40,930 bases of DNA from a bacterium. GTDB taxonomy: Bacteria > Zhuqueibacterota > QNDG01. Under the pieces are notes generated by a model, which searched no databases, was not told the origin of the DNA, and saw nothing but the letters and a program-made list of their open reading frames with translations. The stretch lies in NCBI GenBank assembly GCA_021158245.1, contig JAGGVB010000171.1, positions 1 through 40,930 of the forward strand, written 5' to 3'. Of this stretch, positions 1-40,930 are shown in pieces. Position 1 is the stretch's first letter, and every line of letters begins with the position of its first letter. Position numbers and translations under genes: made by a program.

Positions 1-2
1 GT

Positions 3-68
3 TCTGTTTTTTCTGAAGATTTTATTGATTTGAGAAAGAAAGTTATAGAAATGATTGTTGAAAATTAA
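3..68 (+). CDS. C-terminal end of an unidentified protein (partial)
   Basis: An open frame enters from the left edge and ends at the TAA at 66-68. It encodes about 21 residues, acidic and helical in character, ending ...VIEMIVEN. The next gene starts 18 bases later behind its own strong AAAGGAGG, so the two are probably co-transcribed. Too little is visible to name a family. Confidence 0.5.
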   Translation, partial: SVFSEDFIDLRKKVIEMIVEN

Positions 69-86
69 GCTAAAGGAGGCTTTGTT

Positions 87-689
87 ATGAAAAGAGTGTT
101 ATATTTTATGTCAATATTTATATTTATTTTTACTCTGCAAAGCAGTGCGCAGATTACAGGGACAAATCCTCAAGGAGACATTAGAAAGAAAAGGGAAAGT
201 AATTTACAAAACAAAAGAGCAACTCCTGAGCAGGAATCAATGGTTTTAAAATATCTTGAAGAAAATAAACTTGGAAATTCTGAAAAGTTGACTTTATTAA
301 AAGAGAGAAATCCAAGATTGTATAATGCAAAAGTACTAAAATTATACCGTGAAATTACATTTGTTGAATCAATAAAAAATTCGGATCCTGAGCGGTATAA
401 TCAGATAATGGAAGAGAGAAAATTAACTGGAAAAAGCTTGAAGCTTGCTGAAGATTATAAAAATACAAAAGTAGTGTCTGAGAGAAGCCAGATAAAACAA
501 GAGCTTGAATCGCTTCTGTATAAAATATTTGATTTAAGACAGATGAACAGAAAGTCAGAAATAAACAGGCTGGAAAAAAAGCTTAACAATTTAAAGGAAG
601 CAAATCAAAAAAGAGTGGCAAATAAAAAGGCAATTGTAGAAAAGCGCCTTCAGCAGTTAACAGGAGAAAAGCAGTACCTCCAGTGGTAG
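87..689 (+). CDS. Secreted coiled-coil protein of unknown function
   Basis: This 200-residue protein belongs to no family I recognise. Residues 1-22 form a clear Sec signal peptide: a basic start (MKR), a long Phe/Ile-rich core, and an S-A-Q cleavage region. The mature part is extremely charged (Lys, Glu, Arg) and reads as long amphipathic helices, most strongly from about residue 115 to 195, where heptad-like Leu/Ile spacing suggests a coiled coil. There are no cysteines after the signal. The ATG is fixed by AAAGGAGG at 72-79. It could be a periplasmic scaffold or a Spy-like chaperone or sensor, but that is a guess from shape. It ends just before a strong hairpin at 718-760. Confidence 0.75.
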   Translation: MKRVLYFMSIFIFIFTLQSSAQITGTNPQGDIRKKRESNLQNKRATPEQESMVLKYLEENKLGNSEKLTLLKERNPRLYNAKVLKLYREITFVESIKNSDPERYNQIMEERKLTGKSLKLAEDYKNTKVVSERSQIKQELESLLYKIFDLRQMNRKSEINRLEKKLNNLKEANQKRVANKKAIVEKRLQQLTGEKQYLQW

Positions 690-717
690 AGTGCATTTAA
701 TCGAATCATTTTTGTAT

Positions 718-760
718 GGAGTTGTATACTGCCCGTTATTCTCGGGTAGTATACAACTCC
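718..760. terminator. Long hairpin between convergent genes, probable bidirectional terminator
   Basis: Arms 718-735 and 743-760 pair over 18 positions (one G-U in the + strand RNA) around a 7-base loop. The hairpin lies between the end of the coiled-coil gene (+) and the end of tatC (-), where both transcripts should stop. There is no long T tract on either side, so the terminator role rests on stem strength and position. Confidence 0.7.
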
Positions 761-765
761 CAATT

Positions 766-1527
766 TCAAATATCCCTTGCTGCCTCGCCTTTTTGACGTT
801 TCTTCTGTGCAAATAGAGCTATAAAAATACTTAATTCATACAAAAAAAGTAGTGGGATTGCAATTAATAACTGGCTCATAGGGTCAGGAGGAGTTATTAT
901 GGCTGCAAAAACAAATACCAGCACTACGGCATAGCCTCTGTATTTACGCATAAATTTTGGACTTAGAACACCTATTCTGGCAAGGAAAAAAGAGAGAACC
1001 GGAAGTTCAAAAATTAACCCGGAGATTATAATGAGGCGCAATACAAAACTGATGTATTCGGTGATATTGATATTTGCTTCTATGAATTCGGTACCCATAC
1101 TGAACAAAAACGGCAAAACTACTGGAATGAGAATTTTATAGGCAAAAAAAGAGCCGGAAACAAAGCAGAATGTTGTGAATAGAAGAGAAGGAAAGAGAAA
1201 CTTTTTTTCTTTGTACAACAAACCCGGAGATACGAACATCCAAAACTGATAAAGAATAACCGGAAGAGAAAAAATAAGCCCTGCAGCAATAGCGATTTCC
1301 ATTCTTACAATGAGCATTCCTGCAGGCTTTAGAAAGATAAGTTTTGCAGGTGAAGGCAAATTGTCATTCGGCAAAGTAAGAAAATTGAGAAGAAATCCGG
1401 TAAATGGAAATGCCCCGAGAGTAAATAAAATTACTGAAGCCAGGCTTTTAAGAATCCTTTGCCTGAGCTCTTCGAGATGTTCGAGGAACGGCATTTCATT
1501 TTTAGCTGATTTATTTTTATCTTCCAT
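766..1527 (-). CDS. tatC: Sec-independent protein translocase TatC
   Basis: TatC is the multi-spanning inner-membrane receptor of the twin-arginine pathway; it binds the RR signal peptide of folded cargo. The 253 residues match the normal length. Near the N terminus is the family signature MPFLEHLEELRQR (about 13-25), followed by six hydrophobic segments and the conserved FxFFxSPGL-type loop (here MFVSPGLL). It is the last gene of the long minus-strand run, 16 bases after rnfA. Its partner TatA-like genes are not here but near 29.1-29.5 kb. Expression is therefore probably tied to the Rnf operon, an unusual pairing. Confidence 0.95.
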   Translation of the reverse strand: MEDKNKSAKNEMPFLEHLEELRQRILKSLASVILFTLGAFPFTGFLLNFLTLPNDNLPSPAKLIFLKPAGMLIVRMEIAIAAGLIFSLPVILYQFWMFVSPGLLYKEKKFLFPSLLFTTFCFVSGSFFAYKILIPVVLPFLFSMGTEFIEANINITEYISFVLRLIIISGLIFELPVLSFFLARIGVLSPKFMRKYRGYAVVLVFVFAAIITPPDPMSQLLIAIPLLFLYELSIFIALFAQKKRQKGEAARDI

Positions 1528-1543
1528 AATTACATCGGATTAC

Positions 1544-2179
1544 TTAAAAAGAAAGCCCGGAAAAACCAAGAAATGCAAGAGACATACATCCTGCCAGAAT
1601 AAATGCAATAGGTACGCCTTTCATTGCTTTTGGAAGGTTTGCAAGTTCAATTCTTTCTCTCAAACCTGCCATTAAAATCAGAGCAAGTGTGAATCCTGCG
1701 CCGGACATAAAACCGTTAACAAGACTCTCAATAAAAGTATAATTATTATCAATGTTCAAAAGAGCAATTCCCAATACTGCACAATTCGTTGTAATTAAAG
1801 GAAGATAAATACCAAGTGACTTGTAAAGCGCAGGGCTGATTTTTTGTATGACCATTTCAACAAACTGAACGAAACCTGCAATAACAAGAATAAATGATAT
1901 TGTCCTAAGATATGTCAGGTCAGGAGAAGAACCTTTTCCCCTGAGAAAGAGCTTAAAGATAAGATTTTGCGATGTAGGCTCAAGAAAATAGGTATAGATT
2001 AGCCATGTAGCCGCAGATGAAAGAGTCATGACAAAAATAACGGACATCCCCATGCCTATTGCTGAATCAAGCTGTTTTGATACACCTATAAAAGGGCACA
2101 ATCCTAGAAATTTGGAAAGAACAATATTGGAAATGAAAATCGATCCAATTGATATTAATAAAAGTGATTGTAAGTCCAT
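1544..2179 (-). CDS. rnfA: Rnf complex membrane subunit RnfA
   Basis: RnfA is an integral-membrane subunit of the ion-translocating ferredoxin:NAD+ oxidoreductase. The 211-residue protein has six hydrophobic segments. It carries the half-site GLCPFIGVSK near residues 26-35 and ITTNCAVLG near 130, the two Cys-containing motifs that RnfA and RnfE share and that bind a membrane-embedded iron-sulfur cluster between them. It is slightly longer than typical RnfA (about 190-195), because of an insertion around residues 70-90. It lies 21 bases after rnfE. The similarity to rnfE is the known RnfA/E paralogy, not a recent duplication. Confidence 0.93.
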   Translation of the reverse strand: MDLQSLLLISIGSIFISNIVLSKFLGLCPFIGVSKQLDSAIGMGMSVIFVMTLSSAATWLIYTYFLEPTSQNLIFKLFLRGKGSSPDLTYLRTISFILVIAGFVQFVEMVIQKISPALYKSLGIYLPLITTNCAVLGIALLNIDNNYTFIESLVNGFMSGAGFTLALILMAGLRERIELANLPKAMKGVPIAFILAGCMSLAFLGFSGLSF

Positions 2180-2200
2180 TGCGAACTATCCCCATGATTA

Positions 2201-2800
2201 TTATGTCGTTTTTGTTTTTTTATCAAACCAATTAAGAAAAGCTATAATAAATCCTATTGTAAAGAAAGCTCCAGGGTTTAATATCATTAAAAGAGCCGGC
2301 TTAAATGAAGTTCCGAACACAGGCATGCCAAGCCAGGTGCCGTTGCCGAGAATTTCTCTGAATGTTGATATGATAATCAGTGCAAGAGTGAATCCGAGCC
2401 CCATACCAAGCCCATCAACCAGAGAGTAGAAAACATTGTTTTTACTTGCAAATGCTTCAGCCCTGCCGAGTATGATACAATTTACTACAATAAGAGGGAT
2501 AAATATTCCGAGAGATTTATGAAGATCGGGAAAAAATCCTGCCATAAGCAGATCCACAATTGTAACAAATGTTGCAATAACAGTAATATATACAGGAATT
2601 CTGATTTTTGAAGGAACAAACTTCCTGATAAGAGACACTACAAAGTTAGAGCTTAAAAGGACAAAAGTTGCTGCACTGCCCATTCCAATCGCATTATTCA
2701 CCGAGGACGTAACGGCGAGAGTAGGGCAGAGGCCAAGCAGAAGCCTGAAAACAGGATTACTTGCAAAAATACCTTTAAGTAACTCGTGAGACGCTTTCAT
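2201..2800 (-). CDS. rnfE: Rnf complex membrane subunit RnfE
   Basis: This is the second of the paired Rnf membrane subunits, 199 residues with six predicted membrane segments. The motifs GLCPTLAVTSS near residue 23 and VVNCIILGRAEAFA near 106 distinguish RnfE from RnfA and supply the cysteines for the shared cluster. The C terminus is basic and cytosolic (FDKKTKTT). The ATG overlaps the rnfG stop codon (ATGA), showing translational coupling, and AGGA lies just upstream. Confidence 0.93.
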   Translation of the reverse strand: MKASHELLKGIFASNPVFRLLLGLCPTLAVTSSVNNAIGMGSAATFVLLSSNFVVSLIRKFVPSKIRIPVYITVIATFVTIVDLLMAGFFPDLHKSLGIFIPLIVVNCIILGRAEAFASKNNVFYSLVDGLGMGLGFTLALIIISTFREILGNGTWLGMPVFGTSFKPALLMILNPGAFFTIGFIIAFLNWFDKKTKTT

Positions 2801-3375
2801 TTTATTTTCCTATTAATAATATTAAAAACTGATTTTGAGGAATCTGCAATTGCATTTGTAATAGCACGTGATGTTATTGTAGCACCTGTCAATGCGACAA
2901 TTTCACCACCGTCCTTATTAACGGAAATATCCCTACATTGTTTACCAATGAATTGTTCCTGGAACCATGGTTTGGTGTCACCTGACCGTATTTCCTGGCA
3001 TTTTGTTCCAAGGCCTGGAGTCTCCTGCTGGGAAAGAATCTGAATTGCAATTATAACCCCTGATGTATCAACTCCGACAAGTGTTCGAATTGTGCTTGAA
3101 TAGCCGCTTGCAGGAACAAGAAAAGCGTATCCGATCAGATGTTTTTTTTCTCGATCGGAATAGCCTTTATAAAAGATGGTTTTTTTATGACCTTTAACCG
3201 GATCAATAACGCCTTTTCGTGCAGCAGGCAATACATTCAGAAGTCCATGTTCAAGGTCCTGGGTTTGAAGCTTAAGTATCTTAGGTTTGGTTATATTATT
3301 TACCCATGCGAGAGATCCGGATGCAATTAAGGTAACTATTAATAATGTCAGTGCGAATTTTGGAATATCTTTCAT
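2797..3375 (-). CDS. rnfG: Rnf complex FMN-binding subunit RnfG
   Basis: RnfG is anchored by one N-terminal membrane helix and carries covalently bound FMN on its periplasmic domain. The helix spans about residues 5-25. The flavinylation motif is ALTGATITSRAI near residue 170, whose first-motif Thr (TGAT) is the site modified by ApbE in this family. The frame is open to 3420, but I start at 3375 because GGAGGT at 3386-3391 is spaced 10 bases from this ATG; the longer version would overlap rnfD by 41 bases with no ribosome site. The resulting 192 residues fit the family. No apbE is visible in the window. Confidence 0.93.
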   Translation of the reverse strand: MKDIPKFALTLLIVTLIASGSLAWVNNITKPKILKLQTQDLEHGLLNVLPAARKGVIDPVKGHKKTIFYKGYSDREKKHLIGYAFLVPASGYSSTIRTLVGVDTSGVIIAIQILSQQETPGLGTKCQEIRSGDTKPWFQEQFIGKQCRDISVNKDGGEIVALTGATITSRAITNAIADSSKSVFNIINRKIK

Positions 3376-3379
3376 TAAA

Positions 3380-4405
3380 CTATTTACCTCCGAATGGTTT
3401 TGGTTTGGTGTATTTATCAAGAAGAGGGGTAGTTAAATTCATTAGAAGTATGGAATAAGAAACTCCTTCCGGATATCCTCCCCACAGTCTTATAACAATA
3501 GTTAAAATACCGCAGCCTATTCCAAAATATATTCTGCCTTTAAATGTAATTGGTGAAGTTACCATATCGGTTGCCATAAAAAAGGCCCCGAGAATTAATC
3601 CTCCGGAAAGAACGTGAAAAAGTGGATCACCGGAAAACAGCCCGTTAGTACCGCCGAATATCCAAGATAGAACAGCAACCGTACCAATATATGAAAATGG
3701 TATTTTCCATCCGATTATACGTTTATACATTAAAAACAGAGCGCCAAGAATCAATAGCGCAGCAGATGTCTCTCCTAGACAGCCGCCAACCTTCCCCCAG
3801 AACAGCTCTCCGTAACTTGAAGAAAATTGTGAAACTGCATTGGCTGCTTCTGTGATCTGCTGAGTAGAGAAAGAAGAGGTGTTTATCAGAATTTCCCTTG
3901 AATGTTTAAAAACATTCAAGGGTGTAGCACTTGTAATGGCTGAAATCCCTGATAATGTACCGTGTCTTGGGATTGTTCTGAATACAGTCATATTTACAGG
4001 CCATGAAGCCATTAAAAAAGCACGGCCAATAAGAGCAGGGTTCATCGGATTAAAACCTAATCCACCGAAAACCATTTTCCCAATTACAATTGCTACAAAT
4101 GCTCCTGTTACAGGAAGCCACAAAGGAACTTCCGCAGGGAGATTGTATGCAAGCAGGATGCCTGTTATTATTGCACTCCCATCGCTGATGGTTACGGGAC
4201 GTTTCATCATTTTGTCACATAATGCTTCACTTAAAAGAGCTGCTGCAACTGTTACAAGAATTACCCAAAGAGCTCTTAACCCGAAAAAGTATACAGCTCC
4301 GGCACCAGCAGGTAAAAGAGCAAGTATTACAGTATACATAATTTTATGTATGGAATCCTTGTCCTTAATATGAGGAGAAGGGGATATAAAAAAAGTTTTA
4401 TCCAT
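3380..4405 (-). CDS. rnfD: Rnf complex membrane flavoprotein RnfD
   Basis: RnfD is the large membrane subunit that carries a covalent FMN and helps form the ion channel. The 341-residue protein has about nine to ten hydrophobic segments, with SDGSAIITGILLAYNLP near residues 72-88 and GLGFNPMNPALIGRAFL near 115-131, both RnfD/NqrB landmarks. The flavin-attachment region reads AITSATPLN near 155-163: the acceptor Thr is present, but the usual upstream Asp is Ser and the usual Gly is Ser. It lies 30 bases downstream of rnfC, and its end contains the rnfG ribosome binding site. Confidence 0.93.
   Translation of the reverse strand: MDKTFFISPSPHIKDKDSIHKIMYTVILALLPAGAGAVYFFGLRALWVILVTVAAALLSEALCDKMMKRPVTISDGSAIITGILLAYNLPAEVPLWLPVTGAFVAIVIGKMVFGGLGFNPMNPALIGRAFLMASWPVNMTVFRTIPRHGTLSGISAITSATPLNVFKHSREILINTSSFSTQQITEAANAVSQFSSSYGELFWGKVGGCLGETSAALLILGALFLMYKRIIGWKIPFSYIGTVAVLSWIFGGTNGLFSGDPLFHVLSGGLILGAFFMATDMVTSPITFKGRIYFGIGCGILTIVIRLWGGYPEGVSYSILLMNLTTPLLDKYTKPKPFGGK
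3386..3391 (-). promoter_or_regulatory. Ribosome binding site deciding the rnfG start
   Basis: GGAGGT on the minus strand sits inside the last codons of rnfD (Gly-Gly-Lys-stop) and 10 bases before the ATG at 3375. It makes the 192-residue RnfG start preferable to the upstream in-frame ATG at 3420. Confidence 0.7.
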
Positions 4406-4435
4406 TAGTCAGGAACCTCCAGTTATTCCTTAAAA

Positions 4436-5764
4436 TTAATCAGTATTCCTGTTAAGTTTGTTCCATTTTGCTTTCCCTTGTTTGATGTACTGTACAAGAT
4501 TGCGTTTGGATGGACATATAAAGCTGCAGGAACCGCATTCAATACAATCAAAAAGGCCGAATTTGTATGCATCATCAATAAAATTGTGTTCTACATAAGT
4601 TGCTATCATACTTGGAATGAGTTTCATCGGACAGACATCAACACATCTCGCGCATGAAATACAAGGATTTTCTGACCTAAGGTCAGCTTGTTTTTTATCA
4701 AGAACAACTATGCCGGATGTACCTTTGAGAACAGGAACCTCATCATTTTTTTGTGCGATACCCATCATGGGCCCGCCATTGATTAATTTTGCAGCGTTCT
4801 CTGTATATCCTCCGCAAAAATCTATGAGGTATTTAAAAGATGTGCCTATGCGTACTTTTAGATTTTTTGATTCGTTAATACCCGGGCCTGTTACGCAGAC
4901 AGTGCGTTCAAAAAGAGGTTTATTAAATGCAACTGCTTCGTAAACCGCAATAGCTGTACCAACATTCTGGACAATGGCGCCAATATCCATTGGAAGCCCA
5001 CCTCTTGGCACTTCGCGCCCGGTAGCAGCCCTTATTAATTGTTTTTCAGCGCCTTGAGGATATTTAACTTCAAGAGGAAGTACTGTAATGCCGTCAGTAT
5101 TTTCACATTTTTTCTTAAAAAGCTGAATGGCATCAGGTTTGTTCTTTTCAATACCAATTATTGCTTTTTTAACACCAACGGCTTTTTTAAGAATGTTAAT
5201 TCCATTTAATATGTCATCAGCCCGTTCAAGCATGATTTGATGATCAGAAGTTAAAAATGGTTCACATTCCACGCCGTTTATAATTAGTACATCAATTTTC
5301 TTATCTTTTGGCGGAGAAAGTTTTACATGCGTAGGGAATGCTGCTCCGCCCATACCTGCAATTCCCGCGTCCTGTATCATGTTTTTTATTTGTTCATTAG
5401 AAAAATTCTGATAATTTCCATTAATGGTATAATCCTCAAACCATTCGTCTTCTCCGTCACGGTTAATTACAATTGAGAGTACATTTACGCCAAGGGGATG
5501 GGGGCGTTCTTCAACTGCTGCAATAGTTCCGGTTACAGATGAATGGCAAGGCAGTGAAACAAATTTTGAAGCTTTTGCAATTGGTTGGCCGGTTTTGACA
5601 CGGTCTCCCTTTTTTACAAGAGGCTCTGCAGGCGCTCCAATATGCTGCTGAACAGGTATAACAACAGATTCGGGCAAAGGAGGTGTTTCAATAGCCCTAT
5701 TTTCGGAGTAATGTTTGTTGTCAGGAGGGTGTGCCCCGCCTTTAAAACTCTTTTTCAGAAACAT
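4436..5764 (-). CDS. rnfC: Rnf complex NADH-binding iron-sulfur subunit RnfC
   Basis: RnfC is the cytoplasmic electron-entry/exit subunit carrying NADH, FMN and two [4Fe-4S] clusters. Visible features are the N-terminal FKGGAHPP motif, the Gly-rich GIAGMGGAAFPTHVKL flavin/NADH-binding segment, and two C-terminal ferredoxin-type motifs, CISCARCVDVCP and CIECGSCSFICP. The 442 residues match the family. The frame continues to a GTG at 5782, but I prefer the ATG at 5764 because GAGGA lies about 11 bases upstream and the protein then starts MFLKKSFKGG as expected. The preceding gene is nrdR; no rnfB precedes or follows. Confidence 0.93.
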   Translation of the reverse strand: MFLKKSFKGGAHPPDNKHYSENRAIETPPLPESVVIPVQQHIGAPAEPLVKKGDRVKTGQPIAKASKFVSLPCHSSVTGTIAAVEERPHPLGVNVLSIVINRDGEDEWFEDYTINGNYQNFSNEQIKNMIQDAGIAGMGGAAFPTHVKLSPPKDKKIDVLIINGVECEPFLTSDHQIMLERADDILNGINILKKAVGVKKAIIGIEKNKPDAIQLFKKKCENTDGITVLPLEVKYPQGAEKQLIRAATGREVPRGGLPMDIGAIVQNVGTAIAVYEAVAFNKPLFERTVCVTGPGINESKNLKVRIGTSFKYLIDFCGGYTENAAKLINGGPMMGIAQKNDEVPVLKGTSGIVVLDKKQADLRSENPCISCARCVDVCPMKLIPSMIATYVEHNFIDDAYKFGLFDCIECGSCSFICPSKRNLVQYIKQGKAKWNKLNRNTD

Positions 5765-5783
5765 TGATTGTTCAGTCCTCACA

Positions 5784-6233
5784 TTATTCGATTAATTGAT
5801 TGAGTTCTCTTAAGAATTCTTCCTTGTCTTTAAACTTTCTATAAACTGATGCGAATCGGACATAAGCTACTTCATCGAGTTCTTTAAGTAATTTTGAAAC
5901 AAGTTCGCCGATTTTTAAGGAGTCAATTTCTTTAACAAACTCGGCTTTAATTTCTGCTTCGATCTTGCTTACGATTTTATCAATTTGATCAATGGATACA
6001 GGCCGTTTTATGCAGGCAATCTCAATTCCCTTACGCAGCTTGTCTCTATTAAAGGATTCTCTTCTCCCGTCTGCCTTAATAACGTAAAATGTTTTATCTT
6101 CTACTTCTTCTATTGTGATAAAACGTTTTCCGCATTTATTACAAAGCCTTCGGCGTCTTATTGCAGATCCGTCAAAATGTGGACGAGTATCGACAACGCG
6201 GTCGTCGTCAGCGCCGCAAAAAGGGCATTTCAT
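5784..6233 (-). CDS. nrdR: Ribonucleotide reductase transcriptional repressor NrdR
   Basis: NrdR senses ATP/dATP and represses ribonucleotide reductase genes by binding NrdR boxes. The 149-residue protein has an N-terminal zinc ribbon (C3-x2-C6 in CPFC and C31-x2-C34 in CNKC), then an ATP-cone domain starting [17 protein letters not shown]. Length and domain order are canonical. Its ATG overlaps the stop of the deaminase gene by 4 bases. No nrd reductase genes or obvious NrdR boxes are seen in the window, so its targets must lie elsewhere. Confidence 0.97.
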
Positions 6234-6703
6234 TTTTTATCCTCAAATTTATACTGAATCATGGGAAGATTTGCTTCTTCAGCCATCTGTTTTGAGAGAT
6301 CGTCACTGTATCCTTCGAGATAATAAACTTTGAGAATGCCTGCATTAATTATCATTTTTGTGCATAATACACATGGATGATTTGTGCAGTAAAGTACAGA
6401 TCCTTCTATATTGACACCTGAAGTAGCTGCCTGAATTATTGCATTCTGCTCTGCATGAATACCGCGGCAGAGTTCATGGCGCTCTCCGCTTGGTATGCCG
6501 AGTTTATCCCTTAAACATCCGATATCAAGGCAGTGGGGCATGTTTCGGGGAGCTCCGTTGTAACCGGTTGCCAGAATTCGTTTATCTTTTACAATAATTG
6601 CACCGACTTTGCGGCGCAGGCATGTAGAGCGCTGAGCCACAAGAAGCGTAATCTGCATAAAATATTCATCCCACGAAGGGCGTTGATGTGTTTTATCGCT
6701 CAT
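6230..6703 (-). CDS. dCMP deaminase family protein (ComEB-like)
   Basis: This is a zinc-dependent deaminase that probably converts dCMP to dUMP, feeding dTTP synthesis. The zinc and catalytic residues are visible in HAEQNAII (His ligand and catalytic Glu) and in PCVLC (two Cys ligands). The N-terminal [20 protein letters not shown] and [12 protein letters not shown] are dCMP-deaminase/ComEB hallmarks. Length (157) is typical. Its start shares a base with the glyA stop (TAATG) and its end overlaps nrdR. Sitting between glyA, which supplies methylene-THF for thymidylate synthase, and nrdR supports a role in deoxynucleotide supply. Confidence 0.92.
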
Positions 6704-7995
6704 TAATCAAAATTGTAAAGAGTGAAACGGCTGCAAAGGTTATACACCTGATCCCTTGTTTTGGAAATAACAGAATCATTGTCAAGGTCTGAAAGAACAG
6801 TGTGGATCATGTCTGCAATCTCTATCATTTCAGGTTTTTCCATACCTCTTGTAGTCATTGCGGGAGTTCCGATTCTAATTCCGCTTGTAACAAAAGGGCT
6901 TTTTTTATCAAAAGGAACCATATTTTTATTAACAGTTATGCCTGCTTTTTCAAGAGCTTTTTCAGCAGCCTTGCCTGAAATACCTTTGTTACTCAGGTCA
7001 ACAAGCATAAGATGATTATCAGTGCCTCCGGATACCAGATTATAACCAAGCTCTGTAAGCCGTGTGGACATTGCCTGCGCATTCTCAAGAATACGGTTGC
7101 AGTATTCCTTGTAAGAAGGTTGAAGGTTCTCTCCGAATCCAACGGCCTTAGCTGCAATCACATGCATGAGGGGCCCGCCCTGCATGCCAGGCATAACAAC
7201 ACTATCCATTACTTCAGACATCATTTTATGCCTTCCGGATTTTTTAGCAACTATTCCGAATGGATTTTCTTTGTCTTTACCGATTAAAATCATACCTCCG
7301 CGAGGCCCTCTTAATGTTTTATGTGTAGTTGTAGTAACAACATCACAATAGGGAAGGGGGTCTGGATGAAGCCCTGTTGCAACCAGGCCGGCAGGATGAG
7401 CAATATCTGCCATTAGAAAGGCTCCGATGCTGTCAGCAATCTCGCGGAATTTTGCATAATCAATAAACCTGGGATATGCACTTGCACCTGTAACAATGAG
7501 CCTGGGTTTATGTTCTTTTGCCTGTTTCCATACTTCGTCAAAGTCAATTGTACCTGTCTCTTCTTTAACTCCATAAGAAACAAAATGATAAAGCTGTCCC
7601 GAAAAGTTTACAGGGCTTCCGTGTGTAAGATGGCCTCCGTGTGCAAGGCTCATTCCGAGAACAGTATCTCCCGGTTTGAGAAAAGCAAGGTAGATAGCCA
7701 TATTTGCCTGTGAACCTGAATGGGGTTGAACATTGACATATTCGCAATTAAACAGTTTTTTTGCCCTGTCTCTTGCAAGATTTTCAGCATCATCAACATA
7801 TTCACAACCACCGTAGTAGCGTTTTGCCGGATAGCCTTCGGCATATTTGTTAGTCATCACTGAGCCAAGAGCTTCAAGAACTGCTTTACTTACAAAATTT
7901 TCAGAAGCAATTAATTCCAGAGTATTGTTTTCCCGCTGAATTTCTCCCTGAATAGCATTGAAAATTTCAGGGTCCTGAGTTTTAATGGTTTTCAT
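6703..7995 (-). CDS. glyA: Serine hydroxymethyltransferase
   Basis: GlyA interconverts serine and glycine while charging tetrahydrofolate with a one-carbon unit, using PLP. The 430-residue protein shows [34 protein letters not shown], the cofactor/substrate segment [13 protein letters not shown], and the PLP-lysine motif [14 protein letters not shown] (Lys226). It is slightly longer than E. coli GlyA (417). Its ATG overlaps the rpiB stop by 4 bases and its stop overlaps the deaminase start by one base, so the block is translationally coupled. Confidence 0.97.
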
Positions 7996-8444
7996 TTGTT
8001 CACCTTTGATTCGATATCAGATATTTTATTAACTCTGCGAATGTGCCGAGGTGCTTCAGAAAAAGGTGTTTCAAGAAATTTTCTAATAACATCTACGGCC
8101 AAGTTTTTTGAAATATAGTCTGCTCCAAGAGTAACAATATTTGCATTATTATGCAGTTTACTCATTTCTGCAAGTTTTGGTGTAGCACAAAGAGCCGCAC
8201 GAATATTTTTTACCTTATTAGCAGCTATAGACATGCCTATGCCTGAACTGCAGATCAGGATACCGAGTTCTGCATCCGCGTCAGAAACCGCACGTGCTAC
8301 CTTATAAGCAAAGTCAGGATAATCAACAGATTCTTCGGAATCAGTACCTATGTCTTTTATAACCACACCGTCTTCTTTTAATACGCTCTTTATATGTTCT
8401 TTAAGCATAAAGCCGGCGTGGTCGGATCCTATTGCAATTAACAT
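7992..8444 (-). CDS. rpiB: Ribose-5-phosphate isomerase B
   Basis: RpiB interconverts ribose-5-phosphate and ribulose-5-phosphate in the pentose phosphate pathway. Motifs are [10 protein letters not shown] at the N terminus, the active-site Cys in [17 protein letters not shown], and the phosphate-binding Arg/His region near [10 protein letters not shown]. The open frame reaches 8573, but that would run into the upstream lipoprotein gene; starting at 8444 ([11 protein letters not shown]) gives 150 residues, the family length, 13 bases after the preceding stop. The ribosome site is weak (GTGGG), so translation may rely on coupling to the upstream gene. Confidence 0.93.
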
Positions 8445-8457
8445 AAAAAGCCCACTT

Positions 8458-9723
8458 TTAAAAATGAATCCATGTATAACAGCTTCCCTGCGGATATCTT
8501 TGAGTTTTATGCATAAAATAATCATCTTTTGTAGGTATAACTGAAACAAGATAATTAATATGGCTCTCAGCATCCTGTTTTACGGAAAGGTCTTTTTTTG
8601 CTTTAATAAATGAGTCATAAGCAAGTTTATAAACGAGTTTGTCGTTCCATGTGATTTTTCCGCCATTGCGTTTTACACATTTTTCAGCACTCTGCTCATA
8701 AACCATACCTTTTGCAATATAGCCAAGGCCGTATTGAGGGTCTTTATAAATAACACGGTTTGCATTTTTTATTGCAGATGAATATCTTCCCATTGATGCA
8801 AGGCTCATTGCGAGATTACAACGGTTCTTTTTATTGGCAGGCTCTAAAGCAAGTATTTTATTATATGCTTTTACTGCAAGAGAATACTTTTCCAGTTGCT
8901 GATAACATTCGCCGAGATATTCCAAGGCTGAGATATTTTTATCATCTTTTGAGATTACAAAATTAAACTGTTCGATAGCTTTTTCAAACTGGTTTGATTT
9001 AAAATAACTCTGTGCAAGATCTATCCGATAACGAAGATTTTCAGGGTTATTCTCTACAAGAGATTTTTGAGTCGCTATCATACTCTCAATATCGCCGGTT
9101 TGATTGAGTAGAGAACTTAATGTCTCCTGGCTTTTTCTGTCATTGGGATTTTTTTCTAAAACCTGGCGAAAAGTTGCAATTGCTTCAGGAAGCATATCTT
9201 TTTTTACATAAAGTTCGCCCAAATATCTAAGATGGCCTGCAGAATCGGGCTCAAGCTCATGAAGTTTTTTATAAACTTTAATGGCTTTGTCATTTTCACC
9301 TTTTATTCTATAGATGTACCCTAAAGCATTATAGCAATATACATCATTTGAATTTCTTTCAATCCCGAGTTTATAAGCGACTGCTGCACTGTCCGGATTA
9401 CCGGTTTGAATGTATGCAGTGCCGAGCCTTTTATAAAGGCTTTTGCCGTATAGGCCTGTTGTGTCCAATATTGCAACTCTGCGAAAATATTTTAATGCCT
9501 TTGCATAATCTCCTTGTTTAAAAGGCTCCATACCGAAACTGAATAATTTCGCAATTTCTCTTTTATGGACTTCCATTAATGAGTCCTGAATTGCCTTCTG
9601 TTGTGCTGCGACTAATGCAGGATCCGGCTTTGATGCAGCGCATCCTGTAAATTGCAGATTGGCAAATAATGCTAATGCTATTAATGCCAAAAGGTAAACC
9701 AAAATAGCTCTTTTGTGTAACAC
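8458..9723 (-). CDS. TPR-repeat outer-membrane or periplasmic lipoprotein
   Basis: The 421-residue protein starts with a lipoprotein signal (hydrophobic core, then FTGC with Cys28 as the lipidated residue). About nine tetratricopeptide repeats follow from roughly residue 50 to 345, recognisable by recurring A-x-x-Y/F and G/A-x-x-x-x-x-x-G-x-x patterns (YAKALKYFRRV, AIKVYKKLHEL, AVKAYNKILAL). Such proteins usually scaffold envelope complexes; no partner is identifiable here. The GTG start is set by AAGGAGG 7 bases upstream. It is the first gene of the minus-strand run reaching tatC, with a candidate promoter at 9797-9825. Confidence 0.85.
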   Translation of the reverse strand: MLHKRAILVYLLALIALALFANLQFTGCAASKPDPALVAAQQKAIQDSLMEVHKREIAKLFSFGMEPFKQGDYAKALKYFRRVAILDTTGLYGKSLYKRLGTAYIQTGNPDSAAVAYKLGIERNSNDVYCYNALGYIYRIKGENDKAIKVYKKLHELEPDSAGHLRYLGELYVKKDMLPEAIATFRQVLEKNPNDRKSQETLSSLLNQTGDIESMIATQKSLVENNPENLRYRIDLAQSYFKSNQFEKAIEQFNFVISKDDKNISALEYLGECYQQLEKYSLAVKAYNKILALEPANKKNRCNLAMSLASMGRYSSAIKNANRVIYKDPQYGLGYIAKGMVYEQSAEKCVKRNGGKITWNDKLVYKLAYDSFIKAKKDLSVKQDAESHINYLVSVIPTKDDYFMHKTQRYPQGSCYTWIHF

Positions 9724-9796
9724 TTTTCTTCCTCCTTGTTTTATTTTAAATCTGTCATAATAATAAATTCTGATTAAGCTTAAAAATTAATTGAAA

Positions 9797-9825
9797 ATTT
9801 TAATAAAAATATCAGATAAAATCAA
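9797..9825 (-). promoter_or_regulatory. Candidate sigma70-type promoter for the TPR-rpiB-glyA-rnf-tatC run
   Basis: On the minus strand TTGATT (9820-9825) and TAAAAT (9797-9802) are separated by exactly 17 bases, about 70 bases upstream of the TPR gene's GTG. The region is very AT-rich, so a chance match is possible, but position and spacing fit. Confidence 0.4.
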
Positions 9826-9843
9826 GAAAAATAATTATAAATT

Positions 9844-11052
9844 TTAATATCTCCTCATAAACCATTTTTCTCCGGTAGTAACAGAAACACCAAGCCTGAA
9901 AAGATTTTCTTCTATACCGTTTTTATCAAGGGATCCACGTCTGCCAAAATTGAAAGCAAAGTCAATTTTTGAACCTCCGTAAAGAGGGAATCCAAATCCA
10001 AAGGTCAGCCATGTTTCATGAATTGTTTCACCGTTGGGTGAGAGGTAGAAGTACGGTTTGGAACAGAATCCGGCTCTGTAAGATATCTTTTTTATGTAAG
10101 AATCAGTTGGCTTTGATGTTGGAAGGAATTCCAGGCCAAGAGAGATGCTTTGTGTATTCTTTATATTTGCAATACTTTTATCGTTAAGTTTAAACTCATC
10201 CCATTTTGTAAAACCAACCTCAGTACCAAGTATTAGTTTCTTAAATAAAGTCAGGGAAGCGCCCGCCTTAACCCATGACGGTAGAATGTGAGTTGAAGAA
10301 AAAGTGTATTTATCAGTCTCAAAACGATATGAAGTATCTGTATTTGTATTAAGTTTCATAGACGGGCTGTATGCTGCACCGATTGATAAAATTTTTACAG
10401 GCCTGTAGAGGAATCCGCAAATAAAGCCGTAACCTGTATTTCTTGAAAGAAAAAGATCACCTGTACTGGAAAAGTTACTGTTATTATAGTCAACAGCCCA
10501 TGTTTCATCAATTCTGCCGAATGTATACAATCCGCTGAATCCGAGAGAAAAATTTGGAAAGGGCGAAAAATAAGAGGAAAGCTTGAAGTTGTTCAACCCA
10601 CCCATTCCTTCAACTGATTGAGTGAAATCATAACCGCCATTTTTGCCCTCAAAGCTTAAAAGATAATCAACTCTGGTACTTGGAGAGAATTGAAGAGAAA
10701 AACCAATTCTGGATGTAACAGGAAGTGCAAAGGCAAAACCATTGACATTGGAATAATGCGATGATGCACTGTTTTGGGAATCCGAATAATTGTTATTTGT
10801 ATAAACATATTGAACTGAAATCATCGTTGTTTTTATTCGGAAAAGAGACGCTGGATTAACAAGATTTATATAAAACGGGCTGTCCTGTGATACTGAAATA
10901 AAGCCCATTCCCATTGCCCTTGATCCAAAAGTAACAGATGGTGCACCAAGGCCGAAAGAGGATAGAATCGTTCCTGAAAAAACATTTGTTACAAGCAGAT
11001 AATTAGCTGCTGCAATGATTAATATGTAAATATTCTTGCGTATTTTATTCAT
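9844..11052 (-). CDS. Outer-membrane beta-barrel protein, PorV/FadL-like shape
   Basis: Residues 1-27 form a signal peptide. The mature 375 residues alternate polar and aromatic/hydrophobic positions and end in an aromatic-rich strand (KWFMRRY), as outer-membrane barrels do. The start GAPSVTFGSRAMGMG and NPASLFRI resembles a barrel group common in FCB bacteria that includes PorV-like and FadL-like proteins, in which the N-terminal Ala/Gly-rich segment precedes an asparagine-proline-alanine turn. I cannot assign cargo. It lies 37 bases after the repeat lipoprotein gene and probably shares its promoter. Confidence 0.75.
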   Translation of the reverse strand: MNKIRKNIYILIIAAANYLLVTNVFSGTILSSFGLGAPSVTFGSRAMGMGFISVSQDSPFYINLVNPASLFRIKTTMISVQYVYTNNNYSDSQNSASSHYSNVNGFAFALPVTSRIGFSLQFSPSTRVDYLLSFEGKNGGYDFTQSVEGMGGLNNFKLSSYFSPFPNFSLGFSGLYTFGRIDETWAVDYNNSNFSSTGDLFLSRNTGYGFICGFLYRPVKILSIGAAYSPSMKLNTNTDTSYRFETDKYTFSSTHILPSWVKAGASLTLFKKLILGTEVGFTKWDEFKLNDKSIANIKNTQSISLGLEFLPTSKPTDSYIKKISYRAGFCSKPYFYLSPNGETIHETWLTFGFGFPLYGGSKIDFAFNFGRRGSLDKNGIEENLFRLGVSVTTGEKWFMRRY

Positions 11053-11089
11053 AAAGTATTTCTCCGGATATATGTAAAGTGTCTATTTC

Positions 11090-12247
11090 TTACCTTGTTG
11101 GCGGAATTGTATAAAATATTTTCACTAAAGGCCTTTTGTTAAGAGCAGCAGAACTGCTGAAGAATTTTCTTTCTAAAATATTAGTGCCTTCGCTTGCACC
11201 CATAAATATCAAACCGTGATTTTCGGATTTGCCTGAGGTCCAGTCCTGGACAAAAGATGTCAGGTTTATAGTCAGGGAGTCAGTATGAGCTATTAGTTCA
11301 GGATTTGAATATCTGGTTGTATCATAAGGCACTTCAGGTATGGGCCATTCAGAATCTGTGACAGGGTACAATCTAAGCATAAAATTTTCAGAATTGTCAG
11401 GGAAGGATTTTGTTGTGTCAGCATAAATAGTTAACAGAGCAGTATTAATAGTTGCATCTGCAGGAATTGAATCTACGGAAAAAAACATGATAGTTCTTGT
11501 CCCTGAGCCGTTATCAATTATAGAAAATTTATTGTTATCCTGATCCGGTTCCGTAACAGAAACATCGAATGGAGTTACATTATATGTGTATGAGCTGTCT
11601 CCCAGATGTGTTTTAAGCAGGAGCCTCGGGTTAATATTGTCATAATTCATATAATCCTGACTATACAATTCAAAAATAAAACCCGTGTCAGGTTCGTCAT
11701 AAGTCAGAGCAAAACCGCAATTCAGATCAGCTTTATTTGTATCCGCCCATGTTTCTACAACATCAGGAGGAAGCAGGAAGGAAACAGTAGTGTCGGATGT
11801 TGCAGAAAGGGGCTGTAATTCAAGTTTTTCTCCGAGAGGATTAATATCTCTGTAGTCCTGCCATGTAAAAGAAGATTCATCAAATTGATATGTCAGCAGA
11901 TATGCATCAGGAAGAAGATCAGCGGGCTTTTCACCAAATGTTCTATTTACATAAAAAGTAAAAATAGCGCTGTCTATTTGTACACTGTCAGGAAGCTTGA
12001 TAAATCTGAACATGGAAACTGATTTGCGGTTATGATATGTCCCAAGATAAAGATAGTTTGATTTGCCTGTCGGAACAGACGCAGAAAAAGTTGTATCTAA
12101 AATACTCAAAGTAATGGGGGGCATAATTGTACCCATGGCTTTGTTGTATAAATCAGCACCAACAGGATTGCCCTTATTCCTTTCGCATTGAGAGAAAATA
12201 ATCAATGTTAGTAATGCCATTAAACTGAGATAAATTTTATGTTTCAT
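11090..12247 (-). CDS. Surface lipoprotein with tandem DNRLRE-like beta domains
   Basis: The 385-residue protein has a lipoprotein-like signal ending FSQC (Cys21; Gln before Cys is not ideal for a lipobox). Two similar halves follow, about residues 45-205 and 215-380. Each contains a segment of the type 'I-D-S-A-x-F-x-F/L-T-F/I-Y' (QIDSAIFTFYVN and TINTALLTIYAD), a Trp-containing 'W-x-D/I' strand, and a C-terminal 'P-R/L-L-x-I/L-K/F-Y'. This layout matches the DNRLRE family of extracellular beta-sandwich modules. It is the first gene behind a strong promoter (12300-12328), with the beta-barrel gene next. Confidence 0.65.
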   Translation of the reverse strand: MKHKIYLSLMALLTLIIFSQCERNKGNPVGADLYNKAMGTIMPPITLSILDTTFSASVPTGKSNYLYLGTYHNRKSVSMFRFIKLPDSVQIDSAIFTFYVNRTFGEKPADLLPDAYLLTYQFDESSFTWQDYRDINPLGEKLELQPLSATSDTTVSFLLPPDVVETWADTNKADLNCGFALTYDEPDTGFIFELYSQDYMNYDNINPRLLLKTHLGDSSYTYNVTPFDVSVTEPDQDNNKFSIIDNGSGTRTIMFFSVDSIPADATINTALLTIYADTTKSFPDNSENFMLRLYPVTDSEWPIPEVPYDTTRYSNPELIAHTDSLTINLTSFVQDWTSGKSENHGLIFMGASEGTNILERKFFSSSAALNKRPLVKIFYTIPPTR

Positions 12248-12562
12248 GAAAAATCCTGTTGTTAAGTATTAAGTATTTATCCTGAAAACCATATCCTATA
12301 TTTTACAATATAAATTGAACATTGTCAAGTATAGAATAAATAAGATTTAGGCACACATCACATTGCTATTTCTCCGAAAAAATTATAAAGTACTTTTCAA
12401 CTAACGAAAATTAAGGCAATATAGTTCCTTATTTTTCATGTCAAATATAAAGGCATAGACAGAAACAGTCCGGGATTGCATATAGCCCTTATAAGTATAA
12501 CAGATACGCTATATTTAAAGTAGTATTATGGACCAGTTTTGCCTCTGGCATGATGATTGAAA
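12248..12562. other. 315-base intergenic region between mazG and the lipoprotein gene
   Basis: It contains the strong minus-strand promoter at 12300-12328 near its left end. Next to the mazG stop a short inverted repeat (CATGAT...ATCATG, about 12549-12567) could be a weak terminator but has no T tract. No open frame, RNA gene or repeat is otherwise recognisable between about 12340 and 12545. Confidence 0.5.
12300..12328 (-). promoter_or_regulatory. Near-consensus sigma70 promoter for the lipoprotein/barrel pair
   Basis: The minus strand carries a perfect TTGACA (12323-12328), a 17-base spacer and TAAAAT (12300-12305; 5 of 6). The predicted start of transcription is about 45 bases before the ATG at 12247. 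This is the best-matching promoter I found in the window. Confidence 0.75.
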
Positions 12563-13333
12563 TCATGACTCTGTTTTTTTTATTTTTTCCCATTCTTTAT
12601 CAAGCTCTTCCAATGTCATTTCATTCATAGAAAGAGATTTATCCTCCATTGCTTTTTCCAGCTTAGTGAATCGGGAAATGAATTTGTCAGAAGCTTTTTT
12701 AAGGGCATTTTCGGCATCAACATCAATGAATCTGCCATAATTTACAAGTGCAAATAACAAATCACCGAACTCTTCTTCAGTCCTATCAGCATTTTTTTCT
12801 TCTATCTGCTCCTTGAGCTCAGAAATCTCTTCTTCTACTTTTGCCCAGACTTCTTCTGCTTTATTCCAGTCAAACCCTTTTGTAGATGCTCGCTGCTGTA
12901 TACGTTTGGCAAAGGCCAGCGCAGGCATTGATCTTGGCACTCCTTCCAAAACAGATGACCTGCCCTCGTTTTTTTTCAGGCTCGCCCAGCTTTTTTCCTG
13001 TTCTTCTGCCGTATTAATAACTGCATCTCCGAAAACATGAGGATGCCTTCGTATTAGTTTATCACTTACCCCGTCAATCACATCATTTATATTAAAATTA
13101 TTATTTTCTTTGGCAATTTGTGCATGAAATACTACTTGAAGCAGGAGATCTCCCAATTCTTCTTTCAGCCCTGAATTATCGCCGGAATTTATTACATCAA
13201 TCACTTCATAAGATTCTTCAAGAAGAAATGGGATTAATGTTTTGTGATTTTGTTCTATGTCCCATGGGCATCCCGAAGGGCTGCGCAGTTTGTCCATTAT
13301 TTCGACAAGGCGGTTAAATCTATTTTCTGTCAC
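12563..13333 (-). CDS. mazG: Nucleoside triphosphate pyrophosphohydrolase MazG
   Basis: MazG hydrolyses (d)NTPs to monophosphates and diphosphate, a house-cleaning enzyme. Two MazG domains are visible: the first with GCPWDIEQNHKTL and EESYEV...EELGDLLLQVVFH (about residues 20-85), the second with EEEISELKEQ...EEFGDLLFALVNY (about 160-200), giving the EExxE/ExxD metal sites. The frame opens at 13381, but I start at the GTG at 13333, which follows CGGAGG and yields VTENRFNRLVEIMDKLR as in other MazG proteins (256 residues). The Shine-Dalgarno spacing of about 4 bases is short. It is transcribed alone. Confidence 0.93.
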   Translation of the reverse strand: MTENRFNRLVEIMDKLRSPSGCPWDIEQNHKTLIPFLLEESYEVIDVINSGDNSGLKEELGDLLLQVVFHAQIAKENNNFNINDVIDGVSDKLIRRHPHVFGDAVINTAEEQEKSWASLKKNEGRSSVLEGVPRSMPALAFAKRIQQRASTKGFDWNKAEEVWAKVEEEISELKEQIEEKNADRTEEEFGDLLFALVNYGRFIDVDAENALKKASDKFISRFTKLEKAMEDKSLSMNEMTLEELDKEWEKIKKTES

Positions 13334-13404
13334 GTTTCCTCCGAGGTTGAAATTATTTTGTAAAGAAAATGGTAAAAACAATGCAGAATTGCAAGTGTTT
13401 TATG

Positions 13405-13432
13405 ATTTCATTCCTGCTGCAGGAAATGAAAT
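13405..13432. repeat. Inverted repeat upstream of mazG
   Basis: ATTTCATTCCTG (13405-13416) pairs with CAGGAAATGAAAT (13420-13432) around CTG with one bulged A. It lies about 75 bases upstream of the mazG GTG in the mazG/small-membrane-protein divergent spacer. It may be an operator or a leader hairpin; no family assignment is possible. Confidence 0.4.
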
Positions 13433-13549
13433 TATATTACATTAACAAAAATCACCGAAGGTTGATTCAGATTTTTTGATGCCGGGGTAAAAACATGCGA
13501 TACAATTTCCATACTTTTTCGGGTGTGCCAGTATTTTAATATCAAAAGC

Positions 13550-13578
13550 TTGATTATGTTTTGAAATGTATTTATATT
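13550..13578 (+). promoter_or_regulatory. Candidate promoter for the small membrane protein-mutL-miaA run
   Basis: TTGATT (13550-13555) and TATATT (13573-13578) are separated by 17 bases. The predicted start of transcription would leave a leader of about 40 bases before the ATG at 13627. Confidence 0.5.
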
Positions 13579-13626
13579 TAGTCAGTTAGAGATGACAATT
13601 AAACTATTTTATAAAGAGGTGTTAAA

Positions 13627-13836
13627 ATGCTTGGGGCACGCCTGCCAAAAAATAGAAAATTTGACATTGAATTTCAGTATTATAATCCTGAGGAAGAAAA
13701 CAAAAAACACAGGCAGATAAAATTTACTAGAATACGCTCAAAGAATATGGCGAGAAAGAAGTCCTTAATCTGGCTGTTTATTCTTGTAATATTTGTAATA
13801 TACCTGATTAATCTGTTTTCAAAGTTGGGGAAATAA
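13627..13836 (+). CDS. Small tail-anchored membrane protein of unknown function
   Basis: This 69-residue protein has a basic, hydrophilic N-terminal two thirds and a single hydrophobic helix at about residues 46-64 (SLIWLFILVIFVIYLINLF), followed by a short basic tail, so it looks tail-anchored. GAGGTG 7 bases before the ATG supports translation. It lies 32 bases before the YlxR-L7Ae fusion and likely shares its transcript with mutL and miaA. I know of no family for it. Confidence 0.65.
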   Translation: MLGARLPKNRKFDIEFQYYNPEEENKKHRQIKFTRIRSKNMARKKSLIWLFILVIFVIYLINLFSKLGK

Positions 13837-13868
13837 TATTTTTAGATTATTTTTAATAAAAGTTTATT

Positions 13869-14429
13869 ATGAAATATATTTGTGCTGCATGCAATAAATC
13901 AGTTGATCTTAAGAATCTGTTTATCATTACTGTTAAGAATAACGGTGAGATATCTCTGCTTGATACCGTGAGGGAAAATTCTCAAAATATTTTCGTATGC
14001 AGAAATCCTGAGTGTCTTTCAATATTATTTAAAAAGGGTATCTTGAACAATGCTGATAAAAAACTCAGGAATAAATTCTTAAAAGAACTGAAAATGAACA
14101 CTTCCGATGGGAGTAAAACGGAAAAATTTCTGGGAATGGGTATAAAATCAGGAAAAATAATAAGGGGATTTACTTCTGTAGTTTCATCAATTAAAAAAGA
14201 TGAAGTGAAACTTATTGTAATAAGCAGGATACAAAAAGAAAATACCAGAAAAAAGCTTAATGCACTGGTCAAAAAAACAAGAATTGAAATATTTGAGTAT
14301 AGGGGAAAAAGAGAATTTGATAGAGTTGTAGGAAAACCTAACTGCACATGTGTAGGAGTAAAGGACAAAACATACGCTGATTTGATTAAAAAGGAATTAA
14401 ATGAAATCTATGATACACATTCTTCCTGA
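13869..14429 (+). CDS. YlxR (DUF448)-L7Ae/YlxQ-like fusion, probable RNA-binding protein
   Basis: Residues 1-70 resemble YlxR: an N-terminal CxxC (Cys5, Cys8), then NIFVCRNPECL (Cys44, Cys49) and a basic helix, consistent with a four-Cys metal site. Residues about 85-180 resemble the L7Ae/L30e family, as in YlxQ: FLGMGIKSGKIIRGF, then KLIVISRIQKEN, ending in a GVKDKTYADLI segment. YlxR and YlxQ are normally separate neighbours in nusA-infB operons; here they form one chain upstream of mutL, overlapping it by 29 bases. An RNA-binding role is family inference. There is no clear ribosome site before the ATG. Confidence 0.8.
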   Translation: MKYICAACNKSVDLKNLFIITVKNNGEISLLDTVRENSQNIFVCRNPECLSILFKKGILNNADKKLRNKFLKELKMNTSDGSKTEKFLGMGIKSGKIIRGFTSVVSSIKKDEVKLIVISRIQKENTRKKLNALVKKTRIEIFEYRGKREFDRVVGKPNCTCVGVKDKTYADLIKKELNEIYDTHSS

Positions 14430-16128
14430 TTCGGTAGCCCACATGATTGCAGCGGGAGAAGTTGTTGAAAGGCCTGCCTCTGTTGTAAAAGAATTAATGG
14501 AGAATTCGCTGGATGCTCAGGCAACTTCAATCACTGTTAGCGTAAAAGACTCCGGCGCAGAGCTTATTGAAGTTGCGGATAACGGTGAAGGCATGAGCCA
14601 GGAAGATATTTTGATGTGCATAAAAAATCATGCTACAAGCAAAATTTCCGCAATTGAAGATTTGGAGGATATAATTAGCCTCGGGTTCAGGGGAGAGGCT
14701 CTGGCAAGTATTGGTTCTGTTTCCAGAATGGCTATAAGTTCATGCCGTGAAGGAGAGAATGAAGGGACAAAAATCGATGTTGAAGCAGGGAATATACTGG
14801 AAGCAACAAAAATTGCCCCTCGTAAAGGTACAATAATTTCAGTTAAGAATCTATTTTACAATACTCCTGCAAGGAGAAAATTCTTAAAAAAAGCTTCAAC
14901 TGAATTAAGGCATATTACAGCTGTATTCAGAAGGATGGCTCTATCTCATCCTGATGTATCTTTTTCTCTGTATGTTAATGATCAGAAGACGATTGATATT
15001 TTATCAGGGAATGAAGATCAAAGAGTAAGGTCGCTTCTCGGTGAAGATTCTGCAAATTCGTTGATTAAAATCAATGAGGAGAGCGGTGGTATTAAGGTTG
15101 AAGGATTTATCAGCAGGCCGCGAACCGGTAAGAGAAGCAGGAACGATCAATTCCTTTTCCTGAACAAAAGGTTTATTGTAAACAGAAGTATCTCGCATGC
15201 AGTTGTTGCAGGATATGATACACGCCTTGCAAGGGACGAATTTCCGATATATATTATTTATTTATCTATGACACCGAGGTTTTTTGATGTTAATGTGCAT
15301 CCGGCAAAGATTGAAGTTCGTTTTGCGGATGAGAGATTCGTTTATTCTATTGTAAAACAGGCAGTTAAAAATGCTTTAAGAAGGCCTTCGGTTGTACCGG
15401 AATTTAACTTGTCTCCAGGCACAAAAAGAAACTACAATTTTCCTCTTGTTCCCAAAAAAATGAAAACCACAGAAGATTCCGGCCAGCTGACTCTTGATGT
15501 TCAGCGGCCATCATTAGGTGATGAACATTTTGTAGTTCAGTACAGAAAGCCGTTGAATGTAAATGGACAGTCAACGGTATGGCAAGTTCATGACCGTTAT
15601 ATTATTTCTCAAATAAAAAGCGGTATTGCAATAATAGATCAGCATGTAGCGCATGAAAGAGTTCTTTATGAACAGGTGATACGCTCGAGGGACAGGAAGC
15701 AGGCTGTTTCTCAGCAGCTTTTATTTGAACAGGCGGTACTTCTGTCATCTGAAGAGTATCAGATATTAATGGAAATTCTTCCTTATCTTGAAAAAATAGG
15801 TTTTGATTTAAAGGATTTCGGGAAAAATACTGTAATAATTGAAGCAGTACCTGTGGGAGTAAAAAACGGAAAGGAAAAGGAACTGCTTTTAAATATTATT
15901 GATGATTATTCAGAGATGAGGGGGAAGGGTTCAGATATACTTGATGCTGTTGCAAAATCTTATTCGTGTAAATCTGCAATCAAGTCAGGGCAGAAGCTTA
16001 CTACACAAGAGATGGAATCTTTAATTGATCAGTTATTTGCTACAAGTGAACCGTATTTTTGCCCACATGGCAGGCCTATTGTACATATTATCACACTTGA
16101 CGAGTTAGACCGGAGGTTCGGGCGTTGA
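14401..16128 (+). CDS. mutL: DNA mismatch repair protein MutL (endonuclease type)
   Basis: MutL couples MutS mismatch recognition to strand removal. The N-terminal GHKL ATPase has MENSLDAQA, ADNGEGM and GFRGEALASIGSV. The C-terminal domain carries the metal-binding nuclease motif as DQHVAHERVLYE (Asp413; the usual Ala after DQH is Val, and the Glu positions are kept) and CPHGRP near 554-559, so it should nick DNA without MutH. Length is 575. AAGGA before the ATG at 14401 supports this start inside the preceding gene; another ATG lies 3 codons later. It is coupled to miaA by TTGA overlap. Confidence 0.97.
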   Translation: MKSMIHILPDSVAHMIAAGEVVERPASVVKELMENSLDAQATSITVSVKDSGAELIEVADNGEGMSQEDILMCIKNHATSKISAIEDLEDIISLGFRGEALASIGSVSRMAISSCREGENEGTKIDVEAGNILEATKIAPRKGTIISVKNLFYNTPARRKFLKKASTELRHITAVFRRMALSHPDVSFSLYVNDQKTIDILSGNEDQRVRSLLGEDSANSLIKINEESGGIKVEGFISRPRTGKRSRNDQFLFLNKRFIVNRSISHAVVAGYDTRLARDEFPIYIIYLSMTPRFFDVNVHPAKIEVRFADERFVYSIVKQAVKNALRRPSVVPEFNLSPGTKRNYNFPLVPKKMKTTEDSGQLTLDVQRPSLGDEHFVVQYRKPLNVNGQSTVWQVHDRYIISQIKSGIAIIDQHVAHERVLYEQVIRSRDRKQAVSQQLLFEQAVLLSSEEYQILMEILPYLEKIGFDLKDFGKNTVIIEAVPVGVKNGKEKELLLNIIDDYSEMRGKGSDILDAVAKSYSCKSAIKSGQKLTTQEMESLIDQLFATSEPYFCPHGRPIVHIITLDELDRRFGR

Positions 16129-17060
16129 TTAAAAGCGTAAAGCCTGTTGTAATTTTCATTACCGGGCCTACTGCGAGCGGTAAAACAGGTTTGTCAATTA
16201 TGCTAGCAGAGAAGCTTAAATCACAAATCGTTTCCGCTGACTCAAGGCAGGTGTACAAATATATGGATATAGGTACAGCAAAACCGACAAAAAAAGAGAT
16301 GTCCGGTATTACACACCATTGCATTGATATCCGTTTACCAAACGAGTATTTCAGTGCAGGAGAGTACCAGCATACGGCAAGAGAGAAAATAGCAGAAATC
16401 GTATCACAGGGAATGACTCCCATTGTTGCAGGAGGATCAGGCCTTTATATATCTGCCCTTGCTGACGGAATTTTTTCCGGAAATTACAGAGATGAAAATT
16501 TGAGAAAGCAACTCCAAGCAGATGCTGATGAGAAGGGGCTGGATTTTCTTTATTCTCAGCTTTGCGGTATAGATCCCGAAGCTGCAGAGAAAATACATGC
16601 AAATGATGAGAAAAGAATTATCAGGGCTCTTGAAGTGTACATGCTTGCAAAAATGCCTATTTCAAAACTTCGTCAAAAAAATACAAACAAGGGGGATTTT
16701 ACTCCTGTTTTTTTTGCTCTCAGATGGGATAGGAAAAAACTTTACAGCAGAATAAATTTGAGAACTGAAAAAATGATTTCTTCAGGCCTTGTAAAAGAAG
16801 TAGAAAAATTATTATCAATGGGATATACACGAGAACTCAACAGCATGGATTCGGTAGGGTATAAAGAAGTATTCAGGTATCTTGATAATGAGTTGTCAAT
16901 GCTTGAAATGGAACATTTAATCCAGCAGAACACAAGGAAATATGCAAAAAAACAAATCACATGGTTCGGGCATGATAAAAGGATAGAATGGATTGAGGTT
17001 AATGAAGAGACCTCTCTGGAAGAGATAACAGAGCTTATTTTAAAAAAATGTTTTTCATAA
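16125..17060 (+). CDS. miaA: tRNA dimethylallyltransferase MiaA
   Basis: MiaA adds a dimethylallyl group to N6 of A37 in tRNAs reading UNN codons. The 311-residue protein has the P-loop GPTASGKT (residues 14-21), SADSRQVYKYMDIGTAKP, and the catalytic/tRNA-contact segments GGSGLYI and RALEVY. The start is TTG at 16125, overlapping the mutL stop (TTGA), with GGAGG 8 bases upstream. The mutL-miaA order is widespread, supporting both calls. Confidence 0.97.
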   Translation: MIKSVKPVVIFITGPTASGKTGLSIMLAEKLKSQIVSADSRQVYKYMDIGTAKPTKKEMSGITHHCIDIRLPNEYFSAGEYQHTAREKIAEIVSQGMTPIVAGGSGLYISALADGIFSGNYRDENLRKQLQADADEKGLDFLYSQLCGIDPEAAEKIHANDEKRIIRALEVYMLAKMPISKLRQKNTNKGDFTPVFFALRWDRKKLYSRINLRTEKMISSGLVKEVEKLLSMGYTRELNSMDSVGYKEVFRYLDNELSMLEMEHLIQQNTRKYAKKQITWFGHDKRIEWIEVNEETSLEEITELILKKCFS

Positions 17061-17090
17061 AAGATTAAATCTTCTGAAATTAGAAAAGCC

Positions 17091-17119
17091 TTGCAAAAAA
17101 TTGAGTAATTTATTATAAT
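17091..17119 (+). promoter_or_regulatory. Candidate promoter for the nitroreductase-R3H-receiver-CheB run
   Basis: A perfect TATAAT (17114-17119) lies 17 bases after TTGCAA (17091-17096; 4 of 6). The start of transcription would be about 75 bases before the nitroreductase ATG at 17200. Confidence 0.55.
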
Positions 17120-17199
17120 TATAAACGTATAAGTAAATTTACTTCCAAATCTTAATAGTGCATATTTTACGGATTTGGGAATTTAGGAGGTTTGTGTAA

Positions 17200-17799
17200 A
17201 TGGGTAAGGTTTATGATCTTATAATTACCCGCCGATCTGTAAGAAAGTTTTTACAGTTGCCAATTAAAGATGACTTGTTGAAAAAATTTGTTAATGCTGC
17301 CAGGCTTGCACCATCAGCTTCAAACATCCAGCCATGTGAATATTTAATTGTAAACGATAAAGAGAAGGTAAAGAATGTTTTTACCGGCTTAAAATGGGCA
17401 GGATATATAAATCCCGAAGGGAATCCGGAAAAGGGAGAAGAGCCGGTCGCATATATTATTGTACTTATTGACCTTAAAAAGAAAAAGAAATCAGGAGAAG
17501 TTGATGCTGCTGCGGGAATTCAGAATATTCTTCTATCCGCATGGGAGGAAGGAGTGGGATCTTGCTGGATTAAATCAGTAAAAATCAGGCATATCAAAAA
17601 AATATTTCGTATACCCCATAATTTAAGGCTGGATTCAGTTATAGCGCTTGGTTATCCTTCGGAGGAACCTGTAATTGAAAATGCGGATAATTCAATAAAA
17701 TACTGGAAAGATAAAAACGGTATTTTACATGTTCCAAAAAGAAAATTGGAAGACATTGTACATTTTAACATATATGGAAAATTTAATAAATCTGTTTAG
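17200..17799 (+). CDS. Nitroreductase-family FMN oxidoreductase
   Basis: The 199-residue protein fits the nitroreductase family, which uses FMN and NAD(P)H to reduce varied substrates. It begins with the FMN-contact RRSVRKF, continues with AARLAPSASNIQPCEYLIV, and has AAGIQNILLSAWEEGVGSCWI plus ALGYPSEEPV toward the C terminus; these are standard nitroreductase landmarks. There is no ferredoxin domain. AGGAGG before the ATG is strong. The physiological substrate is not predictable. Confidence 0.85.
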   Translation: MGKVYDLIITRRSVRKFLQLPIKDDLLKKFVNAARLAPSASNIQPCEYLIVNDKEKVKNVFTGLKWAGYINPEGNPEKGEEPVAYIIVLIDLKKKKKSGEVDAAAGIQNILLSAWEEGVGSCWIKSVKIRHIKKIFRIPHNLRLDSVIALGYPSEEPVIENADNSIKYWKDKNGILHVPKRKLEDIVHFNIYGKFNKSV

Positions 17800-17830
17800 G
17801 TAGTTGATTGAACTCATCAGGGAGATAAAA

Positions 17831-18319
17831 TTGTCTGACCGAAATAATAATAGAAAAAGAGAAAAGAGAGGGTATAGAAAGAGAGTTGAGATAGATGAAG
17901 AAATACTGTCTCTTGTAAAAGATGCTGAAAACAAGTTGTTTAATTCCATGCAGCCTGTAATAATTAAAAACCTGAATTCGTTTCAAAGAAAACAGGTTTA
18001 TAACTATTTTGAAAACAGGAATGGAGAGTATTTAATTAAAACTTACAGGGAGGAAGAAGATGTTATAATAAAAATATACCCTGTAGGCAGATTGAGAAGG
18101 CTTGCGGAGCAAAAAACACAGGAAGTACTTATGAACGGAAGAGAAGAAGAACTTCCTGTAATGGGGGCTTTTGAACGTTTTATTATTCATGATTATCTTA
18201 AACAGCGGAATGGAATTAAAACACTGTCTGTAGGAGTGCAGGGAGAGGACAGGAGAGTCAAAATTCTTCCTGTTTTCGGAAGAACGTTAAAGAAAGCAAA
18301 AAGGAAGCTTACCCGGTAA
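17831..18319 (+). CDS. Protein with two tandem R3H-like nucleic-acid-binding domains
   Basis: A basic N-terminal tail (RNNNRKREKRGYRKR) is followed by two similar modules. The second, about residues 108-150, is a clear R3H domain with Arg116-x3-His120 in FERFIIHDYLKQRNG and the RRVKILP strand. The first, about 45-86, aligns with it (FQRKQVYNYFENRNG...IIKIYPV) but has Tyr in place of the His. R3H binds single-stranded nucleic acid, as in Jag/SpoIIIJ-associated proteins, but no KH domain is present. I use TTG at 17831 because AGGGAG lies 6 bases upstream; TTG at 17804 is the alternative. The receiver gene follows after 15 bases. Confidence 0.75.
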   Translation: MSDRNNNRKREKRGYRKRVEIDEEILSLVKDAENKLFNSMQPVIIKNLNSFQRKQVYNYFENRNGEYLIKTYREEEDVIIKIYPVGRLRRLAEQKTQEVLMNGREEELPVMGAFERFIIHDYLKQRNGIKTLSVGVQGEDRRVKILPVFGRTLKKAKRKLTR

Positions 18320-18334
18320 ACATAGGAGTGAAAT

Positions 18335-18709
18335 ATGAAAAAGAGGGTCATGATAGTTGATGACGACACCTCCGTTCTTAATGTTGTAAGGAAAACTCTG
18401 GAAAGTAACGATATTAATGTTACTGCAGTAACAAGCGGCAGGGAATGCCTTGATGAGCTTGAAAAGGGGTTTAGCGGCGTAATACTTATGGATGTTGTAA
18501 TGCCTGAAATGGATGGATGGGATACGATCAAAGAAATTATTGACAGAGGTTACAAAGATAAAGTAATTATAAGTATGCTTACAGGCACAGGCGAACCGGA
18601 TAAAAAGATGGATAGCTTGAAGGAATATGTTTTAGATTATATAAAGAAACCTTTTAAAATAGAAACGTTATTGTCAGTAGTTAAAGAATATTTAACGTAT
18701 ATAAAATAA
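18335..18709 (+). CDS. Single-domain CheY-like response regulator
   Basis: This 124-residue protein is a stand-alone receiver domain. The acidic triad is DD at 9-10 and phosphoacceptor Asp53 in VILMDVVMPEMDG; the switch Thr lies in SMLTGTG and the conserved Lys in YIKKPF. There is no output domain. It sits 15 bases after the R3H gene and 15 bases before the CheB-domain gene, a spacing that implies one transcript. It may signal through CheB or through R3H by protein contact; that is inference. Confidence 0.92.
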   Translation: MKKRVMIVDDDTSVLNVVRKTLESNDINVTAVTSGRECLDELEKGFSGVILMDVVMPEMDGWDTIKEIIDRGYKDKVIISMLTGTGEPDKKMDSLKEYVLDYIKKPFKIETLLSVVKEYLTYIK

Positions 18710-18724
18710 AGGGCATCCTATAAT

Positions 18725-19309
18725 ATGAGATCGTATAATTTAGTTGTAATAGGCGCTTCTGCCGGTGGCCCGAGAATATTACATGAAATATTTTCAGGTG
18801 TACCGCTGTTGAACGGAGGGATTATTCTTGTCCAGCATATGCCCAAATTTGTTAACGAAGCTTTTTGTGAAAATATTCAGAAACACACGGATTTAAGAGT
18901 TAAACTCGCAGAGCAGGGAGAAGAGATTAAATCGGGGAATCTATATGTAGCGCCAAGTGAAGTTCACCTTTCACTGAGAGAAAACAGATATTTTAAACTG
19001 CGAAAGGGTGAAAAAGTTAATTACGTCTGTCCATCAATTGATGTTACAATGAAATCCCTGTCTAATGATAATTCAATAAAAAAAATGGGTATTATTCTGA
19101 CTGGAATGGGCTCAGACGGAGCTGCTGGTATTTGTCATATGAAGAAAATAGATGCTACAACAATTGCTCAGAATGAGGAAACAAGTATTGTGTATGGTAT
19201 GCCGAATAAGGCGATGGAAACAGGCTGTATTGATTTTGAATTATCTCCCGAAGAGATAAAAAACAAACTGATTGCTTTTCTTGGAATTTTAAAGGAAAGG
19301 ACATTCTAA
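18725..19309 (+). CDS. Receiver-less CheB-type methylesterase domain protein
   Basis: The 194 residues correspond to the CheB catalytic domain only: it removes methyl esters from, or deamidates, glutamyl residues of chemoreceptors. The catalytic triad is visible as Ser12 (GASAGGP), His38 (VQHMP) and Asp131 (GMGSDGAAG). The usual N-terminal receiver is missing, but a separate receiver gene lies immediately upstream. No chemoreceptor, CheR, CheA or CheW is in the window. The ribosome site is weak. Confidence 0.88.
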   Translation: MRSYNLVVIGASAGGPRILHEIFSGVPLLNGGIILVQHMPKFVNEAFCENIQKHTDLRVKLAEQGEEIKSGNLYVAPSEVHLSLRENRYFKLRKGEKVNYVCPSIDVTMKSLSNDNSIKKMGIILTGMGSDGAAGICHMKKIDATTIAQNEETSIVYGMPNKAMETGCIDFELSPEEIKNKLIAFLGILKERTF

Positions 19310-19586
19310 CTCCCTGAAATTAATTTTGTGTTGATTTTCGTTTAGCTTTAGAGCTTTGAGCTATAATAAGTCTTTCCAATAAATAATATCCATGTCAATT
19401 ACTAAAAGGCCTGTAATGAATGACATTAAATTTGATACGGCCTCTATAGCTTGGCTACATTTCAGGGCAGTAATTTTTAGATACCGTGCAAAATTTTTTT
19501 GGAGTATGCTCTATAGCATCTTAATTTTATTATCAATTACAAACTAAACTGTTTCTGTTATACTGCGCATAACATTTTTATTAACA

Positions 19587-20522
19587 TTAGACTTTCAGGT
19601 CACCGTTTTTTAAAAGAATCATACTGTCAATTTTCAGTGTAGCTTTTTGGATAATTATATCAAATCTGTGAAGGCGTGAAAAAACGGAAGAGGATGATTC
19701 ATGATGTCCGAGAGTGATATGTAGGGAGCCGATAGCACATTTATCCTCAAAAGGATGGCCGCTAAAATCAGCATAGGGATTGGTCCCGACTCCTATACTT
19801 ATGATATCCCTTAACGGTTTGGAATTAGAACGAATCTGAGCCCTGATTTTTTTTGCTTCATTATCTCCGAACATCCTGTTCACTCTGCCGTTTGAAATAT
19901 GCATAGCCACCGGTTTTTTTATTAACCCCACATTTGTAAAAGATCCGTTTGCAATAATTTTTCCTTTTGAAACACCGCGCATAGTGTTTATTGAACAAAA
20001 CCCAAACGGCATTGTTGTGTACTGGCCAGGTGATAATGCTTTGCCTGAAAAAGCATTGCCCTTAAACCGCGAAATAGAAACTTTTAGATCAGTACCATCT
20101 TCTGTTGTAATTGTGGCATTTTTGCCTATTGAAAAAATATCTGCGATTTTACGGCTTTTTTTAATAATAGTGCTGATATCATGATTGCAAATTCTGTTTA
20201 ATTGATCCTCATTAACGCCACAAAAAGAAATTATACGTGTAGATTCCAAATGCGGAAAGAGTGAAGATTCTGAAAACAGTACAGGTTTTTCAAGAAAGAA
20301 AAAAACTACATCAGCATTTTTGATAAGAAGGGTTAACGATTTTTTGGGAAGGAATGAGCTTTTTGTAGTATCAGGTATGATGATCAAAGTCGTTGGAATC
20401 TGATTTTTTACAGAAGTATTATAAAAAGATACAGCAATAGTTTTGTATTGTTCAGATGAAATTATTAAAAGAGTCTCGCCGCCGGTAATGCCGGTGAAAT
20501 TTTTTAATACCCTTTTAATCAT
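19587..20522 (-). CDS. M29/NicX-like metallohydrolase homologue
   Basis: The 311-residue protein resembles the aminopeptidase M29 (AmpS/AmpT)/NicX superfamily of metal-dependent enzymes. The C-terminal landmarks are GVGTNPYADFSGHPFEDK with Glu259, AIGSLHITLGHHE with His268, then His285 and Asp288, followed by the usual 'I-D-x-x-x-L-x-x-G' end. In classical members the last His and Asp are spaced H-x-D; here it is H-R-F-D, and the protein is shorter than AmpS (about 410). It could be a peptidase or another enzyme of the fold. It is transcribed alone against both neighbours. Confidence 0.6.
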   Translation of the reverse strand: MIKRVLKNFTGITGGETLLIISSEQYKTIAVSFYNTSVKNQIPTTLIIIPDTTKSSFLPKKSLTLLIKNADVVFFFLEKPVLFSESSLFPHLESTRIISFCGVNEDQLNRICNHDISTIIKKSRKIADIFSIGKNATITTEDGTDLKVSISRFKGNAFSGKALSPGQYTTMPFGFCSINTMRGVSKGKIIANGSFTNVGLIKKPVAMHISNGRVNRMFGDNEAKKIRAQIRSNSKPLRDIISIGVGTNPYADFSGHPFEDKCAIGSLHITLGHHESSSSVFSRLHRFDIIIQKATLKIDSMILLKNGDLKV

Positions 20523-20562
20523 GGTATCTTTTTTCTGAGAATATTATCTGATAAAAAATTAT

Positions 20563-20591
20563 TTGACATTTAAAAACGAACTCCGTAAAAA
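20563..20591 (+). promoter_or_regulatory. Possible distal promoter upstream of ecfT
   Basis: A perfect TTGACA (20563-20568) is followed after 17 bases by TAAAAA (20586-20591; 4 of 6). If used, it gives a leader of about 240 bases before ecfT. Equally it may be a chance match. Confidence 0.3.
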
Positions 20592-20760
20592 ATCTAATTG
20601 CGATACAGAATATACAGTATGTATAAAAAATATCGAGGAAAGAATTATTAATTTAATTTATTCTATTTGGTTACAAATGTCAAGAAAAAATCAATAAATA
20701 TTTTGCTTAATTCATAAAGAAACATTTCAAATGTCTTGTTGAGTTGCATTCAATTAACAA

Positions 20761-20789
20761 TTGACTTTAATGAAAAAATTTTATATTAT
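20761..20789 (+). promoter_or_regulatory. Candidate promoter for ecfT-truA
   Basis: TTGACT (20761-20766) and TATTAT (20784-20789), each 5 of 6, are separated by 17 bases, and the start of transcription would be about 42 bases before the ecfT TTG. Confidence 0.6.
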
Positions 20790-20838
20790 AGTATCGAAGC
20801 TATCTAATAGAAAAAATTAAAAGTTATAGAACTTTCCA

Positions 20839-21639
20839 TTGATATCATCTCTAAAGGACATTACGCTAGGGCAGTATGCCTACAGAAATTCTGTAGTACA
20901 TAAACTTGACCCTCGTACAAAATTACTCTCGTGTATGATTTTGATGGGCACGGTTCTCGTTGTAAAATCTGTTTTTGGTCTGGTCATATATACGGTTTTT
21001 CTGTTTTTTCTGTTTTTTCTGTCAAAGCTTAGTTTTAAAGTGGCACTTTATAATATCAGATCATTCGTGTGGTTATTTTCTTTGACAATTTTATTCCATC
21101 TGTTTTTTACAAAGGGAGAAATACTTTTTAGAATCCCATTGATTGATGTAAATCTATACATAACGGGACTTTATCATGGTATTTTTTATGCTTTGCGGAT
21201 TACGGTACTCATTCTTGCGGCTAATCTGCTTACCCTTACGTGCTCCCCAATGGAAATTACAGACGGGATTGAACATTTTTTGAGAATTTTTAAAAAAATT
21301 GGAATAAAATCGCATGAATTCGCTTTGATGTTTTCAATATCATTAAGATTTATACCGCTGCTGCTTGAAGAGACAGACAGAATAAAAAAAGCACAGATTT
21401 CAAGAGGCAGTTCATTTAAAGGAGGAATGATAAAAAGAGTTAAGCAATTGATTCCACTGATTATACCATTGTTTCTTTCTGCTTTCAGGAGATCAAATGA
21501 TCTTGCGCTTGCAATGGATGCCAGGTGCTACAGGGGAGAGGGCAGAACGAGCTATGTTTTTTTAAATTTCTCGAGGAATGATTTCTTTGCAATCATATTT
21601 GCAGGTTTGATTTCGTTCTTGACTATTTATCTTAGTTGA
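20839..21639 (+). CDS. ecfT: ECF transporter transmembrane subunit EcfT
   Basis: EcfT couples the ATPase subunits of an energy-coupling-factor vitamin/metal importer to a substrate-binding S component. The 266-residue protein has the N-terminal HKLDPRTKLL segment, four to six hydrophobic segments, and the two coupling-helix Arg motifs: SRG at about 188-190 and ARCYRG at about 228-233. No EcfA ATPase or S component is adjacent, so the T subunit may be shared (group II type). The start is TTG without a clear ribosome site; no better start exists nearby. truA follows with a TTGA overlap. Confidence 0.9.
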   Translation: MISSLKDITLGQYAYRNSVVHKLDPRTKLLSCMILMGTVLVVKSVFGLVIYTVFLFFLFFLSKLSFKVALYNIRSFVWLFSLTILFHLFFTKGEILFRIPLIDVNLYITGLYHGIFYALRITVLILAANLLTLTCSPMEITDGIEHFLRIFKKIGIKSHEFALMFSISLRFIPLLLEETDRIKKAQISRGSSFKGGMIKRVKQLIPLIIPLFLSAFRRSNDLALAMDARCYRGEGRTSYVFLNFSRNDFFAIIFAGLISFLTIYLS

Positions 21640-22385
21640 AAAATTCTGTGGCAGAAAAAGTAATAAAAATAACTATTGAATATGACGGGACTGATTTCTC
21701 AGGTTGGCAGGTTCAACCTGGTGAAAGAACTATTCAACAGGAGATTGAATCTGCAATTGAAAAGATTGCTAAACAGAACATAAGAATAATTGCTGCAGGC
21801 AGAACAGATGCAGGTGTGCATGCATGGGGCCAGGTTGCAAGTTTTAAAATTGATTCAAATCTCCCCCTGAAAGCATTCAAGCAGGGGTTGAACGTGCTGC
21901 TGCCGAGAGATATTATAATTAAAAATGCAGAGTATGTGGATAACAATTTCAATGCACGAAGAAATGCAGTAAGAAGAATTTACAGATATGTGATATCAAA
22001 AGAGAACAGGGCAATTGGGAGAAATTACTGCTGGGCTCCAAAGTACAGTTTTTCCGTTAATCCGATGATTGAGGCAGCAGCATGTCTTGAAGGAGAGCAT
22101 GAATTTTCATCTTTTTGTAAAGTTGAAAGCAATGACGGTAATTGTTTTTCGAAAGTTTATCGTGCTGAATTAATTGAAACTGACATAGAAATAATTTTTG
22201 AGATTGAAGCTGTGAAATTTTTTCACAATATGATTAGAATAATTATAGGAACGCTGATGGAAGTCGGCAGGGGTAAAATAAGACCGGATGAGTTTGCTGA
22301 TATTCTTGAAAAGAGAGACAGGACAAAAGCAGGGCCTACTGCACCGCCTCAAGGCCTATATTTTGTTAGAGTTGATTATCCATAA
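21636..22385 (+). CDS. truA: tRNA pseudouridine synthase A
   Basis: TruA makes pseudouridine at positions 38-40 of the tRNA anticodon stem. The 249-residue protein has YDGTDFSGWQVQP, the catalytic Asp58 in AAGRTDAGVHAWGQVASF, and FHNMIRIIIGTLMEVGRGK, all family signatures. The start is TTG at 21636, overlapping the ecfT stop; a GTG 4 codons later is possible. The ecfT-truA pairing is common in Firmicutes, where truA follows the cbiO-ecfT genes. Confidence 0.96.
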   Translation: MKNSVAEKVIKITIEYDGTDFSGWQVQPGERTIQQEIESAIEKIAKQNIRIIAAGRTDAGVHAWGQVASFKIDSNLPLKAFKQGLNVLLPRDIIIKNAEYVDNNFNARRNAVRRIYRYVISKENRAIGRNYCWAPKYSFSVNPMIEAAACLEGEHEFSSFCKVESNDGNCFSKVYRAELIETDIEIIFEIEAVKFFHNMIRIIIGTLMEVGRGKIRPDEFADILEKRDRTKAGPTAPPQGLYFVRVDYP

Positions 22386-22418
22386 TCAATAAATAAAAGA
22401 ATGTTTAACGGAGGAAAT

Positions 22419-23075
22419 ATGAAAATTTTCATTGATACTGCAAATATTGACGAGATAAGAGAAGCTGTCACTCTTGGTGTTATAGATGGAGTTACAACAA
22501 ATCCTACTCTTCTGTCCAGAGAAATTGAACGAACCGGCAATGAAAGTAGTGCAATTTTAAAAGAAATCTGTGATATTGTTAAAGGCCCGGTAAGCGGTGA
22601 AGTAATTGCTCTTGAAGCTGGTAAAATGGTTGAGGAAGCCCGTAAACTTGCTGTAATTGATGAACATGTTGTAATTAAAATACCTATGACAGAGGAAGGG
22701 CTGAAAGCTGTATCAATTTTATCGAATGAAGGTATAAATACAAATGTAACGCTTGTCTTTTCTGCAGTCCAGGCTATGCTTGCTGCAAAAGCAGGTGCAA
22801 CATATGTGAGCCCGTTTGTGGGAAGGCTGGATGACACAAGCACAATCGGAATGGATCTGGTTGAAGAAATTAAAACGGTTTTTGAAAACTATCAATTCAA
22901 AACAGAAATAATAGTCGCAAGCGTAAGAAGCCCTCTCCATGTGCTTGAATCTGCGATTATAGGCGCTGATATTGCAACTATACCTTTTAAAGTTATCAGA
23001 CAGCTGCTTAAACATCCGTTAACAGATATAGGCATTGAGAGATTTCTATCTGATTGGGATAAGATTAAAAAATGA
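22419..23075 (+). CDS. tal: Transaldolase / fructose-6-phosphate aldolase family (TalC type)
   Basis: This short-type transaldolase moves dihydroxyacetone units in the pentose phosphate pathway, or cleaves fructose-6-phosphate if it is an FSA. The 218 residues match the short class. [28 protein letters not shown] and the Schiff-base Lys87 in VVIKIPMT are visible, plus [14 protein letters not shown]. The frame opens at 22401, but GGAGG sits just before the ATG at 22419. Residues that separate FSA from transaldolase activity cannot be judged confidently by eye. Confidence 0.94.
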
Positions 23076-23090
23076 TAAGGAGAGTCCTTA

Positions 23091-24314
23091 ATGGCTTCTT
23101 CAAAAAGAATTTATCGAAATACGCGAATTCCATTCGCATCTATGCTCGCCTTGGTCTTGATTACAAGTTTCTGTACAGCAGGAGAGGACAATTCGTCCAA
23201 AAGTAAAATTTACAATGCAAAGCTTGATTCAAGCAAAGCAGTAACAGCTTCATCAATAAACACAGATGAGCAGGAATCTGTTTCTACATCAAGACAAAAT
23301 GCTATAACAATATCTGTAGAACAGGTAAGCCCTGCAATTGTCGGTATAAATGTTATGAAGATAGAAAGATATGTCCAACGTTCTCTCTTTGATGATGATC
23401 CGTTCTGGCAGATGTTTTTTCCTCCTCGCACATATCAGCAGAAAGTTAAAAGCCTTGGATCGGGATTTATTATCTCTCCTGACGGATATATCCTGACAAA
23501 TGAGCATGTCATTCATAATGCCTCTGAAATTGTTGTAACTACCACTTCAGGCAAGCAGTATAATGCAAAAATTGCAGGGTCCGATTATGTTTATGATGTG
23601 GCATTATTGAAAATTGACGGATCAGATTTCCCGTATGTTGTCCTTGGTAATTCAGATGATATCATAATAGGTGAATGGGCGATTGCTCTTGGAAACCCAT
23701 TCGGCCTTTTTGATGTTAGCGCGAAACCAACAGTTACTGTAGGAGTAATTAGTGCAACAAACATGGATTTTAAAGGAGATCTGCAGGTTGCAAACAAATC
23801 CTACACAGGGATGATTCAAACAGATGCTGCAATTAACGGAGGAAACAGCGGAGGCCCTCTTGTAAACAGCCTCGGACAGTGCATAGGAATAAATACAATT
23901 ATCATATCCGGAAGTTCCTATGAAAAAACCTCTGTAGGCATAGGATTTGCCATCCCGATTAACAGGGTAAAGCGAATTCTTCCGGATTTGAAAAAAATCG
24001 GAAGAATTGACAGGATTTCCCATATTGGAATTGAGATAGGAAATATTAATACACTAGTCGCAAAGATGCTGGGTATTTCACCTGGAGACGGAGTGATTAT
24101 ATCACGTATACGCAGAAAAGGGCCGGCATGGAAAAAGGGAATAAAAGTCGGTGATGTAATAGTAGGGGTAAACGGGTACAGAGTACACAACACCCGTGAA
24201 TTCCAGCAGGTCATAAACAGTATTGATATTATTAATAATTCCGTAATAAAATTCAAGATTTACAGGAATGAACGTCTCTTTGATGCCTCAATTGAGATAA
24301 AAGGCATCAATTGA
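23091..24314 (+). CDS. HtrA/DegP-type periplasmic serine protease with one PDZ domain
   Basis: This is a trypsin-like envelope protease for misfolded proteins. Residues 1-30 form a signal peptide. The catalytic triad is His139 (LTNEHVI), Asp169 (YDVALLKID) and Ser253 (GGNSGGPL). A single PDZ domain covers about residues 305-405 (GIEIGNIN...GVIISRIRRKGPAWKKGIKVGDVIVGVNG region), and the Q-rich activation loop FFPPRTYQQK precedes the core. The length of 407 resembles DegS/DegQ-like forms rather than two-PDZ DegP. AAGGAG precedes the ATG. The next gene, a beta-barrel, overlaps or abuts it, so barrel and protease may be co-expressed. Confidence 0.93.
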   Translation: MASSKRIYRNTRIPFASMLALVLITSFCTAGEDNSSKSKIYNAKLDSSKAVTASSINTDEQESVSTSRQNAITISVEQVSPAIVGINVMKIERYVQRSLFDDDPFWQMFFPPRTYQQKVKSLGSGFIISPDGYILTNEHVIHNASEIVVTTTSGKQYNAKIAGSDYVYDVALLKIDGSDFPYVVLGNSDDIIIGEWAIALGNPFGLFDVSAKPTVTVGVISATNMDFKGDLQVANKSYTGMIQTDAAINGGNSGGPLVNSLGQCIGINTIIISGSSYEKTSVGIGFAIPINRVKRILPDLKKIGRIDRISHIGIEIGNINTLVAKMLGISPGDGVIISRIRRKGPAWKKGIKVGDVIVGVNGYRVHNTREFQQVINSIDIINNSVIKFKIYRNERLFDASIEIKGIN

Positions 24315-24343
24315 TTCCTGCTTTCTGGGATAAGGAGGGAGAA

Positions 24344-25669
24344 ATGCTGAATTTCCGTACAGGATTCATAGCTGTTTGTGTATTTTTCGCTTTATCTGCA
24401 ATGAACTTACATGCGAGTGATACACGGATAGCAGCTCTCGGATACAAGGCAAGTTTTTACATCAGAGATTACAATAATGTGAGCCTGTTTCCATCTGCAA
24501 TAACCAACTACGGCGGACTGTTTTTTATTGAATCTCTTGCTAACGGCCAGCATGCTCCCTCTGCAAGCAGTACAGTCCCGGGTACGGGAATTTGGCGCGG
24601 AGGTGTTTTTATTCAAATCGGCGAGAGATTTACTTTTGGTTTTATGCTTGACAGCCGTTCCGAGAACATTACTGAAAGTGATACTAAATTCACCGGGTTT
24701 AACGGACTGATTAACAGGAGCTCGGGCGTGTATGATTTACTGCCACTCTACAATTCGGGTTTGGCGTCTACTGAAGCATCTCACAGATTTACGTTGCTCG
24801 GCGGCTTGAAAATGTCAGCAATTGATCTTGGATTTTCTCTTACAAAACACGGCTCTGAACTTACATATTCAAATCCTGAAAACAGCAGCCTGAATTTCAG
24901 CGACGAACTTTCATCATCACTTTTCTCAATTGGTATAAGCACAAAAGCAGGCAGAAGATCAAGATTTGAAGGCAGTATTATTTATCACACTGGTGATTTC
25001 AGGCATATTATTGCAGCAAGAGACACTGCTCAGTACAAAGCCCCTTACGGATACAATGCCTATGGTGTTAATTTTAGAATATTTTATGCATTTTCAAAAA
25101 AAACTATACTCGTACCGTTTATCAGCTATTTATCAGGGTCAAGCGGATATACAAATCTGGTAAAAGGTACGGATAAAACAGATGGAGTGCGATCGTATAA
25201 AAATGTCTATTCTGTGTACAATGCAGGATTGGGATTTGATATTTTCCCATACGAAAAAACTCTTCTTACTATTGCTTCCGGAATTACTGGAGCATTCAAA
25301 TCATCTGAAACCATACTTTCAACAGGCAGCGCAGATCCGGCATCTGAATACAAATACAAAGCTTTGCCCTTTGTTTCAGTTGGGCTTGAAGCTCATCTTA
25401 CAAGATGGATGGGTGCAAGATTTTCATTTTATGAGCTTCTTGAAAAAATGAAAGTAACAAATATGTTTTTTACAGGAGATGCTGTAAATATGTCGGAAAG
25501 CGGTTTTGATGCTGTTTTCGGCCTTTGGTTTAAATTGGGCCGTTTCACAATTGATACTGTTGTTGATACAAAGGCAGTAAACGATTTTCTCCATAATAGC
25601 ATGAGGATTTTATCAGGTTCGGAAAATCCGGTTTTTACCCAGATGTCAATAACATACAATTTCAAATAA
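24344..25669 (+). CDS. Outer-membrane beta-barrel protein of unknown function
   Basis: The protein begins with a signal peptide (MLNFRTGFIAVCVFFALSAM, cleavage near LHA-S, residue 24). The 417-residue mature part has alternating aromatic/polar strands and a final strand ending QMSITYNFK, typical for outer-membrane barrels. Some motifs (SLFPSAITNYGGLFFIE) suggest similarity to porin-like proteins of FCB bacteria, but I cannot name a family. The frame opens at 24311; I start at 24344, where AAGGAGG precedes the ATG and a proper signal peptide begins. It lies between the HtrA protease and purB (9 bases to the purB GTG). Confidence 0.75.
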   Translation: MLNFRTGFIAVCVFFALSAMNLHASDTRIAALGYKASFYIRDYNNVSLFPSAITNYGGLFFIESLANGQHAPSASSTVPGTGIWRGGVFIQIGERFTFGFMLDSRSENITESDTKFTGFNGLINRSSGVYDLLPLYNSGLASTEASHRFTLLGGLKMSAIDLGFSLTKHGSELTYSNPENSSLNFSDELSSSLFSIGISTKAGRRSRFEGSIIYHTGDFRHIIAARDTAQYKAPYGYNAYGVNFRIFYAFSKKTILVPFISYLSGSSGYTNLVKGTDKTDGVRSYKNVYSVYNAGLGFDIFPYEKTLLTIASGITGAFKSSETILSTGSADPASEYKYKALPFVSVGLEAHLTRWMGARFSFYELLEKMKVTNMFFTGDAVNMSESGFDAVFGLWFKLGRFTIDTVVDTKAVNDFLHNSMRILSGSENPVFTQMSITYNFK

Positions 25670-25678
25670 GGAGGATAT

Positions 25679-26977
25679 GTGATAGAACGTTATACTCTGC
25701 CTGAAATGTCGCAAATATGGTCACGGCAGAATAAATTTCAAAAATGGCTGGATGTTGAACTTGCAGTTTGCGAAGTACAGGCGGAAAGAGGAGTAATTCC
25801 TGAAACTGCATGGAAAAACATTAAATCCAAAGCTGCTTTTAATATAAACAGAATAGACGAAATAGAAGCAGTTGTGCACCATGACGTTATTGCTTTTCTT
25901 ACAAGCGTTTCTGAATTTGTAGGGCAGGACTCAAGATATATACATCTCGGCATGACTTCTTCAGACGTTCTTGATACGGCAGGTTCTCTGCAGATTCAGG
26001 AAGCGGGCAGAATCATTTTAAAAGTACTTGATGATTTTATTAATGTACTTGGTAAAAGAGCTTTGGAATTTAAGAATACAGTATGTATAGGCCGGTCTCA
26101 CGGCGTTCATGCAGAACCTACAACATTCGGATTAAAATTTGCCTTGTGGTATGATGAAGCAAAGCGAAACAGAAAACGTCTTGAAAATGCTATTGAGGAT
26201 ATAAGAGTCGGAAAAATTTCAGGAGCAGTAGGAACATTTGCACATCTTGATATGGAAGTTGAAGAGATGGCGTGTAAAAAACTCGGATTAAAGGCTGCCC
26301 CTGTATCAACTCAGATTGTTCAGAGAGATTTGCATGCGCACTTTCTTGCTGTGCTTGCGGTACTGGCTGCAAGCCTTGAAAAGATTGCAGTTGAGATACG
26401 TCATCTTCAGAGGACCGAGGTACTTGAAGCGGAAGAATATTTCTCAAAAGGGCAAAAGGGATCATCTGCAATGCCTCACAAAAGAAATCCGATAATTTGT
26501 GAGAGAATAAGCGGGCTTGCGCGTCTTGTAAGATCAAATGCAGTTGCGGGATTTGAAAATGTAGCATTATGGCACGAAAGAGACATTTCTCACTCTTCTG
26601 TTGAAAGAGTGATTCTTCCTGATTCAACAATAATTATTCATTACATGCTCACAAAAGCTCTCGGGCTTATAGATAAACTAATTGTCTATCCTGAGAACAT
26701 GAAAAAGAACCTTGAGAGAACACATGGTTTGATTTTTTCACAGGCACTTCTTCTTGCACTTGTAAAAAGAGGCCTGACAAGGGAAGAAAGCTACGCAATG
26801 GTTCAAAAATCGGCAATGAAATGCTGGAAGGATGGAACAGATTTTTTTGATGAAGTTGTTAATAACAAAGATATTTTAAACAATATAACTGATTCTGAAA
26901 TAAAAGATCTGTTTAATCTTGACATTCAGCTTAGAAATGTTGATAATATATTTAAAAGAGTCGGTTTGCTTAAATAG
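25679..26977 (+). CDS. purB: Adenylosuccinate lyase
   Basis: PurB cleaves SAICAR to AICAR and adenylosuccinate to AMP in purine synthesis. The 432-residue protein shows YTLPEMSQIWS at the N terminus, GMTSSDVLDTA, GRSHGVHAEPTTFGLK and the fumarase-superfamily signature SSAMPHKRNP at about 261-270, containing the mobile catalytic loop Ser. The GTG start has AAGGAGG 5 bases upstream. A purC homologue follows after 51 bases, consistent with a purine cluster, although that homologue is divergent. Confidence 0.96.
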   Translation: MIERYTLPEMSQIWSRQNKFQKWLDVELAVCEVQAERGVIPETAWKNIKSKAAFNINRIDEIEAVVHHDVIAFLTSVSEFVGQDSRYIHLGMTSSDVLDTAGSLQIQEAGRIILKVLDDFINVLGKRALEFKNTVCIGRSHGVHAEPTTFGLKFALWYDEAKRNRKRLENAIEDIRVGKISGAVGTFAHLDMEVEEMACKKLGLKAAPVSTQIVQRDLHAHFLAVLAVLAASLEKIAVEIRHLQRTEVLEAEEYFSKGQKGSSAMPHKRNPIICERISGLARLVRSNAVAGFENVALWHERDISHSSVERVILPDSTIIIHYMLTKALGLIDKLIVYPENMKKNLERTHGLIFSQALLLALVKRGLTREESYAMVQKSAMKCWKDGTDFFDEVVNNKDILNNITDSEIKDLFNLDIQLRNVDNIFKRVGLLK

Positions 26978-27028
26978 GGCAAATCAAATACAATACTGTC
27001 TCTGTTTAAACTAAAGATAGGGGGAGTT

Positions 27029-27715
27029 GTGGAAATTAAAAAAGGAAAAATCATTTACAACGGAACAACAAAAAAGATCTATCCTACTGAGGAGGAAGGC
27101 CTTATTGTCCTGCATTTCAAGGATGAGTTGCCCGGAACACAGAGTAAAGTTAAGAACAAAGGGAATGTAAATGCAAAAATATCCCGGACACTTTTTACAT
27201 TTCTTGAAAGTTATCATGTATTGACACATCTTTCTGACAGTATGCAGGATAATGAAATACTGGTTAAAGAGGCTGATGTAATACCTGTACAGGTTGTTGT
27301 ATGGAATATTGCAGACAAGGATTTCTCAAAAAGATTCAAAATTAAAAAGGGATTCATGCTTGAGTATCCTGTTGTTGAGTTATATCTGAAAAACAAGGAT
27401 GTAAAAAATCCCATGATTTCTGCTGATTATGCCAGCGCTTTCGGGCACGCAACTCATGATGAAATGAAAGAGATTGACAGTATAAGCAGAAAAATTAATG
27501 CTGTCCTAAAATCTTTTTTCAGCAGAAGAAAATTACTTCTCGGAAAAATTGTTCTTGAATACGGACGCAGTATGAATGATGAAAAACGAATTATGCTCGT
27601 AGATGAAATATCCGCTGATTCAACAATGCTTTATGATTCGGATAACGGATTGGAATTTTTCTCGAAATTCAAATCTCTTGCTGAAGCCTACAGGGTTATG
27701 GATGAAAGAATCTGA
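27029..27715 (+). CDS. Divergent SAICAR synthetase (PurC) homologue
   Basis: PurC joins CAIR and aspartate to make SAICAR using ATP. The 228-residue chain matches the PurC fold by eye: NGTTKKIYPTEEEGLIVLHF, KGNVNAKI, ELYLKNKDVKNPM, DEISADSTMLYD and a final SLAEAYRVM helix. However, several signature positions differ: the usual RNxAAGS segment reads WNIADKD, VDFKLEFG reads LGKIVLEYG, and the Arg after the SPD motif is Met. It may be a lineage-specific PurC or an enzyme with another substrate. A GTG start with AGGGGGAG is clear. psd overlaps its end by 14 bases. Confidence 0.7.
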   Translation: MEIKKGKIIYNGTTKKIYPTEEEGLIVLHFKDELPGTQSKVKNKGNVNAKISRTLFTFLESYHVLTHLSDSMQDNEILVKEADVIPVQVVVWNIADKDFSKRFKIKKGFMLEYPVVELYLKNKDVKNPMISADYASAFGHATHDEMKEIDSISRKINAVLKSFFSRRKLLLGKIVLEYGRSMNDEKRIMLVDEISADSTMLYDSDNGLEFFSKFKSLAEAYRVMDERI

Positions 27716-28376
27716 TTTTAAAGGGGTAATCCTGTTTGAAAAGGGCGCACTCTTTTTTGCGGTTACGGGTTGCATGACAATTATTTTTTCAATTATCTTT
27801 GCAGTGTCCGGTTATATTTCTATTCTGTGTCTGGCATTTCTGAGTTTTATTATTTTTTTATGGCTGACCTGGTTTTTCAGAAATCCTTCGAGAGAATGTA
27901 GAAAAGGCAAAGACCTTGTAATTTCTCCTGCTGACGGCAGAGTAGTCTTAATTGAAACCAATCTGTCTGATTCGTTGTTTAATGAACATGTAGTCAAAGT
28001 AGCGATTTTTTTATCACTCTTTAATGTTCATGTTAACAGAATACCGGTGAGCGGAAAAATTTTTGATGTGAGTGTAGAAAAGGGGCTTTTTCTTCCCGCA
28101 TTTGAAAAAAAAGCGGGAGAGAATAATTTTAAAAAATCAATTCTAATTAAAAATGATAATATTTCAGTAAAAGTTAACCAAATTGCCGGTATAGTTGCAA
28201 GACGTATAATCTGTTCTTTAGAAAAAGATGATAAAGTAGTCCAGGGAGATCCGTACGGTATGATTCTATTCGGATCCAGAGTTGAGATTATTATTCCTTC
28301 AACAGTAGAATTAAAAGTTAAAACCGGCGATAGAGTAAAAGCAGGGGTTACAGTGATCGGAGAGCTGAAAAAATGA
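27702..28376 (+). CDS. psd: Phosphatidylserine decarboxylase (short, archaeal/type II-like)
   Basis: Psd makes phosphatidylethanolamine from phosphatidylserine using a self-generated pyruvoyl group. The 224-residue proenzyme has two N-terminal hydrophobic segments (about 9-60), ISPADGRVV, the HVNRIPVSG motif, and the self-cleavage site in ILFGSRVEI (Gly-Ser). Length fits the short Psd subfamily. The frame is open to 27603; I start at 27702, where the sequence begins MKESDFKGV and overlaps only 14 bases of the upstream gene. Its end overlaps pssA (ATGA). Confidence 0.92.
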   Translation: MKESDFKGVILFEKGALFFAVTGCMTIIFSIIFAVSGYISILCLAFLSFIIFLWLTWFFRNPSRECRKGKDLVISPADGRVVLIETNLSDSLFNEHVVKVAIFLSLFNVHVNRIPVSGKIFDVSVEKGLFLPAFEKKAGENNFKKSILIKNDNISVKVNQIAGIVARRIICSLEKDDKVVQGDPYGMILFGSRVEIIIPSTVELKVKTGDRVKAGVTVIGELKK

Positions 28377-29110
28377 AGATAAAAGCTCCTTTTATCCCGG
28401 GAATCTTTACAATGCTTAATCTGGTTTTAGGTGTTGCTTCAATAGGTGCAACTGCTGACGGATTATTTTTGACGGGAGCCTGGCTTTTAATTTTTGCAAT
28501 TTTTTGTGACGGTATGGACGGCAAAATTGCACGTTGGACAAATTCAACATCTGAATTTGGAAATGAGCTTGACTCTCTTGCGGATTTGGTTTCTTCGGGA
28601 GTAGCTCCGGGCCTTTTAATATTTATGCTTCTGCGATCTAATGGTTTTGCGATAGCGCTTATTTTTATGTGCATTTTTGTAATGGCTGGTGCTTACAGGC
28701 TTGCAAGATTTAATATCCTGCAAATGGGAGACAGAAGTATAGGATATATTGGCCTTCCCATACCTGTTGCAGGATTTACTGCAGCCTCTTTTGTTCTGTT
28801 GCTTTATCAGGATATTTTTACTTTTGTTAGTATCGGATGGCTATTTATAATTGTGCCGTTTATCTCAATACTAATGGTAAGTACTGTTATGTACCACTGG
28901 CCCAGGTTTGAGTTCGGGAAATCATGGTTAAAATCATTTTTATCTCTAATAAAGATAGCCCTTCTGATTTCAATGATGCTTTTACCGCATTATGTACTTT
29001 TTCCGATTTTCTGCGGATATATTTTAAACGGTTTAATAATTTGGCTTTTTAAAATAAAATTAAAGGATGTTTCTTTGGAATTTCTTTTCTGGCCCAAGGT
29101 AAATAGATGA
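28373..29110 (+). CDS. pssA: CDP-diacylglycerol-serine O-phosphatidyltransferase
   Basis: PssA condenses CDP-diacylglycerol with serine to phosphatidylserine in the inner membrane. The CDP-alcohol phosphotransferase motif is complete: DGMDGKIARWTNSTSEFGNELDSLADLVSSGVAP region near residues 46-80 gives D-x2-D-G-x2-A-R-x8-G-x3-D-x3-D. The 245 residues contain about seven to eight membrane segments. Together with psd, which it overlaps, it makes a complete PS-to-PE route. Confidence 0.95.
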   Translation: MKIKAPFIPGIFTMLNLVLGVASIGATADGLFLTGAWLLIFAIFCDGMDGKIARWTNSTSEFGNELDSLADLVSSGVAPGLLIFMLLRSNGFAIALIFMCIFVMAGAYRLARFNILQMGDRSIGYIGLPIPVAGFTAASFVLLLYQDIFTFVSIGWLFIIVPFISILMVSTVMYHWPRFEFGKSWLKSFLSLIKIALLISMMLLPHYVLFPIFCGYILNGLIIWLFKIKLKDVSLEFLFWPKVNR

Positions 29111-29117
29111 GAATGAT

Positions 29118-29303
29118 ATGTCAATAGGCCCTTATGAGATAGTTATAATTTTAATTGTTTTTCTTTTTGCGTTTGATAAAAAAGAATTGCCTCATGTCAT
29201 ACGTTCATTTGTCAGGACAATAAGAAAACTTAGACACAGTGCTGAAAAAACAAAAGAAGATTTGGAAAAAATTATAATTGACAATAATGATCTGGAAGGA
29301 TAA
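29118..29303 (+). CDS. Degenerate TatA/TatB-like protein
   Basis: The 61-residue protein has the TatA/B layout: a very short N terminus, a membrane helix (EIVIILIVFLFAF), a hinge, then an amphipathic helix (LPHVIRSFVRTIRKL) and a charged tail. The conserved Phe-Gly of the hinge is absent (FAFDKKELP instead of FGxxxLP), while Leu-Pro remains. TatB-like function or a specialised TatA paralogue are both possible. It starts 7 bases after pssA and 44 before a canonical tatA. Confidence 0.7.
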   Translation: MSIGPYEIVIILIVFLFAFDKKELPHVIRSFVRTIRKLRHSAEKTKEDLEKIIIDNNDLEG

Positions 29304-29347
29304 AAAGTAACCTGTTAATAAATAATTAGATCTCGGAGGTAATTAAA

Positions 29348-29548
29348 ATGGGATTAGGATCAATCGGCCCTGCTGAATGGCTGCTGATTTTTATGGTACT
29401 TCTTCTCTTCTTCGGCGCAAAAAGACTGCCTGAACTTGCAAAAGGTCTTGGAAAAAGTCTGAAGGAATTTAAAAAAGCAACCCGCGATGTAGAAAAAGAA
29501 CTGGATGAATTTGATAAAGACGAAAAGAAGGAAGATGATAAATCATAA
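29348..29548 (+). CDS. tatA: Sec-independent translocase subunit TatA
   Basis: TatA oligomers form the passage for folded proteins in the Tat system. The 66-residue protein is textbook: IGPAEWLLIFMVLLLFFGAKRLPELAKGLGKSLKEFKKA region with the Phe-Gly hinge and Leu-Pro, amphipathic helix, and a highly acidic/basic C-terminal tail. CGGAGG precedes the ATG. It is the last gene of the psd-pssA-tat run, with a weak terminator-like hairpin at 29594-29620. tatC is located at 766-1527. Confidence 0.95.
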   Translation: MGLGSIGPAEWLLIFMVLLLFFGAKRLPELAKGLGKSLKEFKKATRDVEKELDEFDKDEKKEDDKS

Positions 29549-29593
29549 AAACTTGATTTTTGGGACATAATCAATCAGGTTAGAGAATTTATT

Positions 29594-29620
29594 AAGAACA
29601 ACAGAGTTCTTGCGTTTTTT
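29594..29620 (+). terminator. Weak intrinsic terminator-like hairpin after tatA
   Basis: AAGAAC (29594-29599) pairs with GTTCTT (29606-29611) around a 6-base loop, followed by GCGTTTTTT. The stem is short and AT-rich, but position and T tract fit a terminator. Confidence 0.4.
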
Positions 29621-29834
29621 AAAAAACTTTTAGTGTGAACTGAGTAAGTGTTTTATTCGTAAAAAGGATTAATACAAAAAGAAAACATGCAATTCTCAGT
29701 CTGCATTTTTATGTTAGTGAAACAAAATTAATTTTTGCCAATAAATTTTTCATATAGGAGTATAATTTACAAATAAATGATTGAAATATTAAGGACTGAT
29801 TTTTATCTAAGAGGATTTAATTCCGGAGAAAATA

Positions 29835-30317
29835 ATGGATTTTAAAATCATTGACATTGATAAGCCTGTGGATATGAACTTTATACTGGGCCAGTCCCAT
29901 TTTATCAAAACTGTGGAAGACCTGCATGAAGTGCTTGTGCAGACAGTACCAGGCATTAAATTCGGCCTGGCATTTTGTGAAGCATCCGGGCCAGGGCTTA
30001 TCAGATTTTCAGGAACAGATGAAGAATTAACGGACCTTGCAAAGAAAAATGCTTTAAAAATAGGCGCAGGCCATTTATTTATCATTTTTCTCGGAAATGC
30101 TTTTCCTGTTAATGTACTTGGGCCAGTAAAAAATGTACCGGAAGTATGCAGAATATTTTGTGCAACTGCAAATCCTGTTCAGGTTATTGTAGCGGAAACC
30201 GAACTTGGCAGAGGTATTACAGGTGTGATTGACGGAATAAAGCCAAAAGGGTTTGAAACAGAAGATGATATTCAAAACAGGAAGGACCTTTTGAGGACAA
30301 TAGGGTATAAACTATGA
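29835..30317 (+). CDS. Adenosine-specific kinase family protein
   Basis: The 160-residue protein matches the adenosine-specific kinase family over its whole length: GIKFGLAFCEASGPGLIR, GAGHLFIIFLGNAFPVNVL, VPEVCRIFCATANPVQVIVAET and GRGITGVIDG are nearly family consensus. The fold binds adenosine/AMP; its physiological role in bacteria is poorly known. GGAGA precedes the ATG. A perfect TATAAT stands at 29761-29766, with TTGCCA at 29735-29740; the 20-base spacing is longer than usual. It is not obviously coupled to neighbours. Confidence 0.9.
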   Translation: MDFKIIDIDKPVDMNFILGQSHFIKTVEDLHEVLVQTVPGIKFGLAFCEASGPGLIRFSGTDEELTDLAKKNALKIGAGHLFIIFLGNAFPVNVLGPVKNVPEVCRIFCATANPVQVIVAETELGRGITGVIDGIKPKGFETEDDIQNRKDLLRTIGYKL

Positions 30318-30418
30318 AAGATATACTGAGCTAAATATTAATAAAGCAGTTATTGTTATCCGACTTGCTTTTACTATGGAAGTAAAACAGCATAATTGGG
30401 CTTCTTTAGAATGGGGAC

Positions 30419-31138
30419 ATGAAAGTGGATAAAGAAGAGAAAATTCCTTCTGTAACAATTGATACTTTTGCAAGAAGCATTTTTAAACAGGCAAAAGATT
30501 ATGGGTTTATGCAGATAGATTATGTAAGGCTTGTTAATAAAATCCTCGATTGCGCAACAAATCCGGATAATAGCATCAATGACAGGCCCTATAAAAAAAA
30601 TGACATACAAAAAAGAATAAATGCTGACAATCTTCCTGTCAGCGGAGAAAGAATTACAATAAGGAAATTTGATAAACGCCTGGATCTGAAAGACCTAAAA
30701 ATCTGGTTAGATGATAAATCCGGGCGTTACTTCCTGATGTCCCATGCAACATCAAGAATTTTAACTGTTGATGAACTTTTAAAAAACAATAATAATGTTC
30801 TCGGGACAATTATTTTTAAAGAAAATAGCAGAGTAATAGGTATGATGGCATTTTTAAACAAAGATGATTTCCAGAAAAAGGCTGAGCTGCGGAAACTTAT
30901 CGGTGTGCCTGAGATGCGCGGTAAGGGACTTGGAAAGGAAGCCACAAGCCTGTGGATTGAATACGGCAAACAGGGCCTTAAGCTCAATAAGATTTATTTA
31001 AATACTCTTGATACAAATATAAGAAATATAAAGTTAAATGAAGAACTCGGTTTTAAAGTTGAGGGAATTTTAAGAAATGAGATACTTGTTGATAACTCTT
31101 ACAGAGATGTATTGCGTATGGGGTTATGGCAGGATTGA
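30419..31138 (+). CDS. GNAT acetyltransferase with N-terminal extension
   Basis: Residues about 78-239 form a GNAT domain of the RimJ/RimL type: ITIRKFDKRLDL, then acetyl-CoA-binding GVPEMRGKGLGKEATSLWIEYG and the C-terminal NTLDTNIRNIKLNEELGFKVEG region. The first 75 residues are a charged helical extension (FARSIFKQAKDYGFMQIDYVRLVNKILD), not part of standard GNAT proteins and not recognised by me. It could acetylate an N terminus or a small molecule. The ribosome site (GGGG) is poor, and an uncommon start cannot be excluded. Confidence 0.82.
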   Translation: MKVDKEEKIPSVTIDTFARSIFKQAKDYGFMQIDYVRLVNKILDCATNPDNSINDRPYKKNDIQKRINADNLPVSGERITIRKFDKRLDLKDLKIWLDDKSGRYFLMSHATSRILTVDELLKNNNNVLGTIIFKENSRVIGMMAFLNKDDFQKKAELRKLIGVPEMRGKGLGKEATSLWIEYGKQGLKLNKIYLNTLDTNIRNIKLNEELGFKVEGILRNEILVDNSYRDVLRMGLWQD

Positions 31139-31189
31139 TTGTTCTTATTTGTGTACTGTGGTTTGAGATTGTTTCTATCGGAGATTTAA

Positions 31190-31522
31190 ATGGTTGTAGA
31201 ATACGATGATTTTAAAAAACTTGATATGAGAGTTGGCCAAATTATAGATGTTGTACGGGTGCCGGACAGTAAAAATCTTTATTCCTTGACAGTGGATGTC
31301 GGTTCTTCGGAACTTGTGAAAATTGTAAGCAGCCTGATTCCGTATTATTCTGAGGAGGAGCTGAAAGGAAAAAGAATAATAGTTCTTGTAAATTTAAAAC
31401 CTGCCAAAATCAGAGGAGAAATCTCTAATGGTATGCTTCTCGCAGCGGAAACAGAGGACAGCTCTGAGTGTGTTCTGATTGCACCCGAATCTTTAATACC
31501 TGTAGGCACAAAAATTCTATAA
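31190..31522 (+). CDS. tRNA-binding (EMAP/Trbp111/MetG C-terminal-type) domain protein
   Basis: The 110-residue protein is a free-standing OB-fold tRNA-binding domain, as in the C-terminal part of methionyl-tRNA synthetase or in CsaA/Trbp111. Key strands are DMRVGQIIDVVRVPDSKNLY, VKIVSSLIPYYSEEELKGKRIIVL, and the loop LKPAKIRGEISNGMLLAAE, all hallmark positions. It may assist methionyl-tRNA synthetase in trans or chaperone tRNA; the sequence alone cannot decide. A GGAG site precedes the ATG. Confidence 0.92.
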   Translation: MVVEYDDFKKLDMRVGQIIDVVRVPDSKNLYSLTVDVGSSELVKIVSSLIPYYSEEELKGKRIIVLVNLKPAKIRGEISNGMLLAAETEDSSECVLIAPESLIPVGTKIL

Positions 31523-31527
31523 AAATA

Positions 31528-31698
31528 TTATTCAAACAATGTTTTCCATGAATCAGAATAATTGGCCAGCATTACATGAACTTCCTGTGGAAAGGTGTTT
31601 TTTTGCAGAAAACCCATAAGCATTTTAGAAAATCCATAATCTTTGTTTTTATTCTTGTATTTGCAGGTGATAATGTTTAAATTAAAACAGACTTTCCC
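31528..31698 (-). pseudogene. Possible remnant of a small protein gene, DsrE/YedF-like at best
   Basis: Between the tRNA-binding gene and the GH92 gene the minus strand has an open stretch of 56 codons whose translation looks protein-like (segment DYGFSKMLMGFLQKNTFPQE, then VHVMLANYSDSWKTLFE before the stop). No start codon or ribosome site exists at its beginning; the first ATG (31623) would give only 31 residues. The KMLMGFL-x-F-P-x-x-V/I-x-x-x-N-x pattern faintly recalls the DsrE domain of YedF. It could be a decayed gene end or chance. Confidence 0.25.
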
Positions 31699-31732
31699 TT
31701 AACCCGAATAACCATAAAGGAGTAACAGTAAA

Positions 31733-33997
31733 ATGATGAAAGTAAAACTATTTTTTGCGGCATACCTGTCATTCTTTATGTTGATCAGCTGCAGCAGCCG
31801 TAATCCCGATTCTATCAAAGCCGGGAATGAAAATCTGGTTCAGTACATTAAGCCACTTATTGGTACAAATAATGACGGAAATGTATTCCCCGGGCCTTCC
31901 TTTCCTCACGGAATGGTACAGCTTAGCCCTGATACTGACAAGAGAAGCTGGGAAACAGCTTCCGGGTATGAATATGCAGATACAACGCTTTATGGGTTTA
32001 GTATGCAGCACTTAAGCGGCACAGGCATTCCCGACCTTGGCGATTTTTTAATCCTTCCGACTAAAGGCAGGCCTAAATCCGGGAAAACCACTCCTTTTTC
32101 CCATGTTGAAGAAAAAGCAGAGGCAGGTTACTATTCCGTAAACTTAGAAGAGTATAACATCAAAGCAGAACTGGCAGCAAGCCCGAGAGCAGGGATATTG
32201 AGATTTACGTTTCCAAAGTCCGACAGTTCAAATATTATGATAGATCTCGGCCATGTTCTTCAATGGAGAATTGTGTGGTCTCATGTCAGGGTTGAGGATA
32301 AAAGCCTTGTTACAGGTTATCATCTTGTAAACGGCTGGGCAAGAGAGAGGCGTCTCTTTTTTGCAGCCAGATTTTCCAAACCGTATGATTCTTTCGCAAT
32401 AATAAAAAATAGTAAAAGGGTATTTTACAATACGCGGCGGTTTACAAGCAAATATGAAGCATTCGGGCGCAATCTTCAGTTTGTCGCCGGCTACAAAACA
32501 AATAAAGACGAAGTAATACTTGTTAAAATTGGAATTTCCGCTGTAAGCGCAGCAAATGCACTGATGAATCTTGATACTGAAATCCCTGATTGGGATTTTG
32601 ATAAAGTTGTGCTGAAAAACCGTGCTGCATGGGAAAAAGAGATGCACAGAATGCAGGTGAAGGGCCCTGAAGATGTCAAAGAAACATTTTATACTGCACT
32701 TTATCATAGCCTGCTTACACCAACTATCTATGATGATGTTGACGGTGCATATCGCGGCGAGGATAAAAATATTCACCATGCAGAAAATTTTCAACCTTAT
32801 GCAATCTTTTCTCTTTGGGATACATACAGAGCACTGCATCCATTATACACACTTATTGATCAGAAACGAGATGTGGATATGATTAATTCCATGCTTGCTC
32901 TTTATGATCAGAGTGTAGACAAACTTCTGCCAATATGGTCGCTTAACAACACTGAAACCTGGTGTATGATCGGCTATCATGCTGTTTCTGTAATTGCTGA
33001 TGCATGCCTTAAAGGATTGAAGGGGTTTGATTATCAACGAGCATATAAAGCAGTAAAAACAACTGCCATGAATCCTGACTATGACTCGGTTAAAGAATAT
33101 GCCCGCATTGGATATGTACCGTTTGATCATGAGAATGAATCTGTATCCAAAACTCTTGAGTATGCCTATGATGACTATTGCATAGCACGCATGGCAAACA
33201 AACTTGGTAAAAAAGATGATTATAAGTATTTTATGAAAAGGGCCGCGTCTTACAAAAACATATTTGATCCGTCAACCAATTTAATGAGAGGCAGGGATTC
33301 TCACGGAAATTTTAGAACGCCGTTTTATCCCCATAAATACATTGCAGATATGAACAAACGGGATATAACAGAAGGTACAAACTGGCAGTACACATGGTAT
33401 GTGCCGCATGATGTAAATGGCCTGATAAAACTTATGAAAGGCCGGGCTGCTTTTAATAAAATGCTTGATGAGTTTTTTAATTATTCGGGGAAAAAAGGCA
33501 AAGTTGAGGAGGGTTCAGAAGATATAGGCGGAAGATTCGGCGAATACTGGCACGGAAACGAACCCTGTCATCATGTTGCTTATCTCTATGATTATGCCGG
33601 AAAACCGTGGAAGACCCAGAGACTTATAAAAATGATTATGACAAGCCAGTACGGCAACAAACCGAATTCTCTTTGCGGGAATGATGACTGCGGGCAGATG
33701 TCCGCATGGTATCTTTTTAACTGTATGGGATTCTATCCCATAGCTCCAAGCAGCAATATCTATGTTGTCGGAACTCCTTGTGTTGAGAAAGTAACTGTTA
33801 AACTTGCCGAAAAACGGAAATTGATCATTCAGGCAGAGAATTTTTCTAAAAAGAATATGTACATACAGTCAATGACAGTGAACGGCAGGGAGTGGAATAA
33901 GCCATTTATCCCTTATGAAGAAATAAAGAATGGAGGGGAAATAGTGTACGTTATGGGGCCTGAGCCGAATAAACAGTGGGGAGTTGGCACTAATTGA
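31733..33997 (+). CDS. GH92 alpha-mannosidase lipoprotein
   Basis: This glycoside hydrolase family 92 enzyme should remove alpha-linked mannose from N-glycan or mannan ends, using calcium. The signal ends with a perfect lipobox, LISC (Cys20), so the enzyme is membrane-anchored, probably surface or periplasmic. The 754 residues include the N-terminal GTNNDGNVFPGPSFPHGMVQLSPDT region, the middle LWDTYRALHP, the catalytic region EGTNWQYTWYVPHDV (Glu547) and the C-terminal GNDDCGQMSAWYLFNCMGFYP region. AAAGGAG precedes the ATG. No SusC/D or other glycan genes surround it, so it is not in a typical utilisation locus. A 16-bp terminator hairpin follows. Confidence 0.95.
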   Translation: MMKVKLFFAAYLSFFMLISCSSRNPDSIKAGNENLVQYIKPLIGTNNDGNVFPGPSFPHGMVQLSPDTDKRSWETASGYEYADTTLYGFSMQHLSGTGIPDLGDFLILPTKGRPKSGKTTPFSHVEEKAEAGYYSVNLEEYNIKAELAASPRAGILRFTFPKSDSSNIMIDLGHVLQWRIVWSHVRVEDKSLVTGYHLVNGWARERRLFFAARFSKPYDSFAIIKNSKRVFYNTRRFTSKYEAFGRNLQFVAGYKTNKDEVILVKIGISAVSAANALMNLDTEIPDWDFDKVVLKNRAAWEKEMHRMQVKGPEDVKETFYTALYHSLLTPTIYDDVDGAYRGEDKNIHHAENFQPYAIFSLWDTYRALHPLYTLIDQKRDVDMINSMLALYDQSVDKLLPIWSLNNTETWCMIGYHAVSVIADACLKGLKGFDYQRAYKAVKTTAMNPDYDSVKEYARIGYVPFDHENESVSKTLEYAYDDYCIARMANKLGKKDDYKYFMKRAASYKNIFDPSTNLMRGRDSHGNFRTPFYPHKYIADMNKRDITEGTNWQYTWYVPHDVNGLIKLMKGRAAFNKMLDEFFNYSGKKGKVEEGSEDIGGRFGEYWHGNEPCHHVAYLYDYAGKPWKTQRLIKMIMTSQYGNKPNSLCGNDDCGQMSAWYLFNCMGFYPIAPSSNIYVVGTPCVEKVTVKLAEKRKLIIQAENFSKKNMYIQSMTVNGREWNKPFIPYEEIKNGGEIVYVMGPEPNKQWGVGTN

Positions 33998-34092
33998 AGA
34001 CTGATCTGTAAAATTTGTAATTTCAGAAGATCTCTGCGTAAAAAGGAAAACGCATAACTGATTTATTGAGATGACAGTGTAATGCTATTAAT

Positions 34093-34129
34093 ATTAACAG
34101 GCGTATCTATGGAAGATACGCCTGTTAAT
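34093..34129. terminator. Perfect 16-bp hairpin between convergent genes, bidirectional terminator
   Basis: Arms 34093-34108 and 34114-34129 are perfectly complementary around ATGGA. It lies between the GH92 gene (+) and rocD (-), 18 bases after the rocD stop, and is flanked by AT-rich DNA (TTATTTA on the right), so it can stop both transcripts. Confidence 0.85.
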
Positions 34130-34147
34130 TATTTATACCGATTCGTT

Positions 34148-35353
34148 CTAATTCAAAGTCTCAAGAACTTTTTTGATCCTGTCAAATGCCCAGTCAAGGT
34201 CTTCTTTTTTGATAACAAGAGGAGGTGCGAATCTAATAACATCCTCATGAGTCTCTTTGCAGAGAAGCCCTTCATCCATAAGCGCTTCGCAGAATCTTCT
34301 TGCTCCGCCTGCTTCTTTATGAAGTTCCAGCCCAATCAGCAGCCCGCGGCCTCTGACTTCTTTTATATGTTTACTGTTAATTGTACGTAATTTATCCATG
34401 AAGTAGTTGCCGAGTTCATTTGAATTTTCTACAAGTTTTTCTTCGGTTAAAACTTTTAATGCTTCGCGTGCAACAGAACACGCAAGGGGATTTCCGGCAA
34501 ATGTTGAACCATGTTCGCCCGGAGTAAAAACTTCCATTATTTCTCTGTCTGTTACAACTGCAGATACCGGATAAAAACCGCCTGAAAGTGCCTTGCCCAT
34601 TATGTATGCGTCAGGTTTAACATTTTCCCAATCTGAAGCAAATAGTTTTCCGCAGCGGCCGAGCCCTGTCTGAATTTCGTCTGCAACCATAAGTACGTTA
34701 TTTTCAGTACATATCTCTCTTACTTCCTTAAGATAACCTTCCGGAGGAATTAAAACTCCGCCTTCTGCCTGAATAGGCTCATATAAAAATGCAGCCGTAT
34801 TTTCATTGATAGCATCTCTTAAAGCCTGAGCATCGCCATAGGGAATTGATTTGAAACCCGGTGTGAACGGAAGGAAATATTTTTTGTAGTGTTCTTCTGT
34901 TGAAAACCCTACAATTGTTGTTGTTCGTCCGTGGAAATTGCCTGCACATGTAATAATTTCTGCCTTGCCAAGTTCAATATTTTTCTTAGTATATCCCCAT
35001 TTTCGTACCATTTTGATTGCGGTTTCAACAGCTTCTGCACCGCTGTTCATGGGGATAAGCATTTCTTTTCCGGCAAGTTCACAAACCTCTTTACAGAAAA
35101 GTGCAAGCTGGTCATTTCTGAAAGCACGTGATGTAATTGTAAGTTTATTGAGCTGTTCTGTCATTTTTGCTATGATTCTGGGATGGCAGTGGCCCTGATT
35201 GACAGATGAATATGCAGCGAGAAAATCCAGATATTTATTACCGTCAACATCATAAACCCAAATGCCGTCACCTTTGCTTAAAATAACATCAAGAGGCTTG
35301 TAATTGTGTGCGCCGTACTGATCTTCCAATTTAATGAGTTCTTCAGAAGTCAT
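34148..35353 (-). CDS. rocD: Ornithine aminotransferase
   Basis: RocD transfers the delta-amino group of ornithine to 2-oxoglutarate, giving glutamate semialdehyde (PLP enzyme). The 401-residue protein starts with EDQYGAHNYKPLDVIL, an ornithine aminotransferase hallmark, and continues with SGAEAVETAIKMVRKWGY, GNFHGRTTT, DEIQTGLGR (Asp225) and the PLP-binding Lys254 in MGKALSGGFYPVSA. Length and order are canonical. AAAGGAG precedes the ATG, with a possible promoter at 35375-35404. No rocF/argininosuccinate or proline genes are adjacent. Confidence 0.95.
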   Translation of the reverse strand: MTSEELIKLEDQYGAHNYKPLDVILSKGDGIWVYDVDGNKYLDFLAAYSSVNQGHCHPRIIAKMTEQLNKLTITSRAFRNDQLALFCKEVCELAGKEMLIPMNSGAEAVETAIKMVRKWGYTKKNIELGKAEIITCAGNFHGRTTTIVGFSTEEHYKKYFLPFTPGFKSIPYGDAQALRDAINENTAAFLYEPIQAEGGVLIPPEGYLKEVREICTENNVLMVADEIQTGLGRCGKLFASDWENVKPDAYIMGKALSGGFYPVSAVVTDREIMEVFTPGEHGSTFAGNPLACSVAREALKVLTEEKLVENSNELGNYFMDKLRTINSKHIKEVRGRGLLIGLELHKEAGGARRFCEALMDEGLLCKETHEDVIRFAPPLVIKKEDLDWAFDRIKKVLETLN

Positions 35354-35374
35354 AACGTCTCCTTTGTAATAAAT

Positions 35375-35404
35375 TTTATAAATATTTCAGAATTAATATG
35401 GTAA
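35375..35404 (-). promoter_or_regulatory. Possible promoter for rocD
   Basis: Minus strand TTACCA (35399-35404; 4 of 6) and TATAAA (35375-35380; 5 of 6) with an 18-base spacer, just upstream of the rocD ribosome site. Confidence 0.35.
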
Positions 35405-35560
35405 TTGTTCAGGATAGAGATAAATGCTATGCTAAATCCATATTTTTTACAAGAAGAAACAGGAGCATATCTAATTCCAATCTGCTTTTAAATTAGAAAC
35501 AAAATCCCGACAATATTAAAGAAAATAAGTGAAAAATGCAAGAGTAAAATATAGATATTT

Positions 35561-35578
35561 ATTTACGTTTTCGTAAAT
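35561..35578. repeat. Short palindrome ATTTACG-TTTT-CGTAAAT
   Basis: A perfect 7-base inverted repeat with a 4-base spacer stands about 50 bases upstream of the + strand -35 candidate. An operator is possible; alternatively it is just a small hairpin. Confidence 0.35.
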
Positions 35579-35624
35579 TTATTGATAACAGAGAGTTTGG
35601 CAAAATTATCTCATGAAAATTTTA

Positions 35625-35653
35625 TTGACTATCATACGAAAAATTGTTAAGTT
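35625..35653 (+). promoter_or_regulatory. Possible promoter for the PorX-like gene
   Basis: TTGACT (35625-35630; 5 of 6) is followed after 17 bases by TAAGTT (35648-35653; 3 of 6). The start of transcription would fall about 22 bases before the ATG at 35683. The -10 is weak. Confidence 0.35.
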
Positions 35654-35682
35654 TTATAGCTTTTAAGGTACTAGATCTAAAT

Positions 35683-37242
35683 ATGAATGGAAACAAAGGG
35701 AACATTCTGTGGGCAGATGATGAGATCGATCATCTGAGATCGCATATAATTTTTTTACGGGAAAAAGGTTATAGTGTAACACCTGTTACTAATGCTGAAG
35801 ATGCCATTTCTCTGGTAAAAAAAGAAAGATATGATATTCTTCTTCTTGATGAAATGATGCCTGGTATGGACGGCCTGGAAGCATTGAATAAAATTAAAAT
35901 TATTGACCCGTCTATACCTATTGTTATGATTACTAAATCGGAAGAAGAAGATCTGATGGAAGAGGCAATCGGTGGTAAAATTGAAGATTATCTGACAAAG
36001 CCGGTTAATCCAAGCCAGATTCTGTCTTCATGCAAAAGAATCCTTGAAAAACGGCGTATAGCAAGAGATAAGATTACCAGAGATTATATTGAAGAATTCT
36101 CTGAAATTACAAATTTATTACAGGGGCAGTTGGATTTTAAAAAGTGGGCAGAGATACATCTTAAACTCTCTGAAAGATATTTAAACCTTGATGAACACAA
36201 TGACCTTGGCTTAAATCAGACCCTTGAAGATCAGAGAGCGGAATGCAATCATTCATTCGCACGTTTTATTGAAAGCAACTATAGGGAATGGATAAATTCG
36301 GATAAAAGGCCTGTTCTATCAACTGATGTAATGAAAAACTATGTATTCCCATTTCTTAAAAAGGGCGAAAAAGTTCTTTTTATTGTCATAGATAACCTCA
36401 GGCTTGATCAATGGCTTGCCATTGAACCTATGCTGTACGATTTTGTAAAAATTGAAAGGAATTATCAGTGTTCTTTAATCCCCTCTGCTACGCCATACAG
36501 CCGGAATAGTATTTTTTCCGGGCTATTCCCATCTCAGATAAAAAAACAATTTCCTGAATATTGGATGAAGAACGCTGATTCTGAGGCAAGTTTGAACAAA
36601 TTTGAGTATGAATTTTTAAAATTTCAGGTAAATAAAAACCATATCAATGTTAAAGGCAATCCCCAATATTTAAAAATCATTACCAGGGAAGAGGCAAACC
36701 ATGCACTTATTCATTTTAAAAATATGGTAAATAATCAGCTCATAGCAATGGTTTTTAATTTTATTGATATAATTTCACACAGAAGGAATGATTCTGAAAT
36801 AATTCATGAAATTGTACCTGATGAATCAGCATATAGATCCCTTACAAAATCGTGGTTTAAGAATTCGTCTCTGTTTGAAATTATAAAAAAAGCAGCTCAG
36901 GAAAAAATTATAACCGTACTCACTACTGATCACGGATCTATTCGGGTTAAGAGGGGGACAACTATTTATGCTGACAGATTTGCCTCTACAAATTTAAGAT
37001 ACAAATATGGAAGAGGGATTCGTGCTGAAGGTAAGGGTTTTATTGAAATAAACAGCCCTGAAGAATATGGTTTGCCTGTCCAGAGCCTGAATACAAATTA
37101 TATAATTGCAACTGAGGATGTTTTTTTTGTTTATCCGACAAATTACCATAAATATCTGACTCTTTTTAAAAACAGCTTTCAGCATGGAGGAATTTCTCTT
37201 GAGGAGATGATTCTTCCTGTTATTACAATGACTGCCAAATAA
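35683..37242 (+). CDS. porX: PorX-type response regulator with PglZ/alkaline-phosphatase-like output domain
   Basis: The 519-residue protein has a receiver at 1-125 (DD at 12-13, phosphoacceptor Asp56, Lys106), a helical linker (about 125-220), and a C-terminal PglZ/alkaline-phosphatase-fold domain. Metal-site candidates are Asp237 and Asp242 in VIDNLRLDQW, nucleophile Thr270 in PSATPYSRN, and TTDHGS near the C terminus. This is the architecture of Porphyromonas PorX (518 residues), a regulator of type IX secretion whose C-terminal domain hydrolyses oligonucleotides. The frame is open to a TTG at 35644; I start at the ATG at 35683, matching PorX. No histidine kinase PorY or type IX genes are visible. 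Confidence 0.9.
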   Translation: MNGNKGNILWADDEIDHLRSHIIFLREKGYSVTPVTNAEDAISLVKKERYDILLLDEMMPGMDGLEALNKIKIIDPSIPIVMITKSEEEDLMEEAIGGKIEDYLTKPVNPSQILSSCKRILEKRRIARDKITRDYIEEFSEITNLLQGQLDFKKWAEIHLKLSERYLNLDEHNDLGLNQTLEDQRAECNHSFARFIESNYREWINSDKRPVLSTDVMKNYVFPFLKKGEKVLFIVIDNLRLDQWLAIEPMLYDFVKIERNYQCSLIPSATPYSRNSIFSGLFPSQIKKQFPEYWMKNADSEASLNKFEYEFLKFQVNKNHINVKGNPQYLKIITREEANHALIHFKNMVNNQLIAMVFNFIDIISHRRNDSEIIHEIVPDESAYRSLTKSWFKNSSLFEIIKKAAQEKIITVLTTDHGSIRVKRGTTIYADRFASTNLRYKYGRGIRAEGKGFIEINSPEEYGLPVQSLNTNYIIATEDVFFVYPTNYHKYLTLFKNSFQHGGISLEEMILPVITMTAK

Positions 37243-37326
37243 TAATATACTTGTTAATTGAACGTCAATTTAAGGAATGTGAAAATCAATTGGACTGTTT
37301 GATATTTTAAAACCAGGAGACAGATA

Positions 37327-38052
37327 ATGGACAAAGGAATATCCTATATTATTTCAGAAAGAGTATTTTCTCAATTCACGGGATATCACCGCGGAATTGT
37401 TTTATGTTATGAGGTTAATAACGGGGAATCTCCTGAAAAATTGGTTAATTTGTTAAGATCTGAAGAAAGTGCTCTGAAAGGACGATTAAAAATTGATCAA
37501 ATCTTGGAGAATGAACGTATTTCGTCATGGCGTGAAGCTTATCGGAAGTTTGGTGCCAAACCGAGTAAATTCCGGCCGTCAATGGAAGCTATGGCAAGAA
37601 GAGTTCTTCGAGGAGATAAAATTCCGTCAATAAATAAACTGGTAGATATCGGAAATATAATTTCATTGCGTCATTTAGTCCCGGTAGGAGGACATTCAAT
37701 AGACTCTGTTAAAAATGATTTATCGTTGATGTACGCACAGGGAGATGAAATTTTTATTCCATTTGGTTCTGATAAAATTGAGAATCCGTTGCCTGGAGAA
37801 ATTATTTTTACAGAAGGCAAAACAGTACTTACAAGACGCTGGACCTGGAGACAGGCAAATCATACCATATTAATTCCTGAAACAAAAAATGTTGAATTTA
37901 ATGTTGACGGGCTACCTCCGGTTAATGCCGGGGAAGTAGAACAAGTATGTGCTGAAATTATTGATTTGTTGAAAAAATATTGCGGAGGAAAATATCAGCA
38001 TGAAATGCTATCGGAAAAACAATCAAAAATAGCATTAATGGAACAAATGTGA
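37327..38052 (+). CDS. Solo B3/B4 (tRNA-editing-like) domain protein
   Basis: The 241 residues match the B3/B4 domain of phenylalanyl-tRNA synthetase beta chains occurring alone. Landmarks are SWREAYRKFGAKPSKFRPSMEAM (about 67-90), LVDIGNIISLRHLVPVGGHSID (about 105-126), then EIIFTEGKTVLTRRWTWRQAN and a DGLPPVN segment. In the synthetase this domain edits Tyr-tRNA(Phe); free forms are thought to edit or sense mischarged tRNA or free amino acid, not proven here. Ribosome site AGGAGAC is present. It is followed after 50 to 70 bases by tsaE. Confidence 0.88.
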   Translation: MDKGISYIISERVFSQFTGYHRGIVLCYEVNNGESPEKLVNLLRSEESALKGRLKIDQILENERISSWREAYRKFGAKPSKFRPSMEAMARRVLRGDKIPSINKLVDIGNIISLRHLVPVGGHSIDSVKNDLSLMYAQGDEIFIPFGSDKIENPLPGEIIFTEGKTVLTRRWTWRQANHTILIPETKNVEFNVDGLPPVNAGEVEQVCAEIIDLLKKYCGGKYQHEMLSEKQSKIALMEQM

Positions 38053-38093
38053 TTATTTGTCCGGATATTTTGTATCGAATAATTGATTTGAAA

Positions 38094-38097
38094 GGAG
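38094..38097 (+). promoter_or_regulatory. Ribosome binding site that fits an AUA, not a UUG, start of tsaE
   Basis: AAAGGAG ends at 38097 and is ideally spaced (6 bases) from an in-frame ATA at 38104. The first standard start in the frame, TTG at 38122, is 24 bases away. See the tsaE entry. Confidence 0.4.
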
Positions 38098-38121
38098 AGA
38101 ATCATAAAAGAATCCGTTATC

Positions 38122-38592
38122 TTGTGTAATTCAAAGATTGAATACAGGTCCAAAAGTCGGGAAGAAACTTTTAATATTGCAGTGAAACTGGCCGAAAGAA
38201 TTAATCCCGGTGATATCATTGCATTGTATGGAGACCTTGGAAGCGGGAAAACCGTGTTCACTCAGGGGTTATGCAGGGGATTAAATGTTTCAGATTACGT
38301 AACCAGCCCGAGCTTTACCCTTGTACAGGAGTATAGAGGAAATGATCTGAATATTTTCCATTTTGATTTTTACAGACTTTCTTCTATGCAGGATGTTGAA
38401 AATCTCGGACTTTTTTATTATTTTGACAGAGGGGGGATTTCAATAATTGAATGGCCGGAAATAGCAGATGATATTTTACCTGCTGATACAATAAAAATAA
38501 GATTCGGAAGAGTTTTTGACAATGGCCTGTTCGTTGAAAATGAAAGGATTATCTCTGTAGAATTTTGCAAGATAGCTGAGGATAGGAATTAA
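38122..38592 (+). CDS. tsaE: tRNA threonylcarbamoyladenosine biosynthesis ATPase TsaE
   Basis: TsaE is the small ATPase of the bacterial t6A37 complex (TsaB-D-E). Visible are SREETFNIAVKLAERINPGDIIALYGDLGSGKT with the P-loop at about 37-44, TSPSFTLVQEY, and FHFDFYRL, plus IIEWPEIADDILP; all are TsaE signatures, and 156 residues is normal. The start is uncertain: TTG at 38122 lacks a ribosome site, while AAAGGAG is well placed for an in-frame ATA at 38104, which would add six residues. The stop overlaps tsaB (TAATG). Confidence 0.93.
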   Translation: MCNSKIEYRSKSREETFNIAVKLAERINPGDIIALYGDLGSGKTVFTQGLCRGLNVSDYVTSPSFTLVQEYRGNDLNIFHFDFYRLSSMQDVENLGLFYYFDRGGISIIEWPEIADDILPADTIKIRFGRVFDNGLFVENERIISVEFCKIAEDRN

Positions 38593-39266
38593 TGAATGTA
38601 CTTGGTATAGAAACAGCAACAGAAGTCTGCAGTACAGGCCTTTCGAATGAAAACAGTATTATTGCAGATTATCGCCTTAATAGGGGATATACTCATGCAG
38701 AGATGCTTCCAGGTGCAGTTAAACACATTATGAAGCAATCCAATATTTCGATGAAAGACCTCGATGCAATCGCAGTTTCCATAGGCCCTGGATCATTTAC
38801 CGGCCTGAGAATAGGAATTGGATTTGCCAAAGGGCTTGCAAAAGGATGCAATATCCCTTTAATCGGCGTACCGACCCTTGATGCTCTTGTTAAACAGCTT
38901 CCTTTTGCTGCAGAATTTGCTGCAACGATTCTGAAATCCAGAAAAGGTGAGTATTACAGAGCAGTTTACAGGAATGAAAATAATGCATGGATTTTAAAAA
39001 CTAAATATGAAACTCTTCCTGAAAAGGATATCCATAAAGGCCTGCCTGCTGATAAATCAATTATTATTACAGGCGATATAAATGGTTTTTTAAGATCGCA
39101 AATAAAAAATTATATTAAGAGTGCTATTTTTGCAAATTATGACTATTTTATGCCGAACGGCTCTTCAGTTTCATCAGAAGGTATTAAAAAATTGTCAAAA
39201 GGAACTAATAGCGTAGAAGACAGTGTTACGCCCATTTATCTAAACAAATACTTGGGAGCGTTATAG
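38592..39266 (+). CDS. tsaB: tRNA threonylcarbamoyladenosine biosynthesis protein TsaB
   Basis: TsaB is the scaffold partner of the TsaD catalytic subunit and lacks its own catalysis. The 224-residue protein has MNVLGIETATEVCSTGL, GYTHAEMLPGAVKHIM and the signature IGPGSFTGLRIGIGFAKGLA, then PTLDAL. It starts within the tsaE stop codon region, so tsaE and tsaB are translationally coupled, giving the common tsaE-tsaB pair. The rimI gene that often follows is not present. Confidence 0.95.
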   Translation: MNVLGIETATEVCSTGLSNENSIIADYRLNRGYTHAEMLPGAVKHIMKQSNISMKDLDAIAVSIGPGSFTGLRIGIGFAKGLAKGCNIPLIGVPTLDALVKQLPFAAEFAATILKSRKGEYYRAVYRNENNAWILKTKYETLPEKDIHKGLPADKSIIITGDINGFLRSQIKNYIKSAIFANYDYFMPNGSSVSSEGIKKLSKGTNSVEDSVTPIYLNKYLGAL

Positions 39267-39300
39267 AGATTGTTTGAAAAACTGAATGTAAGGAAGTAAA

Positions 39301-40185
39301 ATGACGTGGTTTAAAAGGAAATTGCCAGGGTTGACATCAAATATAAAAAAGGATATCCCTGATGGCCTTTGGATAAAATGTAAGGAGTGCGGAGAAGTTA
39401 TCTACAAAAAACAGCTTGAAGCTAATTCTTACGTGTGTACAAAATGTGATTATCACTTTAGAATTACAGGGAATAATTACATCAAATTATTGCTTGATCA
39501 CGGTTCGTTTAAAGAGATGTCACCTGATATGGAATCGGTTGATTTCCTTAACTTTAAAGATAAAAAGAAATATTCCCTTCGCCTTGCAGAAGTTAAAAAG
39601 AAAACAGGGCTGAAAGACGCCATACGCATAGGAGAAGGTTTAATAAACGGGCTTCCTGTTGTATTTTGTACAATGGATTTTTCGTTCATAGGCGGCAGTA
39701 TGGGATCCGTTGTCGGAGAAAAAATATCAAGAGCTATAGAAAAAGCAAGAGAGAAAAAATTACCTCTGATAATTGTATCTGCAACAGGCGGAGCAAGGAT
39801 GATGGAATCAATTATTTCTCTTATGCAGATGGCTAAAACATCATCAAGGCTTGCACGTTTCTCTGAACAAGGAGGGCTTTATATCTCAATTCTTACAAAT
39901 CCTACAACAGCGGGAGTTGTTGCAAGCTATGCAATGCTTGGAGATATACATATTGCAGAGCCGGGAGCTTTAATAGGGTTTGCAGGCCCCAGAGTTATCA
40001 AGCAGACAATTGGCCAGGATCTTCCGGAAGGATTTCAGAGTTCATCGTTTCAGCAGGAACACGGTTTTGTTGATTTAATTGTCAACAGAAAAGACCTGAA
40101 AGATACATTATATAAAATTATAAATTTTTTTATTGAAGACCGGGGGAAAATGAGTGAGCGCTCATCCTACAATACTCTTGACTAA
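39301..40185 (+). CDS. accD: Acetyl-CoA carboxylase carboxyltransferase subunit beta
   Basis: AccD with AccA transfers carboxyl from biotin to acetyl-CoA, making malonyl-CoA. The 294 residues contain the N-terminal zinc ribbon CKECGEVIYKKQL...CTKCDYH (two CxxC), MESVDFLNFKDKKKY, and the crotonase-like core VISATGGARMMESI-type (IVSATGGARMMESI) with GDIHIAEPGALIGFAGPRVI. Lacks accA nearby. surE starts inside its end (32-base overlap). Confidence 0.97.
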   Translation: MTWFKRKLPGLTSNIKKDIPDGLWIKCKECGEVIYKKQLEANSYVCTKCDYHFRITGNNYIKLLLDHGSFKEMSPDMESVDFLNFKDKKKYSLRLAEVKKKTGLKDAIRIGEGLINGLPVVFCTMDFSFIGGSMGSVVGEKISRAIEKAREKKLPLIIVSATGGARMMESIISLMQMAKTSSRLARFSEQGGLYISILTNPTTAGVVASYAMLGDIHIAEPGALIGFAGPRVIKQTIGQDLPEGFQSSSFQQEHGFVDLIVNRKDLKDTLYKIINFFIEDRGKMSERSSYNTLD

Positions 40186-40927
40186 TGATGACGGAATTGA
40201 TGCACCGGGGATTATGGCTGTTTACAAGGCTCTCATAGATCGTGGATTTAAAGTGATAGTTGTAGCGCCTGAATCGGAAAAAAGCGCAGTAGGACATGCT
40301 ATAACGCTTTCTGAACCCCTTAGAGTAAAAAAAGTGGCAAAAGACTGTCCGCTTGCCGGATATTCAGTCACTGGAACTCCTGCAGACTGTGTTAAAATTG
40401 CATTCTGGACAATACTTGAGAAAAAACCCGATCTCATAATATCCGGAATAAATTTGGGGGCAAATACCGGAATTAATATGCTCTATTCGGGTACTGTATC
40501 TGCGGCAACAGAAGGAGCCATGCTTGGTATACCTTCATTTGCAATTTCTCTCGCTACTTATAAAAACCCTGACTTCGATTTTGCAGCAAGATTCAGCTGC
40601 AAAATTGCGGAAGAAATGCTGAATAATCAATTGCCCCAGGGCGTCTATCTTAATATAAATATTCCTGCAATAGACGAGAAAGAGATAAAAGGGATATCTG
40701 TTACCAGACAGGGTAATGAAATATTCAGGGAAAAATTTGAAAAACGTTATGATCCAAGGGGAAACATTTACTACTGGCTTTCAGGACAGAAAATTAACAA
40801 AGAGAGCAATATTGAAATTGATGAAAGTGCCGTGCAATCAGGATATATTTCAATCACGCCCGTACATTTTGACCTAACGCATTATGAATCTATTGAAACG
40901 GTGAAAAGTTGGGATGTTACTGCATAA
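40154..40927 (+). CDS. surE: 5'/3'-nucleotidase SurE
   Basis: SurE dephosphorylates nucleoside monophosphates (divalent metal, stationary-phase survival protein). Metal ligands are visible in LLTNDDGIDAPGI (Asp12, Asp13), APESEKSAVGHAIT with the Ser, and SGINLGANTG with the Asn. 257 residues are typical, the stop lies 3 bases from the right edge, and the gene is complete. The start is GTG at 40154 with GGGGG 7 bases upstream, inside accD. Confidence 0.96.
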   Translation: MSAHPTILLTNDDGIDAPGIMAVYKALIDRGFKVIVVAPESEKSAVGHAITLSEPLRVKKVAKDCPLAGYSVTGTPADCVKIAFWTILEKKPDLIISGINLGANTGINMLYSGTVSAATEGAMLGIPSFAISLATYKNPDFDFAARFSCKIAEEMLNNQLPQGVYLNINIPAIDEKEIKGISVTRQGNEIFREKFEKRYDPRGNIYYWLSGQKINKESNIEIDESAVQSGYISITPVHFDLTHYESIETVKSWDVTA

Positions 40928-40930
40928 TAA

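Follow-up and report, generated by a model that had tools for sequence, protein, structure and literature searches.

Three genes on one strand of the window (the whole stretch of DNA analysed, 40,930 nucleotides, contig C171 of genome G000) encode a protein with two R3H domains, a stand-alone CheY-like receiver, and a CheB catalytic domain that stands by itself (Table 1). The genes are separated from each other by gaps of 15 bases, and both the coordinates and the gaps given in an earlier note, which had been made from the sequence alone, were correct. The R3H start codon at 17831 is preceded by AGGGAGA, with an alternative TTG at 17804, and a nitroreductase-like gene ends 31 bases upstream of that start. 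Scans for promoters and terminators around the three genes (hereafter the triad) yielded results at the level of shuffled sequence.

Table 1. The triad and the gene preceding it in the window.
Feature	Position	Strand	Evidence and remarks
BluB/nitroreductase-like protein	17200..17799	+	Pfam Nitroreductase 3.6e-25; tblastn neighbours
Tandem-R3H protein, 162 aa	17831..18319	+	TTG start; Pfam R3H 1.8e-14, two stretches
Stand-alone CheY-like receiver, 124 aa	18335..18709	+	Pfam Response_reg 6.1e-24
Lone CheB methylesterase/deamidase domain, 194 aa	18725..19309	+	Pfam CheB_methylest 3.9e-54

The tandem-R3H protein and its genomic partners

The earlier note had read the first protein as carrying tandem R3H domains, and this was borne out by several lines of evidence. 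In addition to the two stretches matched by the Pfam profile, the halves of the protein were mutually homologous when compared profile versus profile (hhalign, E 1.1e-7), in an alignment that placed the two RxxxH motifs opposite each other, and the AlphaFold2 model (pLDDT 88.9, pTM 0.77) contained the order helix-strand-helix-strand-strand twice. The protein most resembles KhpB/EloR/Jag and is likely to bind RNA. As in that family, an R3H domain is located at the C-terminus (Pfam match at residues 88-146). The T. thermophilus KhpB/EloR structure 9lrg was matched by profile with an E-value of 6.8e-14 and was, together with 9lri, the top PDB fold match of the model. A KhpA-type KH protein was also present in all 12 genomes of the order to which the window belongs, an order of uncultured bacteria in a KSB1-type phylum. 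However, the window protein lacks a KH-II domain before the R3H domain (there was no Pfam match to a KH domain at E<=1) and has a second R3H domain in its place. The KhpB-type family NF041568 was matched at 145-201 of 203 and scored 38.1 bits against an equivalog cut-off of 145, and the overall TM of the fold matches was low, at 0.40 when scaled to the query length. This probably reflects the first half, which is an R3H domain in the window protein but a KH domain in KhpB. The domain make-up of pneumococcal KhpB/EloR, including the KH half, is among the subjects covered in PMC6403258. Literature searches turned up no paper on this R3H family, no publication on CheB together with R3H as judged by title, none on R3H with Mpl and peptidoglycan, and no structure paper on T. 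thermophilus KhpB.

The earlier note had allowed for the gene order being unique to this genome, which proved not to be the case. The R3H, receiver, and CheB genes were colinear on one strand in 12/12 genomes of the order, which represent six families, with gaps of 5-113 bases and with proteins 42-75% identical to those of the window; contig ends cut the R3H gene in G001 and the CheB gene in G004. The cluster of three genes is therefore a conserved, operon-like unit. The flanks were less constant than the triad itself. A gene for an EamA protein was next upstream in six of the 12 genomes and a transketolase gene next downstream in five, counts in which the upstream side was unreadable in G001 and the downstream side in G004. 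A nitroreductase-like gene occurred upstream in 4/12 genomes, with EamA between it and the triad in two of them. Within the phylum, the receiver family was found only in the order (scores of at least 156 bits, the next being 88, over 81 genomes with at most 54 first-pass candidates per genome scored, so that some relative may have escaped), as was the triad CheB family (at least 238 bits, the next being 183, over 82 genomes). Each of the 12 genomes was found to have a single R3H protein.

Outside the order, the same R3H family has another neighbor. An R3H homologue was detected in 50 of the 59 genomes searched, the window's own included, and in all 38 R3H-bearing genomes outside the order it was located 22-547 bases downstream of mpl, the gene of murein peptide ligase, on the same strand. 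These distances were taken between match ends, and in three of the 38 (G024, G047, and G049) the mpl match was partial and below cut-off. The three mpl proteins that were tested exceeded the NCBIfam equivalog cut-off. Among the nine genomes without an R3H homologue, six had mpl and three had neither gene. A scan of a genome collection with the R3H protein gave 38 loci, namely nine triads, 27 loci with mpl upstream, one truncated locus, and one from another phylum with a 60-residue match; the nine triads overlap with the 12 genomes above and are not independent of them. The records were titled KSB1, Calditrichaeota, Caldithrix, Bacteroidetes (one, truncated), or simply 'bacterium'. At one locus (L084:6369-8489), Mpl and the tandem-R3H protein shared one open frame of 707 residues, which is either a natural fusion or the result of a missing stop. 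The window protein is homologous to the mpl-linked proteins over its full length, but its gene is not beside mpl, and no mpl over cut-off was found in any of the 12 genomes of the order, six of which are less than 90% complete. The mpl match in G000 was MurC, which scored 555.9 bits against the murC profile and 220.6 against mpl (cut-off 388.7). Given the absence of mpl over cut-off and the presence of R3H together with receiver and CheB, the order appears from these searches to have lost mpl, with R3H gaining a new fixed partner. So strict a choice of partner (mpl in 38/38, receiver-CheB in 12/12) ties the R3H family to cell-wall recycling and provides a clear handle on its function.

These distributions also bear on whether the linkage means anything at all. 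It is unlikely, in our judgement, that the three genes have no shared function and stayed together only by descent in a locus that never rearranged. Such an account fits with the twelve genomes coming from a single order and with flanks that are partly common too (EamA, transketolase, and nitroreductase), but each flanking joint was kept in at most six of the 12 genomes, whereas both internal joints were kept in all of them at the identities given above, and the partner found outside the order is a different one that is equally fixed.

The mpl-linked and the triad R3H proteins were then compared residue by residue. The alignment held 34 proteins, of which 10 represented the 12 triads (G004, a near-copy of G009, and the truncated G001 were omitted) and 24 the 27 mpl-linked loci (L079, L080, and L088 were not entered); the truncated L100 and the 60-residue match L102, from Doudnabacteria, were also omitted. 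The C-terminal RxxxH motif was kept in 34/34 proteins and is intact in the window protein (R116/H120). The N-terminal motif was kept in 24/24 mpl-linked proteins, but among the triad proteins it was kept in five and degraded in the other five, including that of the window, in which it reads R53/Y57.

The receiver and the lone CheB

The CheY-like receiver named in the earlier note was confirmed by a Response_reg match spanning residues 5-116. The acidic pair, Asp53, Thr83, and Lys105 were present in 10/10 aligned sequences; for both the receiver and CheB, 10 of the 12 triads were aligned, and the motifs of the two omitted (G004 and G009) were seen separately. The receiver thus has the D/D/T/K phosphorylation residues of chemotaxis CheY, but it is not encoded in a chemotaxis cluster. 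Against 3cg4, which comes from Methanospirillum hungatei and is likewise a stand-alone receiver, a profile of the receiver family scored 151 bits, and the model of the G002 ortholog was 44% identical to this structure over 126 residues, although 3cg4 is an archaeal protein. Among the response regulators of archaea, about 40% are stand-alone receivers (PMC5847659). Since an archaeal protein belongs to the receiver family and no archaeon was seen by title among the records listed in the R3H scan, the conserved surface of the receiver is probably older than its link with R3H. A possible place in a defence system was rejected, the one PADLOC match being weak and to the receiver only (1.7e-4). In plasmid searches with the receiver and CheB every match was below 60% identity, and those listed were below 40%.

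The third protein was likewise as described, a CheB without a receiver: CheB_methylest was the only domain matched in its frame, and the match covered positions 1-174 of the 174 in the profile. Aligned to PDB 3sft and 1a2o, the protein shows a complete catalytic domain of the ordinary kind, with Ser12, His38, and Asp131 present in 10/10 aligned sequences, and the model of the G002 ortholog could be aligned with 3sft, the CheB of T. maritima, over 184 residues at 1.7 A and 39% identity. It differs from ordinary CheB in having no N-terminal receiver and in not being encoded beside CheR or CheA. CheB without a receiver is one of two architectures described as typical of archaea (PMC5847659). In the CheB tree, the triad CheBs and the CheB of a second pair in G006 grouped in a single clade (100/99), the stem of which measured 0.99 changes per column. 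This clade joined the rest of the tree at an open fork that also held full-length CheB rows, so that the lone CheB may descend from a full-length CheB that lost its receiver domain long ago. The phylum has two further kinds of lone CheB, each forming a clade of its own, separate from that of the triad. They are receiver-less as well, but one kind (L155 and L156) is encoded in a chemotaxis operon with CheR adjacent, and the other (L157-L159) in a hybrid kinase-CheR-CheB cluster, both without R3H; the CheR genes beside them were named by eye and one was confirmed by NCBIfam.

The earlier note had likened the pair to a deconstructed CheB, and for the receiver this does not hold. The profile that scored 151 bits on 3cg4 reached at most 50 bits on the receiver domains of full-length CheBs (34 distinct ones, taken from loci of the phylum), which ruled out the receiver as a detached CheB receiver domain. 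That an ordinary receiver-CheB gene broke into two parts and came to lie next to R3H is accordingly highly improbable, even though in the window CheB continues the frame of the receiver after only one stop codon and the tree is compatible with descent of the catalytic domain from full-length CheB long ago. The frame was shared in 2/12 triads, which is what chance would give. We also modelled the G002 pair as one chain, translated through the stop codon that separates its two genes (pLDDT 89.0, pTM 0.82). Compared with 1a2o, 297 residues of this model aligned at 13.1 A rmsd, against 1.7-2.5 A for the single domains, and in the VIA-align list for the model the full-length CheBs 6ymz and 1a2o aligned only at 13.1 A. 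The arrangement of receiver and catalytic domain seen in CheB was not reproduced in this read-through model.

The second pair in G006 (L161:5299-6369) consists of a receiver and a CheB without R3H, and the catalytic His of this CheB is replaced by Gln (VQQM), which suggests that it is perhaps a non-enzymatic copy. Its occurrence without R3H indicates that a receiver-CheB pair can exist alone.

Chemosensory genes and the possible role of the triad

The earlier note saw no chemoreceptor, CheA, or CheR near the cluster, in agreement with our finding that none of the MCP, CheR, and CheA dimer domain matches of G000 were on contig C171. Across the order, CheR or CheA-dimer matches on the contigs bearing the triad numbered 0/12, and an MCP match occurred on that of G009 only, on the opposite strand at a distance of one gene. 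This MCP-domain protein (L160:2650-5982) has 1111 residues and an N-terminus that by eye is like a sensor propeller, and a transketolase gene lies between its gene and the triad. Elsewhere in the genomes, MCP, CheR, and full-length CheB were found in 12/12 and the CheA dimer domain in 8/12. G000 has three full-length CheBs, located in clusters with CheR, MCP, CheW, or CheA genes, some of which were named by eye. One CheA of this genome (locus L164, contig C58) has Hpt, ATPase, CheW, and receiver domains and no H-kinase_dim Pfam match, so the four of the 12 genomes in which the dimer domain was not found may carry such a CheA. The CheB of the L164 cluster fell into a clade with rows from 11/12 genomes of the order.

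Several further observations were made on these genes. One full-length CheB was 98% identical between G000 (L001, C88) and G001 (L049, C12), which belong to the same genus, as against 64-75% identity for the triad proteins of the two genomes; the chemotaxis cluster concerned may reflect recent exchange or wrong binning. G000 has a short lone CheR of about 200 residues (L162:13955-14554). G001 has a short lone CheR too, and its contig carries a CheA-dimer match at a distance of about 1 kb.

The earlier note reckoned with complete chemotaxis operons elsewhere that would explain the receiver and CheB as ordinary components. This was correct in part: such clusters exist, and the triad CheB may consequently act on ordinary chemoreceptors, but the clusters carry full-length CheBs of their own. 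The receiver and the lone CheB could then form an accessory adaptation arm of the chemosensory systems, in which CheB would demethylate or deamidate MCPs, the receiver would serve as a modulator or phosphate sink, and R3H would be only co-transcribed. We regard this as possible, though somewhat doubtful. It agrees with the chemosensory genes of the 12 genomes, the CheA of G000 without a dimer match among them, with the intact catalytic residues of the lone CheB, with the G006 pair that has no R3H, and with the MCP gene close to the triad in G009. However, a full-length CheB is already present in every genome, the lone CheB belongs to a separate clade with a long stem, the contigs bearing the triad have no CheR or CheA-dimer match and, apart from that of G009, no MCP match, and no reason is given for the linkage to R3H in 12/12 genomes.

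The reading we put forward, tentatively and at somewhat less than even confidence, is that the receiver-CheB pair is co-expressed with a KhpB-like RNA-binding regulator and plausibly controls it. A histidine kinase encoded elsewhere, CheA or another, would phosphorylate the receiver, which would act in trans on the lone CheB in the manner of the built-in receiver of ordinary CheB. CheB would then hydrolyse methyl esters of Glu or amides of Gln in a partner protein. The R3H protein would be the RNA-binding output, either as a direct target of CheB or the receiver or as a protein controlled through shared expression, and the net effect would be signal-dependent control at the RNA level, probably of envelope growth. 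The link to envelope growth is suggested by the mpl neighborhood outside the order and by the precedent of EloR, an R3H protein that regulates cell elongation (PMC6403258). Jag appears as the substrate of a phosphatase in the title of PMC5078927. The link to nucleic-acid binding that the earlier note suggested is thus plausible. A direct action of the pair on R3H is putative, and chemoreceptors are a near-equal candidate for the substrate.

A link between R3H and the pair is plausibly supported by their 12/12 linkage while the flanks turn over, by the presence of a sole R3H protein per genome, and by the habit of this family of keeping one fixed partner. The intact residues of both enzyme and receiver also fit the reading put forward. 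Against the link are the G006 pair without R3H and the archaeal member of the receiver family, as well as the degraded N-terminal R3H motif in 5/10 triad proteins; the MCP gene near the triad in G009 fits a chemosensory role. If the pair does act on R3H, CheB-type Glu/Gln chemistry would gain a target outside chemoreceptors, and two-component signalling would have a route to RNA regulation.

In chemoreceptors CheB deamidates Gln to Glu, and the genes of these receptors specify Gln at the residues that CheB converts. We considered a narrower form of the proposed control, in which the tandem-R3H protein is itself what the lone CheB deamidates or demethylates, with the receiver in control. Position 52 of R3H, just before the Arg of the N-terminal motif, was Glu in 23/24 mpl-linked proteins and Gln in none of the 24, whereas 8/10 triad proteins had Gln, the other two having His and Glu. 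Position 94 was Gln in 8/10 triad versus 1/24 mpl-linked proteins, and position 97 in 10/10 versus 4/24. At the chosen cut-off 16 R3H positions differed between the two groups, three of them towards Gln and 13 otherwise. The exchange of Glu for Gln is a common conservative one, half of the triad proteins have a degraded N-terminal motif, and the switches, which we do not regard as significant without a control, are a weak lead only. By eye, Q94 and Q97 did not fit the MCP methylation-site consensus. CheB is distinctly unlikely to modify the R3H protein in this manner; if it did, covalent adaptation of the chemotaxis type would have moved from receptors to an RNA-binding regulator.

Two other genes of the window were recorded in passing. 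The protein encoded at 13869-14429 has a weak YlxR match, just below cut-off, joined to an L7Ae domain, and its frame overlaps the beginning of a gene that by eye is mutL-like. At 35644-37239 a receiver is joined to a PglZ domain, an architecture that we take to be PorX-like.
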